Translations under genes and position numbers: made by a program
Assembly (NCBI GenBank): GCA_007694035.1
Contig: RECM01000249.1
Span: 1 to 42,771, forward strand
Source: Balneolaceae bacterium
Lineage (GTDB): Bacteria; Bacteroidota; Rhodothermia; Balneolales; Cyclonatronaceae
Reading direction: 5' to 3'
DNA length: 42,771 bases
Shown here: piece by piece, positions 1-42,771 of the stretch
Numbering within the stretch: position 1 is the stretch's first letter
How the letters are laid out: each line of letters opens with the position of its first letter
The notes under the pieces: generated by a model
What the model saw: only the letters and a program-made list of their open reading frames with translations
Told to the model about the DNA's origin: nothing
Databases searched by the model: none

Positions 1-2
1 CG

Positions 3-566
3 TTATACAAACTCAGATCTTCCCTTTTTTATTAGTTTAGTGATTCGCCGAATGTTTTTGAACTGAGCTTCATCATGTCGTGCATCCAGAGATTCGTTCA
101 ATTGTTTTAAGGTAGTTGCATTTTCATAGATGGATTTTTCGTCTAGTTTCTTCTTTTCCAGAAACCACCCGACAACTTCCTGCCAACTCCAAAGCATCGT
201 TTTTGCAGTTACGCCGGCAATCGGTAATGGAAAATCACCATCCCCTCTGCCACCTGAAATGAGTTGCTGTACCGACTGTTTACTTCTGTGTAATCGCCTG
301 GCAATTTCAGCACTTGTTACAAAGTCTGATGGCTCTACACGTTTTACACTCAATGGCATTCCGGTTTGCTCTACCTGATGAATGGCTGATATTACACCCT
401 TTTCCAGATTCTCTGCTTCACGGTCAAAATCCAAATACGCAATTCCGTTTCTAAATGATAAAATCGCGTCATCACATCCGGCTTCAAAAAGCGCATCTTC
501 CATTTGGTCGGAGATCCCACCTGATGATTCTAAAACAAGAGTAAATTCATACGTTTTCATAGTCAC
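3..566 (-). CDS. HTH-type DNA-binding protein, putative antitoxin of a HicA-like pair
   Basis: 187 aa ORF; central helix-turn-helix-like segment 'VTSAEIARRLHRSKQSVQQLISGGRGDGDFPLP'; lies 7 nt downstream of a HicA-like ORF on the same strand. Confidence 0.65.
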   Translation of the reverse strand: MTMKTYEFTLVLESSGGISDQMEDALFEAGCDDAILSFRNGIAYLDFDREAENLEKGVISAIHQVEQTGMPLSVKRVEPSDFVTSAEIARRLHRSKQSVQQLISGGRGDGDFPLPIAGVTAKTMLWSWQEVVGWFLEKKKLDEKSIYENATTLKQLNESLDARHDEAQFKNIRRITKLIKKGRSEFV

Positions 567-573
567 TTCCTAT

Positions 574-801
574 TTAGCTGTGTGTGCATTTATCTACGGT
601 CCGAATGATTTGTCTGGCATGATTAACGGGTACTCTTGGCGTACTCCAAACCGAAATAATACAGCCCATACGGGATGATTCGGGACATTTCAATCTTCCC
701 CAGGCATGAGATGATTTTCCGGAATCTACAATTCTCCAGTTTTTCGCCACCGCATAATCGATCGCATTCTGTATTTCTTTGTTAGGATGTTTTTTTGCCA
801 C
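574..801 (-). CDS. HicA-like small toxin (dsRBD-fold type) candidate
   Basis: 75 aa; 'NAIDYAVAKNWRIVDSGKSSHAWGRLKCP' resembles the HicA-type core with a conserved G-x-S-H; operonic with the HTH protein. Confidence 0.55.
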   Translation of the reverse strand: MAKKHPNKEIQNAIDYAVAKNWRIVDSGKSSHAWGRLKCPESSRMGCIISVWSTPRVPVNHARQIIRTVDKCTHS

Positions 802-872
802 ATCGAATCAAATTTATGGTAAAAACAAGATAACAAAAACGTTGACCAAAGTAAACGCCTCTAAAAGAGTTT

Positions 873-961
873 GTATAACAAGCATTTACTGCTGACGTGT
901 TTACGTTAGTTGCTTATATTCAAAAACTAAGCCACGCAGCAGAAATGCAGAGCCGTTAGCC
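873..961 (+). other. attC-like integron recombination site (attC1)
   Basis: R''-like GTATAAC (873-879) and R'-like GTTAGCC (955-961); stem GCATTT-A-CTGCTG-A-CGTG (882-899) pairs with CACG-CAGCAG-AAATGC (933-948), leaving two extrahelical A's (888, 895). Confidence 0.8.
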
Positions 962-1040
962 ACCCGAATATTTCTTGCTCATTGTATGTTTCTTAAGGGT
1001 GGTTCGTTAAATTGATTCCAGATAAATACATTTCGCAAAC

Positions 1041-1220
1041 ATGGGTACTAAAGAGAACATTAAAAAACAGATAGATACCCTATCCGAAGGGGATGCTGAA
1101 AAGGTGTATCAGTATATGGTTAATCTCAAGGGTAAACCCACACCTAAAAAGCCGTTACCTTCTCTGGATTTAAAAGGCAAGCTTGACGATAAGAACATCC
1201 GCAGTCTGGCATATGACTAA
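1041..1220 (+). CDS. VapB-like small antitoxin candidate (59 aa, absent from the ORF track)
   Basis: ATG at 1041, translation MGTKENIKKQIDTLSEGDAEKVYQYMVNLKGKPTPKKPLPSLDLKGKLDDKNIRSLAYD*; overlaps the PIN-domain start by 8 nt (ATGACTAA). Confidence 0.7.
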   Translation: MGTKENIKKQIDTLSEGDAEKVYQYMVNLKGKPTPKKPLPSLDLKGKLDDKNIRSLAYD

Positions 1221-1626
1221 GGTTCTTGTTGATACGAATGTCCTGATATATGCTATTGACAGGAAATCAGCATATTACAATGATGCCAGGGCCGTATTGG
1301 AAACGGGTGAATATGAGCTATATACCACCTCAAAGAATCTGACTGAATTTCTGGTTGTAGCCACAAAATCTTCCGGTTATGGTTTGAGTACAGACATAGC
1401 AATTGACATTTTGGAGAAATTAACAGCCGGTTTAAGTGTACTGTATCCGAATGAGATTTCTTCAACGTTGCTGTCTGAATTAATTCGAAGCTATAGACCC
1501 ATAGGAGCGAAAATTCATGATTTTGAGATTGTTGCCATTGGTTTGGCTCACGGGGTGATAAATGTGGCGACATTTAACACGAAGGATTTTGCCGGGATAA
1601 AAGAGCTCTCGCTTATTAAGGCATAA
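1213..1626 (+). CDS. PIN domain-containing protein (VapC-like toxin)
   Basis: 'VLVDTNVLIYAID', 'NLTEFLVV', 'IHDFEIVAIGLAHGV', 'TFNTKDF' PIN acidic-residue motifs. Confidence 0.88.
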   Translation: MTKVLVDTNVLIYAIDRKSAYYNDARAVLETGEYELYTTSKNLTEFLVVATKSSGYGLSTDIAIDILEKLTAGLSVLYPNEISSTLLSELIRSYRPIGAKIHDFEIVAIGLAHGVINVATFNTKDFAGIKELSLIKA

Positions 1627-1632
1627 GCGGTT

Positions 1633-1723
1633 GGCTAACAATGCGGTTCAAGCGAACGGTGAACAATTTTGCAGTATATTTGAGAGTTCAAAGCCCCGTC
1701 GCTTGACCGCTGAGACGTTACCT
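1633..1723 (+). other. attC-like integron recombination site (attC2)
   Basis: R''-like GGCTAAC (1633-1639), R'-like GTTACCT (1717-1723); stem GCGGT-T-CAAGCG-A-ACGG (1643-1659) pairs with CCGT-CGCTTG-ACCGC (1696-1710), with two extrahelical bases (1648, 1655). Confidence 0.8.
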
Positions 1724-1899
1724 GCCTGAATTACCCGGAAGGCTTGCAGTAAGACGGTTCAGGCATATAAATGCTAAATGCAAGCCAATGAAAATGGAAA
1801 CTACCTGTGACATGGCCACTGGAAGTGCCCGGTATCGTGGCACCATTATGGCCTGTTTTCGATCAATTATCATCACTATGATTGGGATCATGGAGCAAC

Positions 1900-2712
1900 A
1901 TGGATAAGACTGATGAGCACGAGCCGGGCAGGGTGTATGGAATGGCACCTTATTACTATCTTTTTGGCGTGATCGCCTGGTCTTGGTGCTGGCTTGGGCT
2001 GGTGGTGTTGTTTGATTTGAAACCCTTCGGTTTTCCCGGATCGCTGATGATGTTGGCCGGCGGGCTGGGGCCGCTGATTGTGGCCACAATGCTTGTGGGT
2101 CTGGGTTATCGCGATGCAGCTCCTGACAGCGGGGCCGTTGCCTTTTTGCGCCGGGCCCTGGATCCACGTCGATTGGGCTTGCGCTGGTATGGCTTGATCC
2201 TGTTGCTCATCCTGTTACTGGCTTTGGGACCATTATTGTTTGATGTCGAAGCACGGGACGGGTCATGGGCGGCGGGACCCTGGAGCTTTCTGCTTATCGG
2301 TCTGCTTTTTGGTGCTCTGGAGGAACCGGGCTGGCGGGGCTATGCCCAGGAGGGCTTGCAGCGTAGGCTGCCTGTGCTGTTGGCAGCAATAATCATCGGG
2401 CTGTTCTGGGCCGGCTGGCACCTGCCACTTTCGCTCATTCCTGGCACCTACCAATACGAGTTGGACCTGGGGAGCGGGGCCTTCCTGGCATTTCATCTTG
2501 TGCTTATACCCGGATCCATTATTTATGCCTGGCTCTACAATATCACCGGGCGGGTGATTTTTGCGCCGGTGCTCTTTCATGGCCTGAGCAACCTGGCACG
2601 GGAGCTGGCGCCCGACACAGCCATTGGTCCTGCCGTGTGGGTGGAAGCTTTGATGGCCCTGGCCGTATTGCTGCTGGCATGGCGCTGGATGATGCGTCCG
2701 CACAGCCCTTGA
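1900..2712 (+). CDS. CPBP family intramembrane metalloprotease
   Basis: Multi-TM; 'EEPGWRGYAQEGLQ' and 'FWAGWHLPLSL', 'LFHGLSN' motifs. Confidence 0.85.
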   Translation: MDKTDEHEPGRVYGMAPYYYLFGVIAWSWCWLGLVVLFDLKPFGFPGSLMMLAGGLGPLIVATMLVGLGYRDAAPDSGAVAFLRRALDPRRLGLRWYGLILLLILLLALGPLLFDVEARDGSWAAGPWSFLLIGLLFGALEEPGWRGYAQEGLQRRLPVLLAAIIIGLFWAGWHLPLSLIPGTYQYELDLGSGAFLAFHLVLIPGSIIYAWLYNITGRVIFAPVLFHGLSNLARELAPDTAIGPAVWVEALMALAVLLLAWRWMMRPHSP

Positions 2713-2881
2713 TATTCATTGTTGAACCCTGGCATAAAAGGCCCGGTCTCAACACGGACCTGTCGGGTTCCACGGGATTCTGCCTGACCTGATAATTTTA
2801 GGCGTTTTTCAGGGTTACAGGTGAAATTATTACATTACAGCGGTTACCTGTTGAAGGAAATACAGATTAAAAAAGAGCCGT

Positions 2882-3415
2882 TTGCTAAAAAAAACAGATT
2901 CAATGCATTCATCCATCCACAGAATCGCCATTATCTTTTTGGTTACTTTCTTTGCCATGTATACAATCAGTTCCTGCCAGAGAGTTGATGATACTGAACC
3001 AGTGGGGAGCCAGGATTGGCTGACAGGGGATACCCGCCAAAAACTGGAAACGATTACAGACCACCTGCGGGGCTTTGACATGGCAATGGTTGAGACGGGT
3101 TTCCGGTATTCCGAACTCTACTGGGCGGGGCAGGATGGTAATTGGGATTATGCACGCTATCAGATTGAAAAAATAGCTCTTGCCCTTGATCGAGGGCTCG
3201 AAAGGAGGCCGGCACGGGCAGCATCTGCACAACCGTTTGTAAATTATTCCATCCCGGAAATGGAAGAAGCGATTGAAGCCGAAGACCAGGAAGTATTTTT
3301 GCAGACATTTGAGCTTTTTACCAGATCTTGCAATGCGTGCCATGCTGCAGAAAGTGTTCCACATTTCAACGTAAAAATACCTGAAGCAAGGCAGAGTCCT
3401 ATTCGCCTGGATTGA
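2882..3415 (+). CDS. Lipoprotein-like protein with a single c-type heme motif (cytochrome c-like)
   Basis: N-terminal signal/lipobox-like 'ISSCQ'; CNACH (CxxCH) near the C-terminus. Confidence 0.6.
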   Translation: MLKKTDSMHSSIHRIAIIFLVTFFAMYTISSCQRVDDTEPVGSQDWLTGDTRQKLETITDHLRGFDMAMVETGFRYSELYWAGQDGNWDYARYQIEKIALALDRGLERRPARAASAQPFVNYSIPEMEEAIEAEDQEVFLQTFELFTRSCNACHAAESVPHFNVKIPEARQSPIRLD

Positions 3416-3559
3416 CAGTGGTTCCACATCTATTCAGTTTTCTGATGAGTGACAGTTACCATTCAATGGCATGCAGGCTTGGCTCGGACCTGATAGCCCG
3501 GCCGGTCACGCCTTTATTTGCCTTCGTAATAATAAGCCCGATTATAAATTGAGAACGGT

Positions 3560-4705
3560 ATGAACGATCCGGATAGCCGGTTTGCAACACGCAGTGCCTT
3601 TTGGGCAAGCGCTGCTTTTTACGGTCTTATCGTATTTGAGTTCTTCTATATGTTCAGCCCGTTTGCCGTATACCTGTACGGTGTGTATGGCCCCGGCTTA
3701 AACCTGTTGACGTTATCGGATTCCACGAGCTGGCTGCTGGGATTTTTCATGCCTCACATCGCCCGCGAAACAACCTCCTTCTTTATTACCTGGCACGAAG
3801 AGGCGGGCATGGTTCTGTTCGCTGGTGGTCTAGCAGCCTTTCTGATCGGTGCCGTACAGATTTACTGGAGCAAATTGAAAAGGAGGGGGGCGGTTTCAGG
3901 CGGCATTTACCGCCACATCCGGCATCCTCAATACCTGGCACTGATGATTTCAGGTTTCGGAATGGTGCTCATCTGGCCGAGGTATCTCGTGCTTTTCGGG
4001 TTCACAACGGTGTGCTTTGCCCACTACTTCCTGGCACGGCTTGAAGAAAAGATCTGCGCAAAAGAGTTCCCCGGCTATGCTTCCTATTTGCAACAGACCG
4101 GGATGTTTCTGCCCCACCGGTTTGAGCGCCTGTTTAATAAAATTCCGGCCCCATCGGGAAGGTATGCGAAAATGACCGGAGTGGCCGCACTTTATGCTGT
4201 GCTCCTCTTTTTTTCATTCATCACGGCCGGGATGGTACATTCTCACTCCGTCAACTCGGTGTACACCTGGTTAACGCCCGGGGAAGTCTATCTTTCGGTG
4301 GGAAGGCTTGAACCGGCCGCATTTGAAGAGCTGATTCAAACCGCCCGGGCCGACTCGTCGGTATCAGCCCGTTTGCAGGGGCATCAGCACCCGGCCAACC
4401 GCTTCATCAATTATGTGATGCCCACAGATCTGTACATCTCCGAAGTGCCGATGTACATTCCTGAAGGGCAGACCCCTTCGCACCGCTCACCGCACAGGGA
4501 AGATCAGACCCGGTATAAAATCATTTTCAGCATCGCCGATTTCGGTCCGCGGGAGCCTTCAGACGGCCTTCACATAGTGAGGAGAGCCATTCAAAAAACC
4601 CCGGTTTTGGAAGTCTGGATTGACCGGATTGCCGGCCGGGTGGAGAAAATTCTGGACCCGCAAACCGATCCGTTTTACGAGGGCATGCCGGTGCCGGTTT
4701 TTTAA
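3560..4705 (+). CDS. Isoprenylcysteine carboxyl methyltransferase-like / phospholipid methyltransferase-family membrane protein
   Basis: 'GGIYRHIRHPQYLALMISGFGMVL ... LEEKICAKEFPGYASYLQQTGMFLP' signature. Confidence 0.75.
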   Translation: MNDPDSRFATRSAFWASAAFYGLIVFEFFYMFSPFAVYLYGVYGPGLNLLTLSDSTSWLLGFFMPHIARETTSFFITWHEEAGMVLFAGGLAAFLIGAVQIYWSKLKRRGAVSGGIYRHIRHPQYLALMISGFGMVLIWPRYLVLFGFTTVCFAHYFLARLEEKICAKEFPGYASYLQQTGMFLPHRFERLFNKIPAPSGRYAKMTGVAALYAVLLFFSFITAGMVHSHSVNSVYTWLTPGEVYLSVGRLEPAAFEELIQTARADSSVSARLQGHQHPANRFINYVMPTDLYISEVPMYIPEGQTPSHRSPHREDQTRYKIIFSIADFGPREPSDGLHIVRRAIQKTPVLEVWIDRIAGRVEKILDPQTDPFYEGMPVPVF

Positions 4706-4824
4706 ACGGATTAACCTGATCAGAAAATATCTGGAAACAAAAAGTGTGCAATCTATTGCCGTTTAACAAGTTAATATTCAAATTATGCAGAATATTTTCA
4801 GGATCAGAGAAAAACATCAACCAA

Positions 4825-5226
4825 ATGGCAAACACTATGAAAAACCCGGTCAACTGGTTCGAAATCTATGTTCAGGACATGAAGCGAGCCAAATCGTTTT
4901 ACGAAACAGTACTGAATGTACAATTGGAAAATCTCCAGGTCCCATCCGAAATGGATGATGACGCTTCCTTTCAAATGATGACTTTTCCATTTGCTGATAA
5001 TGAGCCCAACGCAAGCGGTGCTCTCGTGAAAGCTGCCGGTATGGAACCGGGCGGTAATAGTGTCATGATCTATTTTACCTGTGATGACTGCGGTACTGAG
5101 GAAAGCCGTGTGATGAAAGCAGGCGGGAAACTGCTGAAAGAAAAATTCTCCATCGGTGAATTTGGGTTCTGCTCCATCTGTATGGATACGGAAGGGAATA
5201 CGTTTGGCCTGCATTCAATGAGCTGA
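4825..5226 (+). CDS. VOC (glyoxalase/bleomycin resistance) family protein
   Basis: 'NPVNWFEIYVQDMKRAKSFYETVLNVQLE ... FGFCSICMDTEGNTFGLHS'. Confidence 0.88.
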   Translation: MANTMKNPVNWFEIYVQDMKRAKSFYETVLNVQLENLQVPSEMDDDASFQMMTFPFADNEPNASGALVKAAGMEPGGNSVMIYFTCDDCGTEESRVMKAGGKLLKEKFSIGEFGFCSICMDTEGNTFGLHSMS

Positions 5227-5272
5227 CAGAACGGTGTGACAAAACAGTTTGGGAAAACGGAGTGTCTAAAAA

Positions 5273-5755
5273 ATGAATAAATTCAAAATTGAGGTAAAGT
5301 GGGCGTTTATTTTTGTCGGAATGATGCTCACATGGATGATTCTTGAGCGTTTGGCGGGGCTCCATGGGTCAAATATTGACAAGCATGCCATTGTCACGAA
5401 TTTCATTGCCATACCCGCGGTAGCCATTTATGTACTGGCACTGCTCGACAAGCGGAAGACCGATTACAACGGATCGATGACGTATATGCAGGGATTTATG
5501 GCCGGCCTCATCATTACGGTTATTGTAACCATATTCAGCCCTCTTATTCAGGTTCTGGTAGCCTGGGTGATTTCCCCCGACTATTTTGCCAACATGATTG
5601 AGTATTCTGTTCAGGAAGGAAAAATGACTCAGCAGGAAGCCGAGGCATATTTCAATCTGCCGAGCTACCTGGTTCAGGTACTGATCGGAACGCCGTTTAT
5701 GGGATTGATCACTACGGCAGTCGTTGCTCTGTTTACCAGGAGGGAAAAAACGTAA
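5273..5755 (+). CDS. DUF4199-like membrane protein
   Basis: 160 aa, 4-TM layout, 'KRKTDYNGSMTYMQGFMAGLIIT', C-terminal region resembling the family. Confidence 0.7.
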   Translation: MNKFKIEVKWAFIFVGMMLTWMILERLAGLHGSNIDKHAIVTNFIAIPAVAIYVLALLDKRKTDYNGSMTYMQGFMAGLIITVIVTIFSPLIQVLVAWVISPDYFANMIEYSVQEGKMTQQEAEAYFNLPSYLVQVLIGTPFMGLITTAVVALFTRREKT

Positions 5756-5809
5756 CAGCCGGCCGGTTCGGCCGTACTTTATTTCTGAAACAAACTGGCA
5801 GGTGTAACC

Positions 5810-6262
5810 ATGTTAAAAATATGCACAAGTCTCTACCTGGTGTTAATAACCGTTCCGGCATTCAGCCAGGTATCCTTGCCTTATTTCCTTGAAGGAACCT
5901 GGAAAATGGAGAACAGGGAGATATATGAAGTTTGGGAAGCATCGGAAAACGGGGAAATGAATGGCTACTCCTACAGAATCAGGGATGGTAAAAAAGTGAT
6001 AACCGAATACCTGGAAATTAAATACCATAATGCTGATGTGATATATACTGCCACGGTTCTGAATCAAAATGAAGGCAGGGCAATTGATTTCGTATTAAAC
6101 AGGCCCGACAGCCTCAAATGGTCGTTTGAAAACCCGGAGCATGACTTTCCCCGGGTGATTACATATCAAAAACGATCGGATGTTGAAATATATGTTCAGG
6201 TTTCGGATGGCGGTGAACGGGGATTTGCCTACATGATGTACAAAATCCCTGATGAGGATTAA
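5810..6262 (+). CDS. DUF6265-like secreted protein
   Basis: Signal peptide; 'FLEGTWKMENREIYEVWE ... FENPEHDFPRVITYQ'. Confidence 0.6.
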   Translation: MLKICTSLYLVLITVPAFSQVSLPYFLEGTWKMENREIYEVWEASENGEMNGYSYRIRDGKKVITEYLEIKYHNADVIYTATVLNQNEGRAIDFVLNRPDSLKWSFENPEHDFPRVITYQKRSDVEIYVQVSDGGERGFAYMMYKIPDED

Positions 6263-6407
6263 AATTCACTCCTACAGAACAGAAGCCTTACAGACTGCTT
6301 TAAAACATTTGGTTGAAATGGATCGTAATGAAAGTCAGTGATGCCATTACCAGGCAATAGTATCATTTTACTGACCATCTCTTCCAAAGCATTAATATGA
6401 AAATGTC

Positions 6408-6674
6408 ATGAAATTATTCAGTAATCATAAAATCTGGTGGGTGCTTCTGCTCGTTGCCACTATTATCGTTTCGTTCATCACATCGCAGCATGTTACTTTT
6501 TCCGGATTGCTCGTTAGTGTAGCAGGCCATATGGCATTTTCAATCGGTGTCGCACTCATTCCCTGGCTGGTTTACCGGCTGTTCGGCAGCCCACTATCAA
6601 CCGTGCAAATGATGGCGACCATCACCGTTGGATGGCTTATCCTCGCCGTGGCAAATCTGACGGTGATGCCGTAG
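6408..6674 (+). CDS. Small membrane protein, unknown function
   Basis: 88 aa, three hydrophobic segments. Confidence 0.5.
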   Translation: MKLFSNHKIWWVLLLVATIIVSFITSQHVTFSGLLVSVAGHMAFSIGVALIPWLVYRLFGSPLSTVQMMATITVGWLILAVANLTVMP

Positions 6675-6835
6675 CAGAAATTGAATGGTTGAAAAGATAT
6701 TCCATACGGTTCTCTTCAAGTTGCCGTAAATATATTCAGGCCGGCTCTACGGTATACCGTATCCTCACTAATGGGCCTTCTATATAATATTTAACAAGTC
6801 AGAACGACTTTCGATTCATCTCGTGGTGTCCACCC

Positions 6836-7933
6836 TCATAAGGTGAGCACCAGGTCGAACAGATCGGGGGAGCCGTTGCGCGAAAGTGTGTCATATACCG
6901 CGCCGTCGCGGGAGAACAGGTACATTTCGCTCTTTACGGAGATCCCTGTAAAAGGCCGTAGCAGACGAAATAGTGGGTCCCGTTCCTGTGCCTGCACGGT
7001 GATCAGCGTGTAGTCCGATCCCCGGTACGTGTTGTTCACGTGCCGGAACAGCGCCCCGAGCGCGCCGGGGCAGTCATCGTGGGCATACATCACCAGCGAC
7101 AGCTGCCTGAGCGGTTCGTGCAGCCTCACCGGTTTCGGCGCTTTCATGAAGCATGACAGGAACCGGAGAAAAGTTGAAATGGTCCGTATACCGTATGTCA
7201 GTTTCAGTACTTCGTAACTTTTATAGGTGTGTTCATCCCAAAGCGCCGTTATGGCCCGGATCTTCCCGCCCTCCTTTGCCACAATAAACCGGTCGAGCGA
7301 CAGTCCGTCTATCGTGCCGAGATACTGTTCAAACCTTGATTCACCGATTACAGGTGCCATCCGGAACCCGGCCGCGTAGTTCCGGTACAGGGCCAGCAGT
7401 TCGGGGATGTCGGCCGGGGAGGGCACGCCGATCTCAAACCGCGGGTCCGGCCGCATCGTCCGAAGCGGGAGCATGTTGAACACCCGGTTATCGCCCAGGT
7501 GGAAAGCTTTGGGGATGCCCGCCCGTCCACTGGCAAATATCAGGGAATTCTGGTTGTGCTTCAGGAAATTGGCGATTACCATATCTGCATCGGTGGCCAG
7601 CACGTGGTCGATAGCCGCCCGCACCAGGCGGAAAGCCGTCCGGCCCTTCCGGAATCGGGGATCCACCCTGAGGTCCATCATGAAGGAAAGAGTGCAGGGT
7701 GTTCCAGCCAGAACGGCAGGGAAATGGACCACTCCAACAAGACCGATCACCTCCGAACCCAGGCAGGCCACATAATGCCAGGAATCCGGGTCCAGCAGCC
7801 GGTGCAGGGAATTGAAGCGGGGCGTGCGCTGCACAGACAACGAAATGATGCCATCCTGATAACACCGCCGCGACAGCTGCATGATCTGTTCGTTATCGGA
7901 ATCTTCGGCGGGGCGAACCGTGATTGTGTTCAT
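6836..7933 (-). CDS. GNAT family N-acetyltransferase
   Basis: 'ITVRPAEDSDNEQIMQLSRRCYQ ... VIGLVGVVHFP ... DLRVDPRFRKGRTAFRLVRAAIDH'. Confidence 0.8.
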   Translation of the reverse strand: MNTITVRPAEDSDNEQIMQLSRRCYQDGIISLSVQRTPRFNSLHRLLDPDSWHYVACLGSEVIGLVGVVHFPAVLAGTPCTLSFMMDLRVDPRFRKGRTAFRLVRAAIDHVLATDADMVIANFLKHNQNSLIFASGRAGIPKAFHLGDNRVFNMLPLRTMRPDPRFEIGVPSPADIPELLALYRNYAAGFRMAPVIGESRFEQYLGTIDGLSLDRFIVAKEGGKIRAITALWDEHTYKSYEVLKLTYGIRTISTFLRFLSCFMKAPKPVRLHEPLRQLSLVMYAHDDCPGALGALFRHVNNTYRGSDYTLITVQAQERDPLFRLLRPFTGISVKSEMYLFSRDGAVYDTLSRNGSPDLFDLVLTL

Positions 7934-8219
7934 AGGTTGAAACGATGTGATTGGGAGAACATAGCAAATTTATGTGTAGATTTCTGCCAGGGGATTTGCA
8001 GAGCAGTATGTGATAAATGCAGCCACTACTTCATTTTGGGAAATTCCATGATTAACTTCTGTGAAAAATCCCGTTACGGTTCAAATCTATTTGTTGCTAT
8101 CTGTAACAAAGTTAAGCACGGTATAACAGTGGGCGATATCAGCCCTTTGCATTGTGATTGCCTTTTTGTATTAACATAAAGGTGAGGTAAACCGTAATTA
8201 CAAAAAAAATCAGTCACTT

Positions 8220-10226
8220 ATGAAAGTATCAGCCTCCCTTATTTTCGCCCTTATTTTCTCGGCCATAACCCTTTCGGCGCAGAAATTCGACCGATTGGAA
8301 TCGGTTATTACAGTTGGAGAGAGCGTTCACACAACCCTCCCAGCCACCGGTATACACACTTTTACGATAGTGCTTGAACCGGATTATTTTGTGCACGGAT
8401 TTGTTAACCAGGAATCTGTGGATGTAGTGGTGACTATTTATAATCCGGAAGGAGAAAAAGCAGCGGAGTTCGATGGACCTGCCATAGGGAAAGAGTTCTT
8501 TCAGTTTACTACCAAAGCCGGTGGGGTGTATCGGATTGAAGTGAGGCCGTTCGAAGAGGACGAGGGGGACTATTCGATCATGGTTTCCATCGCCGAACCG
8601 GTTGCTACCGATCCGGCCGCACGATTGAACCAGCTGATGATTGAGTATACGGGAGACGACGTTCCTGGCGCGGCCGTGTTGGTGATAAAGAATGGGAAAC
8701 CCGTTTTCCGCAACTACTGGGGCATGGCCAACCTGGCATACGGCATTCCGATGAGCGACACCACCTTGCACAATATCGGCTCCACGTCCAAACAATTTCT
8801 CACATTTGCGCTGTTGCTGCTTCAGGAAGAGGGGAAGCTCTCTCTGGATGTTGATGTGCGCGAATACATACCCGAACTGCCCGATTTTGGCCACACCGTT
8901 ACGCTCAGGCACCTGGTGAATCACACCAGTGGATATCGTGAATTCATCAACCTGATTGCCATGACAGGCCGGAATGTGAGCACCGAACTGGGTATTGAAA
9001 AGATAATCGGGATTGTTCAGCGTCAGCCAGAACTTCAGAATGAGCCGGGAAGCGAGTTTAATTACAACAATACCGGCTACGCGCTTATGACCGAAGTAAT
9101 TAAAAGGGTTACAGGCACGCCATTCCCGGAGTGGATGAAAGAGAATGTTTTTGATCCGCTTGAGATGCACCACACGGTGGTGCGGACAAGCCCGAATCAA
9201 ATCGTGCCAAACCGGTCGGTTGGGTACTCACCCGGAAGGGAAGGAAGGTTTACCGAGGCGACAGATCTTGGTGGTGCGGCAGGTGCGGGAGGCATCCACA
9301 CGACGATGGGCGATCTGGCCAAATGGGTCAGTAATCTGATCAACCCGGTGGTTGGAACCGCGGCCATGATTGAGGAAATGTCCACGCCGTTTGAATTGAA
9401 CGACGGAACATTTACGCAGTACGGACTCGGCCTGTTTGTTCAGGAATTCAAAGGGTTGCCCTATTTCCATCACGGCGGTGCAGATATAGCACACCGGTCT
9501 ATGTTGATGGTGTTTCCAGGCATAGACGCAGCCGTGGTCACGCAGAGTAACCTGGCCACTTTTAACGGCGCGCTCACGAACCGGATCGCGGAGCTTTTCC
9601 TGCAGGAATACCTGGAAACGGTTGAGACGGTGCAGGAACTGGATGAGGAGGCCGACAAAGCCGGAAATGAGGCTGAATTCGAATATGAGATTGAGAAATT
9701 CGACCATCTGGCCGGACGGTATGAACTGGCAATTATGCCCGGGTTCATCCTTACCTTTTCGCGCGACGGCGACCGTATCTATACTCAGGCCACCAATCAG
9801 CCGGAAGTGAATCTGATGGCGATGTCCGATTCGACTTTTAGCCTGGCCGGTGTGGACGCATTCATCACTTTCCACCTGAATGAAGATGCCACTGCCGATT
9901 CCCTCACCCTGCATCAGAACGGAAACCACATCGCCAGGAAGATAGCATTTACACTGGATCTGGATCAAATGGCGGAGTATACCGGGCGCTACTTCAGTGA
10001 TGAAATTGAAACGCTCTACACAGTGGTGATGAAGGAAGATACCCTGGTTCTGAGGCACTACCAGATGTATGATGACCTCGAGCTCACCCCCACCACAGAA
10101 GATACATTCGGCTCCGGATTTCCCATTTCTTCGGTCCGGTTTGTGAGGGATGAAAACGGACAGATTACCGGCTTCAAGGCATCCAACGGCCGCACAAGGG
10201 ATGTGCTGTTCGGCAAACGGGATTAG
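8220..10226 (+). CDS. Secreted serine hydrolase (class C beta-lactamase/DD-peptidase-like)
   Basis: Signal peptide; 'STSKQF' SxxK motif, 'YNNTGY' YxN motif, 'HHGG' motif. Confidence 0.9.
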   Translation: MKVSASLIFALIFSAITLSAQKFDRLESVITVGESVHTTLPATGIHTFTIVLEPDYFVHGFVNQESVDVVVTIYNPEGEKAAEFDGPAIGKEFFQFTTKAGGVYRIEVRPFEEDEGDYSIMVSIAEPVATDPAARLNQLMIEYTGDDVPGAAVLVIKNGKPVFRNYWGMANLAYGIPMSDTTLHNIGSTSKQFLTFALLLLQEEGKLSLDVDVREYIPELPDFGHTVTLRHLVNHTSGYREFINLIAMTGRNVSTELGIEKIIGIVQRQPELQNEPGSEFNYNNTGYALMTEVIKRVTGTPFPEWMKENVFDPLEMHHTVVRTSPNQIVPNRSVGYSPGREGRFTEATDLGGAAGAGGIHTTMGDLAKWVSNLINPVVGTAAMIEEMSTPFELNDGTFTQYGLGLFVQEFKGLPYFHHGGADIAHRSMLMVFPGIDAAVVTQSNLATFNGALTNRIAELFLQEYLETVETVQELDEEADKAGNEAEFEYEIEKFDHLAGRYELAIMPGFILTFSRDGDRIYTQATNQPEVNLMAMSDSTFSLAGVDAFITFHLNEDATADSLTLHQNGNHIARKIAFTLDLDQMAEYTGRYFSDEIETLYTVVMKEDTLVLRHYQMYDDLELTPTTEDTFGSGFPISSVRFVRDENGQITGFKASNGRTRDVLFGKRD

Positions 10227-10533
10227 AGCGACAGCCACCCTTTTATTTAAACTTATTGAAGTTGTTCAGCAATCTTAAAAAAATTCCTGGAATGCTGACT
10301 GCGGCTAACCGAATTCTGAAATAGTGCTGATGTTTGAAATTTGTAACTACCCAAAACCTGATTTTTTGTGTATGTTCATTTCGTTTGATCAACACTTGTG
10401 ATCATTTTGTTTTAATTTCATTGATTGATCATACCGGGCCTGAATCACATAATGAGCCCGGGATCATTGCGGTTCAACTGTTCATGTTCTTGCACGACAT
10501 CCAGCCACCTTATATTAATAAAGGAAACCGACC

Positions 10534-12375
10534 TTGATACTTGGAATTCTTGACTGGGCCATTATTGGCCTGTTCTTTATCATTCTGCTTTCCATCGGCT
10601 ATGTGGCATCACGTCAGGCGGGTCAAAATACCACCAACTTCTTTCTGTCGGGGCGGAATATGCCATGGTGGGTACTGGGTGTGTCGATGGTGGCCACCAC
10701 CTTCTCGGCCGATACGCCCAACCTGGTTACCGATATGGTTCGTACCGGCGGTGTGGCCAGTAACTGGCAGTGGTGGGCCTTTCTGCTTACCGGCATGCTC
10801 ACCGTGTTTGTATACGCCAAGCTGTGGAACCGTTCACAGGTGATGACCGACCTGGAATTTTACGAACTGCGCTACAGCGGCAGGATGGCCGCGTTCCTGA
10901 GGGGTTTCAGGGCAGTGTACCTGGGTTTCTTTTTTAATGTGATGATCATTGCGACCGTCTCGCTCGCGTTCATTAAAATTGCCGCCGTTATGCTCGGCCT
11001 GCAGCCCGGTACCGCGCTGATCATCGCGTCGGTTATCGTTGTTTTCTACAGCGGCCTGGGTGGTCTGAAGTCCATTTTGTGGACCGATTTGTTCCAGTTC
11101 TCCTTCGCGATGGCCGGAGCGGTTATCGCCGCCATCTATGTGGTCGGCTCGCCCGAGGTTGGCGGACTGGCCAATCTGTTTGCCCATCCCAATGTGTCCG
11201 ACAAGCTGAGCCTGGTGCCCAGTATCTCGCAGCCTGAGCTATTTATCAGCATTTTCCTCATTCCCATTGCCGTTCAATGGTGGTCGGTCTGGTATCCCGG
11301 GGCCGAGCCCGGCGGGGGCGGTTACGTGGCACAGCGTATGCTTGCGGCCAAAAATGAATCACACGCCGTGGGTGCCACCCTGCTGTTCAATTTTTTCCAT
11401 TATGCCCTGCGCCCCTGGCCCTGGATCCTGGTCGGCCTGGCCTCGCTTATCGTATTCCCCGACATTGCCAGTATGGCGCGGCAGTATCCGGATGTGCCGG
11501 CCCAGTACATGCAGAACGATTTTGCCTATCCGGCCATGCTTCGCGAATTCCTTCCCACAGGGCTCCTCGGGCTGGTGGTCGCCTCCCTGATCGCCGCGTA
11601 CATGTCTACCACCGCATCCCAGCTCAACTGGGGTTCCTCTTACCTGGTGAACGATTTTTACGGACGCTTTTACAAGCCCGACGCCACCGAGAAACAGCGT
11701 GTGCGGTTCGGCCGGTTCTCGACCGTAACCCTAATGTTCTTCTCGGTTCTGCTGGCACTGGTACTTCAAAATGCCCTGCAGGCCTTCCAGTATATCCTGA
11801 TGATCGGGGCCGGAACCGGCCTCATCTACATTCTCCGCTGGTTCTGGTGGCGCATCAACGCCTATTCCGAAATTGCCGCGATGGTTGGGGCGGGCACATT
11901 CTCGCTGATCTTCATCCTGATCGAAAACTTTCAGATGGTACGGCTCGACGATGGTATGGTGGATGTGTTTGGCATGATAACCAGCATGAGTTACTGGAAT
12001 GTGATCAAGCTGCTGGGAACCGTAATCCTCACATCGGCTACATGGATCATTGTAACGCTGCTTACCAAACCTATCGATGAAGAAACCCTGCGCAGTTTTT
12101 ACCGGAAAATCAGGCCCGGAGGCCCGGGCTGGAAGCGCGTGGTACAACGCGCAGCGGCAGAGAATGTTGAGCTGATAAAAGTGGAAGACCTGAAATGGGA
12201 TGTTCCCACGGGCATTCTCTGTATGATATTCGGTACGATGTCGATCTACAGCATGCTGTTTACCATCGGGAACCTGCTCTACGCAAATTACGCGAGTGCG
12301 ATCTTTCTCGCAGTGATTGCGCTCATTTCAGGGTTTGCATTGACAAGATTCTGGCATAAACTCAGGATGGAATAA
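10534..12375 (+). CDS. Sodium:solute symporter family (SSS) transporter
   Basis: 'FFLSGRNMPWWVLGVSMVATTFSADTP', 13+ TM helices; TTG start in the given ORF. Confidence 0.9.
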   Translation: MILGILDWAIIGLFFIILLSIGYVASRQAGQNTTNFFLSGRNMPWWVLGVSMVATTFSADTPNLVTDMVRTGGVASNWQWWAFLLTGMLTVFVYAKLWNRSQVMTDLEFYELRYSGRMAAFLRGFRAVYLGFFFNVMIIATVSLAFIKIAAVMLGLQPGTALIIASVIVVFYSGLGGLKSILWTDLFQFSFAMAGAVIAAIYVVGSPEVGGLANLFAHPNVSDKLSLVPSISQPELFISIFLIPIAVQWWSVWYPGAEPGGGGYVAQRMLAAKNESHAVGATLLFNFFHYALRPWPWILVGLASLIVFPDIASMARQYPDVPAQYMQNDFAYPAMLREFLPTGLLGLVVASLIAAYMSTTASQLNWGSSYLVNDFYGRFYKPDATEKQRVRFGRFSTVTLMFFSVLLALVLQNALQAFQYILMIGAGTGLIYILRWFWWRINAYSEIAAMVGAGTFSLIFILIENFQMVRLDDGMVDVFGMITSMSYWNVIKLLGTVILTSATWIIVTLLTKPIDEETLRSFYRKIRPGGPGWKRVVQRAAAENVELIKVEDLKWDVPTGILCMIFGTMSIYSMLFTIGNLLYANYASAIFLAVIALISGFALTRFWHKLRME

Positions 12376-12412
12376 AAACCTGAAATCATATTTTTCTTTA
12401 AAAACATAATAA

Positions 12413-13315
12413 ATGAAGAAACCTGCACTGCTAATCCTGGCCGCAGGGCTGGGAAGCCGCTACGGCGGCCTTAAACAGCTCGAGGCGATCGGCCCGGGCG
12501 GAGAAACCATTATCGACTACTCCGTATTTGACGCCATCAGGGCGGGATTCGGCAAAGTGGTTTTTGTGATTAAAAAAGAGATGGATGAGGCGTTCAGGGA
12601 ACAGCTGCTCAACCGGTTCGATGACCGGATTGAAACGGAATGCGTGTTTCAGGACCTGAACGATCTGCCCGCAGGATTTACCGTGCCGCCGGGCCGGGAG
12701 AAACCCTGGGGCACCACCCACGCCGTGTTGACGGCAGAAAAGGCGGTTGATACACCTTTCTGCGTGATCAATGCCGACGATTTTTACGGATACGACGCGT
12801 TCCGGCAAACGGCCAAATTCCTGAACAGCCAGGCAACCGATACCCGTTACGCCATGGTAGGCTACCGGCTGGCCAATACGCTGTCGGACCACGGCACTGT
12901 CTCGCGCGGTGTTTGTGATGTAGATGACGACGGCAATCTTCGGACGATAATCGAACATACCAAAATCAGCCGGGAAAACGGATCCATCATCAGCCACGCC
13001 CATGAAACACCCGTCATCTTGCAGGAAACCAACCTCGTGTCAATGAATTTCTGGGGTTTTACCCCCGCGCTTTTCCCCCTGCTCAGAAACGAGTTTGTCG
13101 ACTTTCTGAAGAAGAATTCGGGTGAGCTTACCGCCGAGTGTTATCTTCCTGTGGTCGTCAACCAGTTCATTCAGCAGAAGAAAGTGAGTGTGGCTGTGCT
13201 CGATTCCGACGCAGACTGGTTTGGAATCACCTACAACGAAGACAAGGAAGCGGCAAGGGAGAACATGCTACAGAAGATCAAGTCAGGTGAATACCCCCGC
13301 AATCTGTGGACCTGA
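12413..13315 (+). CDS. Sugar-phosphate nucleotidyltransferase (NTP_transferase)
   Basis: 'LILAAGLGSRYGGLKQLEAIGPGGETIIDYSVFDA', 'NADDFYGYDAF'. Confidence 0.88.
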   Translation: MKKPALLILAAGLGSRYGGLKQLEAIGPGGETIIDYSVFDAIRAGFGKVVFVIKKEMDEAFREQLLNRFDDRIETECVFQDLNDLPAGFTVPPGREKPWGTTHAVLTAEKAVDTPFCVINADDFYGYDAFRQTAKFLNSQATDTRYAMVGYRLANTLSDHGTVSRGVCDVDDDGNLRTIIEHTKISRENGSIISHAHETPVILQETNLVSMNFWGFTPALFPLLRNEFVDFLKKNSGELTAECYLPVVVNQFIQQKKVSVAVLDSDADWFGITYNEDKEAARENMLQKIKSGEYPRNLWT

Positions 13316-13549
13316 AATAGTTTAGGTCACCTGCGGCCCCAAAGTACAACTCATCAGAATGTTCACAAACCGTGGCGATTCTTTCGTATGCCGGGAAATC
13401 CGGGCAAATCCTGAACGAACGCCGGGGAAAATGGCCCCGAAGCGGGACCGGGAGAATGGCCAATTCAATTGTATAGTGAAAACGTTGCCCGGATGGTCCG
13501 GTTAATTAACATTAATTGGCAGGGCAAATTATTTTGAAGCCGACCCATC

Positions 13550-14596
13550 ATGATAACCTCAGATATTTCTTCCGTATTGCGCCATTTTAAAACAGAGGGC
13601 AGCCATGCGCACGCACGGCCGTTCGGTTCGGGCCATATTCATTCGACCTGGCTGATTGAAGCCGGGAATAAACACGATCCGGACTACATCCTGCAGAAGT
13701 TCAACAGCAATGTTTTTCCCCTTACGGCCGAAACGATGAACAATATCCGCCTGGTTACCGGCCACCTCCGGCAAAAATGGGGTCCCGGCAGCGGTTTTGA
13801 GGTACCGGAACTGATTGAATGCACCGATGGCGGCGTGTACCATACCGGTTCCGATGGCGTGCACTGGCGGCTTTACCGGAGGATCAATCCCGGTATCAGC
13901 TACGACCAGGTGCCCAATGAAAATGTGGCGTACGAAGCGGGGAAAATTTTCGGGAAATTCATCGCGTACCTCAGCGATCTGCAGCCGGATAAGCTGAGTG
14001 TGGTAATCCCCGGTTTTCATTCGGCGGAATTGCGGTATGAACAGCTTCAGACCGCCGTGAAAAACGATCCGGCAGGGCGGAGGGCGGAAGTGGAAGCCGA
14101 AATCGCGTTCGCCGGGAAACATTATGATGCCATGCTGGAGCTTCCCCGGCGGCAGCAGTCAGGCGAAGTGCCGCTGCGCGTTACCCACAACGACACCAAG
14201 CTGAACAATGTGCTTTTTGACGACCGGGGCCGCGCCGTTTCCGTTATCGACCTCGACACGGTGATGCCGGGGTTGTCGCTCTATGATTTTGGCGACCTGG
14301 TCCGCACCGCTGCGGGGACCGGCGATGAGGATGAGGCCGACCTGAACCGGATCGGATTCAACAGGGCACTGTACAAAGCGATTGAAAAAGGTTTTCTGGA
14401 ACAGACCCGGCATTTCCTCACACCGGCTGAAACCGCTCTGATGCCGCTGTCGGCACGGTACATGACCTGGATCATGGGAATCCGCTTCCTGGCCGATTAT
14501 ATAAACGGGGATGTCTACTATCAGACCCATTACCCGGGCCAGAACCTCAGGCGCTGCCGGGCGCAATTCCGCCTCATGGAGACCATGGAGTTCTGA
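13550..14596 (+). CDS. APH-fold phosphotransferase, N-acetylhexosamine 1-kinase (NahK)-like
   Basis: 'GSGHIHSTWLIE', 'LRVTHNDTKLNNVLFDDRGRAVSVIDLDTVMPGLSLYDFGDLVRTAA' kinase catalytic and metal loops. Confidence 0.85.
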   Translation: MITSDISSVLRHFKTEGSHAHARPFGSGHIHSTWLIEAGNKHDPDYILQKFNSNVFPLTAETMNNIRLVTGHLRQKWGPGSGFEVPELIECTDGGVYHTGSDGVHWRLYRRINPGISYDQVPNENVAYEAGKIFGKFIAYLSDLQPDKLSVVIPGFHSAELRYEQLQTAVKNDPAGRRAEVEAEIAFAGKHYDAMLELPRRQQSGEVPLRVTHNDTKLNNVLFDDRGRAVSVIDLDTVMPGLSLYDFGDLVRTAAGTGDEDEADLNRIGFNRALYKAIEKGFLEQTRHFLTPAETALMPLSARYMTWIMGIRFLADYINGDVYYQTHYPGQNLRRCRAQFRLMETMEF

Positions 14597-14597
14597 T

Positions 14598-15992
14598 TCA
14601 GATTATTTTTGTGGTTCCGCCGCGGGCCAGCTGGATGTCCATCGCGGGTTTGTTGGTTTCCCACGCGCCCCTGGTGAAGTCGGGGATATCCACCGACGCT
14701 GATCGGTTGGCAACCGATTGTTCGGTGAGCGGCGCGATGGCGCTCCACAGGGCCGCATCGTACACATCGATCTCGAGGGGCAGGCCGTTGCGCAGGCAGT
14801 CTACCAGGCGCCAGTCCATGATCGTATCCATGCCGCCGTGCCCGCCCACCTGCCGGGCCATGTCGCCTACGCGTTTCGTGATTTCGGGGGTATATTTTTC
14901 TTCCAGCTCTTTCAGGGCTTCATCACCAAGCCAGCCGGTGTGGCTGGTCGAAATACGACCGGGTGTGGGCCACTTCTGGGCTGTGCCCTTTGTACCGCTC
15001 ACCAGGAATATGCGGGAATATGGCCGCGGTGAGGTCACGTCGTGCTGGATCATAATGGTCCGGCCTTTGTGGGTTTTGATCGTGGTGGTGTTCATGTTCC
15101 CGCGGTAATTTTTCCCCACAAACGGTTTCCACATGTCATTTTCTCCGGCAAGTTCACGGGCACGGTCGGCCATCATGAAATCTTTGCTTGATACCGACAC
15201 CAGGTAATCCATTTTGTCGCCGCAGTTGATGTTCATCAGTTTCGACATGGGCCCGATGGCATGCGGCGGATAGAGCAGTCCGTTTCTCTCCGAATTTTCC
15301 CTGAGCCGCCACAGGTCGTGGTAATAGGTTTCCGAAAAATTCAAATCCATCAGATCGTGGATGTAGGCGCCCTCGCCGTGAACAATGTCGCCGAGAAAAC
15401 CCTGGCGGGCCATGTTCATTACCATCATCTCAAAAAAATTGTAGCAGGTATTGCCGAGCATCATGCAGTGTTTGCCAGTCTTTTCGGATACCTCTACCAG
15501 CTGCCAGCACTCGTCGATGGTTTTGGCCGCGGGCAGTTCAACGGCCACGTGCTTGCCGTGCTCCATGGCATACACACTCTGTTCGGCGTGCTGGTCCCAG
15601 GGGGTACAGATATAGACCAGGTCCACATCGTCGCTGTCGCACATCTCCTTCCACGATTCAGCCCGGCCTGAATACAGTTTGGGTGTGTACGCCACGCCAT
15701 TGAGCTCCGAATTCGCCCGTTGTACCCTGTCGGTTTCTACATCACAGATGCCGGTAATCTGTGCGCCTTCTATTCTGGGGAGGCGCCGAACCGCGCCCGC
15801 CCCTCTGTTTCCAATGCCGATGAGCCCGATCCGGACCGTCTCAAGCTTGGGTGCGGCATGCCCCGACATGTTATAGGCCTGCCTGCCTGAAAGTGTGTAA
15901 TGCTCTGGCAGCATTCTTTGGATAGAAGATCCGATGAGTCCCGCTCCGGCCAGCCCCAGGGAGGCCTGTTTTAGAAAATCACGACGATCCAT
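14598..15992 (-). CDS. Gfo/Idh/MocA-type glycoside hydrolase family 109-like protein (alpha-N-acetylgalactosaminidase candidate)
   Basis: Tat-like N-terminus 'MDRRDFLKQASLGLAGAG'; 'ETVRIGLIGIGNRGAGAVRRL' Rossmann motif; GH109-type 'HGEGAYIHDLMDLNF', 'GGHGGMD'. Confidence 0.85.
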   Translation of the reverse strand: MDRRDFLKQASLGLAGAGLIGSSIQRMLPEHYTLSGRQAYNMSGHAAPKLETVRIGLIGIGNRGAGAVRRLPRIEGAQITGICDVETDRVQRANSELNGVAYTPKLYSGRAESWKEMCDSDDVDLVYICTPWDQHAEQSVYAMEHGKHVAVELPAAKTIDECWQLVEVSEKTGKHCMMLGNTCYNFFEMMVMNMARQGFLGDIVHGEGAYIHDLMDLNFSETYYHDLWRLRENSERNGLLYPPHAIGPMSKLMNINCGDKMDYLVSVSSKDFMMADRARELAGENDMWKPFVGKNYRGNMNTTTIKTHKGRTIMIQHDVTSPRPYSRIFLVSGTKGTAQKWPTPGRISTSHTGWLGDEALKELEEKYTPEITKRVGDMARQVGGHGGMDTIMDWRLVDCLRNGLPLEIDVYDAALWSAIAPLTEQSVANRSASVDIPDFTRGAWETNKPAMDIQLARGGTTKII

Positions 15993-16213
15993 ATGGTTTC
16001 CCTTTAAGTTTCGTTTTGTTTCGGTTGATTTTTAACAAATCATTTTTCTATTTCATAATAATGCTATTTGACAAAAAATTAAATCAGGTTCTTATCAATT
16101 AATCCGGGCAGTTGAACAGACCTGTACGGGTTGTTTCCATCTTGCTATATTACTCAGCCGGAATGCATTTCAACAACCCGGCCAGTAATTTCAATACCAA
16201 TTCATTGAATTAT

Positions 16214-16777
16214 ATGAGCGATGAAATAAGCCACCGCTATCTGGCATTGCTTCGGGGCATCAATGTGGGCGGCAAAAACATCATCAAAATGGCTGAACTC
16301 AGGGCCTGTTTCGAAGCCATGGGGTTTACAGGTGTTATAACCTACATCCAAAGCGGCAATGTTCTGTTTTCATCTGATGAGTTGGATATGTTCAGGCTCA
16401 CCGGGGACATTGAAAAGCGGCTTTCGGCCGAATTTGACTACAAGTCAAAGGTTGTTCTGGTCAGCCGCGGGCACCTGGCATCGGTGGTTAACAATGCGCC
16501 CACTGGCTTCGGCTCGTACCCGGCCGCGTACAGGTACGATGTGTTGTTTCTCAAGAATCCACTTACTCCCGAAGAAGCGATGAACAGTATCCAGACAAGG
16601 GATGGTGTCGACAGTGTTTGGCAGGGAGAAATGGTGCTCTATTTTGCCCGGCTCATCAGCAGGGCGGGTCAGAGCTATCTGAATAAAATTATCACTCTGC
16701 CGGTCTATAAAAGCATGACCATCAGGAACTGGAACACCACAACCCGGCTGCATGCCATGATGAACGGAGGGGTTTAG
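16214..16777 (+). CDS. DUF1697 domain-containing protein
   Basis: 'YLALLRGINVGGKNIIKMAELRACFEAMGFTGVITYIQSGNVLFSS'. Confidence 0.92.
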   Translation: MSDEISHRYLALLRGINVGGKNIIKMAELRACFEAMGFTGVITYIQSGNVLFSSDELDMFRLTGDIEKRLSAEFDYKSKVVLVSRGHLASVVNNAPTGFGSYPAAYRYDVLFLKNPLTPEEAMNSIQTRDGVDSVWQGEMVLYFARLISRAGQSYLNKIITLPVYKSMTIRNWNTTTRLHAMMNGGV

Positions 16778-17093
16778 CCGGATCAAGCCTGTAAGAAGGA
16801 CCCGATATCAGAAAGTTATTCTGACAGCAGCACCGTGATAGACCGTTGATCTTCCGGAATCAGCAGGATCATACAGTACCGGTATTATTTCCGCCTTGCT
16901 CCATGTGTTGGGTTGCACGAAAGACCCTATGATCTGGTAATAACTGGATTTAACAGGTTAATATTCAACTTCAAAATCGGAGTAATAATGAAAAAGATCT
17001 TCGAATAGGTACTTGAAATTATACACATATGGATCGGCGTATATATATTTGTATAGCTAATTTCAGCTGTACCTAACAAATTTGGTTGGTAGG

Positions 17094-18143
17094 TTAGTTA
17101 GGACATGTTCCCCAAACTGGTTTATTTTCTGGAGTGAGGGGGCTATCTTCAGAAAAATATTCAGGTTCATCCAGAATATTCAAGACACACCAAAGGTTAA
17201 TTGGGTGGTTGAATTGACTATCCCAAAACATCCCATCCATATTTAACACATTACTGACATGCCAATGCCCAATTGGCTGGTTGAATTGACTTGCACTGAA
17301 CATCATACTCATACCCCTTACATTACTAACATCCCAATGCCCAATTGGCTGGTTGAATTGACTTGCACTGAACATCCCAGCCATACTCGTTACATTACTA
17401 ACATCCCAGTTCCCGATAGGTTGGTTGAAGGGGCTTCTCAAAAACATCGCATTCATATAGGTTACATTACTCACATCCCATTCTCCTATAGATTGGTTAA
17501 AGGGACTTTCGTAGAACATGTGTCCCATAGTATTAACACTACTCACATCCCAGTCCCCAATGGGTTGGTTGAATTGGCTTCCCAAGAACATCTGACTCAT
17601 ATTCGTAACTTTACTCACATCCCAATCCCCGATGGGGTTGTTGAATGGACTTTCGTTGAACATATCTCTCATGAAAATCACACTACTTACATCCCAATCC
17701 CCAATTGGCTGGTTGAATTGACTTTCATAGAACATACCTTCCATAATCGTCACACTACTCACATCCCAAACATTTATGGGTTGGTTAAAGGAACTCGAAA
17801 AGAACATATGGCTCATCACACTCACATTACTCACATCCCAATTCCCAATTGGTTGATTGAAAGGATTTCGACTGAATATTGCACTCATATCTGTTACCAA
17901 AGAAACACAGACTTGGGTTAAATCTGAACCTTCATCTAATCGTTGAATCAGTAAGTCTCTGTCTACTGATTCATACTCAATACCATTTACAATTCCTTTT
18001 TCACCAACTTGAGAATTGGGACATTTAATAGTTATACCGTTGGAATCAAGGTAAAATGTTGATTTTTCACTATCGCTTTTCGATGAACAACTTAACCCGA
18101 TAGATAAGATTAGAACAAAGAGAACCAAAACCCTTGTTTTCAT
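17094..18143 (-). CDS. BspA-like / DUF285 repeat surface lipoprotein
   Basis: Lipobox-like 'SIGLSCSS'; about 10 tandem 24-aa repeats of the type 'SQFNQPIGDWDVSSVNTMGHMFYE'. Confidence 0.9.
   Translation of the reverse strand: MKTRVLVLFVLILSIGLSCSSKSDSEKSTFYLDSNGITIKCPNSQVGEKGIVNGIEYESVDRDLLIQRLDEGSDLTQVCVSLVTDMSAIFSRNPFNQPIGNWDVSNVSVMSHMFFSSSFNQPINVWDVSSVTIMEGMFYESQFNQPIGDWDVSSVIFMRDMFNESPFNNPIGDWDVSKVTNMSQMFLGSQFNQPIGDWDVSSVNTMGHMFYESPFNQSIGEWDVSNVTYMNAMFLRSPFNQPIGNWDVSNVTSMAGMFSASQFNQPIGHWDVSNVRGMSMMFSASQFNQPIGHWHVSNVLNMDGMFWDSQFNHPINLWCVLNILDEPEYFSEDSPLTPENKPVWGTCPN
17110..17880 (-). repeat. About 10 tandem 72-bp coding repeats (24-aa BspA/DUF285 units)
   Basis: Periodic 'FNQPIGxWDVSxV..M..MF' in the translation. 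Confidence 0.85.
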
Positions 18144-18450
18144 TGGGATAGAATCAGTAATTAATAAATAACACATTACCTAACTGTTATTATACCTAAA
18201 AAGATCCAATTATTGAATTTCTGTTGTTGTTCCTTAAATACCGTTCAGAAGGTAAGGGGATTGATTGGGTTAGTTAGTAGGACACGTCCCTACATATGGA
18301 TTTAATAGTTTCACCTACTGTTGCTGATACAATAGTGGTAAAAATATTCGATAAATTCGAGATGGGCTGAAATTGTTACGTATGTGTTCGAATTACTTCA
18401 AGGGTAACAAAATCATCATTTGTTTGTACAAATGTATGTACCAATAATAA

Positions 18451-18485
18451 AAAAGCCTTGCATCCCAAAGGGTTACAAGGCTTAT
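18451..18485 (-). terminator. Rho-independent terminator downstream of tRNA-fMet
   Basis: Minus strand AAGCCTTG...CAAGGCTTTTTT hairpin followed by a T run. Confidence 0.75.
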
Positions 18486-18487
18486 AG

Positions 18488-18560
<73 letters not shown>

Positions 18561-18738
18561 GTGAACTGAAATCGTTTTAATTTCAGAATGTCAAGATACG
18601 GACTTATAACAGCCATTGTCAAAACAATTATCTGAAATCGCTTTATTTTGCCGCTGAGCGCTAAAACCGGTATCTTACAGCATTCTGATCTCAGCCGCTG
18701 ATATATAGTGAAATATTAAACCGTTAACCTTTTTTGTA

Positions 18739-20133
18739 ATGACCGTAAAAACCGCTGCTATTGAAGCAAACTCCGTACATGAAATTCTTGGAAAACACCT
18801 GTTAACCGACGGATTCGACATGGTTCTCGACCTTGAGAAAAGCAAGGTCCCCTACCTGTACGATGCCAAATACGGCAGGCAGTATCTCGATTTCTTCACC
18901 TTTTTTGCTTCAAACCCGGTGGGTATGAACCACCCCAAACTGCACGACGAACAATTCCGTGAAACCATGATGCGGGTTGCTATCCACAATCCGTCAAATT
19001 CCGACGTATATACGGCCGAGATGGCCGCTTTTGTCGATACCTTCAGCAGGGTGGGAATACCCGATTATCTGCCTCATGCTTTTTTTATTTCCGGTGGCGC
19101 ACTTGCCGTTGAGAATGCCCTGAAAGTCGCTTTCGACTGGAAAGTGCAGAAAAACTTTCAGAAGGGCTACCGCACCGAAAAGGGGCATAAGATCCTCCAT
19201 TTTGAGAAAGCGTTCCACGGTCGTACCGGTTATACCATGTCGCTCACCAATACTGAACCGGGCAAGGTGGCCTATTTCCCCAAATTCGACTGGCCCCGTA
19301 TTATTAGTCCGGCCATGAAATTCCCCGTTAATGAAGCCAATACGGCATCGGTCGAGGAACTTGAGCGGAAAGCGCTGACCCAGGCCCGCAAGTACTTCGA
19401 GATCTATAAAGACGATATCGCCGCGATCATTCTGGAGCCGATTCAGGGTGAGGGGGGCGACAACCACTTCCGCCTTGAATTCCATCAGGCACTACGCAAT
19501 CTTGCCGATGAATTCGAAGCGCTGCTTATATATGATGAGGTGCAGACCGGAGTGGGCCTCACCGGAAAATTCTGGGCACATGAGCATTACGTGAAGCCCG
19601 ACATACTGGCATTTGGCAAAAAAGCCCAGGTGTGCGGCATACTGGTAGGTACCCGGATCGACGAACTGAAAACCAATGTGTTTAAAGTCTCCTCCCGTAT
19701 CAACTCAACATGGGGCGGCAGCCTGGTCGATATGGTACGCTTCCAGCGCTACCTCGAAATTATTGAGGAAGATAACCTGATTGAAAATGCCCGCAGTACT
19801 GACGACTACCTGCTTGCCCGTCTCAAGGATTTCACCGACCGGTATGAGTATGTATCGAACGCACGCGGAAAAGGGCTGATGTGCGCTTTTGACTTCCCCG
19901 GCGACCACGCCCGCAAAGCCTTTCTGAATGCCTGCTACGAAAATGGCCTGATAATGCTGCCGTGCGGCACACATTCCGTAAGGTTCCGGCCACCGATCAC
20001 CATATCCAAAGAGCATATTGATGAGGGAATGGAAATCATCGAAAAATCCATTGAAGAAGCGATGGGTTTGTGCCCGATGATTAAAATGAACAATCCAAAA
20101 AGCCGGAAAATGCAGGAGTTCCTCACCGATTAA
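18739..20133 (+). CDS. lat: L-lysine 6-transaminase (class III aminotransferase)
   Basis: 'HEILGKHLLTDGFDMVLDLEKSKVPYLYDAKYGRQYLDFFTFFASNPVGMNHPKL', 'IYDEVQTGVGLTGKFWAHEH'. Confidence 0.92.
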   Translation: MTVKTAAIEANSVHEILGKHLLTDGFDMVLDLEKSKVPYLYDAKYGRQYLDFFTFFASNPVGMNHPKLHDEQFRETMMRVAIHNPSNSDVYTAEMAAFVDTFSRVGIPDYLPHAFFISGGALAVENALKVAFDWKVQKNFQKGYRTEKGHKILHFEKAFHGRTGYTMSLTNTEPGKVAYFPKFDWPRIISPAMKFPVNEANTASVEELERKALTQARKYFEIYKDDIAAIILEPIQGEGGDNHFRLEFHQALRNLADEFEALLIYDEVQTGVGLTGKFWAHEHYVKPDILAFGKKAQVCGILVGTRIDELKTNVFKVSSRINSTWGGSLVDMVRFQRYLEIIEEDNLIENARSTDDYLLARLKDFTDRYEYVSNARGKGLMCAFDFPGDHARKAFLNACYENGLIMLPCGTHSVRFRPPITISKEHIDEGMEIIEKSIEEAMGLCPMIKMNNPKSRKMQEFLTD

Positions 20134-20291
20134 CCCGTCACCCTGAGCAGATAATTTCGGGGCTACACTATTTGGATGGTGAAAACATCTGTGTTGGTAG
20201 TATGCTTCGAATCAGGGAACAAGTGAACATGTGAACAATTGAACCGAGAAGTGTTTTGGGAGGATGTCACCGGTATCATGGCCTGAGCGCA

Positions 20292-20308
20292 GTCCCGGGT
20301 ACCGGGAC
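20292..20308. repeat. Intergenic hairpin GTCCCGG-gta-CCGGGAC inside a 'cctgagcg...gaagtcgaaggg' repeat-like element
   Basis: Perfect 7-bp stem with 3-nt loop; flanks resemble a dispersed intergenic repeat type. Confidence 0.5.
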
Positions 20309-20381
20309 GAAGTCGAAGGGCGTGGAGGCTTTCCATAAAGCCTCCTGATGCTCATGATTAATGTAATTCCGATCAGGGCCC

Positions 20382-20439
20382 AGGCAAAAAGCAAAAGGCA
20401 GAAGTGGGTGGCAGAAGGCAAAAAGCAAAAGGCAGAAGT
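20382..20439. repeat. 24-bp direct repeat aggcaaaaagcaaaaggcagaagt (20382-20405 and 20416-20439)
   Basis: Two exact copies 34 bp apart in A/G-rich intergenic DNA. Confidence 0.85.
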
Positions 20440-20705
20440 TAGAAGGCGTGAGGCAAAAGGGGGGGGTGAGCAAACCCCGAAAACTACTTCCCCATTCTCC
20501 ACTTCCAAACTCAATTGCTCAATTGCTCCGTAGATCCCTAACTCCCAAACATGCCTGTTCAAAAATCCCGGTAAATCCCGGGATCATGCACAAAACCCCA
20601 CTTCCCCATCCCATATTCTTCTGTTCTTCTGTTCAACTGTTCAAAAGCATACCAACACCACCGCCATTGCCTCCTCTCAAAATCTGCCATTTCCATCCCC
20701 CCGGC

Positions 20706-21425
20706 TCACACCATCTGATGTGATTCCGGTTGAATGGTGATCTCGTTGAGCACCGAATGCACTGGCTGGGATACTGCGTAGTATACCGCTTTGGCCACTT
20801 CGTCGGGCGAAAGCATTTTGTCTTTCTGTACTCTCATTTCAATGGTATCGTTCTCCCAAAAGGGGGTATCTATACCGCCAAGATAGAGCAGGGAAAATTT
20901 GATATTTGACCTGCGGGTTTCCTCGATCAGGGCTTTGGTAAACCCGGTTACTGCATACTTGCTTGCAGAATAGACAGACGAGTTTCGCATCACGGATTTT
21001 CCCAATACACCAGGGAACATAATTACGCTGCCTTGTTTTTCGGTAACCATGTGTCGCAGTACCGTCTGGGTAACCAGAAAAGTGCCGAATATGTTAATAT
21101 CAAAAACCCGCTTGGCATCCCTGGGATTCACGTCCAGGATGGGCTGAATCAGACCCTCGCCAAATGCGTTCACCAGCACATCGATTTTGCCGAGCTCCTT
21201 TACCACGGTTTCAACCATGCTGGCAACCGAGGAGTGATCGGTTGCGTCAAATTCGATAACAAACGCCTCGCCGCCGCTGTTGTTGATCTCTTTGGCTGTT
21301 GCTTCAGCTTTGACCTTGTCACGTGCCGCCAGTACAATCCTGGCTCCGGCTTTCGCGAAAATTCTGGCACAAGCCGTGCCAACTCCGCCGGATCCGCCGG
21401 CGATCAGAATTACTTTGTCCTGCAT
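20706..21425 (-). CDS. SDR family oxidoreductase
   Basis: 'VILIAGGSGGVGTACARIFAKAGARIVLAARD', 'SSVYSASKYAVTGFTKAL' (YxxxK). Confidence 0.9.
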   Translation of the reverse strand: MQDKVILIAGGSGGVGTACARIFAKAGARIVLAARDKVKAEATAKEINNSGGEAFVIEFDATDHSSVASMVETVVKELGKIDVLVNAFGEGLIQPILDVNPRDAKRVFDINIFGTFLVTQTVLRHMVTEKQGSVIMFPGVLGKSVMRNSSVYSASKYAVTGFTKALIEETRRSNIKFSLLYLGGIDTPFWENDTIEMRVQKDKMLSPDEVAKAVYYAVSQPVHSVLNEITIQPESHQMV

Positions 21426-21589
21426 AATAATTGGGTAGGGATAAAAAATTTCAATGATGGGGTATTGTTTACGCCATTCAACAGAACCGGCCCGATAAAC
21501 ATTCCACAATCCCTGATTAACCCTTGCCACCACAGAACAACACTGTTCGTCTTCATCCGGCGCTGTGCTTCATAATGCGATCATCCACT

Positions 21590-22495
21590 TCAGAACCCAG
21601 AATTAACAACCACATCAGCCGACACACCGGCCCTGGCACCAAACAACCCAATCCCTCCCTCCACATTCCAGAGTACGTTTTCGATCTGCCCTGGCGAGAT
21701 GGTGCCTCCGCCGCCCTGCTGGGTCTGCAGCGACCGGTAATAGTCAAAAATGTTGTCATCCACGGCGTAAATAGTGAGCCGGTTTGGTCCGTAGTAGGCG
21801 ATGCCAATCCAGGGATACCTCAGATCGATGGTATCATCGTCGTTCACGGTATAGTTACCTTCGTTGATCAGGCCTGAGCTTACCTGTATATACTCTTCGG
21901 GTTTCCCGTCGCGATCGGCCCAGAACGGCGTGAGGGGAAAGTTGTTGGGATCAAGTGCTGTTGATGAAGCCACGAATATATTCTGACGACCCGGGAAAAA
22001 ACTGCGGGTGAGTTTGAACTCAAACTGAATATCGGACTGATAAACCGTTTCGCCGACATTGAGGCTTACAATTTCAAACTGCTGCGGAACAATGGTGGAT
22101 GCGGTTATACGGTCTTCCGGCCGGTCAAGCCCGGTAACTTCCAGCGTATACGCTCTGCCGGAGAGGATCCTGGAATCCCGGTCGTCGGGGATGTAAACAC
22201 CTCTGAGCGAGGATTCGGTGTAGGTGTACTCTGCAGCAGGGCTGCCATTTTCTCCCGTCAGCCGTATAACAATGTCGGCGCCTGAAATGGCCACCGCTTC
22301 AAAAACATAGGTCTGACTGAGTGGAATGGTACGTGAAAGCCGGACTTCAGGCAGAGTTTCTCCGGCTGTAATGAATGCTTCGACCACGTATTGTTCGACG
22401 TAATCATCCTGCTTGTATACCTCACAGGCCGGGATGATCACGATAAGCAGGAGCAGCAGGTATGGTAACGTTTTATTCAGCATGGGGATGTTCAA
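21590..22495 (-). CDS. DUF4249-like lipoprotein
   Basis: Lipobox-like 'VIIPACEVY'; 'YVVEAFITAGETLPEVRLSRTIPL'; immediately downstream of a TonB-dependent receptor. Confidence 0.82.
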   Translation of the reverse strand: MNIPMLNKTLPYLLLLLIVIIPACEVYKQDDYVEQYVVEAFITAGETLPEVRLSRTIPLSQTYVFEAVAISGADIVIRLTGENGSPAAEYTYTESSLRGVYIPDDRDSRILSGRAYTLEVTGLDRPEDRITASTIVPQQFEIVSLNVGETVYQSDIQFEFKLTRSFFPGRQNIFVASSTALDPNNFPLTPFWADRDGKPEEYIQVSSGLINEGNYTVNDDDTIDLRYPWIGIAYYGPNRLTIYAVDDNIFDYYRSLQTQQGGGGTISPGQIENVLWNVEGGIGLFGARAGVSADVVVNSGF

Positions 22496-22507
22496 TAGCT
22501 TGGAAAA

Positions 22508-24761
22508 TCAGAAATAGATGGTGTACGACAGCGAAGGGATAACCGGCAGAAGGGGTACCTCCGTACGGCCGGGCGGATTTTCGTCGAGTTCGAAATTATA
22601 GAACCAGATGTTACGGCGCGAGTAGGCATTAATGACCTGTATTTGCAGTTCAGAATCGCCCAGGCCGAAAAATGTGCTGTAATAGGTGGCACTCAGATCG
22701 AGCCGGTGATAGGCAGGCAGCCGCGATGCGTTTACCCGGCCAACGGTGAGCGGATCGGTGGGCAGTGTACCGAACGGGTCCCTGATGCGTGTTCTGCCCA
22801 GGGGTTCGGTATAGGCCTGCCCGGTAGCATAACTGAATACGGATGTGAGCATCCATTTGCGGCTCAGGTTATAGTTCATCACAACATTCATATCGTGCGT
22901 TCGGTCGTATTTTGGCGGATAAAAATTGCTGTTGTTGTAATTCTCAAATTTCCTGCGTGTATTGCCGTAGGTATATCCGATAAAGCCGTTAAGCCGTCCG
23001 GTGGTCTTTTCAAGCAGCACTTCCAGCCCGTATGCATAACCGGTGCCGAAACGGAACAGGTCGGCATAGTCGAGCCCGGCGGCATCGGGAATCCTTGGGT
23101 CGAGTTCAAAAAGGCCCCGCATAGTCCGGTAATAGAGCTCCACTTCCACATTGTAATTTCGCACCGGTGCATATTTCAGACCGAGGCCGAACTGATCGCC
23201 CCAGGCCGGTGCCACCCCATCGGCGGTGGTAAGCCATACGTCGAAACCGGAAAAAGCTTCGTTGGTGATCAGGGTGAGGAACTGATGGTAGCGCCCGTAG
23301 GCCGACTGCAGTTTTAGCCGCGATGATACCTGGTAATCGACCGAAATTCTCGGATCAAGCCGGAAGTAGTCGCCCCGGGTAAAATAATTGCCCCTCAGCC
23401 CGGCAGTTACGGTCCAGCGGGTATGGGGGCGCCACCGGTCCTGTATGTAAATGGCCGCGTAACTGGTGCGGATATTTGAATTCAGTGTTTCAAGGCCATC
23501 GAAACGGTCTCTGAGATCGAGGGCCAGATTACCCGCCCAGATACCCGTACGCACGGAATGTTCACTGTTTGGCATCCATTCGAAATCGCTCTTGATTGAG
23601 TAGTCATTAACGGTATTGGAGCGCTCAAACGCAGTGCCTCCGAATTCAAACCGGGGGGTACTGAAATAGTTCGATCCTGTAACCGTAAAATTGGCAAATA
23701 CCCTGGGGCTCAGAATTCGGGTCCATGTGGAACTGAGAGTGCGGTTACCGTAATTCAGGTTGAACCGGAGATCCTCGCCAAAGGGGAATTTTACGTCATC
23801 GACACCCGAGTAGAAAGCAATGCTCACCCGGTTGTTTTCGTCGGCATCAAAATTCAGTTTTCCGTTGATGTCGTAGAAGTAGAAACCGTCGGGTACTGTG
23901 TCGACCTGGTTCCGGAGTACGGCCAGTACCGGCTCCAGGGTCGACCGGCGGAATGCAAGCATGTAGGAGCCTTTAGAGTAGGGCCCTTCGATACTGGCCC
24001 GTGATGAGAGCAGGCCCATGCTGAGTGTGCCCGCCATCTGGTTGCGGTTACCGTCCTTGTTGTAGATATCGACTACCGAACCCAGGCGCCCGCCATACTC
24101 GGCTGGATAGGCCCCCTTGTAAAGGCGTATATCCTTGATGGCGTCCGGGTTGAAGGTCGAAAAAAAACCAAAAAAGTGAGTCGGGTTATAGACCGTTGTA
24201 CGGTCGAGCAGGATGAGGGTCTGATCGGGGCTGCCTCCCCGGATATACAGGCCGGAAGAGAAGTCGGATGCGGCCTTGATGCCCGGCAGCAGCTGAATCG
24301 ACCTGAAAACATCAGCCTGCAGTACCGCCGGCACCTGTTTCACCAGTTTTGTGGTTACCTGCGCACTGCCAATGGATTGGCGTTCATCGGCAAAAGCATC
24401 GGCTTCCACAACAAGCTCCTGCAGGTACGTATCACCCGGGGTGAGCTGTATGTCCATCCTCACGCTCTGGCCCGGTTCGAACTCGATATCGCGCTGAACA
24501 TCCTCATAACCGATAAACGACCATACAACCGTATAATTTCCGGGCCTGATACCGCTGATTATATAATAACCCGAATTATTGGTTACCGAACCCAGGGTGG
24601 TCTCTTTCAGATAGACGTTTGCACCCAGAATGGTTTCCCCGGTCGTGCTTTCCGTAACATAACCGCTGATGCTGGCCCTTTGCTGGGCCAGGGCATAAAA
24701 CGGCAACATGGTGATCAGAACTATCAGGCTGACAAAGGTCCCTGCTTGATGTAGATACATT
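22508..24761 (-). CDS. TonB-dependent receptor with N-terminal carboxypeptidase-like regulatory domain
   Basis: 'ISGYVTESTTGETILGANVYLKET', plug 'RSIQLLPGIKAASDFSSGLYIRGGSPDQTLILLD'. Confidence 0.93.
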
Positions 24762-25061
24762 TTCAAAAAAAATCCTTGAATAACAGTTGACAAACAATTT
24801 ACGAATCTGACGCACCAGATGAACACACAATCCGGGCCTTATCATTCGCGTTCTCATAAATAATTGCCGCACAACGTATATGGTGACCACAGATGGAATA
24901 CTGCCGGCGGGTATGCAACTTTCGAATCATACCGTACGTAATTCAGCGTATATTGTTTAGTGTATTCTTTATAAAATGCGGATATTCCTGCAAAATCAAT
25001 CTGAGTACAAATTCCGGGAATATCCGGACAGATCCGGAAAAACTTTTTTATCTGAAGCATC

Positions 25062-26420
25062 ATGAAAAGACAAAAAAAATCCATGTTTCTGGCTGTTCTG
25101 CCAATCCTGCTTGCAGTGAATATCATAGTTGGCCAGACATCGGTAGAAATTCCAACCCGACCGGTTGTTTATGTGATTGATGTGGAAGGGCTAATAGACA
25201 ACGGCCTGCATAAATACATACAGCGCGGGCTGGCTACGGCCGAGGCAAATAATGCCGACGGCGTGATTCTGCACATGGATACTTTTGGCGGCCTGGTTGA
25301 TGCCGCCGATAAAATCCGGAAAAATCTTCTTGATTCACCGCTAACCACCATCACCTTCATCGATAAAAATGCAGCGTCGGCCGGTGCACTCATCTCTCTT
25401 GCCACCGACTCCATTTTTATGGCTCCGGGCGCATCTATCGGGGCAGCGACCGTAGTGGAAGGGGGTTCTGGCGACAAAGCGTCCGAAAAAATGCAGAGTT
25501 ACATGAGGGGCCTTATGAGGGCAACCGCCGAGGCCAAAGGCCGGAACCCGCAGATCGCTGAAGCCATGGTCGACGAGTCCATCGAGATTGAGGGCATAAT
25601 AGCCGAAGGAAAACTGCTTACCCTGAGTACATCCGAAGCAATCAATTTCGGGGTAATCAACGGATCGTTCAGGACCAAGGATGAAATTCTCGCCCATATG
25701 GGCTGGCAAAACGCGGAAGTTGTTCATCTGCAGGAACTGTGGCAGGAGAGTGTTCTGCGGTTTCTGACCCACCCGGTTGTTAGCAGCATCATGATGCTGA
25801 TGATGCTTGGAGGGCTCTACTTTGAGCTGCAGTCGCCGGGAATAGGTTTTGCCGGAATGGTTGCCGGCGTCGGAGCAATGATGTTTTTTGCGCCATTGTA
25901 CATAATGGGCCTGGCACAGAGCTGGGAGATAGTCCTGTTTTTTATCGGGGTGGTATTGATCATTATCGAGATCTTTTTCATTCCGGGATTTGGTGTTGCC
26001 GGCGGGCTGGGTATATCACTTGTCATCTTTAGCCTGGGTGCATCACTCATAGGGAATGTTGGATTAAGGTTCCCGCCCATGGAGCATATAAGTATGGCGG
26101 TATGGACGCTGACCATAACCCTGGTGATCGGAATACTTCTGCTGATGTCGCTTGCACGGTATCTGCCACAGAACCAGATGTTCAGCAGGCTGGTCCTGAT
26201 GGAGTCGACCGACCGGAATACGGGATATACATCCGCAAAAAGCCTTGATGATCTGCTGGGAATGGAAGGAGTTACAATAACTCCACTCAGGCCTTCGGGC
26301 ATGATATTGGTCGACGACAGAAGAGTGGACGTGATATCGGACGGCGAATTTGTTGAAAACGGAGCACGCGTACGTGTTGTCGACACCGGAAGCAGCCGTG
26401 TGGTTGTTAAAAAGATATAA
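25062..26420 (+). CDS. NfeD family protein with ClpP-like serine protease domain
   Basis: 'HMDTFGGLVDAADKIRKNLLDSPLTTITFIDKNAASAGALISLATDSIFMAPGASIGAAT'; C-terminal NfeD OB-fold; upstream of a flotillin-like gene. Confidence 0.92.
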   Translation: MKRQKKSMFLAVLPILLAVNIIVGQTSVEIPTRPVVYVIDVEGLIDNGLHKYIQRGLATAEANNADGVILHMDTFGGLVDAADKIRKNLLDSPLTTITFIDKNAASAGALISLATDSIFMAPGASIGAATVVEGGSGDKASEKMQSYMRGLMRATAEAKGRNPQIAEAMVDESIEIEGIIAEGKLLTLSTSEAINFGVINGSFRTKDEILAHMGWQNAEVVHLQELWQESVLRFLTHPVVSSIMMLMMLGGLYFELQSPGIGFAGMVAGVGAMMFFAPLYIMGLAQSWEIVLFFIGVVLIIIEIFFIPGFGVAGGLGISLVIFSLGASLIGNVGLRFPPMEHISMAVWTLTITLVIGILLLMSLARYLPQNQMFSRLVLMESTDRNTGYTSAKSLDDLLGMEGVTITPLRPSGMILVDDRRVDVISDGEFVENGARVRVVDTGSSRVVVKKI

Positions 26421-26579
26421 GCGGAATCCGGTTTTAATTATCTTGTAAAAGCCACTATTTTTTAACCGGAAATAATGCGGCATTTGTTAAATTGTCGGGC
26501 ATATATTTTTGGCTGCTGAGCAAATGCATGGCATTGCCATCAATTACGGGTTTTTTATTAATCTTTTAATTTCACAATC

Positions 26580-27593
26580 ATGTTCGAAACAACTTTTGGA
26601 TTGATCATACTGGTTCTGGTAGTGATCTTTCTTTTCATGTTCTTCTATTTTGTTCCTGTAGGACTGTGGATCACGGCCTTTTTCTCAGGCGTTAGAGTAT
26701 CCATCGGGGTACTGATCGGGATGAGGCTGCGCACAGTGCCGCCGGCTCCCATCATTAAGGCGGTCATTACCGCGACCAAAGCCGGCCTGGTAATTGATAT
26801 AAGTAAGGTAGAGGCCCACTTTCTTGCAGGCGGAAATGTTCAGAAGGTAGTGCAGGCCCTGGTTTCTGCCGATAAAGCGAATCTTGGTCTGTCGTTTGAA
26901 CAGGCTACAGCCATCGACCTTGCCGGCCGGGATGTATTCGAAGCGGTTCAGATATCCGTAAACCCGAAAGTGATTGAAACGCCTATCATCACCGCTGTTG
27001 CCAAAGATGGTATTCAGGTGAAGGCCACCGCAAGGGTAACTGTAAGGGCCAACCTTGAACGCCTGGTGGGTGGTGCTACAGAAGAGACGATCCTTGCCCG
27101 GGTGGGTGAAGGTATTGTTACAACCGTTGGTTCGGCAAGAGATCACAAAGAGGTTCTTGAAAACCCCGACCAGATTTCCAGAACCGTGCTTCAGCGCGGC
27201 CTCGACAGCGGTACCGCATTTGAGATACTGTCCATCGACATTGCCGACGTGGACGTGGGCAACAACATCGGCGCAGCACTGCAGACCGATCAGGCCGAAG
27301 CCGACCTGAAAGTGGCCCGTGCCAAAGCGGAAGAGCGCCGGGCAATGGCCGTTGCCGTTGAGCAGGAAAACAAGGCAAAAATCCAGGAGATGCGTTCCAA
27401 GCTTATTGAAGCCGAAGCCCGCGTTCCGGAAGCTATTGCCGAAGCATTCCGCAGTGGTAACCTTGGTGTAATGGATTACTACAATATGCGCAATGTAATT
27501 TCAGACACCGACATGCGCCAGTCGATTGCCGGTAGCCAGGAGAAAGCCATCAAGCGCGATCAGGACGATCCGGGGCCGAAGGGCAAAAAGTAG
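26580..27593 (+). CDS. floA: Flotillin-like protein FloA
   Basis: '[45 protein letters not shown]' and '[38 protein letters not shown]'. Confidence 0.95.
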
Positions 27594-27616
27594 TCGTGTA
27601 GCGAAATAATTTTCAA

Positions 27617-27647
27617 TAAAAAAGCCGCTTAAAGCGGCTTTTTTATT
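27617..27647 (+). terminator. Rho-independent terminator after floA (possibly bidirectional)
   Basis: aataaaaaagccgctttaagcggctttttta-type hairpin: AAAAAGCCGCTT/AAGCGGCTTTTTT. Confidence 0.85.
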
Positions 27648-27661
27648 GTGCAGAAACCCTG

Positions 27662-28825
27662 TCAGCCGGGTTCGAATTCAGTTTTGTGGATACTGATTCC
27701 TGTTTGCCGGATATCCTCAAAAAACTGATTTTTATCGATAACAAGCTCGGGAGGTCTTGCGCCACCCGTTGCCGGAAGCATATTGCTGGTCAGCTGCCGG
27801 GCAATCAACAAGGCCGGTATTGCGGTACAGGCCATCTGGGCGCTCATGTCGTTCTTATGGTCGTATTGGTGTACAATTTCGTAGTTCATTTGCACGTGCC
27901 GGCCTTCTTTAACGCCTTCAACGAGTACCTTTGCGAGCACAATATCTTCCACATTCTGTGGCAGGAATTTCTGAAGCTGCCTCACAAGCAGTTCGCGGTA
28001 GGTCAGGTTGGTCCGTACATCGATAATCTGTTTTGATGCAAGCCCGAGATTGATCAGAGTCCTCATGATATCACGGTGCCCGGGGTACCGGAGCGTTTTG
28101 AAATTGAGCTCGTTGACCCTGCCGTCGAGATGCCTTACCAGCGATGATGACTGCCCGCTGGTGTAGAAGGCCTCAAGCTCACCGATTTCGGGTTTAGTGG
28201 CAAAAGTCATGCTTTCGTAACCATCAAGCGAATTCACATGCACGGCTTTACCATTTTCTATCACACAAGCAGGATTCATGTACTCACTGAGCAGCCCCTG
28301 TACGGAAAAACTCAGATAATAGTTAAGAGGGGGTTCCGGGTTAACAGGCAAACCGGCTGCCCTGATATGGATTTTCCTCACACTTTCGAACTGTTCAAAA
28401 GCTTTCAGAACAAGAATGTTCAGAAGGCCGGGCGCGAGACCGGCGTTGGGGATCAGCCAGATACCCTCAGTGGATGCCTGTTCGTGCAGGCTCATCTGTT
28501 TTTCGAGTACTTTGTCGTCTGCCCCGAAATCGATGTAATGGATGCGGGCCTCAAGGGCAAGCTGTGCCAGATCAAAATTGTTCTTGTGGGGCAGGGCCGA
28601 TATAAGACAGTCGAAACCCTTAATCAGGCTTTTTACGGCCACCCGGTTTTCTATGCCCAGGCGGTGCGTTCTCAGTTTGGTACAATCCGACAGGTTTTGG
28701 CTTATCGCATTCAGAATGCTGCCGTTTCTGTCTATCAGGATTACGGAACTGGTACTGTCGTCGTTACAAAATAGTTTGGTAAGTGCTGTTCCCACAGCAC
28801 CGGCGCCGATAATTGCAATTTTCAT
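27662..28825 (-). CDS. Saccharopine dehydrogenase-family protein (lysine 6-dehydrogenase-like)
   Basis: 'MKIAIIGAGAVGTALTKLF', 'IDFGADDKVLEKQMSLHEQASTEGIWLIPNAGLAPGLLNIL'. Confidence 0.82.
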   Translation of the reverse strand: MKIAIIGAGAVGTALTKLFCNDDSTSSVILIDRNGSILNAISQNLSDCTKLRTHRLGIENRVAVKSLIKGFDCLISALPHKNNFDLAQLALEARIHYIDFGADDKVLEKQMSLHEQASTEGIWLIPNAGLAPGLLNILVLKAFEQFESVRKIHIRAAGLPVNPEPPLNYYLSFSVQGLLSEYMNPACVIENGKAVHVNSLDGYESMTFATKPEIGELEAFYTSGQSSSLVRHLDGRVNELNFKTLRYPGHRDIMRTLINLGLASKQIIDVRTNLTYRELLVRQLQKFLPQNVEDIVLAKVLVEGVKEGRHVQMNYEIVHQYDHKNDMSAQMACTAIPALLIARQLTSNMLPATGGARPPELVIDKNQFFEDIRQTGISIHKTEFEPG

Positions 28826-29000
28826 TGGTGAGTTCTCTCGGTACTCCTTCAATTAATGTATGCTGATTCAATAATAAAATGAACCTGTATTAGTTGTATA
28901 TTACGAAACAGTTAAAATACAGCTATTTTCAATGATGATACAGCGGTTTTAACGTGTTTTGTAATACCTTGTTCTTTGATTCGTTGTAGAATAAGCACTT

Positions 29001-29369
29001 GGGGATGTACTTGGTTTCGACGGGCTGAGTACTATCACAGGTTGCATGCCGAGTTTACCCCTTATGTACTCGTAAAAAAACCTTTGGGATACTTAATTGT
29101 AAAAGGCAACTCTTACGATTACCGAATGGCTGCCTAACAGCCGTTCCGTTCTGTCTGCTGCCCGCCCGGCGGCGGTTTGCAGAGCGACGCTAATGCCGGG
29201 CTGGCAACAACTATCGGCTGTGTAGTTGGTGCGAGAAATTAGCAGCCTGGCTTCAGGGCGCTGTGCTGTCCGGCTACCCCTGAAGTAAGATTCAACCCGA
29301 CAGATAAGCATGTAGACGCTTGCTGGTTTGCCTTCCCGGACCCGGGTTCGACTCCCGGCATCTCCACCA
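29001..29369 (+). ncRNA. ssrA: tmRNA (transfer-messenger RNA)
   Basis: 5' GGGGATGtacttggtttcgacgggc and 3' gggttcgactcccggCATCTCCACCA pair as an acceptor stem; internal tag ORF GTA AAA GGC AAC TCT TAC GAT TAC CGA ATG GCT GCC TAA. Confidence 0.95.
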
Positions 29370-29373
29370 TATG

Positions 29374-29415
29374 AAAAAGCCTTTGTAATGATCCATATTG
29401 CAAAGGCTTTTTTTA
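29374..29415 (+). terminator. Rho-independent terminator after tmRNA
   Basis: aaaaagcctttg...caaaggcttttttt hairpin with T run. Confidence 0.85.
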
Positions 29416-29458
29416 TTGATGGAAACATTTAGTTGGAAATGATGAGTTCTCGTTTCAT

Positions 29459-29926
29459 ATGGATGATAATTTTTTCAATATTTCAGAAGCTGAAGATAAT
29501 GTGAGCAGTCTTTTAAAAGAAAAAATTGTTGACCTTGAGATACAAAGAATTTTAAGGGTTCAAAGGAATAATGAATTATTTTACTTAGATTTTAGTGTCG
29601 AACAATCTGAAATAAGCGATTATTTGCTTGATTCACATGCAAACCATACAAAACCACAAAAAGAAATTATTCAGGTTTACGACAGTAACTTTAATCTTTT
29701 GGGCTCAAGTCGAACATCAGATATTGGTAATAAAGATGGCAATGTTAGACTATTGAGTTGTACCTCAGATAATGTTTTGTCGTGCGTTGAAGATCATTGT
29801 GAAGATGCTGGACCTCTTTTATGTGCGGGCTGCCTTGTAGGTTGGAAATGGTGTTTAACAACATTGACAGTTATATGCGCAGCTGAGGTAGCATTTGAGG
29901 TTGAACGTGATATATATTGTGAATAA
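29459..29926 (+). CDS. Hypothetical precursor with Cys-rich C-terminal domain (bacteriocin-like candidate)
   Basis: 155 aa; hydrophilic N-terminal ~100 aa then CTSDNVLSCVEDHCEDAGPLLCAGCLVGWKWCLTTLTVICAAEVAFEVERDIYCE with 8 Cys. Confidence 0.6.
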   Translation: MDDNFFNISEAEDNVSSLLKEKIVDLEIQRILRVQRNNELFYLDFSVEQSEISDYLLDSHANHTKPQKEIIQVYDSNFNLLGSSRTSDIGNKDGNVRLLSCTSDNVLSCVEDHCEDAGPLLCAGCLVGWKWCLTTLTVICAAEVAFEVERDIYCE

Positions 29927-29948
29927 TAATAAATAAACGGTTTATACT

Positions 29949-30260
29949 ATGAATATGATTGCTTTAATTCTTTTGATAGTACTGGTTGTATTTGGATATC
30001 GCATATACCAGTTAAAAAATTATCTAAATGAACTTGAACATTACAGTGACTTAAGATTGATTCTCCCCCTAGGATTTTATATCAGAACATCTATTGGAAT
30101 GTTCTGCCTAAGTTTATTTTTAATAGCACTTAGTCCTGTTCCTGCCCTTTATGCAGTTACAGCTGTATTTGGTGTCTTAATTGATACTCTATTTACTGTT
30201 TTATTTTATTCAGCTAAGTATAGTAGGAAGCATGCCAGTTCTTCAATGGTTCATGCATGA
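29949..30260 (+). CDS. Small multi-TM membrane protein, possible immunity/accessory partner
   Basis: 103 aa with several hydrophobic segments; 22 nt downstream of the Cys-rich precursor. Confidence 0.55.
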   Translation: MNMIALILLIVLVVFGYRIYQLKNYLNELEHYSDLRLILPLGFYIRTSIGMFCLSLFLIALSPVPALYAVTAVFGVLIDTLFTVLFYSAKYSRKHASSSMVHA

Positions 30261-30331
30261 TAAGAACTTCTAACACCGGTCAGACATCTTATTGATGGTG
30301 TGAGAAAACCATTTTTTAAAATACACAATTC

Positions 30332-30375
30332 ATAAAGTGCACAGGGTTTTATTCCTTGTGCACTTTATCTTTTAT
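30332..30375 (+). terminator. Rho-independent terminator-like hairpin
   Basis: ATAAAGTGCACA...TGTGCACTTTAT followed by ctttt. Confidence 0.7.
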
Positions 30376-30756
30376 CTATACTTCATAATATTCACTACTT
30401 AACGAGGGTAAGCGATTGAAGTAGCTTGAGATAGTTGACTGACCCATAAATTATTTGGCAATTAATATCATTTCGGTTTTGCTGTGATCAACCATGCCGG
30501 TGAGTAAGTGGAAGATATATGTAGATTTTGCTGCAGTACACTTTAAACGAGATCCATAGAATTGGTTTAATAGCCATACCCATATATCAAAGTGATAAAT
30601 GGTTATAATAGACCCATTCAGACCACCATATTTCATTCGAGATTTGCCCGTAATAGCTGTTTGACCGATTTGGTGAATACTGTTTAACCAAAGGGTTCAG
30701 AGCGCTTAGAAGCTAAATTCGAGGTCCTTGATGAAAGTGCTTCTTCAGCAGCCTGA

Positions 30757-31182
30757 TTACAGTGTAATAGGTGGGTCTACTTCCAAGGAATTAATCACTT
30801 GGATTAATTCATCAATATTGCCAAAATCAATCGGTACAGCTCTATTCTTATCAATCAAAAGACTATTCCCTCTTGTTGTCGGTTCATTCCAATACTTTTC
30901 AGGATGATCCAAACACGCAACAATTCTTTTATTTTTCTCCGCAAATCCAACGGTATGCATAGTTCCCCTTTTAACATCAGTTTCTACAACTACAATACAG
31001 TTACTTAGTCCAGCTTGAATTCTATTCCGTTGTACAAATGAATTTTTAGACAAGTTATCCCCCACAGAATATTCTGATAGAAGTACTCCACTGTATTCCA
31101 GCAATTTCTCAGCCAGTTCGATATTCACCTTCGGGTAGATCCGATTGAGACCTTGTGCTAATATAAAGTAGCCGGTAATCAT
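30757..31182 (-). pseudogene. DprA/Smf-like Rossmann domain, N-terminally truncated
   Basis: 'GLNRIYPKVNIELAEKLLEYSGVLLSEYSVGDNLSKNSFVQRNRIQAGLSNCIVVVETDVKRGTMHTVGFAEKNKRIVAC' matches the C-terminal half of the DprA core; typical N-terminal part not found upstream. Confidence 0.65.
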
Positions 31183-31401
31183 GGCCCGCTTAATGGCACT
31201 GCAGATATGTCCCTTTTCGGATATCCGGAGAGGGCAGGGAAGGTGCTTTTCTGAATCTGTTTGTTATTACTGAAAAAAATAAGGTAACGGAATAAAACAA
31301 AGCTATATGAAAGTTTCAAAATAGTTATATATTATTTCATGTTTATTGTTCCTTGTTCTAGCCCGTAATAACCTATAGTGCAAATCCCTAAATGCCAACC
31401 C

Positions 31402-33117
31402 ATGAGTCGATTTGATTACACCAAAATTATATTAGCAACACTTGTTGCCTGCCTTGCAATGCCTGTTTTTAATCAGGCACTTACCCGGGCCCAGACTGTA
31501 TTTACCTACACCGAATCGGACGAGATCATTGCCAATCCGGAGCGGGGCCTGCAGAAATACTCCATAACCAACAATACCTATTACACATCGGAAAACTACT
31601 CCAATATCAATGAAAGTACTCTGACAGGCTGGAGAACCGGCCCTGAAAAGGTGACCGTGATTTACCGGTATTTTTTGCTCGGCAATTTCATGGATACAGT
31701 AATATCCGAAACGTATCTGAACAATATACAGCTCGACTTCGACCGGATCCGCAACGCCGGGCTGAAGGTGCTCGTGCGTTTTTCCTACACCAACCGCCAG
31801 TCGACCGCTCCCCAGCAGCCGGTTAAGGCCATGATCCTGCAGCATATTGAACAGCTTGGCCCGGTGCTTGAGCGGAACAAAGATGTGATTGTTGCCCAGC
31901 AGGCCGGTTTCATCGGTACCTGGGGCGAATGGTATTATACCAATTCCACCGAATTCGGTACCGATGGCAATATCATTCCGACACAGTGGCAGAACAGGAA
32001 AGAGGTGGTAGATGCCATGCTGGCCGCCACACCATCCGGGATACCCCTGCAGGTGCGTTACCCGCAGGCTAAAATTACCATGTACGGAACAACGGCACTT
32101 ACCGCTGAAACCGCCTACTCCGACAGCCCCCAGGCCAGGATCGGTTTTTACAACGATGCCTTCCTGAACGTTTGGGGCGATATGGGTACCTACAGAAATA
32201 CCGGACAATTTGGTAACCCGGTTGGTACCTCCGACTATGAGTTTCTCGCCAATGAAACACAGTACCTGCCCATGACCGGCGAAACGAACGGATTGAATCC
32301 CCCGCGCACCAACGGTGATAATGCCGTAGTGGAAATGGATCTGACCAACTGGTCGATCATAAACCGCGACTACCACTCCTCTGTTATCAACGGGTGGATT
32401 GACTCCGGGCATTTTGAAGTGATGCTTAAGTACCTGGGGTACCGTTTTGTTTTGAGAAAGGCCACATTCGAGCAGAATGGTGAAAATATTGACGTAACGC
32501 TTGCCATGGATAACACAGGCTACGCCCGGCCATTTCTCAAACGCGATGCGTGGCTTGTTTTCCGCAATTTGATTACCGAAGAGGAACAATCTTTCCCGGC
32601 ACCCGGCGATCTGCGCACCTGGCACGGCGATTTTGATGTGGTAACTCCTGTAGAAGTTTCATTGCTCGACGACGGAATCTATGAGGTTTACCTGAGTATA
32701 CCCGACCTTCATCTTGGCGACCGTCCGGAGTATGCTATCCGGCTGGCCAACGAAGACGTCTGGGATCCGGAAACCGGCCGCAACCTGCTGGGATACATTG
32801 AGATTGAAGATTCCGCGCTGGCCGTTTCCATTGAGGAGGATGTATATCTGCCCCAGGGGGCGCTGCTGCATCAAAACTACCCCAATCCGTTCAATCCCGG
32901 CACAATGATCGCTTTTGATCTGGCCGAGAGTGGCCCGGTGCGGATCACCATCTATGATATTACCGGGCGCTTGATAAAGGAGCTGCAGAACGGTGTGTTT
33001 CCTGCCGGGGAACATGCCCTGCGATGGGATTCATCCGGCATCAGTTCGGGCATATACCTTGTGAGGCTTGATGCAGCCGGTTTTTCGCAGACCATCAGAT
33101 CAACCCTGTTAAAATAA
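31402..33117 (+). CDS. Secreted DUF4874/DUF4832-type protein with T9SS-type C-terminal sorting domain
   Basis: 'ESDEIIANPERGLQKYS', 'GTWGEWYYTN'; C-terminal 'LHQNYPNPFNPGTMIAFDLAESGPVRITIYDITGRLI...GIYLVRLDAAGFSQTIRSTLLK'. Confidence 0.88.
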   Translation: MSRFDYTKIILATLVACLAMPVFNQALTRAQTVFTYTESDEIIANPERGLQKYSITNNTYYTSENYSNINESTLTGWRTGPEKVTVIYRYFLLGNFMDTVISETYLNNIQLDFDRIRNAGLKVLVRFSYTNRQSTAPQQPVKAMILQHIEQLGPVLERNKDVIVAQQAGFIGTWGEWYYTNSTEFGTDGNIIPTQWQNRKEVVDAMLAATPSGIPLQVRYPQAKITMYGTTALTAETAYSDSPQARIGFYNDAFLNVWGDMGTYRNTGQFGNPVGTSDYEFLANETQYLPMTGETNGLNPPRTNGDNAVVEMDLTNWSIINRDYHSSVINGWIDSGHFEVMLKYLGYRFVLRKATFEQNGENIDVTLAMDNTGYARPFLKRDAWLVFRNLITEEEQSFPAPGDLRTWHGDFDVVTPVEVSLLDDGIYEVYLSIPDLHLGDRPEYAIRLANEDVWDPETGRNLLGYIEIEDSALAVSIEEDVYLPQGALLHQNYPNPFNPGTMIAFDLAESGPVRITIYDITGRLIKELQNGVFPAGEHALRWDSSGISSGIYLVRLDAAGFSQTIRSTLLK

Positions 33118-33223
33118 TCGGCCGCTCTAACGCAAATAAATTTGGTTCAGCGTACTGGCGCCTGCCCTGCAGATGGTTTGGTTTTTGTGGCTGCATCCTG
33201 ATCGGCAGGGTATATTCCTGTAC

Positions 33224-33853
33224 CTACAGATATACATTAACGCCAAGTTTAAGGGGCACATAGTGCGTTCGCGTACGCGGTGTGTATCCGTAACGGTAGC
33301 CAAGTTCGGAAAAGAGGCTGGTTGAAGGCCAGAAGCGCATTTCCAGTCCACCGGTCAATCCCGCCGAGAAGCCCGATTTTGAGCTGCCGGGTGCAGTCAG
33401 TTCCTGACCGTTTTCCCCCACATTAATGTCGCCGATCTCTACATACATCATGCCGCCGCTGATGCCGGCATACAGAAGAAACTCTCTGTTCAGGGGAAGA
33501 AAGTAGAGGGCCGCCCCCGACAGGTTCATGGTACTTGAGGTGTTATTGGTGATTTTGTACTGACTTTCCGGGTAATTGTTTTGCCCGCGGAAGCGGGCCC
33601 TGCGGAATGAATACATGCTGTAATCTATTTCAGCCCTGAGCTGAATGTTTTCAGTAATGAAATAGCCGGTCTGGAATCCGGTGATGAATCCGATACCCCA
33701 GTATTCGGTGAGCCGTTCCGCCCCTGTTGGTACAACAGGTCCCGTATAAAAACCAAGGCTGAAACGGGGGGCGTCATCTGTAATGCCAGCTTTTGATGAA
33801 AAAGGCATTGAAACTAGAAGTACGACGATGGTTGTAAAGTAAAGTGTTTTCAT
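33224..33853 (-). CDS. Outer membrane beta-barrel protein
   Basis: Signal peptide from MKTLYFTTIVVLL; alternating beta-strand pattern ending '...TRTHYVPLKLGVNVYL'. Confidence 0.75.
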   Translation of the reverse strand: MKTLYFTTIVVLLVSMPFSSKAGITDDAPRFSLGFYTGPVVPTGAERLTEYWGIGFITGFQTGYFITENIQLRAEIDYSMYSFRRARFRGQNNYPESQYKITNNTSSTMNLSGAALYFLPLNREFLLYAGISGGMMYVEIGDINVGENGQELTAPGSSKSGFSAGLTGGLEMRFWPSTSLFSELGYRYGYTPRTRTHYVPLKLGVNVYL

Positions 33854-33917
33854 GAATGGCTGTCTGTGTAAATACTGTGGTAGCAATAATATTGACAGGG
33901 GCGTTAGTGTGCAAATG

Positions 33918-36845
33918 TTAAAATGGCACGGCCACTTTAATCCGGTAGTACAATTCATAGTCACTACCGAACAGCTGCTGTACCGGCTGGGCGAACCCGA
34001 TGGCATGCTTGAACTGCAATCCGCCGACCGACATCAGGTTTTTTAGCTCTGCACCTGTTCCGGCTCTCTTAATGGCCACGTCGTAATCGAACGCCCCGGT
34101 CCACACAATGCCTGCATCCAGGAATGGTGCCAGAACCACACCGCCAAATGCGGCAAACCCCAAAATCCGGGTCTGCAGATTGGAAATGATCGGCATACGG
34201 TACTCCAGGCTCGTGAACAGGAGCCGGTTACCAATCGCATAATCACTATACCCCCTTACGCGTTCGCCGTCTCCATACAGTATGTCGCGGTTCAGGCCGG
34301 GCAACATCAGCGAGAGGTCACCAAAGCGGGTAAGCCCGAAAAAATCCTGGTTCAGACTTCTTCCTTTCTGAGCTATTGCACGTCCGTATAGATAAATCCG
34401 GTGATTGGCCGGGCCGGAGAATATCCGGTATGCCCTGAGGTCGGGTCGTATATATCTGGTGTCTCCGCCGAATACATAACCGGCACCTTTTACCTGAAAA
34501 CGGATGCCAAACCCGTCGAGCGGATGCAGGGCCAAAAACCTGTACGGTCTCTGCTGTGTTGTGCTGAACCAGAAGCTGAACCTGGCTTCACTTGCTTTTT
34601 CTGCGGCATCCAGGCCGGCAGGAATCGAGGATAGTTCGCGTGTCGGTTCTGTAGTGATATAGGCCAACAGGCCGCCAATGGCCGATTGGGTATAGCTTAT
34701 ATTGAACCAGTCGAATGGCAGTCGGAAGCCTGTTTCGCCGCCTGAATAGCGGCTGAAAAGCAGATCATCCCCATAAAACCGGGCATTGTAGGCCCGATGG
34801 TACAAATTCAGGGACAGTGTGGGAGAAAGCTGCCGGTTGATGTAGCTGAATGCTGCAAAGCCGCCATCCAAAGGATCAATAACTGAAATGCCAAGCCCTC
34901 CTACAAAGGTGTGCTTGCCCAGAGGTTCGGTGAATACTGTGAAAACGGCCGGTCCCCAGTCGTTTCCGCCTGCATAGTATGGGAGGGGGATGGTTACCAC
35001 ATGGTCGATGGTACACCAGGAACAGTACGGCCTTCTGGCGGTGATCAGACCCTGGTCAGGGCTGATATGCTTTGGGATTTCCGTTGGAGGCCGGTGCTGT
35101 GTCCACCCGGTGTAGGAAGGGTTGATTACAATTTGGGTTTCATCAGCACGGGAACCGGCATCGATTTCATAGATGTAATTCCTCGTTTTTGTATCGGTTG
35201 CGGTAATGATCATCCGCCCTCCGGGGAACAGCGAATCGGCCGGCAGCCAGCTATGGGCCGAGGCTCCGGTGAATTGCCGGGTAACCCGCTCTGAGGGATG
35301 GTCGCCGGACGGATCGGTTACAAAAATATTGGGTACCTGATCTCTGAGGCTGGTATATGCCAGCATCAGGCCATCCGGGCTCCAAACAGGCATCCGGTTG
35401 TCGCTTTCGGGATCACCGATGGCATGCCAGGTATCTGATGCAGCATCAAGGATCACGATCTCGCGGTAACCCTGCTCATCAAACCGGCTGAAGGCCAGCC
35501 GTTCGCCGCCGGGCTGCCGCCTGAGTCCTGCAAGCTGTACATCACCCTCGAACCCGGTTAGCTGTACTTCATCGCCGGTTGTAATATCGAGTATGAATAT
35601 GTTGCCGGTACCGGCTTCTGAACCGATGAATGCAATTCGTCCGTCGGGCATCCATTCCGGATAGGAAGCCCGTCGGTTATATGTAAGCTGCTCCCGCCGA
35701 CCCGTAGGAACGTGTACGCGGTAGAGTTCATTTTGCAGGCTTCCATACCGGCCCCTGGTAATGCGATGATAGGCAATCCACTCTCCATCTTCATGCCAGC
35801 TCAGATGTGACCCGATGGCCCCATCGTCGAGTGCCCGCTGAGCGCCATTTTCGGTGTCAACCCACCATAGCCGGCGCACAGGCTGTTCTACAGATGCGAG
35901 ACCCACCAGGGCCATGAACCTGCCGGATGTATCGAATTGCGCGCCGGAAACCATTCTGGCAGGTAGATTCAGGGGATCGGAGGCCAGGGAATCAAGCCGC
36001 TCCATCTGCCCGGCCATGGTATTGTAGTAGATGGTCATGTGCCGGCGCCACCGGTCTTCGAAGGTGGAGTAACTGTCGCCGGTAACGCTTTCGAATGCGG
36101 TATAAAAATGGTGTACTTTTCCCAGGCCGAAAAGGGTGGGCTTGCGGTGGGCAAGCAGTGATGCAAGGGTGGAGTCACCGTACTGTTCGGCAAAAAATCG
36201 CAGCTGGGAGTTGCCGGTTGCGTACATCAGGGCACCATCCCATACCGACTGGCCGGCCCGGTAGTCGAGGTTGTTGTCGTAGATTGCGGTTCTTAACCAG
36301 CTGTCGCCCCTGAAAGCATCCCATTTTTCAGTCTGGTATTGGGCCAGTCCTTCGGCCCAGAATAAGGGCATGGGATCAGACAAGATGAAATCGAGTGGCC
36401 AGAAGGTTCCCTTTACCGCCTGGAAATGGAAAATGTGCGCCAGTTCATGGGCAATAACCTTGCGAAGCCATTTTGCCTGGCCGGTCCAGCCTGCCGCCAC
36501 ATCGTTTTGATTTACCCAGATATTGGTGTAAAAACCGCCGATAGGGGCCGCAAATCCGTTAATGATTTCATCCTCGTCCGACAGGTATATCCGGATTTTA
36601 TGGCTGAAGGTTACATTCAGATTTTCAGATAGTGCCTGGTAGGTTTCCTCGGCAATGGCCGCCGCTTCTGCTTCAATGCCTGCCAGGTGTTCCGGGTACA
36701 TAATCAGAAAATGCTCCGACTCGGCCTGCATCCATTTCAACTCGGGGTGATTCCGGTCGTTATACATACTGAAGCCCTGCCCCAAGGCAGAAACGGCCAG
36801 GCTGCAAAGTCCAATAAGTATCAAACTGAAGAAAACGGATCTCAT
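33918..36845 (-). CDS. Multidomain protein: peptidase MA-like metalloprotease + TolB-like beta-propeller + C-terminal BamA/Omp85-like barrel
   Basis: 'HELAHIFHFQ' HExxH with 'FWAEGLAQY'; repeated 'P.W..DG..IAF'/'PVWSPDGLMLAYTS' blades; 'GDGERVRGYSDYAIGNRLLFTSLEYRMPI' and terminal F. Confidence 0.8.
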   Translation of the reverse strand: MRSVFFSLILIGLCSLAVSALGQGFSMYNDRNHPELKWMQAESEHFLIMYPEHLAGIEAEAAAIAEETYQALSENLNVTFSHKIRIYLSDEDEIINGFAAPIGGFYTNIWVNQNDVAAGWTGQAKWLRKVIAHELAHIFHFQAVKGTFWPLDFILSDPMPLFWAEGLAQYQTEKWDAFRGDSWLRTAIYDNNLDYRAGQSVWDGALMYATGNSQLRFFAEQYGDSTLASLLAHRKPTLFGLGKVHHFYTAFESVTGDSYSTFEDRWRRHMTIYYNTMAGQMERLDSLASDPLNLPARMVSGAQFDTSGRFMALVGLASVEQPVRRLWWVDTENGAQRALDDGAIGSHLSWHEDGEWIAYHRITRGRYGSLQNELYRVHVPTGRREQLTYNRRASYPEWMPDGRIAFIGSEAGTGNIFILDITTGDEVQLTGFEGDVQLAGLRRQPGGERLAFSRFDEQGYREIVILDAASDTWHAIGDPESDNRMPVWSPDGLMLAYTSLRDQVPNIFVTDPSGDHPSERVTRQFTGASAHSWLPADSLFPGGRMIITATDTKTRNYIYEIDAGSRADETQIVINPSYTGWTQHRPPTEIPKHISPDQGLITARRPYCSWCTIDHVVTIPLPYYAGGNDWGPAVFTVFTEPLGKHTFVGGLGISVIDPLDGGFAAFSYINRQLSPTLSLNLYHRAYNARFYGDDLLFSRYSGGETGFRLPFDWFNISYTQSAIGGLLAYITTEPTRELSSIPAGLDAAEKASEARFSFWFSTTQQRPYRFLALHPLDGFGIRFQVKGAGYVFGGDTRYIRPDLRAYRIFSGPANHRIYLYGRAIAQKGRSLNQDFFGLTRFGDLSLMLPGLNRDILYGDGERVRGYSDYAIGNRLLFTSLEYRMPIISNLQTRILGFAAFGGVVLAPFLDAGIVWTGAFDYDVAIKRAGTGAELKNLMSVGGLQFKHAIGFAQPVQQLFGSDYELYYRIKVAVPF

Positions 36846-37105
36846 ACGGTTTTTCTCTGAACGGATTTTTTCTGACAATTAACCTGTAACGCCCAAAGGT
36901 ATGGGTTTGTAACGAAAAAAAAGTACATACCCTGCATCACATCAATATTACGTACTGCCTGGTTCCCCTGAAACTTCCGTATTGGTTTTCCCCGGCTTGT
37001 CGCAATTTCAGTAACCGGCAGCCCACCCGTCTCCGCATTACTTGTACAATCTTCAGTTCTCTGTATCTGCTTTACGCTACACCTGCACGTTCCCTGCACC
37101 ACCCC

Positions 37106-37188
37106 GTAATATCTGCAGCTGTCAGTTACCCGTATAACCTGTAATGTCTGCAGCTGTCAGTTACCCGTGTCAACTGTAACATCTTCAT
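37106..37188. repeat. 35-bp tandem repeat, about 2.4 copies
   Basis: gtaatatctgcagctgtcagttacccgtataacct / gtaatgtctgcagctgtcagttacccgtgtcaact / gtaacatcttcat. Confidence 0.85.
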
Positions 37189-37261
37189 ACATTTGTTCAC
37201 AGGTTCTATACTTCCACAGTTCAAAGCCTCCCGGAAAAATAAAACTCAGATTCAAACCGGT

Positions 37262-39451
37262 TCAACCCGGATCCTCAATGAACCCATATTCTTTCATTCC
37301 TTCAATCACGCCGGCAGCATAATTTGCTTTCGCGAAATAGACCTGCCGGTTGCCTTTCAGCCCGGCCAGCTCGTCGCTGTAGTTGCCGACTACTATGGCC
37401 GGACGTTTACCCTGCAGCATCTCCTCGTCGTTACCGGAGTCGCCGGCCACCAGGATGCGGCTCTGGGGGATATCCCATTTTTTGCCGAGATAGTCGAGCG
37501 CACGCCCTTTGGAGGCGCGTTGGGGGATCATATCAAGAAAGGCCCCGTGTGAGTAGATCAGCGAATAGCGCAGTTTGGCCTCGGTCAGTTTTTGATGGAT
37601 CAGCGCAATATGGTCTTCGTTGTAGTCCATCAGATAGCTCAGTTTGAACGCTTTCTGGGCTTCATCCTCCTGCGGTTCCAGGAAATCAAGTTCAGCGAGC
37701 ACTTCCCGGATCATCTCCGGCTTCCACTGATAGGAGATGTGCGCCGCCCAACCCTCATCAAACTGAAGGTTGTCGAAGTCCTGGCCGTAGTGTATTTCCG
37801 TGCCAACCGACGAGATGATTACATCGGGGCGGGGGAGGTTTTCAGCCTCCACGATTTCACGTATCAGTTCCAGGCTCCGGCCGCTGGCAACCCCGAAGCC
37901 AAACGACTCGCGGTTGGTGTTGATGATGCGGGTGAGCTTCCTGAGTGCTTTATCATCGCCTGTAAGTGTATTGTCGATATCGGATATGAACAGCTTCTGA
38001 ATAGATCCGAAACGTGAAGCAGGCGATTTTTTGATATCGTTGCCCGATTTTTTCATGGTTTTGATGGCTTTTTTATAACCTGCAACAAGTGACTTTGCAT
38101 GCGATTCCCAGCTGTAGTGTTTTCTGACCCCCTGAATGCCATTGTTGGAGTAACTGCTCCATTTATCGTCGTCGATAAGTATGTCTCTGATGGCTTTTGC
38201 GATATTGTCGGGATCGCGTGTATCCACAACCAGTCCGTTCTTGCAATTTTTCACGATTTCGACAGGCCCGCCATCGTCAGGCCCTACGATGGGTACTCCG
38301 CTGGCAGCGGCTTCGATCATGGTGAGCCCGAACGGTTCGTTGAATGCGGAGTTCACGAAAACCCCTTTGGAACCGGCGGCCATGCGATAGAGTTCGGGTA
38401 CCTCGTAATTTGGATCGTGCTTTTTGGGGATGGCCATTTTGCCGTAGAGGTCGTACTTGTCCATGAGCAGCAGCAGCTCGGTAAGCACATTGCTCTCATT
38501 ATCGTCCATATTGTCGATTTCCTTGCGGATACCGGCAAAAATGGCGAGGTTGGCCAGGGCCTGCAGCTCCTTGTGGCGGCCGTATGCGGTAACAAGGCCC
38601 TGTATATTCTTCTTGCTGTCGGGGCGGCAGATAGCCAGGATCATCGGTTTGCCCGGATTGCTGAGAAAACGGGAGAGCTCGTGGGTCATCTTGTGCCGGG
38701 CCTGCAGCAGCTCTTCGCTTTTTGTGAAATTATCATCCTGATCGTAGTAAAACGGGTAGAATCCGTTCAGATCGATACCCGGAGGAATGACATTGAAATT
38801 AACCCCGCTTGAGTTGCTGTACAGGCTGTACTGACGTTCTATCTCGTCTTTTGTGCTGGTTACGACCATGTGGGCCTGTTTCAGCACATTTTCTTCGGCC
38901 TTGATCCGCCTGAGGATGTTGAATTTTTTATCCATCTCCTCCATGCCCATACCTTCGCCGGCCAGCGACCGCGATTTTGTTTTGCCCAGCGAATGGCCTG
39001 TAAATATGAGGGGCAGTCCCAGCATGCGCGAAATTTGCCGCGATACATAACCGCCGTCGGCATAGTGGCCGTGAACCACATCGGGAAGCCGGCCCTCTTT
39101 TTTGGAGATCTGAATTACCTGATCCACAAATTCATCCAGATAGGGCCAGAGCAGTTCTTTGCGCATGTACCGGGTTCCGCCACATTTTACACGCACAATG
39201 CGGGCATTGTCTCCGATCACTTCAGTCTGTTCGCGGTAATCGGGGCTAACCCGCTTGTCGTCGATAAGCCGGGTGAAAAGATCAACCTGTTTCACATCGG
39301 GATGCTCACCGAGTGCTTTTGCCAGATCGACCACGTATTTGACCTGCCCGCCGGTATCGGCATCCCTGCCAAGTTCAAGATTTTTACCCCTTACCAACCC
39401 GTGTATACTGAATAACTGAATGTATAGTTTATCTGAGCTTTTATCTTTCAA
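37262..39451 (-). CDS. Sucrose-phosphate synthase, GT4 + C-terminal HAD (sucrose-phosphatase-like) two-domain protein
   Basis: 'YIQLFSIHGLVRGKNLELGRDADTGGQVKYVVDLAKAL', 'GHSLGKTK'; C-terminal 'LFISDIDNTLTGDD' and 'VAGDSGNDEEML' HAD motifs. Confidence 0.92.
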   Translation of the reverse strand: MKDKSSDKLYIQLFSIHGLVRGKNLELGRDADTGGQVKYVVDLAKALGEHPDVKQVDLFTRLIDDKRVSPDYREQTEVIGDNARIVRVKCGGTRYMRKELLWPYLDEFVDQVIQISKKEGRLPDVVHGHYADGGYVSRQISRMLGLPLIFTGHSLGKTKSRSLAGEGMGMEEMDKKFNILRRIKAEENVLKQAHMVVTSTKDEIERQYSLYSNSSGVNFNVIPPGIDLNGFYPFYYDQDDNFTKSEELLQARHKMTHELSRFLSNPGKPMILAICRPDSKKNIQGLVTAYGRHKELQALANLAIFAGIRKEIDNMDDNESNVLTELLLLMDKYDLYGKMAIPKKHDPNYEVPELYRMAAGSKGVFVNSAFNEPFGLTMIEAAASGVPIVGPDDGGPVEIVKNCKNGLVVDTRDPDNIAKAIRDILIDDDKWSSYSNNGIQGVRKHYSWESHAKSLVAGYKKAIKTMKKSGNDIKKSPASRFGSIQKLFISDIDNTLTGDDKALRKLTRIINTNRESFGFGVASGRSLELIREIVEAENLPRPDVIISSVGTEIHYGQDFDNLQFDEGWAAHISYQWKPEMIREVLAELDFLEPQEDEAQKAFKLSYLMDYNEDHIALIHQKLTEAKLRYSLIYSHGAFLDMIPQRASKGRALDYLGKKWDIPQSRILVAGDSGNDEEMLQGKRPAIVVGNYSDELAGLKGNRQVYFAKANYAAGVIEGMKEYGFIEDPG

Positions 39452-39698
39452 AACAGTAGTAATAATTTCAAGATGCTTAAATAATTGAATCCATAAAACG
39501 TATCAGCTTTAAATATACTCAATAAGTGGCAGGATGGGAAACCTGATAACCACCGGCAGTCATGTTGAAAAAGGCTGTAAACCTGCAGTTGGTATAATCG
39601 CAGGATTGGTTTACATTCCGCATCATATTCAGAACCGGACGACACAAAATCCGGTGTTTAATCTACGTTTAATGGTGACAATACTTATGCGATGCAGA

Positions 39699-40988
39699 AT
39701 GAAACTGATCGGCGCCCTGCTGATCACAGTGATTGCCGTGCCCGGCCTATGGGCACAGGATGTGAAAGTGTTTACCGGCGCGACCATCTATCCGGTTTCC
39801 GGAGACCCCATCGAAAATGGCGTACTCGTAATCCGGGGCGATAAAATCGAGGCGGTAGGGGCTGCAGGCGATGTGCGTATACCCCGTAACGCCAAACAGG
39901 TGGATGTATCGGGTAAAGTGATCATACCCGGCCTGGTCGATACCCACTCGCATATTGGCGGCGGAGATGGCGGCGACCGTTCTTCGGCCACTCATCCGGA
40001 TGTACGCATCCTGGATGCGATCGATGTTCAGAACGATACCTTCAAGAAAGCCAGGGCTGGCGGCGTTACTACGGCGAATGTGATGCCGGGATCGGGACAT
40101 CTGCTCAGCGGGCAGACTGCATACCTGAAACTGCGTGATGCCCGTACCATCTACGATATGCTGTTTGTTGATGATGTGGTGAACGGAATTACCGGGGGCA
40201 TTAAAATGGCCAACGGAACCAACTCCATCCGCACATCCGGTCCGTTTCCCGGAACCAGGGCCAAATCGGCGGCCATGCAGCGCAACCTGTTTGTGAATGC
40301 GCAGCAGTACAAAGCCAAAGTGGAAGCGGCCGGTGGCGACCCCGACAAGATGCCGCCTCGCGACCTGCAGATGGAGGCCATGGTTCAGGTGCTGAACGGG
40401 GAAAGAATGGTGCATTTCCATACCCACCGCCACGACGATATACTCACCGTACTGCGCCTGCAGCGTGAATTCGGCTTCCGGGTAGTGCTTCAGCACGTAA
40501 GCGAAGCCTGGAAAGTGGCCGACGAAATTGCCGCCGCCGGAGTTGGGGCATCCATTATTGCGCTCGACTCACCGGGCGGGAAACTCGAAGCCATTAATAT
40601 TCGAAATGAAAACGGAAGGGTACTGGAAGAGGCAGGTGTTGATGTGGCATTTCATACCGACGATGGTATTGTCGACTCAAGGCTGTTTCTGCGTATGGCC
40701 TCCTTCGGGGTTCGCGAGGGAATGTCGCGCCCAAAAGCCCTTGAAGCCCTTACCCTGGCAGGAGCCCGCATGCTCGACCTCGACCACCGGATCGGCTCGC
40801 TGGATCCCGGCAAGGATGCCGACTTCCTGATTCTCGGCGGCGATCCCTTCAGTGTTTACACCCACGTAGAGCAAACCTGGATTGAGGGAAAGCTTGTGTA
40901 CGACCGCAACAATCCGGAGCAAAGGAAATATTCTGTTGGCGGGTATGAAGTGTTCCGCGGCTATCACCATGTTCATTCCGATCACTGA
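39699..40988 (+). CDS. Secreted amidohydrolase family protein
   Basis: Signal peptide 'MKLIGALLITVIAVPGLWAQ'; 'VIIPGLVDTHSHIGG' (HxH), 'HFHTHRHDD', 'VLQHVSEAW', 'FHTDDGI', 'LDPGKDADFLIL'. Confidence 0.92.
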   Translation: MKLIGALLITVIAVPGLWAQDVKVFTGATIYPVSGDPIENGVLVIRGDKIEAVGAAGDVRIPRNAKQVDVSGKVIIPGLVDTHSHIGGGDGGDRSSATHPDVRILDAIDVQNDTFKKARAGGVTTANVMPGSGHLLSGQTAYLKLRDARTIYDMLFVDDVVNGITGGIKMANGTNSIRTSGPFPGTRAKSAAMQRNLFVNAQQYKAKVEAAGGDPDKMPPRDLQMEAMVQVLNGERMVHFHTHRHDDILTVLRLQREFGFRVVLQHVSEAWKVADEIAAAGVGASIIALDSPGGKLEAINIRNENGRVLEEAGVDVAFHTDDGIVDSRLFLRMASFGVREGMSRPKALEALTLAGARMLDLDHRIGSLDPGKDADFLILGGDPFSVYTHVEQTWIEGKLVYDRNNPEQRKYSVGGYEVFRGYHHVHSDH

Positions 40989-41122
40989 GGCCGGCCATGA
41001 GCAGACTGAATTCAATAAAACCGGATGCTGCCGTCGTAATGGCAGATGTATATGATTTCACACGGCCGGCATCATTAAACACCCATTTTTTCATTACCGA
41101 TTCAACCGGAGTTACCCGAACC

Positions 41123-42343
41123 ATGAAAAGAACTCTTTTAATTATATTACTGGCCGGTGTGTTTACGCTTACGACCAGCAACATGCTTCCGGCCCAGATT
41201 GCGGTCAAAGCAGACATCCTCTACACCATGTCGGGCGATCCCGTTCAGAACGGGGTGGTGCTCATCAGGGATGGCAAAATTGAGCAGGTGGGGCCGCAGA
41301 GCAGGGTGCGGATACCGGATAATTATACCGTATACGAGTCTGCCGTGGTAACGCCAGGTCTTATCGATGCCCGTACGGTTGTGGGGCTGGCCGGTTACTA
41401 CAATTATGATCACGATCAGGACCAGCTCGAGCGTTCGAACCCTTTCCAGCCGGAGCTGAGGGCATTCGATGCTTACAATGCCCTTGAAGCGCTGGTCAAA
41501 TGGCAGCGGGAACACGGCATAACCACCATGCATACCGGTCATGGACCCGGTGCCCTGGCCAGCGGGCAGACCATGATTGTGAAAACAATTGGCGATACGG
41601 TTGATGAGGCCCTGATCGACTCTGTGACCATGGTTGCGATGACCCTTGGCCCGTCGGTTGGGCGGGTCTATGATCAGATCGGATCACGCTCGAGGGCCGT
41701 TGCTGTTCTTCGCGGCGAATTTATCAAAGCCAAAGCCTACGCCGACAAGCGGGCCGGCGCGGATGCAGATAAGCGCCCGTCGCGAGACCTGAAGATGGAA
41801 ATCATGGCGAAAGTGCTGAACCGTGAGGTGAAGGCGCTTATCACGGCCCACTCAGTTACCGAAATAATGGCGGCCCTGCGTCTGCAGCGGGAATTTGGTT
41901 TCGATCTGGTTCTGGATGGTGCCGCAGAGTCATATCTGGTACTGGATGAGATCAAACGTGCCGGCGTACCGGTGTTTATCCATCCCACCATGGTGCGTAC
42001 GTCGGGTGAGACCAAAAACGCTTCCTATGAAACAGCTGCTGCGCTGCATGAAAAAGGTATTCCGTTTGCCTTTCAGAGCGGCTATGAAGGTTATGTACCG
42101 AAAACCCGTGTAGTGCTGTTCGAGGCGGCCATGGCTGTGGGGAACGGGCTTCCCTTTGATGAGGGCCTTAAAGCGTTAACCATCAGCCCGGCAAAACTGC
42201 TTGGCATCTCCGACCGCGTCGGATCCATCGAGCGCGGTAAAGACGCCGACCTGGTACTGTTTGAGGGCGATCCGTTTGAGTACACCACAAGGGTGTGCAA
42301 GGTGATTATCAATGGCGAGGTGGCCAGCGATGTCTGCCGCTGA
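41123..42343 (+). CDS. Secreted amidohydrolase-like protein lacking canonical metal ligands (paralogue of the preceding gene)
   Basis: 'VVTPGLIDARTVVGLAGYYN' in place of HxH; 'VLDGAAESYL' in place of 'VLQHVSEAW'; 'FAFQSGYEGY' in place of 'FHTDDGI'; 'IERGKDADLVLFEGDPFEYT'. Confidence 0.88.
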   Translation: MKRTLLIILLAGVFTLTTSNMLPAQIAVKADILYTMSGDPVQNGVVLIRDGKIEQVGPQSRVRIPDNYTVYESAVVTPGLIDARTVVGLAGYYNYDHDQDQLERSNPFQPELRAFDAYNALEALVKWQREHGITTMHTGHGPGALASGQTMIVKTIGDTVDEALIDSVTMVAMTLGPSVGRVYDQIGSRSRAVAVLRGEFIKAKAYADKRAGADADKRPSRDLKMEIMAKVLNREVKALITAHSVTEIMAALRLQREFGFDLVLDGAAESYLVLDEIKRAGVPVFIHPTMVRTSGETKNASYETAAALHEKGIPFAFQSGYEGYVPKTRVVLFEAAMAVGNGLPFDEGLKALTISPAKLLGISDRVGSIERGKDADLVLFEGDPFEYTTRVCKVIINGEVASDVCR

Positions 42344-42433
42344 CAGGGTCACGGGCGGATCCGTTCCTGATACGACCGCTAAATATTGAGTCGGGCGCAT
42401 TATTCCCGGTGTATTATCAGGGAGAAAACCCAT

Positions 42434-42471
42434 AAAAAAAGCCCTGATCGGTTAAGGTCAGGGCTTTTTTT
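42434..42471. terminator. Bidirectional-looking rho-independent terminator
   Basis: aaaaaaagccctga...tcagggcttttttt. Confidence 0.85.
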
Positions 42472-42472
42472 G

Positions 42473-42545
42473 TACCGCGTACGGGATTCGAACCCGTGCT
42501 ACCGCCGTGAAAGGGCGACGTCCTAGGCCTCTAGACGAACGCGGC
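42473..42545 (-). tRNA. tRNA-Glu (TTC)
   Basis: GCCGCGTTCGTCTAGAGGCCTAGGACGTCGCCCTTTCACGGCGGTAGCACGGGTTCGAATCCCGTACGCGGTA. Confidence 0.95.
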
Positions 42546-42562
42546 ATTGAAGACAAAAGGAG

Positions 42563-42637
42563 GGAGCCCAATGGGATTTGAACCCACGGCCTCCAGGGCC
42601 ACAACCTGGCGCTCTAACCTACTGAGCTATGGGCTCC
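42563..42637 (-). tRNA. tRNA-His (GTG)
   Basis: GGAGCCCATAGCTCAGTAGGTTAGAGCGCCAGGTTGTGGCCCTGGAGGCCGTGGGTTCAAATCCCATTGGGCTCC with the extra G-1:C73 pair. Confidence 0.95.
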
Positions 42638-42719
42638 GTGTTCCTGTAAAATGCTGGATCTGATGCACAAGGGTATGGATAATACCGGGTGATACATCTG
42701 TTCAGCCTTTACAGTGTGG

Positions 42720-42771
42720 TACCGCGTACGGGATTCGAACCCGTGCTACCGCCGTGAAAGGGCGGCGTCCT
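42720..42771 (-). tRNA. tRNA-Glu (TTC), second copy, truncated by window edge
   Basis: Near-identical to 42473-42545 through the anticodon arm. Confidence 0.92.

Follow-up and report, generated by a model that had tools for sequence, protein, structure and literature searches.

We assign the left 1.7 kb of the window, the whole 42,771-nt stretch of DNA analyzed here from a Balneolaceae bacterium, to the distal end of a cassette array belonging to a chromosomal integron, a reading to which we give a probability of about 0.94. The window is an entire contig, C257, out of the 279 that make up a 4.0-Mb draft genome, which is 89.5% complete. Its gene content may point to a host near Balneolales or Rhodothermota. 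It carries two attC sites of one family and two cassettes with defined boundaries, and an intact integron integrase gene, intI, lies elsewhere in the same genome. The attC sites, the cassette logic and this intI support the proposal of an earlier note that an integron-like cassette array ends here.

The two attC sites are made up as follows:
873–961, forward strand: attC 1, with R″ GTATAAC at 873–879 and R′ GTTAGCC at 955–961
882–899: 5′ arm of attC 1, GCATTT(A)CTGCTG(A)CGTG, with extrahelical A888 and A895
933–948: 3′ arm of attC 1, CACG-CAGCAG-AAATGC
1633–1723, forward strand: attC 2, the final attC of the array, with R″ GGCTAAC at 1633–1639 and R′ GTTACCT at 1717–1723
1643–1659: 5′ arm of attC 2, GCGGT(T)CAAGCG(A)ACGG, with extrahelical T1648 and A1655
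1696–1710: 3′ arm of attC 2, CCGT-CGCTTG-ACCGC

In a strict architecture scan, in which a 5+1+6+1+4 stem and its loop had to stand between AAC and GTT and to bulge on the 5′ arm, both sites reached 15 of 15 stem pairs, and across the whole window at least 13 pairs were found at these two positions only. When both strands of 60 Markov windows matched in composition were scanned in the same way, 389, 52 and 4 matches had 11, 12 and 13 pairs, respectively, and none had 14 or 15. Together with the covariance models and the covariation described below, these pairings bear out the two attC-type sites proposed earlier at 873–961 and 1633–1723, as well as the statement that their extrahelical bases always lie on one arm, which is the 5′ arm in each. 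Folding energies were lower than those of shuffled sequences, with z-scores of −3.6 to −3.8 for attC 1 and −2.4 to −2.6 for attC 2; a comparison of bottom and top strands showed no clear preference for the bottom strand (−17.3 versus −16.7 and −17.5 versus −18.3 kcal/mol). No Rfam entry matched either window site at gathering thresholds, and promoter and terminator scans gave no excess over shuffles. The outcome of simpler scans depended on how the R boxes were treated. A first one required five of seven R-box bases to be complementary, although the two boxes of a given attC derive from different cassettes; it caught attC 1 and, for that reason, missed attC 2 and the other members of the family. 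Another, with a stricter R′ consensus, also missed attC 2, whose R′ (GTTACCT) deviates from GTTRRRY at two positions. The pattern CTAAC-N-GTTAR was discarded as an attC detector, since its matches were mostly due to chance and fewer than those of the reversed control.

The idea of modeling the attC of individual taxa is an established one (PMC8352920), and we built two covariance models for this family. Model R1 was made from four attC sites, including the two in the window; model R2, intended to lessen circularity, was made from 48 attC sites taken from 25 genomes of the order, the genome of the window being left out. Because R1 includes the tested sites and the seed sites of R2 were found through R1, neither model is fully independent and some circularity stays. 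With R2, the window sites scored 87.9 bits (E 1.4e-21, attC 1) and 54.1 bits (E 5.1e-12, attC 2), far above background. Over the whole genome, R2 found nine sites on seven contigs, namely C257 (two), C259, C162, C121, C131, C173 (two) and C102, of which the last two in this order are weak (29–30 bits), so that seven further attC sites, two of them weak, are present besides the window pair. The DNA of attC 1 itself recurs on other contigs of this genome, and several of the sites (C121, C131, C173 and C102) are degraded. Matches to R1 were found in 32 of the 41 genomes of the order. Among the 48 sites from other genomes, 91.8% of cells are paired and 15 of 23 pairs are altered on both sides, with a covariation score of 0.384; shuffled versions score 0.133 and slid ones no more than 0.078. 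One variant of the attC, common to three genomes (L044 10125–10215 on C121 of this genome; L209 and L214 in G008; L210 in G005), is longer by a block of some 20 bases (AGCGCTTCGCGGTA...), which is confined to the 5′ arm and possibly forms an extra mini-hairpin.

The attC sites divide the left end of the window as follows:
1–2, forward strand: end of the preceding recombination site, bases C and G, with the cut after base 2 (G^TT)
3–955, forward strand: cassette 1, from TTATAC... to G955
956–1717, forward strand: cassette 2, from TTAGCC... to G1717
1718–1880: right boundary, followed by other genes, with no further attC up to the window end
1882–2712: CPBP protease, first of the genes beyond the array

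The start of a cassette is expected to match its own end, and the matches found here uphold the cassette limits of 3–955 and 956–1717, cut at G^TT, that had been proposed. Positions 3–14 are, as claimed, the exact reverse complement of 867–878 (12 of 12 bases), and the start of cassette 2 agrees with its own end, around the R″ box GGCTAAC at 1633, in 10 of 12 bases of the reverse complement, seven of them consecutive. Most cassettes in the arrays of relatives show the same agreement of their ends, the matching run being usually 6 to 16 bases long. The two bases that precede cassette 1 bear on what lay to its left: CG|TT is found in 86 of 91 attC sites of this family, compared with a background of 156 out of 795 GTT in the window preceded by C, and the attI-like sites of relatives read TG|TT or AG|TT. 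From these bases, the left neighbor of position 3 was therefore most likely another attC and not attI, so that the array would have had at least three attC sites, at least one of them before the start of the contig. A direct junction of the left end of the window to C131 through overlapping bases was ruled out, as the bases past the cut differ. To the right of 1718, no further attC was found up to the window end, the next best model match scoring 15.2 bits (E 0.52). Among the genes farther along the window is a tmRNA (29001–29369), the predicted tag peptide of which, VKGNSYDYRMAA, ends in MAA, LAA being more usual.

One integron integrase above the family cut-off is encoded in the genome, outside the window, at C64:142–1116. 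It is an open frame of 324 aa that scores 396.8 bits with TIGR02249 (cut-off 265); the intI that was to be looked for in this genome is present and intact. Its best PDB match is the integron integrase 2a3v (E 4.6e-70, residues 11–322 aligned), and inspection of this alignment by eye indicates that the tyrosine-recombinase motifs and the preceding integron-type segment are kept. A search of genome contigs with IntI returned distant relatives only (46–53% identity). In the order, intI above the cut-off occurs in 22 of 41 genomes, and a tree of 101 IntI proteins places the order's sequences together to one side of a branch (96/94). Only 141 bp of C64 precede intI, and the DNA there is 91% identical over 219 bp to contig C210 of the related genome G001; as the latter continues to an attI-like end and then to attC sites, C64 stops just short of attI. 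The intI of G001:C210 (L195 1963–2933) is 96% identical but matches in two pieces that lie in different frames, a possible frameshift. Arrays of attC adjoin intI in three relatives (G030, G006 and G001), and in the closed genome G030, intI has 12 attC sites of this family next to it in canonical orientation, in agreement with the earlier placement of the integrase/attI platform to the left of the window. C257 begins inside the presumed preceding attC, and no contig of the draft links the window array to the intI of C64, to which it may be physically joined.

Each of the two cassettes carries a pair of small genes:
3–566, reverse strand: PDC-M06B-like HTH protein, 187 aa, second gene of its pair, with its stop codon at the cassette start
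574–801, reverse strand: PDC-M06A-like protein, 75 aa, first gene of its pair (PADLOC PDC-M06A, E 2.7e-26)
1041–1220, forward strand: putative antitoxin, 59 aa, in VapB position, overlapping the vapC start
1213–1626, forward strand: VapC-like PIN-domain protein, 137 aa (Pfam PIN, E 5.4e-10, over the cut-off)

The 187-aa protein of cassette 1 matches PADLOC PDC-M06B (E 1.6e-28) and phrog_2620, an excisionase/regulator family (E 7.2e-37). Both genes of PDC-M06, a PADLOC phage-defence candidate, are thus matched and adjacent, as this system prescribes, and their order is that of the homologous adjacent pair on plasmid AP025633; here the pair sits in an integron cassette and is reversed relative to the array. 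A literature search on the name PDC-M06 gave no paper. As PDC-M06 has candidate status only, a defence role is putative, and we regard the pair as a candidate phage-defence or toxin-antitoxin-like two-gene unit. On another contig, C156 (L041 13654–14128), a decayed copy of the PDC-M06B gene of cassette 1 lacks its middle and is left as two pieces, 93% and 87% identical; an attC-like match of low score (17 bits, E 0.15) adjoins it. The pair of cassette 2 is likely a toxin-antitoxin. As in type II VapBC, a PIN-domain VapC is preceded by a small overlapping gene; unlike in typical members, the VapC-like protein stays under the curated cut-off of the NCBIfam VapC family (E 1.9e-9), and the 59-aa protein has no family match in profile searches, its antitoxin label being derived from its position. 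Chromosomal integrons are known to carry toxin-antitoxin cassettes that bring promoters of their own (PMC11023631). By eye, a reversed VapBC-like gene pair also follows the attC at the start of contig C259 (L043 100–1000), and is itself followed by a gene with the appearance of argG.

Sites of this kind without a nearby integrase, when two or more in number, are termed CALIN (IntegronFinder, PMC9024848). C257 taken alone, with two attC and no integrase, counts as one; it differs in that the contig ends inside the array and an intact intI exists elsewhere in the genome. We considered whether the window array is truly such a case, stranded away from the integrase by platform decay or rearrangement and mobilized only in trans. 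This is a sub-case of the integron explanation, with real attC sites and cassettes in an array that is unjoined to the C64 integrase, and we put it somewhat short of an even chance. The spread of attC over seven contigs, several sites being degraded, points toward it, as do two relatives: the closed genome G007 has intI as fragments only, with no full gene, and an attI-like sequence occurs in it at five dispersed places (four of them exact matches to the pattern, the fifth a variant), several of which head arrays; G001 has other genes left of the nearest conserved chromosomal block, which is homologous to window positions 4868–5739. However, both window attC sites are undegraded, and the contig of the intact intI is also broken at its array side, so that a single split integron is equally possible. 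Near-identical attC sites are known to hamper assembly and to raise CALIN counts in drafts (PMC9024848), which fits the fact that C162, C259, C257 and C131 all end at or near an attC. CALINs spread over several loci have been described in Xanthomonas (PMC12444791).

Some of the other attC sites of the genome may be relics. The attI-like copies of G007 lie on its contig C1 (L187–L191) near 753.7 kb, 936 kb, 1.361 Mb, 2.855 Mb and 4.199 Mb, and share about 165 bp of conserved upstream DNA. With its fragmented intI and these attI-like copies, G007 tentatively favors platform decay and duplication over insertion of cassettes by IntI, singly or in small groups, at non-attI sites. The latter, attG-type insertion, was described by Loot et al. 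2024, as related in papers that cite that work (PMC11023631, PMC12901181). For the window array, we consider it unlikely. The other attC sites of the genome are indeed scattered, and on C131 a lone lipoprotein-like cassette, with a sharp G|TTAGTG start and eight bases matching its own end, immediately follows a pntB-like gene, and no attI-like sequence was seen to the left of this cassette. Yet the first cut in the window is preceded by C, as after an attC, and the window array is therefore not a lone insertion. Moreover, the lone cassette of C121 follows 15 bases identical to the attI of G001, which makes descent from an attI more likely in that case; no empty site was seen in G001, whose homologous contig ends inside the left flank of this cassette. 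A broader scenario, in which the cassettes of the order were dispersed by IntI or by repeated copying of the intI–attI platform, with the chromosome as a reservoir and the window array as an outpost, appears rather unlikely. Finally, the notion that the sites are not attC but dispersed palindromic repeats (REP or MITE type) or terminators, which could draw on the conserved loop sequence and on copies scattered over several contigs, was dropped and retains next to no credence, as it is contradicted by the G|TT cassette-end logic and end matching in arrays, the intI-adjacent arrays of G030, G006 and G001, the conserved one-sided bulges and the covarying stems.

Bacteroidota is among the many phyla in which integrons have been recorded (PMC8618304), with a complete one in Salinibacter ruber (PMC9024848), and the integron to which we assign the left end of the window is a further example of the already known chromosomal integrons. 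With the sedentary chromosomal integrons of the Vibrio type, which have taxon-specific attC such as VCR, it shares an attC family of its own, present throughout the genome and the order, small toxin-antitoxin-like cassettes, an intI of the TIGR02249 family and, in G030, the canonical layout. It differs in that attC sites and pieces of array are scattered, and the window array reaches the contig edge before any intI. The array would be active in recombination: IntI would cut the bottom strand of attC, folded as a bulged hairpin, between its G and TT, and the cassettes would exit as circles and enter at attI, the IntI of C64 being the likely enzyme for the window cassettes. The two-gene units, PDC-M06A/B and VapBC-like, plausibly help to retain the array through addiction or phage defence. 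Taken together, these results add a chromosomal integron lineage that is well supported and has an attC family of its own, for which a covariance model works across an order, and place a candidate phage-defence gene pair inside an integron cassette. In this genome and in G007, the scatter of attI and attC copies would be well suited to testing how cassettes come to leave arrays.

What the first reader, a model, noticed from the sequence alone, without database searches (positions are those of the whole stretch)
29459..30260. Candidate bacteriocin-type precursor with 8-Cys C-terminal domain plus membrane partner, inserted directly downstream of tmRNA
The 155-aa protein has a ~100-aa hydrophilic N-terminal region and a 55-aa C-terminal domain with Cys spacing C-7-C-4-C-7-C-2-C-6-C-7-C-13-C, ending one residue after the last Cys. 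A small multi-TM protein follows 22 nt later. The layout (large propeptide + Cys-rich hydrophobic C-terminal peptide + membrane protein) resembles halocin C8-type precursors in organisation, but I cannot claim homology. It lacks an obvious classical leader.
Basis: inference. Interest (0 to 1): 0.7.

Follow-up and report, generated by a model that had tools for sequence, protein, structure and literature searches.

The report
Cysteine-rich bacteriocin-like gene with membrane partner
A small, recently acquired pair of bacterial genes sits just behind the tmRNA gene and is best read as a new kind of Cys-rich antibacterial protein with a membrane protein that protects the producer, although no activity has been shown.

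Summary
The 155-aa ORF (29459-29926) ends in an 8-Cys domain with exactly the stated spacing. A 103-aa, three-helix membrane protein follows 22 nt later. A sister species of the same genus has tmRNA and its terminator in the same place but lacks the pair: window 29415-31275 (35% G+C in a 50% window) is an insertion. A second, diverged copy of the same ~940-bp cassette lies elsewhere in this genome. There the precursor is a pseudogene (no start codon, one TAA, one TGA) that still shows all eight Cys codons, while the membrane partner is an intact ORF. Relatives of the partner alone occur in five other genomes of the order; the precursor occurs in no other genome searched. This pattern (dead or missing toxin, kept partner) fits a bacteriocin and immunity cassette. 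It is not a halocin C8: the curated model does not match, it has 8 Cys rather than 10, and no Tat signal; there is no GG leader and no C39 exporter in the genome. Export, processing and killing are unshown. Best reading: an orphan family of halocin-C8-like organisation, about 45% likely to be a bacteriocin/immunity pair.

The parts
29001..29369 (+). tmRNA gene (ssrA), tag VKGNSYDYRMAA; insertion boundary lies just after it
   Evidence: ARAGORN; Rfam RF00023, 153.5 bits
29374..29416 (+). terminator hairpin of tmRNA (AAAAAGCCTTTG...GCAAAGGCTTTTTTT); shared with the same-genus genome up to 29414
   Evidence: sequence; comparison with G001
29415..31275 (.). DNA absent from the sister species (183 bp of unrelated sequence there); 35% G+C against 50% for the window
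29459..29926 (+). precursor: about 98-aa hydrophilic, acidic N-terminal part plus 57-aa C-terminal 8-Cys, partly hydrophobic part
29949..30260 (+). membrane partner, 103 aa, three predicted helices; candidate immunity protein
30332..30368 (+). terminator hairpin of the pair (15-bp stem), also present at the end of the second copy
29465..30402 (+). extent of the cassette shared with the second copy in this genome (75% identity up to 30314, 84% for 30318-30402; an IS is inserted between these two stretches in the other copy)

Best explanation
A mobile two-gene cassette encoding a bacteriocin-type precursor and its membrane immunity protein. Shown: an accessory, low-G+C, two-copy cassette with its own terminator; a precursor with a more constrained N-terminal part and a C-terminal part whose eight Cys are invariant; a three-helix membrane protein kept intact where the precursor has died and found alone in related genomes. 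Inferred: the N-terminal part is a propeptide or chaperone that keeps the Cys-rich part inactive in the cytoplasm; after release (route unknown, possibly lysis or an unlinked exporter) the roughly 57-aa C-terminal peptide oxidises to four disulfides and attacks the membrane of related bacteria; the membrane partner protects the producer and, when orphaned, still protects against relatives' peptides.
For: Cys pattern and layout. 8 of 8 Cys retained in the diverged copy against 57% identity at the other C-domain positions (chance 0.57^8, about 0.011). Nonsynonymous change is lower in the N part (pN 0.13) than in the C part (0.21; Fisher P 0.051) and the partner (0.28; P 9e-5 against the N part) at similar dS for the two precursor parts. 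Dead precursor next to intact partner in copy 2. Solo partner homologues in G018, G020, G048, G435, G438 without a precursor, in differing contexts. Both sites empty in the sister species. Small membrane immunity proteins are the norm for several bacteriocin classes (PMC6957408, PMC2806384). Similar gene order in haloarchaeal halocin C8-like loci.
Against: No signal peptide, GG leader or Tat motif seen; no C39 peptidase in the genome, 89.5% complete. No match in Pfam, NCBIfam, PHROGs, PADLOC or PDB. C part is net -8, whereas many antimicrobial peptides are cationic. Precursor known from one genome only, so constraint rests on two sequences, one a pseudogene. Solo partners could equally have an unrelated function. 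Precursor model has pLDDT 40.
Confidence: 0.45

Rival explanations
1. An intracellular conflict module (toxin-antitoxin or anti-phage type): the Cys-rich protein acts inside the cell, perhaps with a metal or as a redox switch, and the membrane protein is its target, anchor or antitoxin.
For: No export signal on the precursor; the insert also carries a remnant of a ShosA/DprA-type defence gene, so this is an accessory or defence site; one CxxC (C122/C125) and an H-C pair (H113/C114) could bind metal.
Against: No PADLOC model matches the pair; only one CxxC in an 8-Cys domain with a hydrophobic stretch; no known toxin domain.
Confidence: 0.2
2. The partner is an independent small membrane protein of the order with its own unknown role; the Cys-rich ORF is a lineage-specific gene that happens to be co-transcribed and is being lost.
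For: Partner found alone in five genomes; precursor in one genome only; copy 2 precursor is dead.
Against: The two genes travel together with a shared terminator in both copies; precursor shows dN/dS 0.34 and invariant Cys.
Confidence: 0.22
3. A small secreted or envelope structural or signalling protein (Cys-rich, non-toxic) with a membrane partner for its export or sensing.
For: Cys-rich C-terminal domain; membrane partner.
Against: No secretion signal; patchy, horizontally acquired, degenerating distribution suits conflict genes better (inference).
Confidence: 0.13

Closest known systems
Halocin C8-like domain family (TIGR04449; ProC8/HalC8)
   Same: Large N-terminal part followed by a C-terminal Cys-rich, partly hydrophobic domain at or close to the end; small membrane ORF about 20-25 nt downstream in two haloarchaeal loci read here.
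   Different: No HMM match (positive control 61.5 bits, this protein none at E<=10); profile-profile probability 0.4%; 8 Cys with other spacing instead of 10; no Tat signal; N part about 98 aa instead of about 200 or more.
Membrane immunity proteins of two-peptide (class IIb) bacteriocins, e.g. LagC
   Same: Small hydrophobic protein coded next to the bacteriocin, one to four membrane helices (PMC6957408).
   Different: No detectable match of the partner to any Pfam or NCBIfam family or solved structure; the precursor here has no GG leader and is one polypeptide.

Membership tests
Halocin C8-like (TIGR04449) | HMM score at or above the 24-bit cut-off | tested here: not met
   No hit at E<=10; HalC8 sequence from memory scores 61.5 bits; no place in this genome matches
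Halocin C8-like (TIGR04449) | Ten-Cys C-terminal peptide | tested here: not met
   Eight Cys, different spacing; compare L044/L045
Halocin C8-like (TIGR04449) | Tat signal on the precursor | tested here: not met
   N-terminus MDDNFFNISEAEDNV has no twin-Arg or hydrophobic segment; no earlier ATG/GTG/TTG in frame (read by eye, no signal-peptide program); Tat export of ProC8 per PMC11509114
Halocin C8-like (TIGR04449) | Precursor cleaved to N-terminal immunity part and C-terminal peptide | not testable with these tools
   needs protein work
Double-glycine-leader (class II) bacteriocins | GG-type leader before the Cys-rich core | tested here: not met
   No GG in the 155 aa
Double-glycine-leader (class II) bacteriocins | C39-peptidase ABC exporter | tested here: not met
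   No PF03412 in the genome, 89.5% complete
Bacteriocin immunity membrane protein (general kind) | Small multi-helix membrane protein in the same transcription unit as the precursor | tested here: inconclusive
   Layout fits: three helices, 22-nt gap, shared terminator; transcription itself not tested
Bacteriocin immunity membrane protein (general kind) | Confers protection on a sensitive cell | not testable with these tools
   experiment needed

The most novel reading that the evidence does not exclude
A new bacteriocin family: a leaderless 155-aa precursor with an 8-Cys C-terminal peptide, carried with a membrane immunity protein on a minimal ~940-bp cassette without dedicated exporter genes, which reached the organisation of halocin C8 independently.
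Probability: 0.35. Interest if true: 0.55.

Novelty: new variant of a known kind. Interest (0 to 1): 0.4.

Why it matters
If true, it adds a sequence family that no library searched here detects, and it shows an orphaned-partner pattern (toxin dead, protector kept) that can be tested with two gene copies from one genome and five solo partners from relatives.

Tried and rejected
Halocin C8 membership: rejected. Classical tmRNA integration with a duplicated 3' end: no direct or inverted repeat at the insert ends. The shared terminator as a cassette-capture repeat: occurs only in the two copies. Precursor relatives sought in viral, plasmid, phage and genome-contig collections and in whole genomes (60 relatives and 396 of the phylum by the single protein; 129 of the order and 245 of the class by profile; the draws overlap): none beyond the two copies. 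Cys-rich ORFs next to solo partners: none in linked position. PDB sequence and fold search of the partner: nothing significant.

Full report
What is there. The 155-aa ORF (29459-29926) and the 103-aa ORF (29949-30260) exist as described, 22 nt apart. The eight Cys lie at 101, 109, 114, 122, 125, 132, 140 and 154, which gives the stated spacing, and one residue follows the last Cys. The seven-Cys DNA pattern occurs once in the window and in none of 100 shuffles. tmRNA is at 29001-29369 with its own terminator hairpin at about 29374-29416.

Insertion. In a genome of the same genus (G001) tmRNA and its terminator are 95% identical, homology stops at window 29414 and resumes at 31276; 183 bp of other sequence lie between. 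The inserted stretch is 35% G+C against 50% for the window. No repeats mark its ends. It also carries a truncated DprA-type gene whose best PADLOC match is ShosA.

Second copy. The same genome holds a second copy (contig C141, locus L009, minus strand) with 75% DNA identity over the pair and 84% over the following terminator; between the two stretches an IS with a transposase ORF has inserted. That site too lacks the cassette in G001. In the second copy the precursor has no ATG/GTG/TTG before the residue-40 equivalent and has TAA and TGA inside the Cys domain. All eight Cys codons are still there. The membrane partner is an intact 103-codon ORF.

Constraint. dN/dS between copies is 0.27 for the precursor N part, 0.49 for its C part and 0.52 for the partner. 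The N part changes least; the difference from the partner is clear (P 9e-5), that from the C part is borderline (P 0.051). With one pair of sequences, one of them a pseudogene, this is suggestive only.

Partner family. Profile searches find the partner alone in five further genomes of the same order (G018, G020, G048, G435, G438) and in none of the 396 genomes sampled across the phylum apart from this one. It has three predicted helices (pLDDT 74) and no known relative in Pfam, NCBIfam or PDB. The window copy departs from residues that all five solo members share (alignment columns 21 R, 46 E, 47 Q, 86 Y), while copy 2 keeps them (though copy 2 departs at column 20). No precursor or linked Cys-rich ORF accompanies the solo members.

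Comparison with halocin C8. Profile comparison with three haloarchaeal precursors gives no significant match. Organisation is similar: two haloarchaeal loci have a 68-aa hydrophobic ORF about 20-25 nt downstream. So it may work like halocin C8, but it is not a member of that family by any test that could be run here.

Mechanism. The best-supported account is a bacteriocin precursor with a membrane immunity protein on a minimal mobile cassette. The retention of the partner where the precursor is dead or absent is the strongest argument; orphan immunity genes are known for bacteriocins (PMC2806384) and small membrane immunity proteins are common (PMC6957408). Export is the weakest step: no leader, no Tat signal, no C39 exporter. 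The precursor structure model is not usable (pLDDT 40). I give this account 0.45.

Noticed in passing
window 30757-31182 (-): Truncated DprA/ShosA-type gene (C-terminal part only; Pfam DNA_processg_A positions 103-207 of 212, PADLOC ShosA E 1.3e-29) inside the same insert, possibly a remnant of an anti-phage toxin-antitoxin locus.
   Followed up: partly
L009 5144-6139 (+): Transposase ORF of an IS (by eye IS5-like) inserted between the copy-2 membrane gene and its terminator; the IS appears to have GGGGCCT/AGGCCCC ends beside TTAA.
   Followed up: partly
L021 346-4332, L029 789-3090: Solo relatives of the membrane partner in two genomes sit among genes that look by eye like 6-bladed beta-propeller proteins (one weak DUF5128 match); in Bacteroidota such genes sometimes neighbour small secreted peptides (from memory).
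   Followed up: no
L030 22-572: A pair that looks by eye like BrnT/BrnA toxin-antitoxin genes lies upstream of the solo membrane partner in this genome.
   Followed up: no
window 42472-42771 (-): tRNA-Glu, tRNA-His and a second, cut-off tRNA copy 98% identical to part of tRNA-Glu at the contig end.
   Followed up: no
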